Below, one piece after another: positions 1-39,757 of a DNA stretch of 39,757 bases. Every line of letters begins with the position of its first letter. Position 1 is the stretch's first letter. Made by a program: the position numbers and the translations under genes. This stretch comes from a virus, in IMG/VR virus record IMGVR_UViG_3300020185_000113, positions 1 to 39,757 of that record, one strand, 5' to 3'. Below the pieces are notes generated by a model. That model saw only the letters and a program-made list of their open reading frames with translations, was not told the origin of the DNA and searched no databases.

Positions 1-684
1 GGCGATTCTGGAGGAGGTGATGGAGATTCTGGAACAGCAGCTGTAGTTGCTATTTCTTATGTTGGACCTGTAGATTATTCAGCAGTTAATTTAAATCCAT
101 TTAATGACGTAATTATATCTAGTGATTCTGCGGCAGGGATCTTATATGCTAGGTCCGAAACAGATAGTGCCATAACATCGGCATTCGGCCAATTAGATAG
201 CGCGCCTGAAACCGGTTTATCTGCCCGCCTTAGACTTAATATTTATGATAACTTTGTTAATACTATCATACTAGACTCTGATATTAACGCCAATACTCGC
301 AATAAATATAGTGCTACAGATTTGCCTCTGTCATATCCATCATGGAGTGGTGGAGCTGCTGAAGGAATGAATGATAGCGACGCATATCCAAATCTATATG
401 TAGATTCAAACTTATATGAAAATGAAGATACTGTATTAGGTAAATTGGATTCGGCTCCAGAACCAGGTATTGGTAGACTGACACTATTTGGAATTTTTGA
501 AAATCAGATTGGTACTGCATTGCAAGCAACAATTTCTAATTCGCCATATCTTGACTCTAACGGCAATTCAACTATTGGTCCTACAGATCCAAATGATGTT
601 AGAGGGTATGGACCAACTGGTGACCAAGGATCAGTAGAAGTCATCGTAAGAAGTAGAGCTGGTGATACTATCAGTTCAGTATAA
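1..684 (+). CDS. Structural-like protein, 3' part only (5' end outside window)
   Basis: The reading frame is open from base 1 to the stop at 682-684, so this is the last 227 residues of a longer protein. I do not recognise it. It is rich in Asp, Ser, Asn and Gly, with a Gly-rich start and almost no Lys or Cys. A motif LDSAPE(T/P)G followed by an aliphatic-rich stretch ending in N(x)G/NT occurs twice about 80 residues apart, which suggests repeated beta modules as in phage fibres, whiskers or decoration proteins. It lies just upstream of neck genes 13 and 14. In T4 this position is taken by the whisker gene wac, but I see no fibritin-like coiled coil here. A virion role is inferred from position only. 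Confidence 0.6.
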   Translation, partial: GDSGGGDGDSGTAAVVAISYVGPVDYSAVNLNPFNDVIISSDSAAGILYARSETDSAITSAFGQLDSAPETGLSARLRLNIYDNFVNTIILDSDINANTRNKYSATDLPLSYPSWSGGAAEGMNDSDAYPNLYVDSNLYENEDTVLGKLDSAPEPGIGRLTLFGIFENQIGTALQATISNSPYLDSNGNSTIGPTDPNDVRGYGPTGDQGSVEVIVRSRAGDTISSV

Positions 685-706
685 TAGAGATACAGGAGTG
701 TAAAAA

Positions 707-1072
707 ATGTCTCTAACCTTAACCGAACAATTAAAAAATCTTGCTAAGCAAAGCTTGAATAATGCTTCTAGAAAAGAATATATGTATGCTATGAAGAAAG
801 ATCCGACCAAGAGAGCAAAAAAACAAGCAATGGAATATGCTCAAAGCGGATTTGACTTAGGATTAGGTCTTTCTGGAGATTCAGAAGACAAATGGATCTT
901 TGTTAGAATGTATGATAAAAAAGTACCGGACGATCTTTTAGATAGTTCGGAAATTTTTCTTGTAGATGCTAAACTAGGTGGTGGAAGAGTTAGTCTAGAA
1001 AAGAAAGAAGGCTGGTTTGTAGAACCTCAAGTTGATTCTTCTTTAGACTCTTCGCTTGATTCGTCTGCATGA
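707..1072 (+). CDS. Hypothetical protein, 121 aa, Ser/Asp repeat tail
   Basis: This is a small soluble protein with no family I recognise. The ATG at 707 follows a good Shine-Dalgarno sequence (GGAG, 693-696). The N-terminal half is Lys/Ala-rich and probably helical, the middle contains a KWIFVRMYDKK strand, and the C-terminus carries a short repeat, DSSLDSSLDSS. The stop overlaps the late promoter for gene 13. It sits between a putative virion protein and the neck genes and is presumably expressed late. It has no membrane segment or Cys motif. Confidence 0.7.
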   Translation: MSLTLTEQLKNLAKQSLNNASRKEYMYAMKKDPTKRAKKQAMEYAQSGFDLGLGLSGDSEDKWIFVRMYDKKVPDDLLDSSEIFLVDAKLGGGRVSLEKKEGWFVEPQVDSSLDSSLDSSA

Positions 1073-1096
1073 TAAATAGACATAAATAATCTATTT
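1071..1096 (+). promoter_or_regulatory. Late promoter(s) with hairpin, upstream of gene 13
   Basis: GATAAATA (1071-1078) and CATAAATA (1081-1088) match the NATAAATA -10 element of T4-like late promoters, which are recognised by gp55. The first overlaps a perfect 7-bp inverted repeat, AAATAGA (1074-1080) and TCTATTT (1090-1096). The second late box lies in its loop. Gene 13 starts 13 bases after the hairpin. Confidence 0.6.
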
Positions 1097-1108
1097 TAGG
1101 GGCGACGG

Positions 1109-1861
1109 ATGGCAAAGCCAAATACGCGAGATGAATTAATCGATTACTGTTTAAGGCGTTTAGGTGCGCCTGTAATTGAAATCAATGTTGATATTGATCA
1201 ATTAGAAGACAGAACGGATGATGCACTCCAACTGTATCAAGAGTACCACTCCGATGCAGTCATTCGTACTTTTCTAAAACATCAGATCACATCTACAGAT
1301 ATCACCAATGGTTATATTACAGTAGACGATAGTATCACGTTTATTAAAAAGCTGTTTATGATTAGGAGCTCCTCTGGATCTTCTTCAATGTTTGATATTA
1401 AATATCAAATTTCTCTTAATGAGATTTACGATTTAAATACCTATATTGGTGATTTAGCATATTATGATCAGATTAAACAATATTTAGCTCTTCTAGATAT
1501 GAAACTTACTGGCATGCCACAGATTGATTTTAATCGCCATCAGAATAGAGTATATATTCATGGTAAATTTGATGATCAAAACATCAAAGAAAATGAGTAT
1601 ATTGTATTTGAAGCATTTAAAATTGTTGACCCAGAAACGCATACAGATGTTTATAATGATATTTTCTTAAAAGAATATTTGACGCAGTCTATCAAACAAC
1701 AATGGGGAGCAAACCTAATTAAGTTTGAAGGTATGCAACTTCCAGGTGGTGTACAGTTAAATGGTAGACAGCTTTATGATGATGCTACACAAGAAATGTT
1801 AAGACTAGAGGAAAAGTTAAGAACTACCTATGAGCTTCCAGTTGACTTTTTCCTAGGATAA
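1109..1861 (+). CDS. 13: Neck protein gp13 (head completion)
   Basis: T4 gp13-like neck protein of 250 residues (T4 about 309). In T4, gp13 and gp14 close the filled head below the portal and form the site where the tail docks. The N-terminus (MAKPNTRDELIDYCLRRLGA, then an acidic DxxQLEDRxDDALQLYQEYH segment) is typical of marine T4-like gp13. The start follows AGGGGCGACGG. It is directly followed by gp14, gp15, gp16 and gp17, the conserved T4 order, and is probably transcribed from the late promoter at 1071. Confidence 0.9.
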   Translation: MAKPNTRDELIDYCLRRLGAPVIEINVDIDQLEDRTDDALQLYQEYHSDAVIRTFLKHQITSTDITNGYITVDDSITFIKKLFMIRSSSGSSSMFDIKYQISLNEIYDLNTYIGDLAYYDQIKQYLALLDMKLTGMPQIDFNRHQNRVYIHGKFDDQNIKENEYIVFEAFKIVDPETHTDVYNDIFLKEYLTQSIKQQWGANLIKFEGMQLPGGVQLNGRQLYDDATQEMLRLEEKLRTTYELPVDFFLG

Positions 1862-1865
1862 TAAA

Positions 1866-2741
1866 ATGGCTACAAACCTTTACTTTAGTCAAAAAGTAAA
1901 ATCTGAACAAGATCTATACGAGAATATTGTAATTGAGTCCTTAAAAATGTATGGACAAGATGTATTTTATTTGCCTCGTACTATTGTGGCTGAAGATACT
2001 ATTTTCAAAGAAGATGTAGTTTCTAAGTTTGAAGATGCGTATCAAATTGAAATGTATCTGGAAAATACAGATGGATATGGAGGAGATGGAGATCTCTTTA
2101 CGCGATTTGGTGTAGAGATTAGAGACCAGGCGAACTTTGTAGTTTCCCGTAAAAGATGGGAAGAAGTTGCCTACAATCATGTTTCATCTCAAGTAAGACC
2201 TAATGAAGGCGACCTTATTTTTATTCCACTGTCTAACTCTATTTTTGAAATTACTAAAGTAGAAGACGAAAGACCTTTCTATCAGTTATCTAATCTTCCT
2301 GTATATAGATTAACGTGTGAACTCTTTGAGTACAATGATGAAGACTTTGATACTAATATCGCTGGTATTGATCAAATTGAAAAAGATTATGCTTATCAGT
2401 ATATCTTAACATTAACTGATAGTGCTTACGATAGTAATGTCTTCCCAATTGGAACTAATATCAGACAAAGCCTAGCAAATGGCGTGACTATGTCAGGTGA
2501 AATTGCTGATTGGAATAACGAAACTAATAAACTCACAGTTGCACATCTTGGTGCAGATGATGGTAAGTTCCACTTGTTTACGACTGGTACGATTCTAGAT
2601 GTTGATAGTGCATCGTATACAGTTACAGCAACAACTGAGAATAATCTAATTATTAAAGAACAACAGAATACCTCGTTTGAAACTGAAGGTGATTCCTTCT
2701 TAGATTTCAGTGAAGGTAATCCATTCGGAGAGCCTACGTAA
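1866..2741 (+). CDS. 14: Neck protein gp14 (head completion)
   Basis: T4 gp14-like protein of 291 residues (T4 256). It acts with gp13 at the head-tail connector. Recognisable parts are the N-terminal SEQDLYENIVIESLKMYGQD segment, the YLPRTIV strand and the central region describing the type of connection (GVEIRDQANFVVSRKRWEE). The start is four bases after the gp13 stop, and the stop overlaps the gp15 start (TAATG), so the neck genes are translationally coupled. The C-terminal 60 residues are Thr/Asn-rich and look less conserved. Confidence 0.9.
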   Translation: MATNLYFSQKVKSEQDLYENIVIESLKMYGQDVFYLPRTIVAEDTIFKEDVVSKFEDAYQIEMYLENTDGYGGDGDLFTRFGVEIRDQANFVVSRKRWEEVAYNHVSSQVRPNEGDLIFIPLSNSIFEITKVEDERPFYQLSNLPVYRLTCELFEYNDEDFDTNIAGIDQIEKDYAYQYILTLTDSAYDSNVFPIGTNIRQSLANGVTMSGEIADWNNETNKLTVAHLGADDGKFHLFTTGTILDVDSASYTVTATTENNLIIKEQQNTSFETEGDSFLDFSEGNPFGEPT

Positions 2742-3553
2742 TGCTTGGACAACATTTCTATCATGAAAAGATTCGTAAATGTGTTGCTACCTTTGGTACT
2801 ATGTTCAATAACATTTACGTTCTTAGAAAAGATGCATCTGGAGATGTAATTAGTCAATTAAAAGTTCCTTTGGCTTATGCTCCAAAACAAAAGTTTTTAG
2901 AGAGAATCAGAGAAAACGCAGACTTAGATACTGATGCTAGGTTTGTATCAGTAAAGCTACCTAGAATGTCGTTTGAGATCTCGTCGATGTATTATGATCC
3001 GTCTAGACAGCTTCCAAAAGTTAATAACTTTACTGAAGTTGTTGAAAGTGATGGTAATAAGAAAACAAAATTCTTTACATCTGTTCCTTATATCATGAAC
3101 TTTCAACTTAATATATTATCTAAAACTAGTGAAGACGCTGTTCAGATTGTAGAACAAATCTTACCATTTTTTAATCCTTCCTACACAGTTACTATGAAAC
3201 AATTCAGTGATTATCCAAATATTACTGAAGATATCCCTATTTCTTTAATTGGAATTTCATATTCAGACGATTATGAAGGTGCTTTAGAAAATAGAAGAAC
3301 AATTATATATACATTAGACTTTGAATTAAAAACTGCATTCTTTGGACCAATCTCTGATAGATCTATTATTCGTAAAGCTATTGTTGACTTCAGAGATCCA
3401 GATATTCCAACTAGAGGATCCTTTAGCTTAACAGATTCGGGCAACTTATTCGAAAGAATTACAGTTGAACCAAATCCGCTAAATGTTAGTCCGGATAGTG
3501 ATTATGGATTTACAACCACATTCATTATTCCTGGTGAAGGTGATAGTGCATGA
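2741..3553 (+). CDS. 15: Tail terminator / sheath stabiliser gp15
   Basis: T4 gp15-like protein of 270 residues (T4 272). In T4 a gp15 hexamer caps the tail tube and sheath and provides the face that binds the neck. Family-like parts are the start MLGQHFYHEKIRKCVATFG, the KVPLAYAPKQKFLER segment and a strand-rich core with SRQLPKVNNF. The start overlaps the gp14 stop and the stop overlaps the gp16 start (ATGA), so it is part of a coupled late operon. Confidence 0.9.
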   Translation: MLGQHFYHEKIRKCVATFGTMFNNIYVLRKDASGDVISQLKVPLAYAPKQKFLERIRENADLDTDARFVSVKLPRMSFEISSMYYDPSRQLPKVNNFTEVVESDGNKKTKFFTSVPYIMNFQLNILSKTSEDAVQIVEQILPFFNPSYTVTMKQFSDYPNITEDIPISLIGISYSDDYEGALENRRTIIYTLDFELKTAFFGPISDRSIIRKAIVDFRDPDIPTRGSFSLTDSGNLFERITVEPNPLNVSPDSDYGFTTTFIIPGEGDSA

Positions 3554-3948
3554 GTAATATAGTACCTAAAAGAGACATACCTGAAAACGTACATTCCAGC
3601 TATGATGAAGATTTGGACCTTGTTCGGTCTACTCTGCGTACGCTTTTAATGCAAGGTGAGGAAGGCCTTCAGCTTGCCAGAGATGTTGCTGATGAAATGC
3701 AGCATCCTCGCGCTATTGAAGTCTTGACCGGTATGATTAAGCAACAATCAGAAAATGCGCATGCCTTACTGGCAATGCATAAAAAGAATCAAGACATTAA
3801 TGTCACTCAGACTAAAGGTCAGTCTGATGATACCAAGTCTTTAACACAGAATGTATTTGTAGGATCCACAGCAGAGTTACAAAAAATGCTGCGTGGTGAA
3901 GATGAAAAGGTGATTGAACATGACGGAAGTAACGAACGGAATTTTTAA
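3550..3948 (+). CDS. 16: Terminase small subunit gp16
   Basis: T4 gp16-like small terminase of 132 residues (T4 164). It regulates the motor gp17 and recognises DNA at packaging initiation. The central helical pair (DLVRSTLRTLLMQ ... HPRAIEVLTGMIKQQSE) followed by ALLAMHKKNQDI and the C-terminal VFVGSTAELQKML follow the T4 protein closely. The ATG overlaps the gp15 stop as ATGA. The 3' end overlaps the start of a small membrane-protein gene, which separates gp16 from gp17, unlike in T4. Confidence 0.88.
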   Translation: MSNIVPKRDIPENVHSSYDEDLDLVRSTLRTLLMQGEEGLQLARDVADEMQHPRAIEVLTGMIKQQSENAHALLAMHKKNQDINVTQTKGQSDDTKSLTQNVFVGSTAELQKMLRGEDEKVIEHDGSNERNF

Positions 3949-4159
3949 AATTATTAGATCCCTAGTTGGAGACTCAGTCTTACTAGCAGTGATTTATACA
4001 GTTGGTCATATCTTAGTGGCCATTACGACGGTTAAATTCATCACAGGAGCTAGCTGGTTTGACGCAGGGCTGACTGCATTAATTGAACCGATTATCAATG
4101 GCATCTGGTTTTATATACTACACAAATTCGTAGCAAAGAGATTACTCAAGAGTGAATGA
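3920..4159 (+). CDS. Small membrane protein, DUF2061-like
   Basis: Protein of 79 residues with two hydrophobic helices: one around residues 14-37 (LLAVIYTVGHILVAITTVKF) and one around 45-67. The layout, with TG or TGA residues between helices and IxxIxxxIWFYILHKFVA in the second, resembles the DUF2061 family of small predicted inner-membrane proteins of unknown function. I chose ATG 3920, about nine bases after AAGG; a TTG at 3914 would add two residues. It overlaps gp16 at its start and gp17 at its end, so it is embedded in the packaging operon. Its role is unknown; position alone suggests late expression. Confidence 0.75.
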   Translation: MTEVTNGIFKIIRSLVGDSVLLAVIYTVGHILVAITTVKFITGASWFDAGLTALIEPIINGIWFYILHKFVAKRLLKSE

Positions 4160-5723
4160 AACTTATCTCGGCAACGCACAAGTAAAAAGAGACGGCGTAC
4201 AGCAGGGCTGGTCTAAAGATGATATTTTAGAATATCAGCGCTGTATGAAAGACCCTGTGTACTTTGCTGAAAAATATGGTAAGGTAATTAATCTTGATGA
4301 AGGTCTAGTTCCTTTTGAGATGTATCCTTATCAGAAAGAAATGTTTAATCATTTTAACGATAACAGATTTTCTATTATATTAGCATGTCGTCAATCTGGT
4401 AAGTCTATTAGTTCGTGTATGTATATCCTATGGTATGCATTATTTCATCCTGACCAGACGATTGCTATTCTTGCGAATAAAGGCGCTACGGCAAGAGAAA
4501 TGCTAGCACGTATTACACTAGCACTTGAGAATGTACCTTTCTTTTTGCAGCCCGGCACTAAAGCACTGAACAAAGGTTCTATTGAGTTTTCAAATAACTC
4601 TAGAATTATGGCAGCAGCAACGTCAGGTTCATCTATTCGTGGTCTTGCAGTAAATCTATTGTTTTTGGATGAGTTTGCATTTGTAGAAGATGCAGCAACA
4701 TTCTATACGTCTACCTATCCTGTTATTTCATCTGGTAAAACATCAAGAGTTATTATCACCTCTACGGCTAATGGTATTGGTAATACTTTTCATAAAATCT
4801 ATGAAGGTGCTGTTCAAGAGACAAATGAATTTAGACCATTTCGTGTAGACTGGTGGGATGTACCAGGACGAGACGAAGAGTGGAAGCGCCAAACTATTTC
4901 TAACACTTCAGAGCTGCAGTTCCAGCAAGAGTTTGGAAACACTTTCTTTGGTACAGGTAATACACTTATTTCTGCTGACGCCTTGATGAACATGAAAGCT
5001 GAACCTCCTGTCGCTGTAGGTGATGTTAACATATACGCGGAACCAAAAGCTAATCATGATTATATTATGACAGTAGATGTAGCAAAAGGTCGTGGTCAAG
5101 ATTATTCTACATTTAACATTATTGATATCACTACTAGACCATTTAAGCAGGTCGTGTGTTATAGAAACAATCTTATTTCACCTATCTTATATCCTGACGT
5201 TATTCATAAGTGGGCAAAAAAATATAATGAAGCTTATGTTATTATCGAATCTAATGACCAAGGTGCAGTTGTAGCCAACGGACTCTACTATGATATTGAA
5301 TATGAAAACACTCATGTAGAGTCTATGGTCAAAGCTGGTGCAATTGGCATGACTATGAATAGAAAGGTAAAGAGAATCGGTTGTTCGAATCTCAAGGATC
5401 TGATTGAAGAGAAAAGACTGGAAATTGTAGATCTGAATACTATTAGTGAGTGTTCGACCTTTGAGGCTAGAGGTAATTCGTTTGAAGCATCTGACGGTAA
5501 CCATGATGACTTAGTTATGAACTTGGTCATGTTTGCATGGTATGTTGGGAGCCAATCATTTATGGATAATACAAATGTTAATTTAAAGCAAATGTTATAT
5601 GAGCAAAAGATGCGTCAGATTGAAGATGAAGTAGTTCCGTTTGGTTTTATAGACGATGGACAGGGTACTGATAATGATATTGAAGGTGGATGGAAAGTTG
5701 TAGAAAAGACAGAATTGTTCTAA
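4152..5723 (+). CDS. 17: Terminase large subunit gp17 (packaging ATPase-nuclease)
   Basis: Large terminase of 523 residues (T4 610). It pumps DNA into the prohead and cuts the concatemer. The ATPase domain has Walker A CRQSGKS (79-85) and Walker B LLFLDE with catalytic E174. The RNase H-like nuclease domain has D309 (TVDVAKG), E366 (VIIESNDQG) and D452/D453 (HDDLV). The start appears to be GTG at 4152, overlapping the stop of the upstream membrane-protein gene. The N-terminus is shorter than in T4. A late promoter follows immediately. Confidence 0.96.
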   Translation: MNETYLGNAQVKRDGVQQGWSKDDILEYQRCMKDPVYFAEKYGKVINLDEGLVPFEMYPYQKEMFNHFNDNRFSIILACRQSGKSISSCMYILWYALFHPDQTIAILANKGATAREMLARITLALENVPFFLQPGTKALNKGSIEFSNNSRIMAAATSGSSIRGLAVNLLFLDEFAFVEDAATFYTSTYPVISSGKTSRVIITSTANGIGNTFHKIYEGAVQETNEFRPFRVDWWDVPGRDEEWKRQTISNTSELQFQQEFGNTFFGTGNTLISADALMNMKAEPPVAVGDVNIYAEPKANHDYIMTVDVAKGRGQDYSTFNIIDITTRPFKQVVCYRNNLISPILYPDVIHKWAKKYNEAYVIIESNDQGAVVANGLYYDIEYENTHVESMVKAGAIGMTMNRKVKRIGCSNLKDLIEEKRLEIVDLNTISECSTFEARGNSFEASDGNHDDLVMNLVMFAWYVGSQSFMDNTNVNLKQMLYEQKMRQIEDEVVPFGFIDDGQGTDNDIEGGWKVVEKTELF

Positions 5724-5734
5724 AATTAATTTCT

Positions 5735-5757
5735 TATAAATATCAATGCTGTATTGA
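5735..5757 (+). promoter_or_regulatory. Late promoter upstream of gene 18
   Basis: TATAAATA at 5735-5742 is an exact T4 late -10 box in the 88-base gap before gp18. A short inverted repeat, TCAAT (5743-5747) and ATTGA (5753-5757), starts one base after the box. The gp18 start has a strong Shine-Dalgarno sequence (AAAAAAGGAAG, 5797-5807). Confidence 0.75.
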
Positions 5758-5811
5758 ATAATCTTATCATGGGTAACTTATAATTTAACTCAACGAAAAA
5801 AGGAAGACCAA

Positions 5812-7653
5812 ATGGCATTCTTTACGCCTTCACTGTCTCCAGCTGTAGTAACCCGTGAGATCGACCTCACTGGTATCGTACCTAATGTGGGCACATCGAC
5901 GGGTGTGTTTGTAGGTGATTTCCGCTGGGGTCCAGTTCAAGAACCAACTAGGGTTGATAATGAGGCACGTCTTGTGGGCCTTTTTGCATCGCCTGATACA
6001 AATAACACGGTAGATTTTCACTCTGCCGCATACTTTACAAAGTATTCCAGTGAGCTATTTGTAATCCGTCAGATTGACGATACTGCTAAAAACTCGTTTG
6101 ACAATAACGGTAGCAGATCAGCTCCAACCGTAAAAAATCTTACTCATTTTGATGAGCAAGTAGCTAGCCTGGACGGAGACTCCGCCCTCGATCCTACTGG
6201 CCATAACTTTATTGCAAAGTACCCTGGAGTTTTAGGTAACTCTGTTCAAATTCAAATTTGTCCACCTAGTATAAATGATTCGGCTCTGTCAACAGACAGC
6301 CATGCTGGATTTATCTCTTGGCAATATGGTGAAACTCCAATTGCTTCTACTCTTTCTGCTTCTGGTACTATTCAGCAATTTGACGCTGCACCAGGAACAT
6401 CCGACTACGCTAGAGGCGTTGGCGCTCTTAACGATGAAGTTCATGTAGCTATCATCGATAAGCTGGGCAATATCAGCGGAACCAAAGGTGCAGTACTTGA
6501 AACATACCCCTACGTCTCGCTAGCTAGAAACGCTAAAAACGCTGATGGATCCAGTAACTACATCAAAGATGTAATTAATAATGGTTCTCAGTTTGTTTGG
6601 ATTGCAGATCCTGCAAACATTGACTCTGACTATAGAGTCGCTGGCGCAGGTCAAGATGCCGATTCTGGTGATAACTTTAAACTAACAGCTAACGCTACTT
6701 CGATTAAGACTATCGATCTGGCCGGCGGTGTTGATGTATCTGGTAATCTTACCGCTGCCGAATACGCTACTGCTTTCGATCTGATCGAAGATGTTGATAA
6801 GTATCAAGTCGACTTCTTGATTGCTCCTCCAGTAACCGAGACATCTGGAGATGTTAAAGCTAAAACTATTGTTACTGATCTGGTAGAGATCGCTGGATTG
6901 ACGCGTAAAGACTGTGTCGTTGTAGCTTCTCCTCCAAAGTCTACAGTAATCAATAACACTACTCCAGTAACTTCTACTGTTAACTTTGCAAATAGCTTGA
7001 CGTCCAGCTCGTATCTGTTTATGGATAACAACTATCTGACAGTGTTTGATAAGTACAACGACCAATACATTCAGATTCCGGCCAACTCCTCTACCGCTGG
7101 TATCATGGCACAGTCTGATTTCCAGACAGCTCCATGGTTCTCTCCGGCTGGTCAAAGAAGAGGTGTGTACTTCGGAGTCGTTGGATTGGCTCACACTCCA
7201 AACAAGGCTGAGCGTGACACTCTTTATAGAGCTAACGTCAACCCAATCACTAACCTACCAGGGTTTGGATTAACATTGTTTGGTGATAAGACTTTCCTCA
7301 AGCGTCCATCTGCATTCGATCGTATTAACGTACGTCGTCTGTTTCTGACGCTGGAGAGAGCTATTTCTAGAGCTGCTCAGCAGGTACTCTTTGAATTCAA
7401 CGATGAGTTTACCAGAGCAGAGTTCGTCAATATCGTTGAGCCATTCCTCAGAGAGGTTAAGGGCCGTCGTGGTATCACTGACTTCCGTGTGGTCTGTGAT
7501 GAGACGAACAACACTCCAGAGATTATTGATCGTAACGAATTCATTGCTACTATCTTCATTAAGCCTGCACGTTCTATCAACTACATTACTCTGAACTTTG
7601 TAGCAGTTAGAACCGGCGTAGACTTTGAAGAAGTAGTTGGTCTGTCATTCTAA
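5812..7653 (+). CDS. 18: Tail sheath protein gp18
   Basis: Tail sheath subunit of 613 residues (T4 659). Hexameric rings of gp18 surround the tube and contract at infection. The N-terminus (SPAVVTREIDLTGIVP) and the C-terminal block (GVDFEEVVG, preceded by KPARSINYITLNF and GRRGITDFRVVCDE) are the conserved sheath regions that interlock neighbouring subunits. The central part is more variable and richer in Ser/Asp/Asn. It is followed by the tube gene with its own ribosome binding site, as in T4. Confidence 0.96.
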   Translation: MAFFTPSLSPAVVTREIDLTGIVPNVGTSTGVFVGDFRWGPVQEPTRVDNEARLVGLFASPDTNNTVDFHSAAYFTKYSSELFVIRQIDDTAKNSFDNNGSRSAPTVKNLTHFDEQVASLDGDSALDPTGHNFIAKYPGVLGNSVQIQICPPSINDSALSTDSHAGFISWQYGETPIASTLSASGTIQQFDAAPGTSDYARGVGALNDEVHVAIIDKLGNISGTKGAVLETYPYVSLARNAKNADGSSNYIKDVINNGSQFVWIADPANIDSDYRVAGAGQDADSGDNFKLTANATSIKTIDLAGGVDVSGNLTAAEYATAFDLIEDVDKYQVDFLIAPPVTETSGDVKAKTIVTDLVEIAGLTRKDCVVVASPPKSTVINNTTPVTSTVNFANSLTSSSYLFMDNNYLTVFDKYNDQYIQIPANSSTAGIMAQSDFQTAPWFSPAGQRRGVYFGVVGLAHTPNKAERDTLYRANVNPITNLPGFGLTLFGDKTFLKRPSAFDRINVRRLFLTLERAISRAAQQVLFEFNDEFTRAEFVNIVEPFLREVKGRRGITDFRVVCDETNNTPEIIDRNEFIATIFIKPARSINYITLNFVAVRTGVDFEEVVGLSF

Positions 7654-7679
7654 ACCGCTTAACTAAGGAGATATAAGCA

Positions 7680-8207
7680 ATGGCTATTTTAGGAGTCGAT
7701 GACTTCAAAGCAAAACTGAAAGGTGGCGGTGCTAGACCCAATCTATTCAAGGCAACGATCAACTTTCCAGGTTATGCTGCAGGAGATGTAGAACTCACTT
7801 CGTTTATGTGTCGGGCAGCTCAGCTTCCTGGCTCTATTATGCAGGAAATTATTGTACCATTCCGTGGTCGTGAACTAAAAATTGCTGGTGATCGTACATT
7901 TGATGTATGGACAGCAACTATTATTAATGACACTGACTTCAACGTTCGTAATGCTATGGAACGCTGGATGAATGGAATCAATGCTCATTCTGCAAATACC
8001 GGTCTTACTAACCCAGTAGATTATCAGGCTGACCTGATAATCGAACAGTTAGATAGAGATGAATCTGTATTAAAAACCTACAATTTCCGAGGTACTTTTC
8101 CAACTGATATTTCTCCGATTGATCTGGCATACGACCCTGCCGCAGCAATTGAAGAATTTTCTGTAACCTTCCAGGTTCAGTACTGGGAATCTAATACAAC
8201 CGACTAA
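7680..8207 (+). CDS. 19: Tail tube protein gp19
   Basis: Tail tube subunit of 175 residues (T4 163). Hexameric rings stack to form the DNA conduit inside the sheath. Family features include GVDDFKAKLKGGGARPNLF at the N-terminus, the AQLPGSIMQEIIVPFRGRELK strand pair and DVWTATIINDTDFNVRNAMERW. A strong Shine-Dalgarno sequence (AAGGAGA, 7666-7672) precedes ATG 7680. The gene ends in front of a late box and a strong hairpin, so the sheath-tube pair probably forms a transcription unit of its own. Confidence 0.95.
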   Translation: MAILGVDDFKAKLKGGGARPNLFKATINFPGYAAGDVELTSFMCRAAQLPGSIMQEIIVPFRGRELKIAGDRTFDVWTATIINDTDFNVRNAMERWMNGINAHSANTGLTNPVDYQADLIIEQLDRDESVLKTYNFRGTFPTDISPIDLAYDPAAAIEEFSVTFQVQYWESNTTD

Positions 8208-8213
8208 GGTTAG

Positions 8214-8221
8214 AATAAATA
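8214..8221 (+). promoter_or_regulatory. Late promoter upstream of gene 20
   Basis: AATAAATA at 8214-8221 fits the NATAAATA late box and lies in the 65-base gap between gp19 and gp20. A 9-bp hairpin begins two bases after it, so a transcript initiated here would start inside the left arm of that hairpin. Confidence 0.55.
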
Positions 8222-8222
8222 A

Positions 8223-8260
8223 AGTAGGGGAGAGAATAGGCTTTCCCCTACTCTTATATT
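8223..8260 (+). terminator. Hairpin terminator after gene 19
   Basis: A perfect 9-bp stem, AGTAGGGGA (8223-8231) and TCCCCTACT (8244-8252), has a 12-base loop and is followed by CTTATATTT. It is GC-rich relative to its surroundings. It probably terminates the gp18-gp19 transcript or protects its 3' end. Confidence 0.7.
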
Positions 8261-8272
8261 TGGAGATTAATT

Positions 8273-9817
8273 TTGGCAGACGATAGTTTAAAACTTTTTG
8301 GCTTAGAAATTAAAAGAGCTAGAAAAGAGAAAGAAAAAGAACAGCTCCCATCTATTGTTCCGCCCTTAGATGATGATGGCGCAGGTTATGTTACTGCTGC
8401 CGGTAGCCACTATGGTTCATTTATCGATTTAAGTGGTGAAAAAGCAAAAGATGATAAAGATCTAATCAAAAAGTATAGAAACGTTGCTTTGCATCCAGAA
8501 GTGGATGCCGCAGTTGAAGATATTGTCAACGAGGTTATTTCTGGTGAAGATGATCTTGTAGAATTAAACATGGACAATATTGATACTGCTGATTCTATTA
8601 AAAAGCAAATCAAAGAAGAATTCGACAATATCACTGCGATGCTAGATTTCCAAAACTACGCGCATGATATTTTTCGCAGATACTATGTAGATGGAAGAAT
8701 TTACCATCACTTGGTCGTAGATCCAGCTAGACCTCATGAAGGTATTCAAGAGATCCGACCCGTTGATGCTCTTAAGATCCGGAAGGTAAAAGAGGTCAAA
8801 AAAGAAAAAGATCCTGATACTGGTGCAAATATTATAAAGAAAGTAAACGAGTATTTTATTTACTCTGAGACTGGAGAAAACGCTACTGCTACTTCTTATA
8901 CTGGTGGTAATAAAAATAACAATGCTCTTAAGATCTCTCCAGATGCTATTAGTTATGTTACTAGTGGCCTATTAGATGCTGATCGTAAAAAAGTAATCTC
9001 TTACTTGCATAAAGCATTGAAGCCTATTAACCAGCTTCGAATGATGGAAGATTCCCTTATTATCTACAGGTTAGCTCGGGCGCCAGAACGTCGCATTTTT
9101 TATATTGACGTAGGTAACTTACCAAGAGGTAAAGCTGAACAATACCTGAAAGATATCATGGCTAGGTATCGTAATAAGTTAGTATATGATGCTAATACTG
9201 GTGATCTAAAAAATGATTCTAAGCATATGTCTATGCTGGAAGACTTCTGGCTTCCAAGGCGTGAAGGTGGTAAAGGTACAGAAATTAGTACACTTCCAGG
9301 TGGAGAAAACTTGGGACAAATTGATGATATCTTATACTTCCAGAAAAAGATGTATAAGTCTTTGAACGTTCCTAGTAGTCGTATTAATCCAGAAGAACAG
9401 CCAGGTGGTATTCTTGGAAGAACATCTGAGATTACTAGAGATGAATTTAAGTTCCAAAAGTTTATCAATAGACTTCGTCGTAGATTCTCGGATTTGTTCT
9501 ATAATATTCTAAAGAAACAACTTTTGCTCAAAGGTATTATTACCGAAGAAGATTGGGAATCTTGGAAAGGTAATTTATTCGTAGATTATATTACGGACAA
9601 CTATTTTTCTGAACTAAAAAACACAGAGATGCTCAGAGAACGTGTAGGTATGTTGCAACAGATTGAGCCGTATTTAGGTACTTTCTACTCGAGAGAATGG
9701 GCACAGAAGAACGTATTGATGTTAACTGATGATGATATTAAAATGATGAATGATCAAATAGATCAAGAAAAGAAAGACGGTGAAATTCCGGATCAAGATC
9801 AAGAACCAGATATTTGA
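8273..9817 (+). CDS. 20: Portal protein gp20
   Basis: Portal subunit of 514 residues (T4 524). Twelve copies form the channel at the unique capsid vertex that takes the packaging motor and later the neck. Recognisable segments are the early HPEVDAAVEDIVNE motif, RRFYVDG-like RRYYVDGRIYHHL, the APERRIFYIDVGNLPRGKAEQY stretch and WLPRREGGKGTEI. The start is TTG at 8273, six to eight bases after TGGAGA; no ATG is available near the conserved N-terminus. The C-terminal tail is acidic (DQEKKDGEIPDQDQEPD). Confidence 0.95.
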   Translation: MADDSLKLFGLEIKRARKEKEKEQLPSIVPPLDDDGAGYVTAAGSHYGSFIDLSGEKAKDDKDLIKKYRNVALHPEVDAAVEDIVNEVISGEDDLVELNMDNIDTADSIKKQIKEEFDNITAMLDFQNYAHDIFRRYYVDGRIYHHLVVDPARPHEGIQEIRPVDALKIRKVKEVKKEKDPDTGANIIKKVNEYFIYSETGENATATSYTGGNKNNNALKISPDAISYVTSGLLDADRKKVISYLHKALKPINQLRMMEDSLIIYRLARAPERRIFYIDVGNLPRGKAEQYLKDIMARYRNKLVYDANTGDLKNDSKHMSMLEDFWLPRREGGKGTEISTLPGGENLGQIDDILYFQKKMYKSLNVPSSRINPEEQPGGILGRTSEITRDEFKFQKFINRLRRRFSDLFYNILKKQLLLKGIITEEDWESWKGNLFVDYITDNYFSELKNTEMLRERVGMLQQIEPYLGTFYSREWAQKNVLMLTDDDIKMMNDQIDQEKKDGEIPDQDQEPDI

Positions 9818-9833
9818 TTGAAAACAAAATTAT

Positions 9834-9841
9834 TATAAATA
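9834..9841 (+). promoter_or_regulatory. Late promoter upstream of the prohead core genes
   Basis: TATAAATA at 9834-9841 is an exact T4 late box, 30 bases before the gp67-like start at 9871. Between them is AAAAAGGACTTTTTT, in which the Shine-Dalgarno AAGGA sits in a small A/T-rich inverted repeat. Confidence 0.75.
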
Positions 9842-9870
9842 CTTTCACGTATATTAAAAAGGACTTTTTT

Positions 9871-10107
9871 ATGGTTGAGAACATTGGTGATTTTTTAGAT
9901 AATGTAGCGAATAAGAAGTTTTCTGATGCAGAGAAGCAATTCTCTGATATGATCAATACCCGTTTGGCAGATCGTCTTGAATCACATAAGGCTATGATCG
10001 CTAATCAGGTATATAATGGTGTGGATCCTGAAGAAGATGTAGATCTTGATGATGAAAATGAAGTAGAACAGCCAGAAGAAGAAACAGAAGAAGATGCAGA
10101 GCTTTAA
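9871..10107 (+). CDS. 67: Prohead core protein gp67-like
   Basis: Small acidic protein of 78 residues in the position of T4 gene 67 (T4 about 80 aa), between the portal and protease genes. In T4, gp67 is an internal scaffold component cleaved by gp21. The N-terminal half (DFLDNVANKKFSDAEKQFSD, then MINTRLADRLESHKAMIA) is a helical pattern shared by gp67 proteins. The C-terminal 25 residues are almost all Asp/Glu. I chose ATG 9871 because AAAAAGGA precedes it; upstream in-frame starts lack a ribosome site and run through the late promoter. Confidence 0.75.
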   Translation: MVENIGDFLDNVANKKFSDAEKQFSDMINTRLADRLESHKAMIANQVYNGVDPEEDVDLDDENEVEQPEEETEEDAEL

Positions 10108-10309
10108 AGAGTTTGCCAAAAACATCGCTCCTAAAGGTCAAAAGATTATTAAGGTCTTAGACATGAAAGGTGGAGAGATGATGGTCACTAAAGACCAAAA
10201 AGGTAAGTTTAACGTTATGTTCGATAACCAAGTGGTTGATACCCTTGGCTCTGAAAAAGAAGCAATAAAGGCTGCTAAGAACTTTGGCAGCATGATGGGC
10301 AAAAGGTAG
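10094..10309 (+). CDS. Hypothetical protein in the gp68 position, 71 aa
   Basis: Basic protein of 71 residues that overlaps the end of the gp67-like gene by 14 bases and precedes the protease gene. T4 has the prohead core gene 68 here, but this protein is only half that length and the similarity is not convincing. It starts MQSFKEFAKN and contains KVLDMKGGEMMVTKDQKGKF, a possible beta hairpin, ending in a helix rich in Ala and Lys. A scaffold-related role is inferred only from position. Confidence 0.65.
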   Translation: MQSFKEFAKNIAPKGQKIIKVLDMKGGEMMVTKDQKGKFNVMFDNQVVDTLGSEKEAIKAAKNFGSMMGKR

Positions 10310-10315
10310 ATTCCG

Positions 10316-10966
10316 ATGAAACTGATTACAGAGCATACAGAACAGGTATCTTATATTGTCGAAGCCAAAGAAGGCGGTGGCAAGAATTATATCATTGAAG
10401 GTATCTTTGCCCAGGCGGAACAAAAGAACCGCAATGGAAGAATTTATCCAAAAGCAATTTTGGAATCAGCAGTTTCTAAGTATGATAAGGAACAGGTGCA
10501 AACCCAACGTGCAGTAGGTGAACTAAATCACCCTGCGGGTCCTATCATTAACTTAGATAAAGTTTCTCATCGCATTACTGAATTAAAGTTTGAAGGTAAT
10601 AACGTGATGGGAAAAGCACTTATTCTTGACACCCCTAATGGTAAGATTGTAAAAGGTCTCTTAGACGGTGGAGTTAAGCTAGGTGTTTCAACTCGTGGTA
10701 TGGGAACTCTTGAGCAAAAGGGTGGAGTAAACATGGTCGGTAAAGACTTTGTTTTAAACACCGTAGATATCGTACAAGATCCATCTGCACCATCAGCTTT
10801 CGTTAATGGGATTATGGAAGGTGTAGAGTGGGTATGGAATAACGGTGTCTTAGAGCCTCAAGAACTTGAAAAAATTGAGACTGAAATTAATAATGCTTCT
10901 AGATCTGATCGTTCTGCGGTTGAGATCCGGGAGTTTAAAAATTTCCTCTCTAAACTTAATCTTTAA
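10316..10966 (+). CDS. 21: Prohead maturation protease gp21
   Basis: Serine protease of 216 residues (T4 212) with a herpesvirus-assemblin-like fold. It digests the scaffold and trims capsid proteins before packaging. Catalytic candidates are H72 in GELNHP and S125 in GVSTRG, both in their usual spacing. Other family blocks are the NRNGRIYPK motif and VDIVQDPSAPSAFVNG. It lies directly before scaffold gp22 and capsid gp23, as in T4. ATG 10316 follows AAAAGGTAG. Confidence 0.95.
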   Translation: MKLITEHTEQVSYIVEAKEGGGKNYIIEGIFAQAEQKNRNGRIYPKAILESAVSKYDKEQVQTQRAVGELNHPAGPIINLDKVSHRITELKFEGNNVMGKALILDTPNGKIVKGLLDGGVKLGVSTRGMGTLEQKGGVNMVGKDFVLNTVDIVQDPSAPSAFVNGIMEGVEWVWNNGVLEPQELEKIETEINNASRSDRSAVEIREFKNFLSKLNL

Positions 10967-10979
10967 TTGGAGATAGAAT

Positions 10980-12119
10980 ATGTCCGAACAAGAAATGTTG
11001 GATGATATTGAATCTGTTGAAGAGGTTATTGAGGAAGAAACTTCCGAAGAATCTGAGACAGAAGAAGTATCCGAAGCACAAGCACCAGCAGCTAAAGGTA
11101 AAGCTGCAACTCCAGCTATGGATGGTGCTAAAGCTGCTGCTGACGATGCTGCTAAGATCAAAGCATCTGCACCAGCAAAAGCTACAGTACCAGGCGGTGA
11201 GGCACAAAAGGGTGACCAAGTTGCTGACAAAATTCCTGGAACTAAAGCTGGTATGATTAATTCGATGTACCAAGAAATGAACAAGATGAAGAAGTCTAAT
11301 CTTCAAGCTTCCTACGGTAAAATCATGGCTTCCATGAAAGCTGAAGGATTTGAACTTGAAGACGACGCTGCTCCAGCTCTCCATGAGAAAGCTGCTGCAG
11401 TACAGGCTGATTTCTCTGACGACATGAGCGCTTTGGTTGAGTCCGAAGCTACCCTGTCCGAAACGTTCAAAGACAAAGCAGCTGTTATCTTTGAAGCAGC
11501 TATTAAGTCTAAAGTTTCTAATGAAGTTGCACGCATTGAATCTGAACTTCAGGAAGAATTTGCTGAAGAAGTACAAACTGCACGTGAAGAAATGATCGAG
11601 CAGGTTGACGGATACATGAACTACGTTGTAGAAAAGTTCATGGAAGAGAACAAGTTGGCAATCGAAAACGGTATTCGTACCGAGATCGCTGAAGACTTTA
11701 TGGGCAAGCTGAAGGATCTATTTACTGAGTCCTACATCGAAGTTCCAGAGTCCAAGGTTGATCTGGTTGACGAGCTCTCTGAGCAAGTTACTGATCTTGA
11801 AGAAAGACTCAATGAAGCCACTGGAACTGCTATTGAGCAAACTCAGTTCATGGAAGAACTCATGCGTGATGCTATCATCCGTGAGCACTCCCGCGGTCTG
11901 GCTGAAACTCAGGTAGAAAAGTTGAAATCCCTGGCTGAAGATTTAGATTTTGAAGATCCAAAAGCTTTCGCTTCGAAAGTCGAAACGATCAAAGAATCTT
12001 ACTTCACCAAGAAAAAAGTAACCGTTGTAGAAGAGTCTATGGATGAAGCTGAAGAAACTGAAGTTTCTGACACTATGTCCCGTTACATTTCTGCATTAAG
12101 ACAATCTCACAAGCAATAA
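10980..12119 (+). CDS. 22: Prohead scaffold protein gp22
   Basis: Main scaffold protein of 379 residues, longer than T4 gp22 (269). It forms the core around which gp23 assembles and is then destroyed by gp21. The N-terminal 40 residues are highly acidic, followed by an Ala/Lys-rich linker (residues about 35-85) and a long, probably coiled-coil, Glu/Lys-rich body with EIAEDFMGKLKDLF and VTDLEERLNEA. LxE-type sequences suited to gp21 are frequent. It starts with TTGGAGATAGAAT ahead of ATG 10980. Confidence 0.93.
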   Translation: MSEQEMLDDIESVEEVIEEETSEESETEEVSEAQAPAAKGKAATPAMDGAKAAADDAAKIKASAPAKATVPGGEAQKGDQVADKIPGTKAGMINSMYQEMNKMKKSNLQASYGKIMASMKAEGFELEDDAAPALHEKAAAVQADFSDDMSALVESEATLSETFKDKAAVIFEAAIKSKVSNEVARIESELQEEFAEEVQTAREEMIEQVDGYMNYVVEKFMEENKLAIENGIRTEIAEDFMGKLKDLFTESYIEVPESKVDLVDELSEQVTDLEERLNEATGTAIEQTQFMEELMRDAIIREHSRGLAETQVEKLKSLAEDLDFEDPKAFASKVETIKESYFTKKKVTVVEESMDEAEETEVSDTMSRYISALRQSHKQ

Positions 12120-12120
12120 C

Positions 12121-12140
12121 TATACAAAAAAGGGTGTATA
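12121..12140 (+). promoter_or_regulatory. Ribosome-binding hairpin before gene 23
   Basis: TATACA (12121-12126) and TGTATA (12135-12140) can pair, leaving a loop AAAAAGGG that contains the Shine-Dalgarno sequence of gp23, whose ATG is at 12144. The arrangement would display the ribosome site in a loop of the most strongly expressed gene. Pairing is inferred from sequence. Confidence 0.4.
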
Positions 12141-12143
12141 AAA

Positions 12144-13505
12144 ATGACTCCACAAATCTCTTACGATAGACTCGTACAGAAGTGGGCGCCAGTACTTAAC
12201 GAAGAAACCGCTGGTCCTATTTCTGATTATCACCGCAAGCAGGTAACTGCAGCTATCCTGGAGAACCAGGAAGTTGCTATGCGTGAAGAAGCTATGCAAG
12301 GTACGTTCGGGGCACTGAACGAGGACGCACCAGCTAACGCTACTTCCGCAGCTGCTAACTTTAACCCCGTACTGATCTCGCTCGTACGTCGTGCTATGCC
12401 TAACCTGATGGCTTACGATGTATGTGGTGTACAGCCAATGACCGGTCCTACTGGCCTCATCTTTGCGATGAAGTCCCGTTACAAGACTACTGGTCATGGT
12501 GCAGTTGATAGTGCAAAAGTTAACGAAGCACTGTTCAACGAAGCTCTTACTGCTTATGCTGGTGATGCTTCTCCTGCTCACGATAATGCTAACGGTCCTT
12601 CTGGTCTTGAAAGCATTACCGGTGGTTCTGATGCTGGTACTCTCGACTCCGAGCGTAACACCACTCTGACCGGTCGAGGTTTCGCGACCCCTGACGGTGA
12701 AGCTCTGGGTGACAGTGGCTCGAACCCATTCAACGAAATGGGATTCACCATTGAAAAGCAGACTGTAACAGCTAAGACACGTGCTCTGAAGGCTGAGTAC
12801 ACCATGGAACTGGCACAAGATCTGAAGGCAATTCACGGTCTCGACGCTGAAACTGAGCTGGCAAACATCTTGTCTGCTGAAATTCTGGCTGAAATCAACC
12901 GTGAAGTTGTTCGTACCATCAACTCCCAAGCTAAGCTGGGTGCTTCCCAGACTGGTATCAACGTAGATGGTATCTTCGACTTGGATCTGGATGCTGACGG
13001 TCGTTGGTCTGTTGAGAAGTTCAAGGGACTCATCATGCAGATCGAGCGTGAAGCAAACACGATCGCTAAAGAAACCCGTCGTGGTAAGGGTAACTTTATC
13101 ATCTGTTCGTCTGACGTAGCTTCCGCTCTGGCAGCTTCCGGCATGCTGGACTACTCTCCTGCAATGTCGACCAACCTGAACGTTGACGACACCGGTAACA
13201 CTTTCGCTGGTGTACTGAACGGTAAGATGAAGGTATACGTTGATCCTTACTCTGTAGGTGACTACGTAACTGTTGGTTACAAAGGTGCTAACGCATACGA
13301 TGCTGGTGTATTCTACTGTCCATACGTACCTCTGACGATGGTTCGTGCGGTTGGTGAAAACAGCTTCCAGCCAAAGATGGCCTTCAAGACTCGTTACGGC
13401 ATGGCTTCCAACCCATTTGTTGGTACCACTCCTGCAAACGGTCTGGCTACTGCGGCTACCAACCAGTACTACCGTGTGTTCCGTGTGGACAACATCCTCG
13501 GCTAA
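12144..13505 (+). CDS. 23: Major capsid protein gp23
   Basis: Major capsid protein of 453 residues (T4 521), HK97 fold in this family. Hexamers of it build the head. The N-terminus (MTPQISYDRLVQKWAPVLNE) fits the T4-like marker family. A likely gp21 cleavage site is ALNE at residues 57-60 (LxE rule), giving a mature protein beginning at D61. Family-typical segments include AMPNLMAYDVCGVQPMTGPT, KAEYTMELAQDLKAIHGLD and CPYVPLTMVRAV. The gene is visibly richer in G+C, with Arg CGT and Leu CTG preferred, as expected of a very highly translated phage gene. Confidence 0.97.
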   Translation: MTPQISYDRLVQKWAPVLNEETAGPISDYHRKQVTAAILENQEVAMREEAMQGTFGALNEDAPANATSAAANFNPVLISLVRRAMPNLMAYDVCGVQPMTGPTGLIFAMKSRYKTTGHGAVDSAKVNEALFNEALTAYAGDASPAHDNANGPSGLESITGGSDAGTLDSERNTTLTGRGFATPDGEALGDSGSNPFNEMGFTIEKQTVTAKTRALKAEYTMELAQDLKAIHGLDAETELANILSAEILAEINREVVRTINSQAKLGASQTGINVDGIFDLDLDADGRWSVEKFKGLIMQIEREANTIAKETRRGKGNFIICSSDVASALAASGMLDYSPAMSTNLNVDDTGNTFAGVLNGKMKVYVDPYSVGDYVTVGYKGANAYDAGVFYCPYVPLTMVRAVGENSFQPKMAFKTRYGMASNPFVGTTPANGLATAATNQYYRVFRVDNILG

Positions 13506-13530
13506 ACTATAATAATAACTATAAGTCGAT

Positions 13531-13538
13531 TATAAATA
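13531..13538 (+). promoter_or_regulatory. Late promoter between gene 23 and the following tail gene
   Basis: TATAAATA at 13531-13538 is an exact late -10 box. It is followed after two bases by a perfect terminator-type hairpin, so the start site expected for this promoter falls inside the hairpin. Confidence 0.7.
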
Positions 13539-13540
13539 CT

Positions 13541-13572
13541 AGGGTGGATCGAAAGGTCCACCCTTTCTTTTT
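13541..13572 (+). terminator. Intrinsic terminator after gene 23
   Basis: AGGGTGGA (13541-13548) and TCCACCCT (13557-13564) form a perfect 8-bp stem with an 8-base loop, followed by TTCTTTTT (13565-13572). This is a classical intrinsic terminator for the capsid transcript. Confidence 0.88.
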
Positions 13573-13584
13573 ATGGAGTGCGGA

Positions 13585-14097
13585 ATGGCAGAGCTTACTA
13601 CAAATAAGAATTACTTACAGCCTACTGGATTTAGGGTAATTATCGATCGGGTGAATTATCCTAATTTGGAATTCTTTGCTCAATCTGTTTCTCACCCGGA
13701 TGTGACTTTAACAGGACCAACTAATCCTTTTCCTAGAATTGCAAATGTCAATATGCCCGGAGATGCTTTAGATTATTCTGAGCTTAACATTCAGTTTATA
13801 TTAGATGAAGATATTGAGTCATACGTAGAGCTTTATAATTGGATGGAAGACATTGTCAACAAAGACTTTGTGCCACAGGGATCTAGAACTAGAAGAGTAA
13901 ACCCAGAAGTTCCAACTCAAGCAGACATCTCAGTTTCTATCTTATCTAGCCATAACAATCAAACCAAAAGAATTATTTACAAAGGGTGTAATCCTGTAGC
14001 TTTAAGCGGTGTCGAGCTTACCTCTATCGCTTCTACAGTAGAATATTTAACGTTTAGTGCTTCATTCTCGTTTACTGGTTTTGAATTCGTAGGATAA
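13585..14097 (+). CDS. Tail tube-like protein, probably gp3-type tail completion protein
   Basis: Protein of 170 residues placed directly after gp23. The pattern YLQPTGFRVIIDRV, FFAQSVSHPDVTL, IPGD-like NMPGDALDYSELNIQFILDED and SYVELYNWM is that of T4-like tail-tube-fold proteins. In marine T4-like phages I recall a protein at this locus annotated as gp3, tail completion and sheath stabiliser, but a gp19 paralogue is equally possible. I chose ATG 13585 with GGAG at 13575-13578; the upstream ATG 13573 overlaps that ribosome site and abuts the terminator T-run. Confidence 0.7.
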   Translation: MAELTTNKNYLQPTGFRVIIDRVNYPNLEFFAQSVSHPDVTLTGPTNPFPRIANVNMPGDALDYSELNIQFILDEDIESYVELYNWMEDIVNKDFVPQGSRTRRVNPEVPTQADISVSILSSHNNQTKRIIYKGCNPVALSGVELTSIASTVEYLTFSASFSFTGFEFVG

Positions 14098-14120
14098 AGG
14101 TATCTTTATTCCTTAAACTG

Positions 14121-14129
14121 TGATATAAT
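14121..14129 (+). promoter_or_regulatory. Extended -10 promoter upstream of uvsY
   Basis: TGATATAAT at 14121-14129 contains a perfect TATAAT preceded by TG, an extended -10 sigma70 element. I see no good -35 box. It lies 33 bases before uvsY and marks the change from late virion genes to the recombination genes. The same TGATATAAT occurs upstream of gp44. Confidence 0.6.
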
Positions 14130-14161
14130 ACACCCAGTTAAAAACTTAATCTGGACTTATT

Positions 14162-14611
14162 ATGAAACTTGATTTGGAAAGCATCCTAGAGATGTGGAAA
14201 GAAGACTGTATCATCGAAGAAATGAACTTGGATGAAGAGTCCCGTAAAACCCCTTCCTTACATGCAAAGTATCTAGAAATTCATTCTTTGACAAAGCTTA
14301 GACTTAAAAGGGCTGAGCTAGATCAAAAGACTTTGCTCAAGGATAAATGGCTGTATTACAATGGTAAGATGGACGAAGAGACTATTCAGCAGAAAGGATG
14401 GGACTTTGATCCATTCAATGGACTGAGAGTTTTAAAAGGTGATATGGATCACTACTACGACTCTGATACTGATATTCAAAAATCAGAGGAAAAAATTACG
14501 TACTATAAGACAATTATAAGTACCTTAGACGAAATCATTAACAATTTACGATGGCGACATCAAGTAATTAAAAATATGATTTCATGGAGAATGTTTGAGG
14601 CGGGGAACTGA
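14162..14611 (+). CDS. uvsY: Recombination mediator UvsY
   Basis: UvsY-like protein of 149 residues (T4 137). In T4, UvsY helps the UvsX recombinase displace single-strand binding protein gp32 on single-stranded DNA. It matches in overall helical pattern: YLEIHSLTKLRLKRAELDQKT with DKWLYYNGKMD in the middle, and IKNMISWRMFEAGN at the C-terminus, where T4 ends in RAFEAGK. It precedes uvsW, as in T4. UvsX and gp32 are outside this window. Confidence 0.88.
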   Translation: MKLDLESILEMWKEDCIIEEMNLDEESRKTPSLHAKYLEIHSLTKLRLKRAELDQKTLLKDKWLYYNGKMDEETIQQKGWDFDPFNGLRVLKGDMDHYYDSDTDIQKSEEKITYYKTIISTLDEIINNLRWRHQVIKNMISWRMFEAGN

Positions 14612-14715
14612 TTTGTATAAACTTCCTCTTAGCAAGAGGATATATAGATGAAGACCAGAAAGATAGTATGATAAAACGATACTATGAAAAATTATTGAAA
14701 GAATCTGGAGGATGA
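14608..14715 (+). CDS. Possible small protein (35 aa) with non-ATG start
   Basis: An open frame from a CTG at 14608 (or ATT at 14611) to TGA 14713-14715 encodes about 35 residues (ICINFLLARGYIDEDQKDSM then IKRYYEKLLKESGG). Its stop overlaps the next start as ATGA, and its first codon overlaps the uvsY stop, filling the whole gap between two coupled genes. The charged helical composition looks protein-like. T4 also has tiny genes next to uvsY. The lack of ATG, GTG or TTG is a serious weakness; it may instead be a leader. Confidence 0.35.
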   Translation: MICINFLLARGYIDEDQKDSMIKRYYEKLLKESGG

Positions 14716-15116
14716 GTTACTTGGCTTTATTTGATGACGAAGAATTTATTTCCCATGCAGGTCTTAAGCTTGGATGGAAAATCGAGATGGATGCCCTTTA
14801 CACTGATGACTGGCGATGTCTCGCTAAGATGATTATGGAATACGAGACCAGACCTTTTCGTAAGGCTGTAGGTATTCCACGTGGTGGAGTTAGATTGGGT
14901 GAGATGCTTGATAAGCACTCTACTGGTAATCCCGATGATCCCGTACTGATTGTGGATGATGTTTATACAACTGGTACGAGCTTTAGAGAATTCATTGCAG
15001 AAAACTATCCAGATGATAATGTAATTTGTTGGACAGTATTTGCTCGGGATGTTATTAGTGGTAATGTCAATGCACTGTTTCAAATGCCATCTAGCATGAG
15101 ACCTAAGCTCAAGTAA
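14712..15116 (+). CDS. Phosphoribosyltransferase-like protein
   Basis: Type I phosphoribosyltransferase-like protein of 134 residues. The PRPP-binding loop VLIVDDVYTTGTS spans residues 78-90, with the two catalytic-site acids D82 and D83, and a GIPRGG pyrophosphate loop lies at 54-59. The protein is short and lacks a clear hood domain, so the nucleobase or other acceptor cannot be named. It starts after GGAGG and its stop overlaps the uvsW start (TAATG). It could recycle bases from degraded host DNA, but that is inference. Confidence 0.8.
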   Translation: MSYLALFDDEEFISHAGLKLGWKIEMDALYTDDWRCLAKMIMEYETRPFRKAVGIPRGGVRLGEMLDKHSTGNPDDPVLIVDDVYTTGTSFREFIAENYPDDNVICWTVFARDVISGNVNALFQMPSSMRPKLK

Positions 15117-16618
15117 TGGAATTAAAAGCGAATACCTTACACGTACGTAAAAAGAACCATTCACAACTCCTTGTAGTATCCGAGCCTCATATTGCAAACG
15201 AGTTGAATGACTTTTTTTCATTCGAAGTACCAGGTGCTAAGTACATGCCTGCCTTTAAAAGAGGGTGGGACGGTAAGGTACGACTGTATGACATTAAGAA
15301 ACAAGAGCTCCCTTGTGGTTTATATGAATACCTAGACGAGTTTATCCGTCCGCGTAACTATACGATTGATCTTGATCATGATACTACATATGGACGTCCT
15401 GATAGCAATATTGCCGTGGATCCTAGAGATCTGGCAAAGTTCATTAAATCTTTAAATCTACCATTTGAACCACGAGATTATCAGTTTGATGCAGTGGCTC
15501 AGGCTATCCAGTCTAAACGACTTATCTTACTGTCACCTACGGGTTCAGGTAAGTCTCTGATTATCTATATTCTAATGCGGTGGTACCTGGAAAACCACAA
15601 TAAGCGTGCAATCATTGTGGTACCTACAACCTCACTTGTACAGCAGATGTATACAGACTTTGAAGAGTATGCACAGAATGATGACTTTGATGTATCGCAA
15701 ATGTGTCATCGTATCTACTCCGGCATGCCTAAGCATAACGTACCTGAGCAAGTGTTTATCTCTACATGGCAGTCGATCTACAAGCTTCCAGGTACCTGGT
15801 TCGAGCAGTTTGGTGCTGTATTCGGTGATGAGGTGCATAACTTTAAAGCTAAGTCGCTGGCTGGCATTATGAACAAGTCACGTGAAGCAGAGTTTCGGTT
15901 TGGCACTACTGGTACACTGGATGGAACACAGACTCATAAGCTTGTTCTAGAAGGTCTGTTCGGTAGAGTCTATAATGTAACTACCACTAAAAAGCTGATG
16001 GATGCAGACACTCTAGCACAACTTAAAATCAAGGTTCTTTTGCTTAAGTATCCTCCTGAGGTATGCAGAGACATCATAAATAGTAAGGATTACCACTACG
16101 AGATTGATTACCTTGTCAGTAACGTTAAGCGTAATAGATTAATTCAAAACCTAGCGCTAGATCAGGAAGGTAATACACTTGTTCTATTTCAGTTTGTAGA
16201 AAAGCACGGCAAAATTCTTTATGATATGATTAAAGATAAAGCACATGAACGGCGTAAAGTTTTCTTTGTGTCAGGTGAGGTCGATGCTGACATCAGAGAA
16301 GAAATACGTGGGATCGTCGAAAAACAAAAAAATGCTATTATTGTTGCTAGCCTTGGCACGTTTTCCACGGGTGTAAACATTAAGAATCTACATAACATTA
16401 TTTTCGCTTCACCATCTAAGTCTCAGGTAAAAGTATTACAGTCCATTGGACGCGGCCTGCGGAAGTCTGAAGATGGCCGTGCAACTACTCTCTATGATAT
16501 TGCAGATGATATGCACGTGCGACAAAAAAAGAATTATACTCTTCTTCATGCTATTGAACGTATGAAGATATATAAAAGAGAAAAGTTTAATTATGATGTA
16601 TTCGAGGTAACACTATGA
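15116..16618 (+). CDS. uvsW: ATP-dependent helicase UvsW
   Basis: Superfamily 2 helicase of 500 residues. In T4, UvsW unwinds R-loops and remodels branched DNA, shutting down origin-dependent replication in favour of recombination-dependent replication. It has an N-terminal DNA-binding region (residues about 1-110), motif I PTGSGKS (141-147), motif II DEVH (238-241) and motif VI QSIGRGLRK (442-450). Start and stop overlap the neighbouring genes, so it is coupled with the phosphoribosyltransferase and the following small gene. Confidence 0.93.
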   Translation: MELKANTLHVRKKNHSQLLVVSEPHIANELNDFFSFEVPGAKYMPAFKRGWDGKVRLYDIKKQELPCGLYEYLDEFIRPRNYTIDLDHDTTYGRPDSNIAVDPRDLAKFIKSLNLPFEPRDYQFDAVAQAIQSKRLILLSPTGSGKSLIIYILMRWYLENHNKRAIIVVPTTSLVQQMYTDFEEYAQNDDFDVSQMCHRIYSGMPKHNVPEQVFISTWQSIYKLPGTWFEQFGAVFGDEVHNFKAKSLAGIMNKSREAEFRFGTTGTLDGTQTHKLVLEGLFGRVYNVTTTKKLMDADTLAQLKIKVLLLKYPPEVCRDIINSKDYHYEIDYLVSNVKRNRLIQNLALDQEGNTLVLFQFVEKHGKILYDMIKDKAHERRKVFFVSGEVDADIREEIRGIVEKQKNAIIVASLGTFSTGVNIKNLHNIIFASPSKSQVKVLQSIGRGLRKSEDGRATTLYDIADDMHVRQKKNYTLLHAIERMKIYKREKFNYDVFEVTL

Positions 16619-17001
16619 CAGATGAAGTACAAGTAGAATACGACGATGATACAGTTAAAGTTTTTAAGCTTGTAACTGGCGAAGAAATTGTAGCTCGTAT
16701 ATCCAAATCAACTGAACACTTTTTTGTAATTGAGATTCCATTAGAACTTAGATATAATTATACTGAAAAAAGATTGTTCTTATCTAGATGGATTATGGGG
16801 TCTGACTATAGTAAAGTAATGACTTTAGCTGGTACTTCAGTTGTATCTATAGCAGGACCTGAAGATTTAGTCTTAGAGAACTATTATAATTACAGGGAAG
16901 AGCTAGTTAAAAGCTTGACTGAACCTAAAGAATCAGATGAACCTGAAGTAGAACAAATTGAAATGCCAGATGAATTATTAGAAAAACCTACATTACATTG
17001 A
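16615..17001 (+). CDS. Hypothetical protein, possibly Sm-like beta fold
   Basis: Acidic protein of 128 residues overlapping the uvsW stop as ATGA. Residues 14-30 (VKVFKLVTGEEIVARIS) look like the first strands of an Sm/LSm-type small beta barrel, and the body is strand-rich. The final 30 residues are Glu/Pro-rich and probably disordered. I cannot assign a function. Its conserved-looking place after uvsW suggests a replication or RNA-related role, but that is inference. Confidence 0.65.
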   Translation: MTDEVQVEYDDDTVKVFKLVTGEEIVARISKSTEHFFVIEIPLELRYNYTEKRLFLSRWIMGSDYSKVMTLAGTSVVSIAGPEDLVLENYYNYREELVKSLTEPKESDEPEVEQIEMPDELLEKPTLH

Positions 17002-17076
17002 TTGGTGTATACCTCTCCCCTCGCAACAGTACTGTTATTATATACTAATTTTTACCATTTGTACATAAAAAAATTA

Positions 17077-17107
17077 TGTGTACATTACAGTTTATACAGT
17101 GTATAAT
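17077..17107 (+). promoter_or_regulatory. Promoter upstream of gp55, TGTGTACA type
   Basis: TGTGTACA (17077-17084) is followed after 17 bases by a perfect TATAAT (17102-17107). A second TGTACA at 17060-17065 forms an imperfect inverted repeat with it around an A/T spacer, a possible operator. The same TGTGTACA-N17 arrangement occurs at 26901 and 33839. Confidence 0.65.
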
Positions 17108-17141
17108 ACCTTATATTAATAACCCTAAAGGTATCCTCAGA

Positions 17142-17729
17142 ATGGCCCGAGTTAAAAAAGAAAAAGACAATTACATTAATAACAAGGACTTTTCTCAGGC
17201 AGTCTGTGATTATGTTAAAGCGTATCAAGATGCTGAGGGAATTAAACCTATTGTTCCAGATTACGTGGCATTGGGTTTTCAACAAATAGCACACGGCCTT
17301 TCGCGAAAACCCAATTTCATTGGATATTCATATCGAGATGAAATGGTAATGGACGCTATCGAAAACTGTCTTCGTGCCATTCGTAACTATAACATCGAAG
17401 CCGCCACACGTACAGGTAAACCAAATGCTTTTGCTTATTTCACTCAGATTTGTTATTATGCCTTTCTTCGGAGAATTGCCAAGGAAAAACGCCAGAAAGA
17501 AATCAAAGACGAATTGATTGATAACGGATATGGCTCCGATCTATTCGAAATAAATAATAACCAAGACGACTACTCTAAGCAAATTACTATGTCTTATATC
17601 GAAGAAGTTAAGAATAAGATGCGTGAAAACTTAGAGATGACTGATGAAGAATATGTGAAACCGCAGGCATCTTTGCCGAAACGGCGTGCACGTAAGACTA
17701 ATGACTCAGACTTGACGGAGTTTCTATGA
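17142..17729 (+). CDS. 55: Late-transcription sigma factor gp55
   Basis: T4 gp55-like sigma factor of 195 residues (T4 185). In T4 it replaces sigma70 on host RNA polymerase, recognises TATAAATA and is activated by the gp45 clamp. Family features are YINNKDFSQAV at the N-terminus, the GLSRKPNFIGYSYRDEMVMD and NAFAYFTQICYYAFLRRIAK blocks (region 2-like), and the acidic-hydrophobic end DLTEFL, the clamp-binding tail. I chose ATG 17142, downstream of the promoter at 17102 and of AAAGG. It fits the late boxes seen throughout 1-14100. Confidence 0.93.
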   Translation: MARVKKEKDNYINNKDFSQAVCDYVKAYQDAEGIKPIVPDYVALGFQQIAHGLSRKPNFIGYSYRDEMVMDAIENCLRAIRNYNIEAATRTGKPNAFAYFTQICYYAFLRRIAKEKRQKEIKDELIDNGYGSDLFEINNNQDDYSKQITMSYIEEVKNKMRENLEMTDEEYVKPQASLPKRRARKTNDSDLTEFL

Positions 17730-17956
17730 AGCAATATTCATTAAAAGAATTTATTAAGGTAGTTGAAAACGCAGATATAATATATGGTGAAGTTTCACTT
17801 AACGCAGCAATGAAAGTTCCTGCACGTGTTAAGAAGAAGTCTATACTTGATCATCTTAAATCAATTACACGAGAAACGCTACGTATGTCTTCTATTGGTT
17901 ACTATGGTGATTTGAGAGAAGATAAAAAAGGACGAAAAATACTAAAGGTGCTATAA
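17726..17956 (+). CDS. Hypothetical protein, 76 aa
   Basis: Basic protein of 76 residues (MKQYSLKEFIKVVENAD...), overlapping the gp55 stop as ATGA and the next gene by one base. It contains a Lys/Arg-rich middle (VPARVKKKSILDHLK) and a C-terminal GDLREDKKGRKILKVL hairpin-like segment. I do not recognise it. Tight coupling to gp55 and gp47 suggests it belongs to the transcription/recombination operon. Confidence 0.7.
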   Translation: MKQYSLKEFIKVVENADIIYGEVSLNAAMKVPARVKKKSILDHLKSITRETLRMSSIGYYGDLREDKKGRKILKVL

Positions 17957-18219
17957 TGTCAGATGATATCTTTGACTTTGGATTTACTATCGTTGATGAA
18001 CAACAAGAACTAGAGGTTGTCCAGAAAACTGCTGAAAGCGCAGCTTCAGCCGAGGCCACGGCATCATCATACGAAGATAAAGTAAACAAACTCTACAATG
18101 CCATTCTACCTCTCCTATCTAATCTCAAGAAAAATCCTGAAAAAGATTATATTTATTGGCCTAATCGTAATGAAAAGGTCGAACAGTTTGAAACAATGAT
18201 TGCTAATATTATTAAGTGA
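17956..18219 (+). CDS. Conserved-looking phage protein, 87 aa, between gp55 and gp47
   Basis: Acidic protein of 87 residues with an N-terminal FDFGF motif, an Ala/Glu-rich helical stretch and a C-terminal KDYIYWPNRNEKVEQFE segment. I recall similar small proteins with a YIYWPNR motif next to gp47 in marine T4-like phages, but no function is known to me. It starts one base into the preceding stop (TAATG) and ends five bases before gp47. Confidence 0.75.
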   Translation: MSDDIFDFGFTIVDEQQELEVVQKTAESAASAEATASSYEDKVNKLYNAILPLLSNLKKNPEKDYIYWPNRNEKVEQFETMIANIIK

Positions 18220-18224
18220 GATAA

Positions 18225-19277
18225 ATGTTAATTGCTATTTTGAACGATACACATTTGGGCATAAGAAATAGTTCCGATGTATTTTTAGATAATGCTTCTA
18301 AATTCTACACTAAAACGTTTTTCCCATATCTTAAAGATAATGGGATTAAGCAAATCATTCATCTAGGGGATTACTACGATAATCGTAAAGCTATTAACAT
18401 TAAAGCTTTAAATGACAATCGTAAATATTTCCTAGAACCAATGCGTGAACTGGGTATCCGAATGGATATTATTCCTGGTAATCATGATACGTATTTTAAA
18501 GATACAAATACTCCCAACTCTCTCAAAGAACTCCTTGGATTTTTTATCAATGAAGTTACAATCATTGAAAAGCCTACCGTATTAGAGTACGACTCTTTGC
18601 GTATGGCTCTTCTTCCTTGGATGGCTAAAGATAACACCGAAGAGTCTTTACACTTTATTAAAAACTGTAAGGCAGATATTTTAGGTGGCCATTTAGAGCT
18701 GAATGGATTTGAAATGATGCGTGGCATTAAGTCAGATCACGGTATGGACCCTAATATATTCTCACGGTTTGAGTCTGTTCTTTCTGGACATTACCATACT
18801 AAAAGCAGCGCTGGCAACATTCATTATTTGGGTTCTCAGATGGAATTCTTTTGGTCAGATTGCAATGATAAAAAGTACTTCCATGTTTTAGATACAGAAA
18901 CACGTGATATATGGGCTATTCCTAATCCGCACACTTTATTCAAAAAAGTAGTGTACAATGATGCCAAATATGATTATAATAGGGTACCGGATTTTACAGG
19001 GCACTTTGTTAAGGTAGTAGTTGTGAATAAAACTAATCCACAAATGTTTGAATCTTTTCTTGATAAGCTACAAGATCAAAACCTGCATGACCTTAAAATT
19101 GCTGAGAACTTTGATCATATTATTGGCCATAACGAAGATACTGACGTATCACTGGATGATACGCAAAGTCTTTTGGATGATTATATCGAGGAATCAGAAA
19201 CTGCTCTGGAAAAATCACATCTTAAGCAAAGGATGCGGGATTTGTATACTGAAGCACAATCGATTGAAATTCTATGA
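18225..19277 (+). CDS. 47: Recombination nuclease subunit gp47 (Mre11-like)
   Basis: Metallophosphoesterase subunit of 350 residues (T4 339), the Mre11/SbcD equivalent that works with gp46 to resect DNA ends for recombination-dependent replication and host DNA breakdown. Metal-binding motifs are D8 and H10 (NDTHLG), D49 (HLGDYYD), N86-H87-D88 (PGNHD) and GHYH near residue 187. The C-terminal region is acidic and helical. The stop overlaps the gp46 ATG. Confidence 0.95.
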   Translation: MLIAILNDTHLGIRNSSDVFLDNASKFYTKTFFPYLKDNGIKQIIHLGDYYDNRKAINIKALNDNRKYFLEPMRELGIRMDIIPGNHDTYFKDTNTPNSLKELLGFFINEVTIIEKPTVLEYDSLRMALLPWMAKDNTEESLHFIKNCKADILGGHLELNGFEMMRGIKSDHGMDPNIFSRFESVLSGHYHTKSSAGNIHYLGSQMEFFWSDCNDKKYFHVLDTETRDIWAIPNPHTLFKKVVYNDAKYDYNRVPDFTGHFVKVVVVNKTNPQMFESFLDKLQDQNLHDLKIAENFDHIIGHNEDTDVSLDDTQSLLDDYIEESETALEKSHLKQRMRDLYTEAQSIEIL

Positions 19278-20989
19278 TAAAATTTAATACTGTTCGATGG
19301 CAAAACTTTCTATCCACCGGCAATAAGTTTACAGAAATTAAACTAGATTCTGTATCTACTACTCTTATTGTAGGTGGTAATGGCGCAGGTAAATCCACTA
19401 TGCTGGATGCTTTGTCATTTGGTTTATTTGGTAAGCCATACCGTAATATTAATAAACCTCAACTAGTAAATACTATTAACGGCAAAGACTGTTTGGTAGA
19501 AGTTGAATTTGCAGTAGGACCTAACCACTATAAAGTTGTACGTGGTATTAAACCTGCAGTATTTGAAATTTACCGTAATGGTAAAATGTTTAATGAAAGC
19601 TCCCACGCCAGGGAGTTCCAAAAAATGCTTGAGCAAAATATCCTCAAGCTTAACCATAAATCTTTTCACCAGATCGTAGTACTTGGTTCATCGTCCTTTG
19701 TGCCATTTATGCAATTGGCTGCAGGACAACGCCGCGAAGTCATTGAAGACTTGCTTGACATTAATATCTTTTCTAAGATGAACGGTATTCTGAAAGATAA
19801 TGTAAGTACCATTAAGGATCAAATTCAGGATAAGACTCACCAGGTTGACATAGTACGTAGCAAGATCGAGATGCAGCGGAAATATATCCGTGATATTAAA
19901 AACCTGAACGAGGAGAAGATTCGTGAGAAACAAACCGAAATCACGACGCATGAAAATTCAATTAGGAAAATCAATGCGCAAAATGAAAAAATACAAGAAG
20001 CTCTCCAGGCTGAATACTCTACACTCAACGAACAGTTAGAAGAGGCAGGTAAGGCATTTGATTCTGCACGAATGCAGGAACCCCAGCTTCAGAAGGAGAT
20101 GAAGAAACTTGTTAAAGAGGATAAGTTCTTTCAAGATAATGACTTTTGCCCGACTTGTACGCAAGAGATTGACTCGGATATTAAAGAACAAAAAGTTAAA
20201 GGTATCGCAGAGAAAGCGAAGGAAATCCAGAAGACGTTTCAGGCGGTAAAAGAACAAATTAATACTGGTAAAGAATTATTAGATACTCTGACAAATAAGT
20301 CAAATGAACAGCGCAAATTAAATGAAGAATATAATGAAAATAATCTTAAATATTTTTGGGCACATGAAACAATCGTTAAGCTTGAGCGTGAGATTACACA
20401 AATATCTGGTACCAAAACAAACATCGTGGAGGCAAATCAAGAGTTAGAAGATTTTATTGATGGTAAGGATACACTGATCACTGAGAAAATGGAACTGGAT
20501 AGGGAACACGATTACTCTAAAGCTATGATGGAAATGTTAAAGGACACAGGCATCAAGACTAAAATTATTCGTCAGTACTTGCCTGTTATGAACAAGTACA
20601 TTAACAACTATCTACAGACTCTAGACTTCTTTGTACACTTTGAACTGGATGAAGCCTTTAACGAAACCATCCGGTCACGTCACCGTGATAGCTTCTCCTA
20701 TGATTCCTTCAGCGAAGGTGAGAAGCAGCGGATCGACCTGGCACTGCTGTTTACCTGGCGTCAGATTGCACGTATGAAGAACAGCGTGGCTACCAACCTG
20801 CTGGTCCTGGATGAAACGTTTGACTCTAGTCTGGATAATGATGGCATTGAGAATCTGTTCAAGATCATCTACTCCCTGGGAGAAACAGCCAACGTCTTTG
20901 TTATCTCACATAAGGGTGAAATCCTGGATAACAGGTTTAAGCACAAGATAGAGTTCTACAAGGACAAGAACTTTAGCAAGATTAAATAG
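19274..20989 (+). CDS. 46: Recombination ATPase subunit gp46 (Rad50-like)
   Basis: SMC-type ATPase of 571 residues (T4 560), the Rad50/SbcC partner of gp47. Walker A GGNGAGKST is at residues 34-42. Two coiled-coil arms flank a zinc hook CPTC near residue 292. The ABC signature FSEGEKQR is near 479, and Walker B plus D-loop LLVLDETFDSSLD near 509-521. From about base 20560 the codons become more G+C-rich (frequent CTG) than in the A/T-rich arms, which may reflect strong constraint on the ATPase end or recombination. Confidence 0.95.
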   Translation: MIKFNTVRWQNFLSTGNKFTEIKLDSVSTTLIVGGNGAGKSTMLDALSFGLFGKPYRNINKPQLVNTINGKDCLVEVEFAVGPNHYKVVRGIKPAVFEIYRNGKMFNESSHAREFQKMLEQNILKLNHKSFHQIVVLGSSSFVPFMQLAAGQRREVIEDLLDINIFSKMNGILKDNVSTIKDQIQDKTHQVDIVRSKIEMQRKYIRDIKNLNEEKIREKQTEITTHENSIRKINAQNEKIQEALQAEYSTLNEQLEEAGKAFDSARMQEPQLQKEMKKLVKEDKFFQDNDFCPTCTQEIDSDIKEQKVKGIAEKAKEIQKTFQAVKEQINTGKELLDTLTNKSNEQRKLNEEYNENNLKYFWAHETIVKLEREITQISGTKTNIVEANQELEDFIDGKDTLITEKMELDREHDYSKAMMEMLKDTGIKTKIIRQYLPVMNKYINNYLQTLDFFVHFELDEAFNETIRSRHRDSFSYDSFSEGEKQRIDLALLFTWRQIARMKNSVATNLLVLDETFDSSLDNDGIENLFKIIYSLGETANVFVISHKGEILDNRFKHKIEFYKDKNFSKIK

Positions 20990-21009
20990 GTGTATCATTT
21001 TGGTAACAA

Positions 21010-21044
21010 CCCTTAAAAAGATTCAAAAAAAGTCTTTTTAGGGG
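21010..21044 (+). terminator. Hairpin after gp46
   Basis: A 12-bp stem with one G-U pair forms between 21010-21021 (CCCTTAAAAAGA) and 21033-21044 (TCTTTTTAGGGG), with an 11-base A-rich loop. It lies between the gp46 stop and the next promoter, so it probably ends the gp55-gp46 transcript. A near-identical right arm recurs at 35795-35806. Confidence 0.6.
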
Positions 21045-21054
21045 TTTACTTTTT
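21025..21054 (+). repeat. Dispersed 30-bp promoter/terminator repeat, copy 1
   Basis: Thirty bases here are identical to 35787-35816: seven A, then GTCTTTTTAGGGGTTTAC, then five T. The repeat carries the right arm of a hairpin and a -35 box. It is far too long and too specific to be chance similarity in A/T-rich DNA. Confidence 0.85.
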
Positions 21055-21072
21055 TCTAGAAGTGTCTATATT
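21045..21072 (+). promoter_or_regulatory. Early-type promoter upstream of the 68-aa gene
   Basis: TTTACT (21045-21050) and TATATT (21067-21072) are separated by 16 bases. The -35 box directly abuts the hairpin. The whole hairpin-promoter unit is repeated at 35795-35834 with the same spacing, which supports its being functional. Confidence 0.6.
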
Positions 21073-21105
21073 AATAATATAACCTCTTCACCAAAGGAGA
21101 ACCAA

Positions 21106-21312
21106 ATGTCTCTCTACTCACCAGTACAAATTGCACAAAAAGTTTCCAACAAACTTAACTTTAAAACAGCTGACCGATACGATCAGATTGCAGCAATCAA
21201 AAAAGAGATTCTCGCTATTGGTACAGTTCCTAATACACTACTAGCAACCGACAGAGAATTCATCGATGACACACTCGATATTCTCTACTACCGATATTCT
21301 TTCAACGCATAA
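21106..21312 (+). CDS. Hypothetical early protein, 68 aa
   Basis: Protein of 68 residues with a strong ribosome site (AAAGGAGA) before ATG 21106. It appears helical, with QIAQKVSNKLNFK and an acidic second half (DREFIDDTLDILYYRY). I do not recognise it. It sits alone between an upstream promoter and a strong terminator, a monocistronic unit typical of early phage genes that act on the host; that role is inference. Confidence 0.75.
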   Translation: MSLYSPVQIAQKVSNKLNFKTADRYDQIAAIKKEILAIGTVPNTLLATDREFIDDTLDILYYRYSFNA

Positions 21313-21318
21313 CAATTA

Positions 21319-21343
21319 GGGGGGTTTACAAGCCCCCTTTTTT
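21319..21343 (+). terminator. Intrinsic terminator overlapping a promoter
   Basis: GGGGG (21320-21324) pairs with CCCCC (21333-21337), extended by a U-G and a U-A pair, with loop TACA, followed by six T. It ends the 68-aa gene's transcript. The -35 box of the next promoter lies in its loop and inner stem. Confidence 0.88.
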
Positions 21344-21353
21344 ATTGTATAAT
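21325..21353 (+). promoter_or_regulatory. Promoter of the accessory modification operon
   Basis: TTTACA (21325-21330), 17 bases, TATAAT (21348-21353) is a near-consensus sigma70 promoter. Its -35 element is inside the terminator hairpin of the preceding gene. It would drive the nearly gap-free gene chain 21380-26900. The same boxes and spacing recur at 28302 and 31284. Confidence 0.8.
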
Positions 21354-21379
21354 ACTATTTTTAATGTAAGGAGATTACT

Positions 21380-21775
21380 ATGTCTAAAGATTGGGTAAAA
21401 GATATTAATGACATGCATGCTAAGTTTGGTGTACATGAATCTGTTGAAAAGATGGGTGCAACTAAACTAGCATCATATTTGTCTTTCCGACTTAACTTCC
21501 TTAATGAAGAACTTAATGAAACTGGTAAGGCAGCACGGGAAGCTAACCCTGAAGAAATCGTAGACGGCCTAATCGATCTCTGCGTTGTAGCTATTGGTAC
21601 TATGGATGCCTTTGGTATTGACGCCTATAAAGCATGGGACGAAGTTCTTAAGGCTAACATGGCTAAAGAAGTTGGCGTTAAAGACTCACGACCCAATCCA
21701 CTTGGTCTTCCTGATCTGGTTAAGCCAGAAGATTGGGTAGGTCCATCACATGAAAGCAATACGGGAAAATTCTAA
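21380..21775 (+). CDS. MazG-like / phosphoribosyl-ATP pyrophosphatase-like NTP hydrolase
   Basis: All-alpha NTP pyrophosphatase-like protein of 131 residues. Metal-binding acids fit the family pattern: E44 and E47 in NEELNE, and E59 and D62 in EEIVDGLIDL, followed by a helix and the conserved end KDSRPNPLGLPDLVKPEDW. Such enzymes remove pyrophosphate from nucleotides; phage members are thought to shape the nucleotide or alarmone pool. It is first in a coupled operon of nucleotide-related genes, and its stop overlaps the next ATG (TAATG). The substrate cannot be told from sequence. Confidence 0.8.
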   Translation: MSKDWVKDINDMHAKFGVHESVEKMGATKLASYLSFRLNFLNEELNETGKAAREANPEEIVDGLIDLCVVAIGTMDAFGIDAYKAWDEVLKANMAKEVGVKDSRPNPLGLPDLVKPEDWVGPSHESNTGKF

Positions 21776-22311
21776 TGCAATTAGTACATGACCTGGTAAT
21801 CACTCAAGAGTTTATTGATTACCGTAATGAGTATAAGCATAAATTTAAAGCCAACGGAAGACCCGAGTCTGTGTGTTTAATGAATGCAGATTGCCTTCTA
21901 CTTGAGTGGCACCTGACAACAAATGGTCATGCTCAAACATCAAACACTATGTCGTACGACGCAATTATCCCTGGATATAATCGTGTAGAAATTAAATCTG
22001 TATCTAACGGTGGAAGTGTTACGATTGGACAATGGACACGCCGTCAAGATTTCGATAACTATCTTTTCTTTAGATTTGCTGTTCCGCGCACCGCTCCTTT
22101 AGAAATTGGTGATACAGTTACTATTAATATTGTGCAAATTGAAGCTAAAGATTCTGTAGAAATGCGATGCCGAGAATCTAACTTTAATACAAAAGGAAAA
22201 CCGCTTATGTATTATGTTTGGGCACAAGATGGAAAAATCGCTAAGCCTGATGTAAATTCTTCTATGTACAATACAGAAGAATCGGTGTATACTGAACCTA
22301 TGTTTGCATAA
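21775..22311 (+). CDS. Unknown protein, possible PD-(D/E)XK nuclease fold
   Basis: Protein of 178 residues that I do not recognise as a family. Residues 62-74 read D(x9)ExK (YDAIIPGYNRVEIKSVS), and with E44 upstream this resembles the active site of PD-(D/E)XK nucleases. A strand-rich stretch with WTRRQDFDNYLFFRFAVPR follows, also common in such nucleases. It could therefore be a small endonuclease, for instance against unmodified DNA, but the motif alone is weak evidence. It overlaps the MazG-like gene by one base. Confidence 0.7.
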   Translation: MQLVHDLVITQEFIDYRNEYKHKFKANGRPESVCLMNADCLLLEWHLTTNGHAQTSNTMSYDAIIPGYNRVEIKSVSNGGSVTIGQWTRRQDFDNYLFFRFAVPRTAPLEIGDTVTINIVQIEAKDSVEMRCRESNFNTKGKPLMYYVWAQDGKIAKPDVNSSMYNTEESVYTEPMFA

Positions 22312-22321
22312 GGAGATTATT

Positions 22322-22648
22322 GTGACAGATCGTGAATCCGTTAATGTTCTAAAAGAATGTATTGACCTGCAAATTCGTAAAGGTCAAGACTATCAGAACC
22401 CCAACTCTAATGTTACTCAAGCTATGCACTACCGTCGTGGCATTGATTCCCTGCATGACATTATGCAAGGTAAGATGTACCGTGCTCAGTCCATTCTAGA
22501 GAGTAATACCTCTAATCCCAACTTCGAGTCTCTTGAGGATACCTACAAAGACTTGATTAATTACGCATCATTTGCTGTAATGTATATGCGTGGCAAGATG
22601 GATGGCCAAGACCTTGATCGTGATATGTTCAACAAGAAAGTAGACTAA
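22322..22648 (+). CDS. DUF1599 / Nmad1-like protein
   Basis: Helical protein of 108 residues beginning at GTG 22322, six bases after AAGGAG (22310-22315); a TTG at 22304 lies upstream of that site. The pattern LQIRKGQDYQNPN, HYRRGIDSLHDIMQGKMYRA and ESLEDTYKDLINYASFAVMYM resembles DUF1599, also called nucleotide modification associated domain 1, which occurs in phage loci for nucleotide or base modification. Function is unknown even in the family; a nucleotide-binding helical fold is supposed. It is coupled to the HNH gene (TAATG). Confidence 0.65.
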   Translation: MTDRESVNVLKECIDLQIRKGQDYQNPNSNVTQAMHYRRGIDSLHDIMQGKMYRAQSILESNTSNPNFESLEDTYKDLINYASFAVMYMRGKMDGQDLDRDMFNKKVD

Positions 22649-22872
22649 TGGAACTCCCTCCCAAGAAAGGTTTTCACCGGCACCATATTATTCCTAAGTT
22701 CTTGGGAGGGACAGATGTCGCCGATAATCTTGTATATCTAACTCCGTATGACCATGCACAAGAACACAAAAAACTGTTTGAAGAACATGGGCGTAAAGAG
22801 GATGCAGGTGCTTACAATATGATTATGGCACAGAGCGTAACAAAAGATTTTGAAAGGCTAACTACAAAATGA
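22648..22872 (+). CDS. Small HNH-type nuclease-like protein
   Basis: Protein of 74 residues that is essentially an HNH module. H12-H13 in HRHHIIPKFLGG, N27 in DNLVYLTPYDH, and H36 and H40 in DHAQEH follow the HNH beta-beta-alpha layout. There is no DNA-binding extra domain and no Cys zinc knuckle. It could be a free-standing nicking or homing-type nuclease, or a remnant. Start and stop overlap the neighbours (TAATG, ATGA), so it is well integrated into the operon. Confidence 0.8.
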   Translation: MELPPKKGFHRHHIIPKFLGGTDVADNLVYLTPYDHAQEHKKLFEEHGRKEDAGAYNMIMAQSVTKDFERLTTK

Positions 22873-23558
22873 ATGTATCAGATATCCGCCAACACTTTAT
22901 TCAGGCTTTAGCCAATGAGGAGTTCACAGTCGATCGTACCGGCAGCAAAACCATTGAGCTGATCGGGGCTTCTTTCGTTGCAGATGAGCCAGCAATCTTC
23001 GGTACAGTTAACAAAGACTACGTCAATGCTGAGATTGATTGGTATAATGCGATGTCCACGAATATTAATGATATTGAATATGGTGATAAACCACCTAAAG
23101 CATGGCAGATTGCAGCTAATGAATATGGTGAGGTAAATTCTAATTACGGTAAATTAATTTACTCTGATAAGTACCATGATCAGTATGGCCAGGCTTTAGA
23201 TGAATTAGTGGTTTATCCGGATAGCCGTCGTGCATCAATGATCTATACTCGTCCATCTATTTGGTATGAATATAACGAAAATGACAAAAATGATTTTATC
23301 TGTACAAATGTTGTGACATATTATATTCGTAATGGCAAGCTAAATTGTGTTGTACAAATGCGCTCCAATGATGTAGTATATGGATATAAGAATGATTACG
23401 CCTGGCAGCACAATGTTCTCACCGAGCTTACCGATGATTATAACAGGTCTTGTGAACATATGCCAGGAAAGAAAGGTGAAGATATTAAAATAGGTACGAT
23501 CACTTGGCAGGTACAGAACTTGCATGTATATGAAAGACACTTTGATTTGGTAAAATAA
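22869..23558 (+). CDS. Thymidylate synthase-family enzyme, probable dCMP hydroxymethylase
   Basis: Protein of 229 residues of the thymidylate synthase/deoxynucleotide hydroxymethylase family. The catalytic Cys is C145 (FICTNVVTYYIRNGKLNC), the phosphate-binding Arg pair is in SRRASMI (120-121), and MRSNDVVYG follows. At the position where thymidylate synthase has its uracil-selecting Asn (FNIASY), this protein has D176 (KNDYAW), as T4 gp42 does, predicting dCMP as substrate and 5-hydroxymethyl-dCMP as product. It is close in length to T4 gp42 (246). It is coupled to the following genes of unknown or PLP type, which suggests further elaboration of the base. Whether phage DNA carries it is untested. 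Confidence 0.8.
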   Translation: MNVSDIRQHFIQALANEEFTVDRTGSKTIELIGASFVADEPAIFGTVNKDYVNAEIDWYNAMSTNINDIEYGDKPPKAWQIAANEYGEVNSNYGKLIYSDKYHDQYGQALDELVVYPDSRRASMIYTRPSIWYEYNENDKNDFICTNVVTYYIRNGKLNCVVQMRSNDVVYGYKNDYAWQHNVLTELTDDYNRSCEHMPGKKGEDIKIGTITWQVQNLHVYERHFDLVK

Positions 23559-24535
23559 TGGCTGTTATAACTAATCCTATCAGTAATATTCCTGTTAATG
23601 AAAAGTCCCACACCCTAGGATGGTCTAAGGTGTGGGCTTCTCATTTAGACGCTGATATTGATCACAAATGTTCAGCAAATATTCTGAAACATGATATTGT
23701 CTATATTGACTTTGGTGCAAACTACTCAGGTTCTCTAAACCTGTTTGGTGGTGCTAATCAGGAGCTATTTAATCGGTTGAATCTGATCATGCAGTGCAAA
23801 AAAGTCTTATGTCTTGATTGGCCTTTTGAAATCAGTGAATCACTTCGAAAACGTATTGGTGCTAAGACTACATATGAAGGCTTCACTGATGATTGGTTTG
23901 ATAAGCTAGAAGCATTTGAAAAGAATGTGCGGGTTCTAAAACAAGAAGATCGTGTGGTCACTGGTATTACTATGGGTGACAGTCATACAATTGCTTTTAG
24001 CCAAGAATCAGATGCAGTACTTCGTAATGATGGCAAAACCTTGTATGGCGCACTCAAGCTCGGCCTAAACAATATGTTTCGTGGCATGCCTATTAAAGGT
24101 AATATTACTTTATGTTTTGGCTCAATTGACATCCGCCATCATTTTCTCAGAGAAAACGGATTAAATGATAACCTTTCTACTGTTATTGAAACATATATTA
24201 AACAAGGCTCTGAACTAGAAAAAGAATACGGCTGTAATGTATCTTATGCTTATCCTGTTCCGGTAGAATGGGAAGGACGTAAGATTCCTAAGACTGGATT
24301 CTATAAAGGTTCTCCATTTCACGGTTCTATGCAAGAACGTAGGATTATTACAAACAAGTTTATTAGTGAGCTAAATAAGCATAAGGTTAATGTGATTGCA
24401 CCACCAGATGATTGGTACACTATGGACCCTAAAGCATATGCTGAAACGTATATGGAATTTGGTTCTAGCTTTCACATTGCTCCTCCCTATTATCGCCGTG
24501 AAGATTTTGGGGTGACAACAGCAACTTTATTCTAG
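23558..24535 (+). CDS. Unknown protein with SGNH-hydrolase-like motifs
   Basis: Protein of 325 residues with no family I can name firmly. A GDSH motif at 140-143 (GITMGDSHTIAF), a block LCFGSIDIRHHF at 185-196 and a late FGSSFHIAPPYYR recall blocks I, III and V of SGNH/GDSL hydrolases, where Ser, Gly/Asp and His form the active site. The N-terminal 130 residues contain a Rossmann-like strand (VLCLDWPFEI). In the context of a hydroxymethylase and a PLP-like enzyme it could act on a base substituent or a small-molecule donor. It overlaps the hydroxymethylase stop (TAATG). Confidence 0.75.
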   Translation: MAVITNPISNIPVNEKSHTLGWSKVWASHLDADIDHKCSANILKHDIVYIDFGANYSGSLNLFGGANQELFNRLNLIMQCKKVLCLDWPFEISESLRKRIGAKTTYEGFTDDWFDKLEAFEKNVRVLKQEDRVVTGITMGDSHTIAFSQESDAVLRNDGKTLYGALKLGLNNMFRGMPIKGNITLCFGSIDIRHHFLRENGLNDNLSTVIETYIKQGSELEKEYGCNVSYAYPVPVEWEGRKIPKTGFYKGSPFHGSMQERRIITNKFISELNKHKVNVIAPPDDWYTMDPKAYAETYMEFGSSFHIAPPYYRREDFGVTTATLF

Positions 24536-24544
24536 GAATATATT

Positions 24545-25432
24545 ATGTCGCATGACAATCATGTAATTGATGGTGTTAACAAAGACATTCGACCTTTCCC
24601 TTGGTCTAGTCCACAAGAATGCCAAGAATATTATCTGGATATGGCAAAAGACTGGGAAGACCCATATGGTCCTCCTGTGATCAAAGAGCATGAAGGTATT
24701 CGTGTAGTACGTGATGATTATCTGGTAGGCTCAAAGGTTAGGGGTGGCGATTGTTTAATCTCTTCCCTGCCTGAGCACGTGGATACACTGGTGTACGTGC
24801 AGCCACGTACGGGACTGGCAGGTGTTTCTATTCTAGATGTGGCTAAACGCCACAATAAGAAGGTAAAACTATTCATGCCTTCATCTAAACAAATTTCCCT
24901 TCATCAGGCTTGTTGTATTGAACGTGGTGCTGAAACTTCTTTTCACCGTATTGCTGCAATGCCAAACTTGAATAAGATTGCTAAAGAATGGGCAGACGAA
25001 AGACCTAATACATTTTTTATCCCGTTGGGCCTTAAACATGAAATGGTCACTGCTGGTATTGTCAAGACCGCTATGAAGATCGATCCACCTGATCAAGTTT
25101 ATTGTGCAACATCTACTGGTGTCCTGACTCGTGCCCTACAAATCGCCTGGCCGAATACGGAGTTTGTATCTGTTTGTGTGGCACGAAACATGAAAGACGG
25201 TGAGCTAGGTAAGGCAGAAGCCGTCTCAGAACCATTGGCCTTTACTAAGGCAGAACAGTCCCAGAACCTACCAGATTTCCCCGTGATCGACACTTACGAT
25301 GGAAAGGTATGGAAATATATCCCAAAGAATTCTGATAAAGATATTCTATTCTGGAATGTAGGAAAAGAACCTGTACTACAGAATTTAGACATTATAAAAG
25401 AGACTCATTCCTTTAGGGAGTGGGGTGAATGA
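24545..25432 (+). CDS. Fold-type II PLP-dependent enzyme-like protein
   Basis: Protein of 295 residues resembling the tryptophan synthase beta / ACC deaminase superfamily. VRDDYLVGSKVRGGD (residues 55-69) matches the region around the PLP-binding lysine in this family, making K64 the candidate. PRTGLAGVSILDVAKRH corresponds to the substrate-binding loop and helix. ATSTGVLTRALQIAWP (188-203) is in the place of the PLP-phosphate loop. A dedicated PLP enzyme in a phage is unusual. Beside a hydroxymethylase it may install an amino-acid-derived group on a base, but this is inference. Its stop overlaps the next gene (ATGA). Confidence 0.72.
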   Translation: MSHDNHVIDGVNKDIRPFPWSSPQECQEYYLDMAKDWEDPYGPPVIKEHEGIRVVRDDYLVGSKVRGGDCLISSLPEHVDTLVYVQPRTGLAGVSILDVAKRHNKKVKLFMPSSKQISLHQACCIERGAETSFHRIAAMPNLNKIAKEWADERPNTFFIPLGLKHEMVTAGIVKTAMKIDPPDQVYCATSTGVLTRALQIAWPNTEFVSVCVARNMKDGELGKAEAVSEPLAFTKAEQSQNLPDFPVIDTYDGKVWKYIPKNSDKDILFWNVGKEPVLQNLDIIKETHSFREWGE

Positions 25433-26466
25433 AATGGCTAAACGAAGAAGCAATTGATATACTAGTTAATTATTATTATCCTCGTGCTAAATGGCTACAA
25501 CTCAATTGTAACTGGGGAAAACTTCCATACGAAGGTCCTGACGCAGATAGAGAAGTCAACGATCCACTAATGCAGCAGATTGATATCTACGATTGTTATA
25601 CAAGAAATGCCGCAGGGTTTTCTAATGTAGTACAAGACCTAAAGTTCCGTACTAAGACTCCTAAACGGCATCACCAGATTAAAAATTCTGCGTTAGGCCA
25701 AAAGCATTGGGACCTTTGTGATAATTATGTGACTGATCAATGGGACCTTAAGACTTGGTTCTTTGCCTATATGGCACACAGAGCAACAGGTTCAGGTGCA
25801 TCATTTACCAGAGACCATGGATACCGTAATAACTGCGTACATGAATGGGGCGTGATGGAATCTATGGACCAGATGATTGAAAACATCAAGGAGCGTAAAG
25901 CCAATAAGATTCCTACTTTTACGTCTATCGGTAACCAACCGCCAGCTCCACGTAAAGGAGTTAGCGTAGTTGATTACATTACCGAGGAACTACCTGGGCT
26001 TTTGGATAAGTTGATTGATTGGTTACATGTAGGACAGAAAAAGACACACAAGCAAGTTGTGGATTATATGAATGAGTATAATCTAGATCAAGGTCACAAA
26101 CGATTTAATTTTGTTTATGCTGCTTTTTCCTATGATCTAGGCGATTACCATAAAGACTTGGTAGACGATATGTCACATGGCTACTTTGGTAACAATGCAG
26201 TACGTTGTATGCAGAAGCTTTCGTCTGGATATACTACCGATGCTTTCATGGATATTCTGTGTGAGCGAATGGGCGGGGCGCCCAGAGATAACGAGGATGT
26301 TCTCTGTGACTTTGTGCGGTTTGGTCAGAACTACGTTCCAAGAAGCGATGACACATTTAATCATGTATCAAGTGATATAACTAATAACTCCGGATGGGTT
26401 TCAGGCTGGGATCAGCGTCAAGGACATCCACCAGAAAAATCACCTCTAGAGGAATTCATGCTATGA
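25429..26466 (+). CDS. Unknown 345-aa protein of the modification operon
   Basis: Protein of 345 residues, mainly helical, rich in His, Trp, Tyr and Asn (KTPKRHHQIKNSALGQKHWD, GSGASFTRDHGYRNNCVHEW, FVYAAFSYDLGDYHKDLVDD). I do not recognise the family. Its length, helical content and neighbours would fit the helical amino acid:DNA transferase / pyrophosphorylase group described in phage hypermodification loci, but I cannot see a defining motif. It overlaps the PLP-like gene and dCMP deaminase by four bases each, so the proteins are probably made together. Confidence 0.72.
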   Translation: MKWLNEEAIDILVNYYYPRAKWLQLNCNWGKLPYEGPDADREVNDPLMQQIDIYDCYTRNAAGFSNVVQDLKFRTKTPKRHHQIKNSALGQKHWDLCDNYVTDQWDLKTWFFAYMAHRATGSGASFTRDHGYRNNCVHEWGVMESMDQMIENIKERKANKIPTFTSIGNQPPAPRKGVSVVDYITEELPGLLDKLIDWLHVGQKKTHKQVVDYMNEYNLDQGHKRFNFVYAAFSYDLGDYHKDLVDDMSHGYFGNNAVRCMQKLSSGYTTDAFMDILCERMGGAPRDNEDVLCDFVRFGQNYVPRSDDTFNHVSSDITNNSGWVSGWDQRQGHPPEKSPLEEFML

Positions 26467-26900
26467 AGTGGGATGCCCGCTATATGTCTTTGGCCAAGGA
26501 AGTCTCAACCTGGTCGAAAGATCCATCCAGTAAAATCGGTGCAGTTGCTATCGGAGACAAAGGCCAAGTCTTATCACAGGGATACAACGGTTTCCCTCGT
26601 GGTATAGAAGATAGTAAAATAAGATATGATAATCGTCAAACCAAGTACAAATATGTTGTACATGCCGAGATGAATGTGATATATAATGCTACATATAACG
26701 GTGTTTCGTTAAACGGCGCAACTCTATATGTCTACGGTTTGCCTGTCTGTTCTGACTGTGCGAAGGGCATTATTCAGGTTGGCATTAAAAAAGTCGTTGT
26801 ACCTCGTATGGATATTCCGGAAGTCTGGAAAGAATCATGGCAGCGTTCGGTACAGATGTTTGATGAAGCCGACGTAAAATGGAGTATGATTGATTTTTAG
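26463..26900 (+). CDS. cd: dCMP deaminase
   Basis: Zinc-dependent deaminase of 145 residues converting dCMP to dUMP. H68-A69-E70 (VVHAEMN) gives the zinc ligand and catalytic Glu; C96 and C99 (PVCSDC) are the other zinc ligands. The N-terminal DPSSKIGAVAI and GYNGFPRG blocks are typical. I chose ATG 26463, which overlaps the preceding stop as ATGA, rather than upstream in-frame starts inside that gene. With the hydroxymethylase it would control the fate of the dCMP pool. Confidence 0.92.
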   Translation: MKWDARYMSLAKEVSTWSKDPSSKIGAVAIGDKGQVLSQGYNGFPRGIEDSKIRYDNRQTKYKYVVHAEMNVIYNATYNGVSLNGATLYVYGLPVCSDCAKGIIQVGIKKVVVPRMDIPEVWKESWQRSVQMFDEADVKWSMIDF

Positions 26901-26931
26901 TGTGTACAAACACGATAAAATATGGTATGAT
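26901..26931 (+). promoter_or_regulatory. Promoter upstream of the DUF3310 gene and gp45, TGTGTACA type
   Basis: TGTGTACA (26901-26908), 17 bases, TATGAT (26926-26931). The -35-like element starts one base after the dCMP deaminase stop, and the first gene begins 30 bases after the -10 box. It shares its -35 motif and spacing with the gp55 promoter at 17077. Confidence 0.65.
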
Positions 26932-26960
26932 ACTCTAATTGATTAACTACGGACTTTATT

Positions 26961-27242
26961 ATGTACAAATACAGTGAAGATAAAATTATGGACCAGTTAC
27001 AAACCTATATTGATAAGACATATGGTTCACACTATTCCAAACAAAGATTTCAGGCAACTGAGTTTATCGTAGATGCAGGACATGGCATGGGCTTTTGTCT
27101 TGGTAACGTAATGAAGTACGCTCAGCGATATGGAAAGAAAGGTGGACGCAACCGCGATGATCTGATGAAGATCGCCCACTATGCGATCATGGCTATGCAC
27201 ACGCATGATTTAGAAGAAGGAATTGATAATGCAAGCGAATGA
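26961..27242 (+). CDS. DUF3310-family protein
   Basis: Helical protein of 93 residues. The central part GFCLGNVMKYAQRYGKKGGRNRDDLMKIAHYAIMAM is the DUF3310 pattern (glycine-asparagine helix, KYxxRxGKK, then DL-K-A-Y), common in phages as a short stand-alone protein. The family is thought to be related to MazG-like nucleotide-binding helical proteins, but no activity is known to me. Its 3' end overlaps the gp45 start by 14 bases. Confidence 0.78.
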   Translation: MYKYSEDKIMDQLQTYIDKTYGSHYSKQRFQATEFIVDAGHGMGFCLGNVMKYAQRYGKKGGRNRDDLMKIAHYAIMAMHTHDLEEGIDNASE

Positions 27243-27885
27243 CATGCTCGAGGTGCTACAGAACTTCGGGTCGATTAACCAGAATATTGTGTTCAGACAG
27301 GGTACCTCATTGAGTATCGTATCCGAAGCCAAGAACGTTATGGCTAAGATTGAGCTGGATGAACCTATTCCAATGGACTTTGGCATCTATGATGCAACTG
27401 AACTTGTGCGCGTCATGAGTCTAGTAGATGATGCTGAGATTCAGTTCAATCAGGATTCTCTGTCTCTAGCAGGTAACGGTTCTAGTATTAAGTACTACTA
27501 CTCCGATATTGATATGCTGACTCAGCCTCCTAGTAAAGAAGTCACCATGCCTGATCCAGAGGTACGGTTCATTCTAACACAGGATATACATAATAAACTT
27601 AAACGTGCTGCTTCTGCACTTGGTCACAAACAGATCAAGATTGCTGCAGATAATGAGTCCGTTAAACTAATCATTACCGATACTAAAAATGCTACAGCTA
27701 ATAACTTTACTATCCGCGTTGAGGGTGAAGTTTTTGGTGATCTTAGTGACGGATTTACCATCGGTATCGATAATTTGAAACTTATGCCCGGTGACTATGA
27801 GGTACAGGTTTCAAGTAAATTGGTTAGTCACTTCAAGAATACTGACCGTAACGTCCAATATTGGATCGCTCTAGAGAAAAAGTAA
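27229..27885 (+). CDS. 45: Sliding clamp gp45
   Basis: T4-like processivity clamp of 218 residues (T4 228). The trimer encircles DNA, tethers gp43 and also activates gp55-dependent late transcription. The N-terminus MLEVLQNFGSINQNIVFRQG, the PIPMDFGIYDATELVRVMSL block and the C-terminal YWIALEKK fit the family. I chose ATG 27229 with GAAGAAGG upstream; a TTG at 27223 would add two residues. It is followed by two small genes, then the clamp loader. Confidence 0.92.
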   Translation: MQANDMLEVLQNFGSINQNIVFRQGTSLSIVSEAKNVMAKIELDEPIPMDFGIYDATELVRVMSLVDDAEIQFNQDSLSLAGNGSSIKYYYSDIDMLTQPPSKEVTMPDPEVRFILTQDIHNKLKRAASALGHKQIKIAADNESVKLIITDTKNATANNFTIRVEGEVFGDLSDGFTIGIDNLKLMPGDYEVQVSSKLVSHFKNTDRNVQYWIALEKK

Positions 27886-27906
27886 ACTAAAAGGAAATAT
27901 TTTAAA

Positions 27907-28110
27907 ATGAATGATAAAGACTTTTATGACCTCGGCGCAAAGGTCGGTCGCTCTACCGTAGCTATTATTGATGCCATTGTGCAGCGTGGTGCATTTAAAG
28001 GTGAAGAACTATCTACAGTAGGTCAGCTCCGTGATCAGTCTATTCAAATGATCCAACAGATTGAAGAGCGTCAAGAAGAACTCGACGATGACGATGAGGA
28101 TGAAGAATAG
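27907..28110 (+). CDS. Hypothetical protein, 67 aa, acidic tail
   Basis: Small protein of 67 residues with an N-terminal helical part (DFYDLGAKVGRSTVAIIDAI), a glutamine-rich helix (QMIQQIEERQEEL) and a tail of ten Asp/Glu. ATG 27907 follows AAAAGGAAA. I do not recognise a function. Position between sliding clamp and clamp loader suggests a replication-associated role. Confidence 0.75.
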   Translation: MNDKDFYDLGAKVGRSTVAIIDAIVQRGAFKGEELSTVGQLRDQSIQMIQQIEERQEELDDDDEDEE

Positions 28111-28111
28111 C

Positions 28112-28297
28112 ATGGAAAAATGGACTGACGAATATACCTTGGAGCGTATTACATACGATCTTGAAGGTGAAGTAGAAAGTCGTGTTTATCACACTTTTAA
28201 AGCCGATGAGCTCAACGAGCTTCTTGACTATATGTCATACTTTCTTCAAGGATGCTCATATACTTACGTTACAGGTTTGAAAGCCATTAAGGAATAA
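28112..28297 (+). CDS. Hypothetical protein, 61 aa
   Basis: Small acidic protein of 61 residues, starting at ATG 28112 two bases after the previous stop. It has a beta-hairpin-like start (WTDEYTLERITYDLEGEV) and a helix (ADELNELLDYMSYFLQGC). An upstream in-frame ATG at 28061 lies within the acidic tail of the previous gene and is unlikely. No family is recognised. The gp44 promoter follows four bases after its stop. Confidence 0.7.
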   Translation: MEKWTDEYTLERITYDLEGEVESRVYHTFKADELNELLDYMSYFLQGCSYTYVTGLKAIKE

Positions 28298-28301
28298 CCT
28301 G

Positions 28302-28330
28302 TTTACATTGACCCCTAACTGTGATATAAT
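28302..28330 (+). promoter_or_regulatory. Promoter upstream of gp44
   Basis: TTTACA (28302-28307), 17 bases, TATAAT (28325-28330), with TG before the -10 box. It is the best sigma70 promoter in the replication block and identical in boxes and spacing to those at 21325 and 31284. Confidence 0.82.
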
Positions 28331-28360
28331 CTTTTTACTCTAACAGTAAGGCACTATATA

Positions 28361-29299
28361 ATGAATGATGATTTTCTCTGGGTAGAAAAATACCGTCCAC
28401 AGAAAATCGATGATTGTATTCTCCCGAAGTCCCTGCTCGATACATTCAAGCAGACCCTGGCTTCGGGAGAACTTCCTAATATGCTCTTTACAGGTACTGC
28501 TGGTCTGGGTAAGACCACTGTAGCCAAAGCATTGTGCAACCAACTTGATCTAGACTATATCTTGATCAATGGTTCTGAGGAAGGTAACATCGATACCCTT
28601 CGCAATAAGATTAAACAGTTTGCATCTTCCGTATCACTGCAAGGTGGATACAAGGTAGTTATCCTTGATGAGGCTGACTACCTGAATGCACAATCATTTC
28701 AACCAGCTCTTCGTGGATTCATCGAAGAGTTTTCTAGCAACTGCCGGTTTATTCTTACCTGCAACTTTAAGAATCGTATTATTGAGCCACTGCATTCACG
28801 ATGTGGTGTGTATGAGTTTAACACTAATAAAAAGTCTTTGGCTGAACTATCTGGTCAGTTTATGAAACGATTGACCTGGATTCTTAATCAAGAGAATATT
28901 ACATATGATAAGAAAATTCTTGCTGAACTTATTATCCGCTTTGCGCCTGATTGGCGGCGTGTTATTAATGAGTGTCAGCGTTACTCTCTTAGCGGTACTA
29001 TCGATACTGGGATTCTTAGTCTGCTTTCCAATAATTCTGTTAATGATCTCATTGGATATCTTAAGGCCAAAAACTTTAAAAAAATGAGGTCATGGGTAAG
29101 CAATAATATAGATACAGACACTTCCGGTATTTTTCGGAAGATTTATGATACTATGAATGAGACTATTCAACCAAATAGTATTCCTCGTGCTGTTCTAATC
29201 CTCGCTGATTACCAGTACAAGAATGCTTTTGTGGCTGATCATGAATTAAATGTTGTTGCTTGTTTAACAGAACTAATGGCGGAGGTAGAATGGAAATGA
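28361..29299 (+). CDS. 44: Clamp loader large subunit gp44
   Basis: AAA+ clamp loader subunit of 312 residues (T4 319). With gp62 it opens and loads the gp45 ring. Motifs: WVEKYRP at 7-13, Walker A GTAGLGKT (45-52), Walker B DEAD (103-106) and the arginine-finger SRC (146-148). The gene lies just after a strong promoter, and its end overlaps the glutaredoxin start. Confidence 0.96.
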   Translation: MNDDFLWVEKYRPQKIDDCILPKSLLDTFKQTLASGELPNMLFTGTAGLGKTTVAKALCNQLDLDYILINGSEEGNIDTLRNKIKQFASSVSLQGGYKVVILDEADYLNAQSFQPALRGFIEEFSSNCRFILTCNFKNRIIEPLHSRCGVYEFNTNKKSLAELSGQFMKRLTWILNQENITYDKKILAELIIRFAPDWRRVINECQRYSLSGTIDTGILSLLSNNSVNDLIGYLKAKNFKKMRSWVSNNIDTDTSGIFRKIYDTMNETIQPNSIPRAVLILADYQYKNAFVADHELNVVACLTELMAEVEWK

Positions 29300-29565
29300 A
29301 ACGCGAACTAACATTATACACACAACCTGATTGTATGTATTGCGATATGATGAAGACTAAGCTCGATCAATGGGGTTATACGTACAACGTAAAAAATATT
29401 AAAGCCGATACTGGCGCTCGAGCTTTTATTGTGATGGATGAAGGCCATCGAACAGTACCGCAGCTCTACTACGGTAAGACGCATATTAATCCCAACATTA
29501 ATACTGAGGAATACACACAAAGTATTCTTGAGCAGTACATCGGTCACTTGGATGATGTTAAATGA
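29290..29565 (+). CDS. Glutaredoxin
   Basis: Glutaredoxin of 91 residues. The redox motif C15-M-Y-C18 (QPDCMYC) and the cis-proline TVP (55-57, RTVPQLYYG) are both present; thioredoxin fold expected. Phage glutaredoxins usually supply electrons to ribonucleotide reductase. I chose ATG 29290, close behind GGAGG (29281-29285); ATG 29296 is an alternative. It overlaps gp44 by 10 bases and gp62 by four, so it is inserted inside the clamp-loader operon, an unusual place. Confidence 0.9.
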   Translation: MEMKRELTLYTQPDCMYCDMMKTKLDQWGYTYNVKNIKADTGARAFIVMDEGHRTVPQLYYGKTHINPNINTEEYTQSILEQYIGHLDDVK

Positions 29566-29954
29566 ATCCATTCGAATTTGTCAAAGCGATCAATAATAAG
29601 CAAAATATCATTAGAGATGATTTAGATGAAAAGTCATATATTCCATATATGATTAACCATAGTTTTTCTTATTTTCCCGACACAGTTCTTCTCGCCAACG
29701 AAATGAATATCAACCACCATTTAGATAATAAGCTTCAAAATGACTTTTTTATAAATACTATACGAAAGAATCCTAAGCGCTTTTCTAAATGGAATAAAAT
29801 GAAGCACGATGGTGATTTTGAAGCGGTGAAAGAATACTATGGGTATAATAATGAAAAAACTCGTTCTGCTCTTTCACTACTTTCTGCTGAACAAATAAAC
29901 ATAATTAAACAGAAGGTGGATCATGGTGGAAGAAAAGGAAAACGCGCCAGTTGA
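29562..29954 (+). CDS. 62: Clamp loader small subunit gp62
   Basis: Protein of 130 residues, shorter than T4 gp62 (187), of the compact marine type. MNPFEFVKAINNKQNII, YIPYMINHSFSYFPDTVLLANEMN and KNPKRFSKWNK are characteristic. It forms one subunit of the pentameric clamp loader with four gp44. It starts at an ATGA overlap with glutaredoxin and overlaps regA by 32 bases at its end, so translation of the three is linked. Confidence 0.85.
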   Translation: MNPFEFVKAINNKQNIIRDDLDEKSYIPYMINHSFSYFPDTVLLANEMNINHHLDNKLQNDFFINTIRKNPKRFSKWNKMKHDGDFEAVKEYYGYNNEKTRSALSLLSAEQINIIKQKVDHGGRKGKRAS

Positions 29955-30339
29955 ATGGTCGCCTCAGGACATGCTGGAAATTACTCTTAATGAGCCAGAC
30001 GACTTCCTGAAGGTTAAAGAGACACTTACTCGTATCGGCATTGCATCACGTAAAGACAAGAAGCTTTATCAGTCTTGTCATATTTTGCATAAGCAAGGCC
30101 GATACTTCATTACACATTTTAAAGAACTATTTTTACTTGATGGTAATAAGTCTACACTGGAACAGACTGATATCCAGAGACGTAATACTATCACAACTCT
30201 ATTATCTGACTGGGGATTGTTATCGATCGTTAACTCAGAAGCTGTAACGGATGTTGCTCCTCTACGTCAGATTAAAGTTCTTCCATTCAAAGAAAAAGAT
30301 GAATGGGAGCTATTGCCTAAATACAACATTGGGCGTTAG
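29923..30339 (+). CDS. regA: Translational repressor RegA
   Basis: RegA-like RNA-binding repressor of 138 residues (T4 122), which in T4 binds ribosome sites of early mRNAs and competes with initiating ribosomes. The match is strong: DMLEITLNEPDDFLKVKETL, RIGIASRKDKKLYQSCHIL and the end EWELLPKYNIGR parallel T4 RegA. An N-terminal extension of about 17 residues precedes the T4-equivalent start, encoded in the overlap with gp62. The start follows AAGGTGGATC. A hairpin and a late promoter follow. Confidence 0.93.
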   Translation: MVEEKENAPVEWSPQDMLEITLNEPDDFLKVKETLTRIGIASRKDKKLYQSCHILHKQGRYFITHFKELFLLDGNKSTLEQTDIQRRNTITTLLSDWGLLSIVNSEAVTDVAPLRQIKVLPFKEKDEWELLPKYNIGR

Positions 30340-30365
30340 TAATCGGGTATTATACTAACGTATTG

Positions 30366-30384
30366 TAAGTGATCTTTTCACTTA
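30366..30384 (+). terminator. Hairpin between regA and the Hsp20 gene
   Basis: TAAGTGA (30366-30372) and TCACTTA (30378-30384) form a perfect 7-bp stem with loop TCTTT. There is no U-run after it, so it may be an RNA 3'-end stabiliser rather than a strong terminator. Confidence 0.5.
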
Positions 30385-30400
30385 GTGCAAAGGTAATACC

Positions 30401-30408
30401 TATAAATA
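30401..30408 (+). promoter_or_regulatory. Late promoter upstream of the Hsp20 gene
   Basis: TATAAATA at 30401-30408 is an exact late box located 55 bases before the Hsp20 start, so Hsp20 is probably made late although it lies among replication genes. Confidence 0.7.
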
Positions 30409-30462
30409 ATAGTGGATGCCAATAACGGGTCCATATTTCTTGCTTTAATTAGGAGAATTCAG

Positions 30463-30924
30463 ATGACAAATAATCAAAAATTCGCTCGCTTTCCTCGTGC
30501 CGCATTTGTAGGTTTTGACCATATCTTCAACGAACTTGAAGAAATGACCAAGCATGCAACTGACCACTATCCTCCGCATAATATTATTAAAGATGAAGGT
30601 ATGAAGTATCGTATCGAAATCGCAACTGCGGGGTTCAAGGAAGAAGAGCTTTCGGTAGAATTAAAAGATGGTGTACTTTCTGTTGACGGTGATCACACTC
30701 CTCGTGGTCTAGAGTTTGTACATAAAGGTATTTCCACCCGTAAGTTCCATCGGTCTTTTAGACTGTCTGAATATACACAAGTTACAGGAGCTTCTCTGGA
30801 GAACGGCATTCTAGGAATTCATTTAGAAGTCGTGCTGCCTGATGAGAAGAAGCCTCGAAAGATTAAAATCAATAATCAAAACGAGGTAACAACAAATGCT
30901 GAACTTCTTACGGAAAATGGGTAA
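30463..30924 (+). CDS. Small heat shock protein (Hsp20 / IbpA-like)
   Basis: Hsp20-family chaperone of 153 residues. The alpha-crystallin domain runs from about NIIKDEGMKYRIEIATAGF to LEVVLPDEKKPRKIKI, with the A(x)LENGIL motif and a following dimerisation-type strand. Hsp20 genes are a hallmark of marine T4-like phages, where they may aid virion folding; that role is inferred. I chose ATG 30463 (TTAGGAGAATTCAG upstream); a further ATG at 30412 lies close to the late promoter and has no ribosome site. Its end overlaps the next small gene. Confidence 0.92.
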   Translation: MTNNQKFARFPRAAFVGFDHIFNELEEMTKHATDHYPPHNIIKDEGMKYRIEIATAGFKEEELSVELKDGVLSVDGDHTPRGLEFVHKGISTRKFHRSFRLSEYTQVTGASLENGILGIHLEVVLPDEKKPRKIKINNQNEVTTNAELLTENG

Positions 30925-31075
30925 AGCCCTATACGAATCCCGACTTGACGCTGCTTGTCACGGTGTGGCAGGTTACATTAAGACTGAATATCGTACACAC
31001 TACAATCAGTCTGAAATTGCTTATATGGTTAGAAAGGATGGTTTTGATGCAACTGTTTTTAAAATCACTCACTAA
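30896..31075 (+). CDS. Hypothetical protein, 59 aa
   Basis: Small basic protein of 59 residues (MLNFLRKMGKALYESRLDAA, then CHGVAGYIKTEYRTHYNQSE, ending DGFDATVFKITH). The ATG overlaps the Hsp20 3' end by 29 bases and follows ACGAGGTAAC. No family recognised. It overlaps the following DUF3563-like gene by 29 bases, giving a chain of three overlapping genes. Confidence 0.7.
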   Translation: MLNFLRKMGKALYESRLDAACHGVAGYIKTEYRTHYNQSEIAYMVRKDGFDATVFKITH

Positions 31076-31244
31076 ATCATTTAGCAATGCAATCAAGAGA
31101 GCTAGAATGTCAGATGAAGAAAGATACCTTTCTGACTCAATTGACCTTGTAGACCTTGAAGGCCGTCAAAAACGGATCATGTATGGTCAAGCCCCGCATC
31201 AAATCAATGGTCGTCATTGGTTAGATGCACGCCAATATCAGTAA
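31047..31244 (+). CDS. Small protein, DUF3563-like
   Basis: Protein of 65 residues. The segment RMSDEERYLSDSIDLVDLEG resembles the short DUF3563 signature (EAYL-x-x-S-x-D-x-x-DLE-R) seen in small proteins of alpha- and betaproteobacteria; the following residues (RQKRIMYGQAPHQ) differ. The similarity is from memory and short. I chose ATG 31047, with AAAGGA upstream. It ends just before a strong terminator. Confidence 0.7.
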   Translation: MQLFLKSLTKSFSNAIKRARMSDEERYLSDSIDLVDLEGRQKRIMYGQAPHQINGRHWLDARQYQ

Positions 31245-31252
31245 TTACAAAA

Positions 31253-31280
31253 GGGGGCGTCTTAACAGGCGCCCCTTTTT
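31253..31280 (+). terminator. Intrinsic terminator before gp43
   Basis: GGGGCG (31254-31259) and CGCCCC (31270-31275) form a G+C stem with a 10-base loop, followed by five T. It ends the Hsp20-containing unit and directly precedes the gp43 promoter. Confidence 0.9.
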
Positions 31281-31283
31281 CTG

Positions 31284-31312
31284 TTTACAATCACCCAAAA
31301 ATAGTATATAAT
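31284..31312 (+). promoter_or_regulatory. Promoter of DNA polymerase gp43
   Basis: TTTACA (31284-31289), 17 bases, TATAAT (31307-31312), placed immediately after a terminator and 27 bases before the gp43 start codon. It has the same boxes and spacing as the promoters at 21325 and 28302. Confidence 0.82.
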
Positions 31313-31339
31313 GGCTCTCTGATTCAGAAAGGGCATGTA

Positions 31340-33817
31340 ATGAATTTTTATACATCAGTCAACCGGCTGGGAAACGCTATCCTAGTCCGTGGATTTAGGA
31401 ACGGCCGTCGTATTCAAGAACGTGTTAAGTTCAAGCCGACGTACTTCGTACCTACTAAAGAACCAACAGATTGGAAATCACTAGATGGCAAACCAGTCGC
31501 ACCTATCAAATTCAACTCCTCCCGAGAATCGCGCGAGTTCCTGGAACGATATAAAGGCGTGGATCATTTTGAGGTGGTGGGGAATACAAATCATGTTACT
31601 CAGTATGTTCATGATATTTATCCTGGCGCAATTAAATTTGACCGCCAAACTATCAACACGACCACAATCGACATTGAGGTGGCTTCCGACGATGGATTCC
31701 CTGAGCCAGATGCTGCCGATTATCCTGTCACTGCAATCACTATTAAAAACAATATTGATGAGCTGTATTATGTTTGGGGTTTGGGCGATTACGAACCAGA
31801 GAAAAACAATGTTGTCTACCACAAATGCGAAAACGAGCATGAACTCTTACTCTCGTTTCTCGCTCATTGGTCTAATCCTTCTACCTGCCCTGACGTTGTA
31901 ACAGGCTGGAATACAAACCTATTTGATATTCCTTACATGGTTAACCGTATTACTAAGGTTCTAGGTGAAGACCGTGCCAAGACTATGTCACCATGGAATC
32001 ATATCCGTGAGCGTAAGGTAATGAAGAACAACCGTGAACAGATTGCGTACGAGCTAACAGGTATCCAACAAATGGATTACTTTGACCTGTTTCAGAAGTT
32101 TGGTTACACCTACGGTGCACAGGAATCCTACAAGCTTGATCATATTGCTCACGTGGTCTTAGGTGAAAAGAAGCTATCCTACGATGAGTACGGCGCGCTG
32201 CACCTTCTGTACAAGCATGACTTTCAGAAGTTTATTGACTACAATATTAAAGATGTGGAACTAGTCGATAAACTAGAAGACAAGTTAGGTCTGATTACTC
32301 TGGCCATGACTATGGCATATCGAGCAGGCTGTAACTTCTCTGATACCTTTGGCACTGTAGGCATCTGGGAATCAATCATCTACCGTGACCTTATTGATAA
32401 GAAGATTGTTCCGCCACTCAAAACGGATAAGACAAAGACTCCATATCCTGGTGCATATGTTAAAGAACCTAAGCCTGGAATGTATGACTGGGTTGTGTCC
32501 TTTGACTTGGCTTCTCTGTACCCTAATATCATTATTCAGTGGAATATGTCACCCGAAACCATTGCTAATTCCTTTAACTCAGATGTATCTGTAGAAAAAT
32601 GTTTGAATAGGCTCAGCGTGGGCTCACGCGGCAACCAGAGTATCTCTGCTAACGGTGTTATCTTCAATAATGATAAGGTCGGATTTCTACCAACTATCGT
32701 CAAAGACTACTATGCTGAACGTAAAGTAATCAAGTCACAGATGATTGAAGCTAAGCAGCGCCAACAAGAATCTGATTCATATGAGATTCAAAAAGAGATT
32801 GAGCATTTAGAAAACCAGCAAATGGCTATTAAGATTCTGCTTAACTCTTTGTATGGCGCAATGGGAAACCGTTGGTTTAATTACTTTGACCAACGGATTG
32901 CCGAAGCCATTACTTACAATGGACAGCTCTGTATTAAATGGGCAGAACGTTCTATGAATGAGACCATGAATAAAGTCCTAGAAACTGATAAGGACTATGT
33001 GATCGCCATGGATACGGACTCATTGTATGTGAACATGAAAGACCTGGTTGACAAGTTCCAGCCTAAAAACCCAATTAACTTTTTGTCTAAGGCTGGTGAA
33101 GATATGTTCAAGCCGGCTTTGTCCAAGGCATATGCCGAGCTGCACGAGTACATGAACTGTAAAGATAACCGTATGGACATGGATCGTGAAGTCATTGCTG
33201 ATCGTGGTGTATGGACTGCCAAGAAGCGGTATATCCTGAATGTACTGGATAATGAAGGCATTCGGTACGCTGAACCTAAGATGAAAATTATGGGCATTGA
33301 GGCAATTAAGTCTTCTACTCCTATGGTTGTGCGCGATGCATTTAAAGAAGCATTCAAGATCATCATGGCTGGTACTGAGGCTGACGCTCAAGAGTATATT
33401 GCTAACTTTAAACAAAAGTTTTTCAGCATGCCGCCTGAGAATGTTTCATTCCCTCGTGGTGTCAGTAAGATTTCTGCATGGAAAGATCGTGATACAATCT
33501 TTAAGAAAGGCACGCCCATTCACGTACGCGGGTCTATCATGTATAATAATCTCCTGGAGTCCTCGGGATTGCAGAAGCAATATGAGACAATTAAGAACGG
33601 TGAAAAGATTAAGTTCACTTACCTGAAGATGCCTAATCCTATTCGGCATCTTCAGGTAAGTGAACTTATGGCGCTGCCCAAAGAATTCCATTTGCATAAA
33701 TACGTTGACTATGAGAAACAGTTTGAAAAGACATTTGTTGAGCCACTCAAAATTATCCTAGATGCCGTCGGTTGGACGCCCGAACATCGTGTTACCCTTG
33801 AGGACTTCTTTAGTTAA
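31340..33817 (+). CDS. 43: DNA polymerase gp43 (family B)
   Basis: Replicative polymerase of 825 residues (T4 898). Proofreading exonuclease: ExoI D111-I-E113, ExoII around N191-D196 (GWNTNLFD). Polymerase: motif A DLASLYPN from D389, motif B KILLNSLYG from K498, motif C D558-T-D560-S. The C-terminus (HRVTLEDFF) fits the clamp-binding end. I chose ATG 31340, after GAAAGGG and downstream of the promoter. Residues about 757-776 are encoded by a perfect 24-bp inverted repeat that replaces part of the usual sequence after PNPIR. Confidence 0.97.
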   Translation: MNFYTSVNRLGNAILVRGFRNGRRIQERVKFKPTYFVPTKEPTDWKSLDGKPVAPIKFNSSRESREFLERYKGVDHFEVVGNTNHVTQYVHDIYPGAIKFDRQTINTTTIDIEVASDDGFPEPDAADYPVTAITIKNNIDELYYVWGLGDYEPEKNNVVYHKCENEHELLLSFLAHWSNPSTCPDVVTGWNTNLFDIPYMVNRITKVLGEDRAKTMSPWNHIRERKVMKNNREQIAYELTGIQQMDYFDLFQKFGYTYGAQESYKLDHIAHVVLGEKKLSYDEYGALHLLYKHDFQKFIDYNIKDVELVDKLEDKLGLITLAMTMAYRAGCNFSDTFGTVGIWESIIYRDLIDKKIVPPLKTDKTKTPYPGAYVKEPKPGMYDWVVSFDLASLYPNIIIQWNMSPETIANSFNSDVSVEKCLNRLSVGSRGNQSISANGVIFNNDKVGFLPTIVKDYYAERKVIKSQMIEAKQRQQESDSYEIQKEIEHLENQQMAIKILLNSLYGAMGNRWFNYFDQRIAEAITYNGQLCIKWAERSMNETMNKVLETDKDYVIAMDTDSLYVNMKDLVDKFQPKNPINFLSKAGEDMFKPALSKAYAELHEYMNCKDNRMDMDREVIADRGVWTAKKRYILNVLDNEGIRYAEPKMKIMGIEAIKSSTPMVVRDAFKEAFKIIMAGTEADAQEYIANFKQKFFSMPPENVSFPRGVSKISAWKDRDTIFKKGTPIHVRGSIMYNNLLESSGLQKQYETIKNGEKIKFTYLKMPNPIRHLQVSELMALPKEFHLHKYVDYEKQFEKTFVEPLKIILDAVGWTPEHRVTLEDFFS
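33610..33668. repeat. Perfect 24-bp inverted repeat inside gp43
   Basis: Bases 33610-33633 are the exact reverse complement of 33645-33668, with an 11-base spacer (TAATCCTATTC). It lies in the frame of gp43, so both strands encode KFTYLKMPN-IRHLQVSEL-like peptides. The mRNA would fold into a very stable hairpin within the coding region. Confidence 0.97.
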
Positions 33818-33838
33818 ATTTAAACCTTAACTAATAGT

Positions 33839-33869
33839 TGTGTACAAACCCATTTAAATGGTGTAGTAT
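33839..33869 (+). promoter_or_regulatory. Promoter after gp43, TGTGTACA type
   Basis: TGTGTACA (33839-33846) is followed after 17 bases by TAGTAT (33864-33869), overlapping a TATAAT at 33867-33872. It precedes the 178-aa gene by 26 bases. Confidence 0.6.
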
Positions 33870-33895
33870 AATAAAGTTATTAACAGGAGAATATC

Positions 33896-34432
33896 ATGGC
33901 TCGTCGTAAAGTTCCAAGCAAAACTACTATCAAGAAAGCTATGGCTACAAAAAAATCTAAAGCACCAAAGCTTGATAAGCCACCCAAGTTCTATGTTGAG
34001 TTTATCGATACTGATGGTAACAAGGTAGATAAGGGATATGCGTCTAAGGGCGGATATGAGTATGCCGTACAGCGTATGCGTGAAAAAGGTATTAAGATCG
34101 AAGATCATGGTGCCTACAGCCCTAAGCGCGATAAAGTCAGTAATATGAAATCTGATGGCCCGCTGCTGCAAGGTCCTATTGATGGTCACTACGCAATCAT
34201 GTCCGAAGAAAAGACTCGTACTATCGTACAGTCTAACTTCAACCCATCGGTTAAGCGCTATACCAGCCGGTTGTATGGTGGTCTTAACGGTATGATGAAG
34301 GTCGTTGAACCTGATGGGCACTGGTCACTTCAGGGTCAAAAGATTGTCAAGAAGACAGATAAAGAGACCGGTGTTCGTACTATGGTTGATAACCGTACAT
34401 TTAATGCAGCCGGTTGGCCGGTGATGGAATAA
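33896..34432 (+). CDS. Hypothetical protein, 178 aa, Lys-rich N-terminus
   Basis: Basic protein of 178 residues with an ACAGGAGA ribosome site. The first 30 residues are Lys/Ala/Pro-rich and probably disordered, followed by a strand-rich part (KFYVEFIDTDGNKVDKGYAS, GGYEYAVQRMREKGIK) and MSEEKTRTIVQSNF. The charge suggests nucleic-acid binding, but no family is recognised. Its stop overlaps the start of the next gene (TAATG). Confidence 0.78.
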   Translation: MARRKVPSKTTIKKAMATKKSKAPKLDKPPKFYVEFIDTDGNKVDKGYASKGGYEYAVQRMREKGIKIEDHGAYSPKRDKVSNMKSDGPLLQGPIDGHYAIMSEEKTRTIVQSNFNPSVKRYTSRLYGGLNGMMKVVEPDGHWSLQGQKIVKKTDKETGVRTMVDNRTFNAAGWPVME

Positions 34433-35355
34433 TGTACTCACTTACCCTATTTAAAAATATCTATGACAATAGTACATCCAAACGGATGGACTTTGATACG
34501 TGGGAGAAGTTTGAAAGGCTTCTCTTCACTCTTGCTACACAAGAAGGATATAAAGGTGGAAGTAATTCTTCTCCTCTTATTAGCCCTGCTATTTACCGAT
34601 CCGGTACGACTCGTGCTAACGACAATGTTCTGGGCTGGGGTAGTTGGTGTTGTGTTGATATTGATGAGTATAGTGGTACTATCGATGACGTCTTAGAGCA
34701 TCTTAAACCGTATTACTATATCTGTTACTCTACTGCGTCGTCTAAAGAATACCACCCAAAGTTTAGGGTGGTTTTTCCTTTAACAGGCATTATTGGTACA
34801 GATAAAATCAAAGCCTTTTGGCATGCAATTAATGCACTCGTTCTAGATGTAGTTGATGCACAGACCAAAGACCTGTCTCGTATGTACTACGTACCAGCCA
34901 AATACCCTGATGCATATAGCTTCATCTTTAAGAATGAAGGCAACCACATTAATCCATTTGATTTGATGAATCGTTTTCCTTATACTGAGGCCGCGCGTAA
35001 AAAGAAGTTTATTGATACCCTACCAAAAGCCTTACAGAAAGAAGTGATTAACTACCGACGCAACCAGCTCGATAACGTTGTGACATGGACTGGATACAAA
35101 GACTGTAAGTTTTGGCCTAAGACTTTGGCTAATGAGTTTACCGCTATGGCTCACATTGATGGTTCTGGCCGGTTCCGTATGATGTATGCAATCATGATTG
35201 CCATCGCAGGTAATGCAGTTGAAGCAGGATACAATATCACTTCAGATGAAATCGCTGAACTCTGCCGTGAGTTTGATGCAGTCAATACCAACCTCTATGA
35301 GAAACGTGACATGGAGTCAGAGGCAGAAAACGCCTTGGAATACGTATTGAAGTAG
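34432..35355 (+). CDS. Possible primase-polymerase (AEP-like) domain protein
   Basis: Protein of 307 residues. CVDIDEY carries a D76-x-D78 pair, followed at 100-117 by STASSKEYHPKFRVVFPL. This order (DxD strand, then Ser/Thr with a basic residue and RVVFPL) resembles the catalytic core of archaeo-eukaryotic primase-like proteins of plasmids and phages. The second half is helical. The assignment rests on short motifs. I chose ATG 34432, overlapping the upstream stop; an earlier GTG/ATG would extend into that gene. A terminator-like hairpin lies inside the gene. Confidence 0.6.
   Translation: MYSLTLFKNIYDNSTSKRMDFDTWEKFERLLFTLATQEGYKGGSNSSPLISPAIYRSGTTRANDNVLGWGSWCCVDIDEYSGTIDDVLEHLKPYYYICYSTASSKEYHPKFRVVFPLTGIIGTDKIKAFWHAINALVLDVVDAQTKDLSRMYYVPAKYPDAYSFIFKNEGNHINPFDLMNRFPYTEAARKKKFIDTLPKALQKEVINYRRNQLDNVVTWTGYKDCKFWPKTLANEFTAMAHIDGSGRFRMMYAIMIAIAGNAVEAGYNITSDEIAELCREFDAVNTNLYEKRDMESEAENALEYVLK
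34751..34776 (+). terminator. Terminator-like hairpin inside a gene
   Basis: ACCACCC (34751-34757) and GGGTGGT (34766-34772) form a perfect 7-bp stem with an 8-base loop and a run of five T at 34772-34776. It has all the parts of an intrinsic terminator but lies one third of the way into the primase-like gene. Confidence 0.5.
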
Positions 35356-35419
35356 CTGTTACTGAAATGTAACACCTCCATAAAAGATTTAAAATAATTA
35401 CATTTAGCTATGTACTTTC

Positions 35420-35447
35420 TTGTCAAAATGTTTATATTACATATATA
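35420..35447 (+). promoter_or_regulatory. Early promoter, module copy 1
   Basis: TTGTCA (35420-35425), 16 bases, TATATA (35442-35447). A 25-base block around the -10 box (35427-35451) is repeated exactly at 36935-36959. A 6-bp hairpin TGTTAC/GTAACA (35357-35374) follows the preceding stop. Confidence 0.65.
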
Positions 35448-35469
35448 AGCTGATTAACGGAGAAACACC

Positions 35470-35751
35470 ATGAACGCTCAAGCACAAAAGCTCGCAAACA
35501 AGCTGAACCGCAAGCGTGATACCATTGCACGTCTTCGGGATAAGGGTGGCTTTTACCGCAAGCCCGGCACATATGATGAGTACAACGGTGATTTTCTGAC
35601 CGCTCGTGGTCGTGACCTCATCACCGATGCATACTTCCTGATCCACGCTTTCACCGACCTCGATGGTGAAGATATCTTCGCTGCTTGGGATTGGTACTGC
35701 AAAACTTACAATGATGGCGTCTGGTTCGTCGCTGACGATCTGGCTGCATAA
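35470..35751 (+). CDS. Hypothetical early protein, 93 aa
   Basis: Protein of 93 residues behind a promoter and an ACGGAGAA ribosome site. The N-terminus is strongly basic (KLANKLNRKRDTIARLRDKG) and the C-terminal half acidic and aromatic (DIFAAWDWYCKTYNDGVWF). No family recognised. It forms a monocistronic unit between two repeated promoter modules, a layout usual for early phage proteins that modify host processes. Confidence 0.75.
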   Translation: MNAQAQKLANKLNRKRDTIARLRDKGGFYRKPGTYDEYNGDFLTARGRDLITDAYFLIHAFTDLDGEDIFAAWDWYCKTYNDGVWFVADDLAA

Positions 35752-35770
35752 CAGTAACATTTTTGTCACA

Positions 35771-35834
35771 CCCCTAATTTGATTTGAAAAAAAGTCTTTT
35801 TAGGGGTTTACTTTTTCTGGTAAGTGACTATATT
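35771..35834 (+). promoter_or_regulatory. Hairpin plus early promoter, second copy of the 21025 module
   Basis: CCCCTAA (35771-35777) can pair with TTAGGGG (35800-35806). TTTACT (35807-35812), 16 bases and TATATT (35829-35834) follow at once. Bases 35787-35816 are identical to 21025-21054. It ends the 93-aa gene's transcript and starts the next unit. Confidence 0.65.
35787..35816 (+). repeat. Dispersed 30-bp promoter/terminator repeat, copy 2
   Basis: Exact 30-base match to 21025-21054, in the same orientation and in the same relation to the -10 box and the following gene. Confidence 0.85.
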
Positions 35835-35868
35835 ATAATTATAACAACGACACGAAAAGAGACTGACA

Positions 35869-36117
35869 ATGACACTACCACATAGACTTATTATAGACGG
35901 CGTTGAGCAATGTGCGTCTGATGATGCAAGTGAGTTTTTGAGATTGGCGCATCAGTATCTTGGTGACATGGAGCGGGAGTTCGCTGAAAGCGGTATTACT
36001 GCGCAATGGATTAAAGATGCTATTGAAAGGCATAGACCGTCATACAAAGAAGAAGTTGACGGTGGTGTTCCCCGTGACGGTTGGTGTCATAAAGGATATC
36101 CGGAAGGTGACGAATAA
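35869..36117 (+). CDS. Hypothetical early protein, 82 aa, CHKGYPE tail
   Basis: Acidic protein of 82 residues with a helical middle (EFLRLAHQYLGDMEREFAES). It ends in WCHKGYPEGDE. The next gene ends in LCHKGYPEYDE, and the two 3' ends are nearly identical in DNA over about 37 bases, so one was copied from the other. No function recognised. Its stop overlaps the next start (TAATG). Confidence 0.72.
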   Translation: MTLPHRLIIDGVEQCASDDASEFLRLAHQYLGDMEREFAESGITAQWIKDAIERHRPSYKEEVDGGVPRDGWCHKGYPEGDE

Positions 36118-36266
36118 TGAAAAACGTACATGCCTATGCCGCCATCTTCCTCGCCAGCGCTGCTGCGCTGCTGTTTTCTCAATTATTGGTTGCGCTTGTG
36201 TTCGGTTCGGAACCAACCGTCAAAACCGATTTGTGTCATAAAGGTTATCCGGAGTATGATGAATAA
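36117..36266 (+). CDS. Small membrane protein, 49 aa, CHKGYPE tail
   Basis: Protein of 49 residues: MKNVHAYAAIFLASAAALLF, a hydrophobic helix to about residue 30, then SEPTVKTD and the tail LCHKGYPEYDE. It is a single-pass membrane or exported peptide; the helix looks like a signal or anchor with no obvious cleavage-site motif. It is too short for many gene callers. Both start and stop are TAATG overlaps, which supports translation. Confidence 0.65.
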   Translation: MKNVHAYAAIFLASAAALLFSQLLVALVFGSEPTVKTDLCHKGYPEYDE

Positions 36267-36376
36267 TGATTGAGCGTGACTATGACATTGATGGTTTGGA
36301 CGAAGGCTTTGATGCTGAAGTTTGCAAAGACATTATTGCCAAGAACTACAAAATTGAATATGTGAAGGACCTGTAA
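36266..36376 (+). CDS. Small acidic protein, 36 aa
   Basis: Thirty-six residues (MIERDYDIDGLDEGFDAEVC, then KDIIAKNYKIEYVKDL). The ATG overlaps the preceding stop (TAATG) and the stop is two bases before the next ATG, so it lies inside a coupled chain. It is very acidic. No family recognised; it is accepted because of the coupling and the absence of a gap on either side. Confidence 0.55.
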   Translation: MIERDYDIDGLDEGFDAEVCKDIIAKNYKIEYVKDL

Positions 36377-36378
36377 AA

Positions 36379-36564
36379 ATGAAACGATTAATTAGCGCAC
36401 TGGTCCACTCTGATGATATGTGGTTGTCCAAAGAAGAACTGTGTACCGAGTTCGGTGTTGACATTGAACTCTATGACACGTGTAAAGAGATTGCTGATCT
36501 AATCCAGCAGTCTATGAATGATGAGCTCACATACAACCGAGTGTATGATTGGGCAAAGACCTAA
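36379..36564 (+). CDS. Hypothetical protein, 61 aa
   Basis: Acidic helical protein of 61 residues (WLSKEELCTEFGVDIELYDT, ending TYNRVYDWAKT). It starts two bases after the preceding stop, with GAAGGACC upstream. The KEELCTEFGVD segment could be part of a helix-turn-helix but is too short to claim. Its stop is 14 bases before the next gene. Confidence 0.68.
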   Translation: MKRLISALVHSDDMWLSKEELCTEFGVDIELYDTCKEIADLIQQSMNDELTYNRVYDWAKT

Positions 36565-36578
36565 CCTAGGAGGATAAT

Positions 36579-36866
36579 ATGGCAGGTCGTTTGTTGAAGG
36601 TCGATGTTTACAATGATATGACGGTCTGCACTTTGTGGAGAACTGATAAGCCAGACTCCCGTGTGCAAGTCCGGGGCAAGCCCGGCTACACCGGAGATGG
36701 CTACGACCCCACTGATCCGCTGGCTGTCTTCCTGGATGGCTTCCCGCGCAGCTCGGGAAACTTCTCTGATCTGTGGGCATTCGTGCCCATGTCTCTGAAC
36801 CCTAAGAACCCTGGTTACGCACAAGGGCGTGACTGGTTTGACAAGTACTTTGATGAAAGTATATAG
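36579..36866 (+). CDS. Hypothetical protein, 95 aa
   Basis: Protein of 95 residues with a perfect ribosome site (TAGGAGGATAAT). It is rich in Gly, Pro, Asp and aromatic residues (RVQVRGKPGYTGDGYDPTDP, NPGYAQGRDWFDKYF), unlike the helical neighbours, and its codons are more G+C-rich. No family recognised. It is last before a strong terminator. Confidence 0.72.
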   Translation: MAGRLLKVDVYNDMTVCTLWRTDKPDSRVQVRGKPGYTGDGYDPTDPLAVFLDGFPRSSGNFSDLWAFVPMSLNPKNPGYAQGRDWFDKYFDESI

Positions 36867-36878
36867 TGACAAAAATGT

Positions 36879-36926
36879 AACACCCCTATGGTAATTTACA
36901 AAAAATGCGCAATAGGGGTGTTCTTT
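36879..36926 (+). terminator. Terminator after the 95-aa gene
   Basis: A perfect 11-bp stem, AACACCCCTAT (36879-36889) and ATAGGGGTGTT (36912-36922), has a 22-base loop and is followed by CTTTT. The 5' arm resembles ACACCCCTA at 35768 and AACACCTCC at 35371, suggesting a repeated module. Confidence 0.82.
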
Positions 36927-36927
36927 T

Positions 36928-36955
36928 CCGTCAGAATGTTTATATTACATATATA
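36928..36955 (+). promoter_or_regulatory. Early promoter, module copy 2
   Basis: CCGTCA (36928-36933), 16 bases, TATATA (36950-36955). Bases 36935-36959 are identical to 35427-35451. It directly follows the terminator. Confidence 0.65.
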
Positions 36956-36979
36956 AGCTAATCAACGAAAGACGCTATC

Positions 36980-37348
36980 ATGAAGTTCAAAGTTCTTCAA
37001 ATTCAACTCTCCGACGCTGATGTTGACGCAGTAAACGAAGGTGTAGAAGTTCGCAAGTACGTACTCAAGCGTGGTATGTTCGGTAAGACCGTCGTTGCAA
37101 ACGCCACTAAGGCTATGGACCTTGGTTACTACGATCACGTACTGACCATCGACGCCGCTAAGCTAGAAGATGTGTACTACATCGGTAACTTCATGGATGA
37201 TCGCAACTTGGACAAGGTCCAGGTACACGGTACCTTCTCCTCCGTCTCCGTTGGCGATGTCGTCATCGACGAAAACGGTCTTGCTTTCGTAGTCGATACC
37301 TTCGGCTTTCAGCTGCTCACTGAAAAAATCGATGCACTCGCAGCATAA
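36980..37348 (+). CDS. Hypothetical early protein, 122 aa
   Basis: Protein of 122 residues starting MKFKVLQIQLSDADVDAVNE, strand-rich in the second half (VQVHGTFSSVSVGDVVIDEN, GLAFVVDTFGFQLL). The pattern of a short N-terminal beta-alpha unit and a late SVGDVV strand resembles small phage or plasmid proteins of unknown role. The gene is relatively G+C-rich. It is first in a four-gene unit under the repeated promoter. Confidence 0.75.
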   Translation: MKFKVLQIQLSDADVDAVNEGVEVRKYVLKRGMFGKTVVANATKAMDLGYYDHVLTIDAAKLEDVYYIGNFMDDRNLDKVQVHGTFSSVSVGDVVIDENGLAFVVDTFGFQLLTEKIDALAA

Positions 37349-37364
37349 GAAAGGATACATGATC

Positions 37365-37616
37365 ATGAAGACGTTTGAACTTACTCGCCCAATCGGTGCA
37401 CCATACTTCAACTTCGATGAGCTGGTGCAAGATACTCAGCTGGTTGCTAGTGTTATAGCAGAGAACATCACTGAAGCAATCGAGAAGCTTCAGAACGAAG
37501 AGTGTATCACCATGCACATCGTTTCCGTTAATGAAAAAACTAACATTGCCGATGTTGACATTCCTTTGCGTAATAGCAACTGGGGATGGGGCATGGGCTA
37601 CGTAATGGCTGCATAA
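37365..37616 (+). CDS. Hypothetical protein, 83 aa
   Basis: Protein of 83 residues (MKTFELTRPIGAPYFNFDEL ... NWGWGMGYVMAA). I chose ATG 37365, nine bases after AAAGGA; ATG 37359 is too close to it. The central part is acidic and helical (NITEAIEKLQNEEC) and the end aromatic. No family recognised. It belongs to the same unit as its neighbours. Confidence 0.7.
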   Translation: MKTFELTRPIGAPYFNFDELVQDTQLVASVIAENITEAIEKLQNEECITMHIVSVNEKTNIADVDIPLRNSNWGWGMGYVMAA

Positions 37617-37630
37617 AAAAGGAATATACA

Positions 37631-37855
37631 ATGTTTGAAGTAATCTATCGTTTCACCGATATCCGTGAAAACATCAAAAACGTGCAGTGCGATGTATTCG
37701 ACACCATTGAAGCTGCACGCGAGTTTATTCTTGAGCAGTTTGATTCCTTAGTCGAAGATACTACTGATTGGGATATGGTCGAGGAAGATGGCTGGTACGA
37801 AAACTTTATCCTCGACAAGTATGAGATTCGTCAGATGAAGGTAACTCTCAACTAA
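37631..37855 (+). CDS. Hypothetical protein, 74 aa
   Basis: Acidic protein of 74 residues (MFEVIYRFTDIRENIKNVQC ... YEIRQMKVTLN) with a strand-helix-strand look and a strongly acidic, Trp-containing middle (DTTDWDMVEEDGWYEN). ATG 37631 follows AAAAAAGGAATA. The stop overlaps the next gene (TAATG). No family recognised. Confidence 0.72.
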   Translation: MFEVIYRFTDIRENIKNVQCDVFDTIEAAREFILEQFDSLVEDTTDWDMVEEDGWYENFILDKYEIRQMKVTLN

Positions 37856-38403
37856 TGAATATCTTTATCCTCAATAAGGACCCTGTTCGTTCGGCATTGG
37901 ATCAGTGTGACAAACACATTGTGAAGATGCCGCTCGAGTCTGCTCAGATGCTGTCGACTGCTCACCGTATCCTAGATGGTACGGAAACCAAACGTCCATC
38001 CAAGTCTGGTAAGACTACAGTCAAGTATTGGGCTCTGGATAATTTGTTTGAAGATGTTATGTATGCTGTAGCACACCGTGGGCATCCGTGTACCGTCTGG
38101 ACTATGGAAACCAAAGACAACTACATGTGGCACTACAAGCACTTTGTTGCATTGGCTAATGAGTATAAATATCGGTACAATCGGGAACATTTGAGTTACA
38201 CAAAGCTCAATGACATTCTGCGGAATCCTCCTAAGAATATTCCTGATGGCGGTCTGACACCCTTTCCACAGGCTATGCCTGATGATGCTAAGGATTCTGA
38301 TCCCGTTCAAGCCTACCGTAACTACTACGGTAAATACAAGCAAGAGATTGCAGTCTGGAAAAATGGCAGACCTGCTCCGAACTGGTGGGGACAATATGTT
38401 TAA
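37855..38403 (+). CDS. Conserved phage protein, CDKHxVKMxLE family
   Basis: Protein of 182 residues. The N-terminus MNIFILNKDPVRSALDQCDK, continuing HIVKMPLESAQMLSTAHRIL, and the later HRGHPCTVWTMETKDNYMW are a pattern I recall from many phage hypothetical proteins, without a known function. Conserved Cys, His, Lys and Glu in the first block suggest an enzyme active site or metal site. The end is Pro/Trp-rich (NGRPAPNWWGQYV). It overlaps the gene before by one base and the gene after by eight. Confidence 0.78.
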   Translation: MNIFILNKDPVRSALDQCDKHIVKMPLESAQMLSTAHRILDGTETKRPSKSGKTTVKYWALDNLFEDVMYAVAHRGHPCTVWTMETKDNYMWHYKHFVALANEYKYRYNREHLSYTKLNDILRNPPKNIPDGGLTPFPQAMPDDAKDSDPVQAYRNYYGKYKQEIAVWKNGRPAPNWWGQYV

Positions 38404-38482
38404 AGTATTTTGGAAGATTTTTGGTAACGATACAAGCCGCCACCGGAAGTACTCGTTGCTCTATGAAGACCTTTGTATGTAA
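38396..38482 (+). CDS. Possible tiny protein, 28 aa
   Basis: MFKVFWKIFGNDTSRHRKYS followed by LLYEDLCM. The ATG at 38396 is eight bases inside the preceding gene and follows GGTGGGG. The peptide is basic with an amphipathic, Trp/Phe-rich start. It ends eight bases before tRNA-Leu. Support is limited to the ribosome site and coupling. Confidence 0.4.
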   Translation: MFKVFWKIFGNDTSRHRKYSLLYEDLCM

Positions 38483-38490
38483 TTGAATAA

Positions 38491-38576
38491 GCTCCCTTGG
38501 CGGAAATGGTAGACGCTGCGGACTTAAAATCCGTTTTCCTTTGGAAGTGCCGGTTCGATTCCGGCAGGGAGTACCA
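38491..38576 (+). tRNA. tRNA-Leu(UAA)
   Basis: Acceptor GCTCCCT (38491-38497) pairs with AGGGAGT, with G-U as the first pair. The anticodon loop CTTAAAA gives anticodon UAA, the variable arm is long as in class II tRNAs, the T-arm is GCCGG-TTCGATT-CCGGC, and the CCA end is encoded (38574-38576). Confidence 0.95.
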
Positions 38577-38581
38577 CATAA

Positions 38582-38657
38582 TGGCTAGTAGTTCAGTGGT
38601 TAGAACCCTCCGCTCATAACGGAGTTGTCGCAGGTTCGAATCCTGCCTGGCCAACCA
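38582..38657 (+). tRNA. tRNA with CAU anticodon (Met, or Ile if modified)
   Basis: Acceptor TGGCTAG (38582-38588) pairs with CTGGCCA. The anticodon stem-loop CTCCG-CTCATAA-CGGAG gives CAU, the T-arm is GCAGG-TTCGAAT-CCTGC, and CCA is encoded. The anticodon stem lacks the three G-C pairs of initiator tRNA, and position 1-72 is paired, so it is not an initiator. Whether it is elongator Met or lysidine-modified Ile cannot be settled by eye. Its last base is the first base of a late box. Confidence 0.93.
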
Positions 38658-38681
38658 ATAAATACTCCTTTAGAAAGGAGT
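38657..38681 (+). promoter_or_regulatory. Late box with hairpin enclosing the ribosome site
   Basis: AATAAATA (38657-38664) overlaps a hairpin formed by ACTCCTT (38664-38670) and AAGGAGT (38675-38681) with loop TAGA. The right arm is the Shine-Dalgarno sequence of the DUF1289 gene at 38686, so the RNA fold would hide that ribosome site. Confidence 0.6.
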
Positions 38682-38685
38682 CCAT

Positions 38686-38853
38686 ATGTACGTCACGCCT
38701 TGTGTATCTCTATGTAAGTTAGAGGCTGGTATTTGTATAGGTTGTAAACGAACCAAAGAAGAAATTACTAGATGGAAAAGCTATACTGATGATGAGAGGC
38801 TGGCAGTTATGAAAAGACTGGGTTATGGCAAAAGAAAAGGTGTACAAAGATGA
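38686..38853 (+). CDS. DUF1289-family small Cys protein
   Basis: Protein of 55 residues. PCVSLCKLEAGICIGCKRT, then EEITRWKSYTDDERLAVMKRL, fits DUF1289: four Cys (C6, C10, C17, C20), then a TxxEIxxW helix and a DxERxxV helix. The family is common in proteobacteria and has no known function; a metal or Fe-S role is only supposed. A phage copy between tRNA genes is unusual. It is too short for many gene callers. Its ribosome site, AAAGGAG, is enclosed in a hairpin. Confidence 0.85.
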   Translation: MYVTPCVSLCKLEAGICIGCKRTKEEITRWKSYTDDERLAVMKRLGYGKRKGVQR

Positions 38854-38927
38854 TAGTACTTGGTATAATAGCTTTATTAATGTTTGTTGCACTCTTTGTC
38901 TGGTTAGCAGTCAGTGAGTACATGTGA
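38850..38927 (+). CDS. Possible single-helix membrane peptide, 25 aa
   Basis: The ATG at 38850 overlaps the DUF1289 stop as ATGA. The peptide MIVLGIIALLMFVALFVWLA continues VSEYM and is a single transmembrane helix with almost no flanks, like small phage or host membrane regulators. The overlap supports translation, but no ribosome site other than the upstream coding sequence is seen. Confidence 0.5.
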   Translation: MIVLGIIALLMFVALFVWLAVSEYM

Positions 38928-38945
38928 TAAATAACGATGTTCGTT
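38926..38945 (+). promoter_or_regulatory. Late box with short hairpin at the tmRNA 5' end
   Basis: GATAAATA (38926-38933) is joined directly to an inverted repeat AACGA (38933-38937) and TCGTT (38941-38945) with loop TGT. It could be a late promoter for the tmRNA precursor; alternatively the hairpin is part of the acceptor piece. Confidence 0.4.
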
Positions 38946-39001
38946 GATGAAGCGAGCGGAACGTATGCAGGACAGGGGTGCAAATCCCCTCACCTCCACC
39001 A
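38946..39001 (+). ncRNA. ssrA: tmRNA acceptor piece (3' part, located first: permuted gene)
   Basis: This is the tRNA-like 3' part of tmRNA. GGAC precedes a T-arm AGGGG-TGCAAAT-CCCCT (38974-38990), then the acceptor strand CACCTCC (38991-38997), discriminator A and encoded CCA (38999-39001). The acceptor strand pairs with GGGGGTG (39102-39108) of the coding piece located downstream, so the gene is circularly permuted. CGTAT (38961-38965) may pair with GTGCG of the coding piece as part of helix P2. The exact 5' end is uncertain and may reach back to about 38934. Confidence 0.88.
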
Positions 39002-39101
39002 TAAGAACACTGGGGTATGATCTACTAAAGGTGCCGACTTGTCATCGGCTCGCCAAAGTAGAGTATCCCACTAGGAAACAAGTCTCGGGTGTTCTTATGA
39101 T
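39002..39101 (+). other. tmRNA precursor internal spacer, strongly structured
   Basis: The 100 bases between the CCA end and the coding-piece 5' end fold on themselves. TAAGAACAC (39002-39010) pairs perfectly with GTGTTCTTA (39089-39097). Inside are TGGGGTAT/GTATCCCA-type, TCTACT/AGTAGA and GCCGA/TCGGC stems. ACCA (38998-39001) can pair at three of four positions with TGAT (39098-39101), so the acceptor stem continues into one helix of about 20 bp. The spacer would be cut out to give two-piece tmRNA. Confidence 0.82.
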
Positions 39102-39275
39102 GGGGGTGAATTAGGATCGACTGGTGCGGAAAGCAAGTGGAGACAAACCGGGTGGTCTCGTAAGGACCAAACTAAACTAAAAGCAAACAATTACGTTGCT
39201 CCTAAGACTTACGCTCTCGCAGCATAAGTACTGTGGGTCCGATGGGAACCTAGAAACAGAATCCCATCATCCATT
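39102..39275 (+). ncRNA. ssrA: tmRNA coding piece (5' part with tag reading frame)
   Basis: It starts GGGGGTG, which pairs with the acceptor strand at 38991-38997, followed by the tmRNA D-region GAATTAGGATCGACTGG. A pseudoknot-1-like stem GAGAC (39140-39144)/GTCTC (39155-39159) precedes the tag frame 39183-39227, which encodes ANNYVAPKTYALAA and then TAA. The resume codon is GCA, and the tag ends in the protease-type ALAA. A stem GATGGGA/TCCCATC (39241-39268) and a T-run (39272-39278) close the piece, probably also ending transcription. tmRNA with SmpB frees stalled ribosomes and tags the product for proteolysis. Confidence 0.9.
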
Positions 39276-39282
39276 TTTCTAC

Positions 39283-39354
39283 GCGGGTATAGTATAACGG
39301 CTATTACTACAGCCTTCCAAGCTGAGGATGTCGGTTCGATTCCGTCTACCCGCT
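39283..39354 (+). tRNA. tRNA-Gly(UCC)
   Basis: Acceptor GCGGGTA (39283-39289) pairs with TACCCGC (39347-39353). The anticodon loop CTTCCAA gives UCC. The sequence follows bacterial tRNA-Gly(UCC) closely, including the T-loop TTCGATT. The discriminator is T and, unlike the two other tRNAs here, CCA is not encoded. One A-A mismatch at the top of the anticodon stem is visible. Confidence 0.94.
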
Positions 39355-39374
39355 CAAACTCTAACACCTTCATC

Positions 39375-39392
39375 GTAGGTATAATAACCTAC
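39375..39392 (+). promoter_or_regulatory. Hairpin with possible -10 box before the transporter gene
   Basis: GTAGGT (39375-39380) pairs with ACCTAC (39387-39392) around ATAATA. A TATAAT (39380-39385) lies across the loop but no good -35 box is seen. The AAAAAGGA ribosome site follows. Confidence 0.4.
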
Positions 39393-39408
39393 AAAAAGGA
39401 ATTAAAAA

Positions 39409-39757
39409 ATGGACTATATTTCAATCTGGATGATTGTAGGTTTTCTACTCGCATCCTACTCTGTAATCGCTAACGATTCTGTTCAGACGCTCGGAACATG
39501 GATTGCTTCAAATCAAAAAACAAACCGTATGATTATGTGGGCCGCAGCGTCAGCAGTCCTACTCTTTACAATTTGGTTCGGCTGGTACTCCAATGGCGGA
39601 GATATCTCCTACGGTCGACTTAACAAAATTCCCTTCCAAGAAATTCAGTGGTATCATGCATTAGCTCCAGCAGTACTTCTTGTGCTGACTAGATTTGGTG
39701 TTCCTGTATCTACATCGTTCCTTGTCCTATCTGCATTTGCTTCAACCTTTGTATTGT
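39409..39757 (+). CDS. PiT-like phosphate permease, N-terminal part (3' end outside window)
   Basis: The frame is open to the window end (116 residues). It starts with a hydrophobic helix, then ANDSVQTLGTWIASN at about residues 21-35, which resembles the GANDVANxxGT signature of the PiT inorganic phosphate transporter family. Further helices around 43-60 and 84-99 and a loop PVSTSFLVLSAFAS (98-111), also typical of PiT (P(I/V)STT), follow. It would bring phosphate into the infected cell, useful for phage DNA synthesis in phosphate-poor water. The ribosome site AAAAAGGA is nine bases upstream of ATG 39409. Family assignment is by motif only. Confidence 0.72.
   Translation, partial: MDYISIWMIVGFLLASYSVIANDSVQTLGTWIASNQKTNRMIMWAAASAVLLFTIWFGWYSNGGDISYGRLNKIPFQEIQWYHALAPAVLLVLTRFGVPVSTSFLVLSAFASTFVL

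Follow-up and report, generated by a model that had tools for sequence, protein, structure and literature searches.

The DNA analysed here, called the window throughout, is a stretch of 39,757 nucleotides from a T4-like, environmental virus, and it carries, amid a cluster of nucleotide and replication genes, a row of nine open reading frames on the plus strand. A preliminary description of this DNA had presented them as nine coupled genes under one near-consensus promoter, and all nine were found as described, tightly packed and with TAATG or ATGA stop/start overlaps at six of the eight junctions. Two starts were corrected: the DUF1599 gene more likely begins with GTG 22322, behind AAGGAG, and the dCMP deaminase gene with ATG 26463, which overlaps the stop codon of the gene for a 345-aa protein (g8), instead of at 26394. 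As for the promoter, a sigma-70-like site (TTTACA-17-TATAAT, 11/12, a consensus match only) does lie at 21325-21353 on the plus strand, just upstream of 21380 and beside a terminator-like hairpin at 21318-21339. Its being the only one stands less firmly, because the region holds no more promoter-like sites than chance would give (20 found, 21.0 expected from shuffles), and a single promoter driving nine genes is thus plausible rather than proven.

Profile searches bear out the families that the preliminary description had named for most of the accessory and nucleotide-pool genes. The first gene (21380-21775) codes for a MazG/PRA-PH-like nucleotide pyrophosphohydrolase of 131 aa (PF01503, E=2e-9; phrog_671, 1.5e-22), a common accessory in the loci of relatives, which is likely a nucleotide-pool enzyme and may serve as a dCTPase. 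The DUF1599/Nmad1-like protein (22322-22648, 108 aa; PF07659, 1.3e-6; phrog_1485, 1e-12) is a frequent accessory, present at 16 of 28 g8 loci, and the dCMP deaminase (26463-26900, 145 aa; PF00383, 1.8e-20; phrog_174, 1.2e-43), a nucleotide-pool partner, is encoded at 27 of the 28. The HNH endonuclease-like protein (22648-22872, 74 aa; PF01844, 4e-6; phrog_655, 1.5e-12) is a sporadic, homing-endonuclease-like passenger found in about 9 of 129 loci. A possible PD-(D/E)XK protein had also been listed; this 178-aa product (21775-22311) matched no family in any profile library searched, inspection by eye shows only a D...EIK motif, and its gene, seen in few relatives (8-13 of 129 loci), is probably sporadic and outside the module described below. 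Both of these genes had been counted as part of the pathway, from which they are dropped here because they are sporadic.

The hydroxymethylase and the conserved module

The fifth gene (22869-23558) codes for a 229-aa, gp42-type dCMP hydroxymethylase (thymidylate-synthase family, 4e-15; phrog_160, 2e-46), whose similarity to gp42 of the T4 group is full-length, with 51-52% identity over 228 aa. The cytosine specificity proposed for it earlier is upheld by the alignment, in which its Asp176 faces D179 of RB51 gp42, the residue known to specify cytosine. Asp occupies this position in all 123 module-linked hydroxymethylases, and Asn in two enzymes of 5hmdU phages. The enzyme would hence make 5-hydroxymethyl-dCMP, the substrate of the pathway outlined below, a prediction that these comparisons support well.

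The next three genes, for an SGNH-fold protein, a fold-type-II PLP-dependent enzyme (PALP) and g8, form a core module that is conserved over many uncultured phages. Among non-redundant g8 loci with at least 5 kb of flank on each side, 28/28 also carry SGNH, PALP and gp42, and g8 and SGNH accompany PALP at 39/39 PALP loci. The set is kept while the gene order is shuffled, as gp42-dCD-SGNH-PALP-g8, gp42-g8-c22-PALP-SGNH, SGNH-g8-c22-PALP and others, c22 being a further protein that joins the module in many relatives. Contigs binned with bacterial genomes repeat the set, with gp42, SGNH, PALP and g8 on L276, L277, L280 and L281. The genes at 23558, 24545 and 25429, whose co-occurrence elsewhere the preliminary description had proposed to check, are thus found together with gp42 in many other phages; tblastn against 50,697 phage records returned no match for g8 or c22.

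The core proteins and their relatives

The SGNH-like call made earlier for the 325-aa protein at 23558-24535 (phrog_13881, 7e-82) is confirmed at the level of fold, as its predicted structure (pLDDT 91.7) matches SGNH esterases with Z up to 12.3, mostly over residues 126-320. Ser142 (in GDSH), Gly188 and His306 are invariant. The Asn of the GxND motif is missing, its position being held by Ile190, and so is the Asp of DxxH, where Ser, Lys, Gln or Gly is found; the activity may therefore be unusual or absent. The protein is a candidate activating or tailoring acyltransferase or esterase.

The 295-aa product of the following gene (24545-25432) matches the full profile of phrog_7093 (1e-33), and PALP (PF00291) with 1.3e-5 and 25.1 bits, below the Pfam cut-off of 35. 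Its relatives L126 and L128 pass that cut-off, with 40.6 and 46.3 bits. In 15 of 15 diverse members Lys64 and an STG loop are present, and Lys64 is predicted to carry the PLP Schiff base. The earlier reading as a fold-type-II PLP-like enzyme agrees with all of this, and the same PHROG holds Lydia_87 (1e-160) and CN2 gp11 (1e-156), PLP enzymes whose genes adjoin that of an amino acid:DNA transferase. PALP-fold enzymes catalyse many reactions, among which decarboxylation is one option and no more.

The helical protein g8 (25429-26466, 345 aa) matched nothing in Pfam, PHROGs or NCBIfam, and a sequence search of the PDB was likewise empty. Its AF2 model (pLDDT 80.9, pTM 0.83) has as its best BFVD match A0A6J5L8T5 (E=2e-13, TM 0.77/0.69), automatically named "amino acid:DNA transferase domain-containing"; A0A6J5MFQ0 and A0A6J5MPF2 are further BFVD hits. 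Foldseek gave no E below 0.5 against the PDB; a second-look aligner found AGOG (Z 9.1) and PUGT (8z2n; Z 8.9, a modest value for a helical protein, over 202 residues with rmsd 4.0), which together with DUF2419 stand clear of the next match, at Z 4.7. The model thus suggests that g8 folds like amino acid:DNA transferases and AGOG-like glycosylases. By sequence, none of 17 diverse g8 proteins reached PF18724 at E<=1 (PaMx11 gp46 matches at 1.6e-27), no member of the g8 and c22 alignments reached PF18723 or PF18724 in hmmscan, and hhalign of g8 with ADDT or with HMUDK_hel was not significant, so that its tie to the transferases rests on the predicted fold and on c22 as go-between.

The protein c22 aligns with HMUDK_hel in hhalign (3.8e-5 over 200 columns; no hmmscan match) and with g8 at 4e-5 to 4e-4, pairings with SGNH or PALP giving 0.06-0.6. 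An E-x3-C-x3-[KR] motif is shared by 67/67 c22 and 144/145 g8 proteins and by 6 of the 7 HMUDK_hel proteins fetched, and occurs in 8/1248 other proteins. From these sequences c22 appears to be a paralogue of g8 and a relative of the 5hmdU-kinase helical domain. A search of the window and of contigs from 12 relatives turned c22 up in one contig only, that of L228; g8 must therefore do without it in the window and in most of the long contigs.

The preliminary description had seen no kinase, and the P-loop kinase of Lydia indeed has no match in nine contigs (72-256 kb) with the module or c22; it is possible that a divergent kinase is at work, or that the kinase lies outside these contig fragments. 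Glucosylation was considered and is not supported: neither AGT nor TAGT passed the cut-off in the window or in any of nine relatives, 10 records in all, RB51 serving as the positive control; this absence is incomplete because the records are fragments.

A predicted pathway and its rivals

We consider it probable that the locus directs an amino-acid-derived, post-replicative hypermodification of 5-hydroxymethylcytosine (5hmC) in which activation is non-standard, and the most likely reading is that the enzyme set attaches an amino acid to the hydroxymethylated cytosines of the phage DNA and then trims it. Structure prediction, proposed earlier for the three core proteins, or profile matching places g8 and the PLP enzyme beside known enzymes of amino-acid-type DNA hypermodification. 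At the start, in a step well supported by homology, the dCMP deaminase, the MazG-like and the DUF1599 proteins would shape the nucleotide pool, and gp42 would make hm5dCMP, whereby C in the phage DNA gives way to 5hmC, as in T4. Then g8, whose model predicts an enzyme similar to amino acid:DNA transferases with 5hmC in DNA as its target, would bind or flip this base, accompanied in many relatives by the paralogous c22, and, as its fold and context suggest, would couple an amino acid with the C5 methylene in the manner of the transferases of 5hmdU phages. The PLP enzyme, by family and context, is expected to act on the base-linked amino acid, as the phrog_7093 relatives are in M6/Lydia-like phages. 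The SGNH protein may take the place of the P-loop kinase and activate the hydroxymethyl as an ester, or may acylate or deacylate the finished side chain. The product would be an amino-acid-derived, 5-substituted-methyl cytosine that takes over from glucosylation in shielding the phage DNA against host nucleases. That this is the first amino-acid-derived base on 5hmC, its hydroxymethyl activated without a P-loop kinase by the SGNH protein, through an acyl ester that serves as the leaving group, together with a helical base-flipping partner, is a bolder claim, which we put forward tentatively and regard as doubtful.

The same genes could hypermodify 5hmC with no transfer of an amino acid, if g8 and c22, like the helical part of the 5hmdU kinase, serve solely to bind DNA and flip the base, the SGNH protein esterifies the hydroxymethyl with an acyl or other group, and the donor comes from the PLP enzyme. 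In favour of this, c22 is closest to HMUDK_hel and not to the transferase family, and the cultured Aeromonas phage 44RR has its SGNH domain fused to an HMUDK_hel-like domain, with gp42 and no detectable PALP. This account is nevertheless unlikely, given that the best BFVD folds for g8 include proteins named as amino acid:DNA transferases and that the PLP family is the one found beside such a transferase in Lydia and CN2.

Two further readings depart more widely from hypermodification. PALP-fold enzymes usually belong to amino-acid metabolism and the neighbourhood is one of nucleotide and replication genes, which would suit a cluster for amino acid or cofactor metabolism during host take-over that merely lies in this region, with gp42 yielding plain 5hmC DNA; the strict linkage to gp42 despite shuffled orders and divergent hydroxymethylases, the phrog_7093 partners in 5hmdU loci, the DNA-glycosylase-like fold of g8 and the lack of detected T4-type AGT/TAGT in these phages make it very unlikely. 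Less probable still is a module that removes or edits a modification, for instance as a counter-defence, through an esterase or glycosylase-like action on DNA. It would draw on the resemblance of g8 to AGOG 8-oxoguanine glycosylases, about as good as that to PUGT (Z 9.1 vs 8.9), and on most SGNH proteins being hydrolases; PUGT itself, however, shares the g8 fold, the SGNH protein is missing two of the usual hydrolase residues, Asn and Asp, and a dedicated precursor synthase (gp42) together with PALP argues for synthesis.

Comparison with known systems

Amino-acid-type hypermodification is established for thymine-type bases (5hmdU), and we know of none for cytosine. The 5hmdU loci of the M6/YuA/Lydia/PaMx11 type (Mesyanzhinovviridae) share with the window a thymidylate-synthase-family hydroxymethylase and, in Lydia and CN2, a phrog_7093 enzyme, there adjoining a helical PF18724 transferase; their HMUDK_hel-type helical protein is probably a further likeness. 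They differ in that their hydroxymethylase is a uracil-type enzyme (Asn) and that of the window a cytosine-type one (Asp), in that Lydia has a radical SAM enzyme and the P-loop kinase for which the nine contigs searched gave no match, in that the module always includes an SGNH protein, and in that g8 lies outside PF18724 by sequence.

The 5hmC system of T4 consists of gp42, dCMP deaminase and alpha/beta-glucosyltransferases. T4 and the window have in common the gp42-type hydroxymethylase with Asp, the dCMP deaminase and T4-like replication genes, whereas neither AGT nor TAGT passed the cut-off in the window or in nine larger relatives, SGNH, PALP and g8 being found instead. If the proposed amino-acid chemistry on 5hmC is right, cytosine would become the second base for amino-acid-type chemistry, in a large set of uncultured T4-like environmental phages; it would be explained how 5hmC phages without AGT/TAGT could protect their genomes; SGNH instead of a kinase would represent new activation chemistry; and labelling would gain a set of enzymes specific for 5hmC.

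Further elaboration of cytosine C5 handles has parallels among phages, in arabinosyl-C, carbamoylated 5hmC and 5-carboxymethyl-C, the carbamoylation of 5hmC reportedly having come from MetaGPA. CmoX and CmoY give 5-carboxymethyl-C with glycine amide, CmoY adding the glycine (PMC12783734). As far as the parts of the sources consulted go, these other cytosine hypermodifications employ glycosyl-, carbamoyl- and SAM-derived carboxymethyl transferases and an ATP-dependent amide ligase, and those parts of the MetaGPA (PMC8670742) and CmoX/CmoY (PMC12783734) papers do not mention a PLP enzyme, an SGNH protein or a helical transferase.

The Aeromonas T4-like phages 44RR2.8t, phiAS4, 25, 31 and relatives (ORF233c type) likewise have gp42 with Asp. 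In 44RR, unlike the window, PALP was not found by profile search, and neither was AGT. These phages carry an SGNH domain homologous to that of the window, and its fusion to the HMUDK_hel-like domain, seen in cultured Aeromonas phages such as 44RR, makes part of the proposal open to laboratory testing now.

The gene set and its linkage

The 39.8 kb virus record, coextensive with the window, carries T4-like structural genes (terminase, sheath, portal, and major head protein) and T4-like replication genes (a gp47-like phosphoesterase and a gp45-type sliding clamp), along with a clamp loader and a polymerase, both named by our reading of the sequences from their similarity to relatives. The nine open reading frames of the operon (21380-26900) were confirmed where the preliminary description had placed them, packed with stop/start overlaps. 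The near-consensus promoter proposed there does match the consensus at 11 of 12 positions (21325-21353), but the region holds no more of these sites than chance would give. Immediately past the operon lies a DUF3310 protein (26961-27242; PF11753, 1e-12), frequent in close relatives too.

Protein searches of IMG/VR returned 53 loci with g8, the 345-aa helical protein (25429..26466), and 242 matches to the fold-type-II PLP enzyme, PALP (24545..25432), while the g8 profile gave 190 matches. Co-occurrence, which the preliminary description had proposed to check in other phages, was counted in the 28 non-redundant g8 loci whose flanks extend 5 kb or more each way, partners being sought within 6 kb: the SGNH protein (23558..24535), PALP, and the dCMP hydroxymethylase gp42 (22869..23558) accompany g8 in all 28. 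The dCMP deaminase is present in 27, DUF1599 in 16, and MazG in 12, and the HNH protein, previously counted in the coupled set, in only one, so that its membership is withdrawn. With PALP as the starting point, g8 and SGNH were found in 39/39 loci. Gene orders vary (gp42-dCMP deaminase-SGNH-PALP-g8; gp42-g8-c22-PALP-SGNH; SGNH-g8-c22-PALP, among others, where c22 is a relative of g8), and the linkage is thus more than one ancestral order merely kept. The gene set, its linkage, and the folds or families of the module proteins are established.

Among contigs binned with bacterial genomes, four (L276, L277, L280, L281) hold gp42, SGNH, PALP, and g8, and two (L278, L279) hold g8, c22, PALP, and SGNH, with no gp42 within the stretch examined. 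No tblastn match to g8 or c22 was obtained among 50,697 phage records. Five further contigs (L212, L213, L208, L234, L236) have g8 and c22 adjoining other conserved genes (159, 239, and 216 aa), with no SGNH or PALP within the stretch examined, perhaps a variant pathway. In a subset of phages (L062, L076, L063, and others), genes named by eye as UDP-glucose dehydrogenase-like (c14), epimerase-like (c16), and KdsA-like (c32) stand near the module; they could possibly put an extra sugar on the product, or be unrelated surface-sugar genes.

The hydroxymethylase and the probable entry base

The T4-group dCMP hydroxymethylases are 51-52% identical to gp42 of the window. The position of RB51 D179, a residue known to select cytosine, is Asp in 123/123 module-linked hydroxymethylases, in keeping with the cytosine-specific type originally assigned, and also in three more divergent ones (genomes of L178, L228, and L209), whereas the enzymes of the 5hmdU phages PaMx11 and CN2 have Asn. 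Given this Asp, the pathway would most likely enter through 5hmC. The jumbo-size 256-kb phage contig L228 combines the module with thymidylate synthase-family genes, one bearing the cytosine-type Asp.

The kinase of known hypermodification loci, not visible at the outset, was not found here either: that of phage Lydia matched nothing in nine contigs carrying the module or c22, an absence that is provisional, as these contigs are fragments. Regarding glycosyltransferases, neither AGT nor TAGT exceeded the cut-off in the window and nine contigs (RB51 being positive), which is provisional for the same reason.

Candidate transferases and the PLP enzyme

The AlphaFold2 model of g8, built with 24 sequences, is all-helical (pLDDT 80.9, pTM 0.83). 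Its best match among viral models is A0A6J5L8T5, named "amino acid:DNA transferase domain-containing" (E 2e-13, TM 0.77), with A0A6J5MFQ0 and A0A6J5MPF2 also among the best and 5hmdU-kinase helical domains next (E 4e-3 to 6e-3). In a second look against PDB structures, AGOG glycosylases came first (Z 9.1), followed by PUGT, which is the PaMx11 glycine transferase (Z 8.9), and by DUF2419 (Z 8.2), with the next row well below (Z 4.7). The structure prediction suggested for this initially unrecognized protein thus gives a fold nearest the transferase-named models, AGOG, and PUGT; its sequence matches neither PF18723 (HMUDK_hel, the helical domain of the 5hmdU kinase) nor PF18724 (amino acid:DNA transferase).

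The c22 protein (~330 aa), often adjacent to g8, is by sequence comparison its paralogue. The two align at 4e-5 to 4e-4 in hhalign, versus 0.06-0.6 where SGNH or PALP is one of the pair, single proteins exist that match both profiles, and the motif E-x3-C-x3-[KR] is common to both (67/67 c22, 144/145 g8, and 8/1248 other proteins). In addition, c22 matches the HMUDK_hel alignment (hhalign 3.8e-5 over 200 columns). It is absent from the window and from 11 of 12 long contigs of the window's relatives. Seven contigs (L176-L182, ~6001-6930) have c22 without g8, SGNH, or PALP, in a different constant neighborhood of 146-aa and 209-aa proteins; a thymidylate synthase-family enzyme in the genome of L178 has Asp at the specificity position.

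PALP of the window matches the full profile of phrog_7093 (1e-33), which includes Pseudomonas phage Lydia's PLP enzyme (1e-160) and that of Bordetella phage CN2 (1e-156). In Lydia this gene is flanked directly by those of the amino acid:DNA transferase and of a radical SAM enzyme, a kinase coming next, and in CN2 one small gene separates it from the transferase; Lydia-type loci have been linked to 5-(2-aminoethyl)uridine (PMC11946847). The predicted Schiff-base lysine is conserved in 15/15 diverse members, as is the phosphate loop. Erythrobacter phages offer another DNA-modification setting, a PALP domain within a DNA methyltransferase: in R6L (L126, KY006853) and ZS04 (L127, PV416405) it interrupts the middle of an N4/N6-type enzyme whose N-terminal region is ParB-like, and upstream there is a gene for PAPS reductase. 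In Microcystis phage Mae-JY30 (L128) the domain stands alone, next to two ParB/sulfiredoxin genes.

The SGNH protein and comparison with known systems

The SGNH protein model (pLDDT 91.7) matches SGNH esterases over residues 126-320 (Z about 12). Ser142 and His306 are invariant, but the protein lacks the oxyanion Asn and the DxxH Asp, so that its chemistry may be other than plain hydrolysis of an ester. ORF233c of Aeromonas phage 44RR2.8t (L129:7992-10379) joins the same domain to an HMUDK_hel-like region at the C terminus (PF18723 below the cut-off at E 6e-4; phrog_2396 0.006; 20.8 bits with the alignment built in this analysis). The partner of this helical domain is the SGNH domain in 44RR, whereas in 5hmdU phages such as MP1412 it is a P-loop kinase. 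The gp42 of 44RR carries the Asp, and neither AGT nor PALP was detected in this phage; a cytosine modification not yet described is possible in cultured Aeromonas phages. Besides ORF233c, 38 Aeromonas phage records, from cultured T4-like phages, are listed for this fusion.

Taken together, we consider an amino-acid-type hypermodification of 5hmC to be probable, and the fuller proposal, that SGNH replaces the kinase, possible but less likely than not. In order of falling confidence, 5hmC would be present in phage DNA, g8 (and c22) would transfer an amino acid to it, PALP would then process the product, and SGNH would act in a role that we assign least confidently. The modified cytosines met in our literature searches, which covered little of the primary work on 5hmdU pathways, are glycosylated, carbamoylated, or carboxymethyl/amide, none with this gene set. 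The closest parallel is the M6-type hypermodification of thymidine: the module would work alike, but on a different base. A uracil-type hydroxymethylase and a kinase are defining features of the M6-type system, whereas the module has a cytosine-type hydroxymethylase, the kinase was not found, and g8 falls outside PF18724 by sequence; for these reasons, we regard the module as a variant of the M6-type system.
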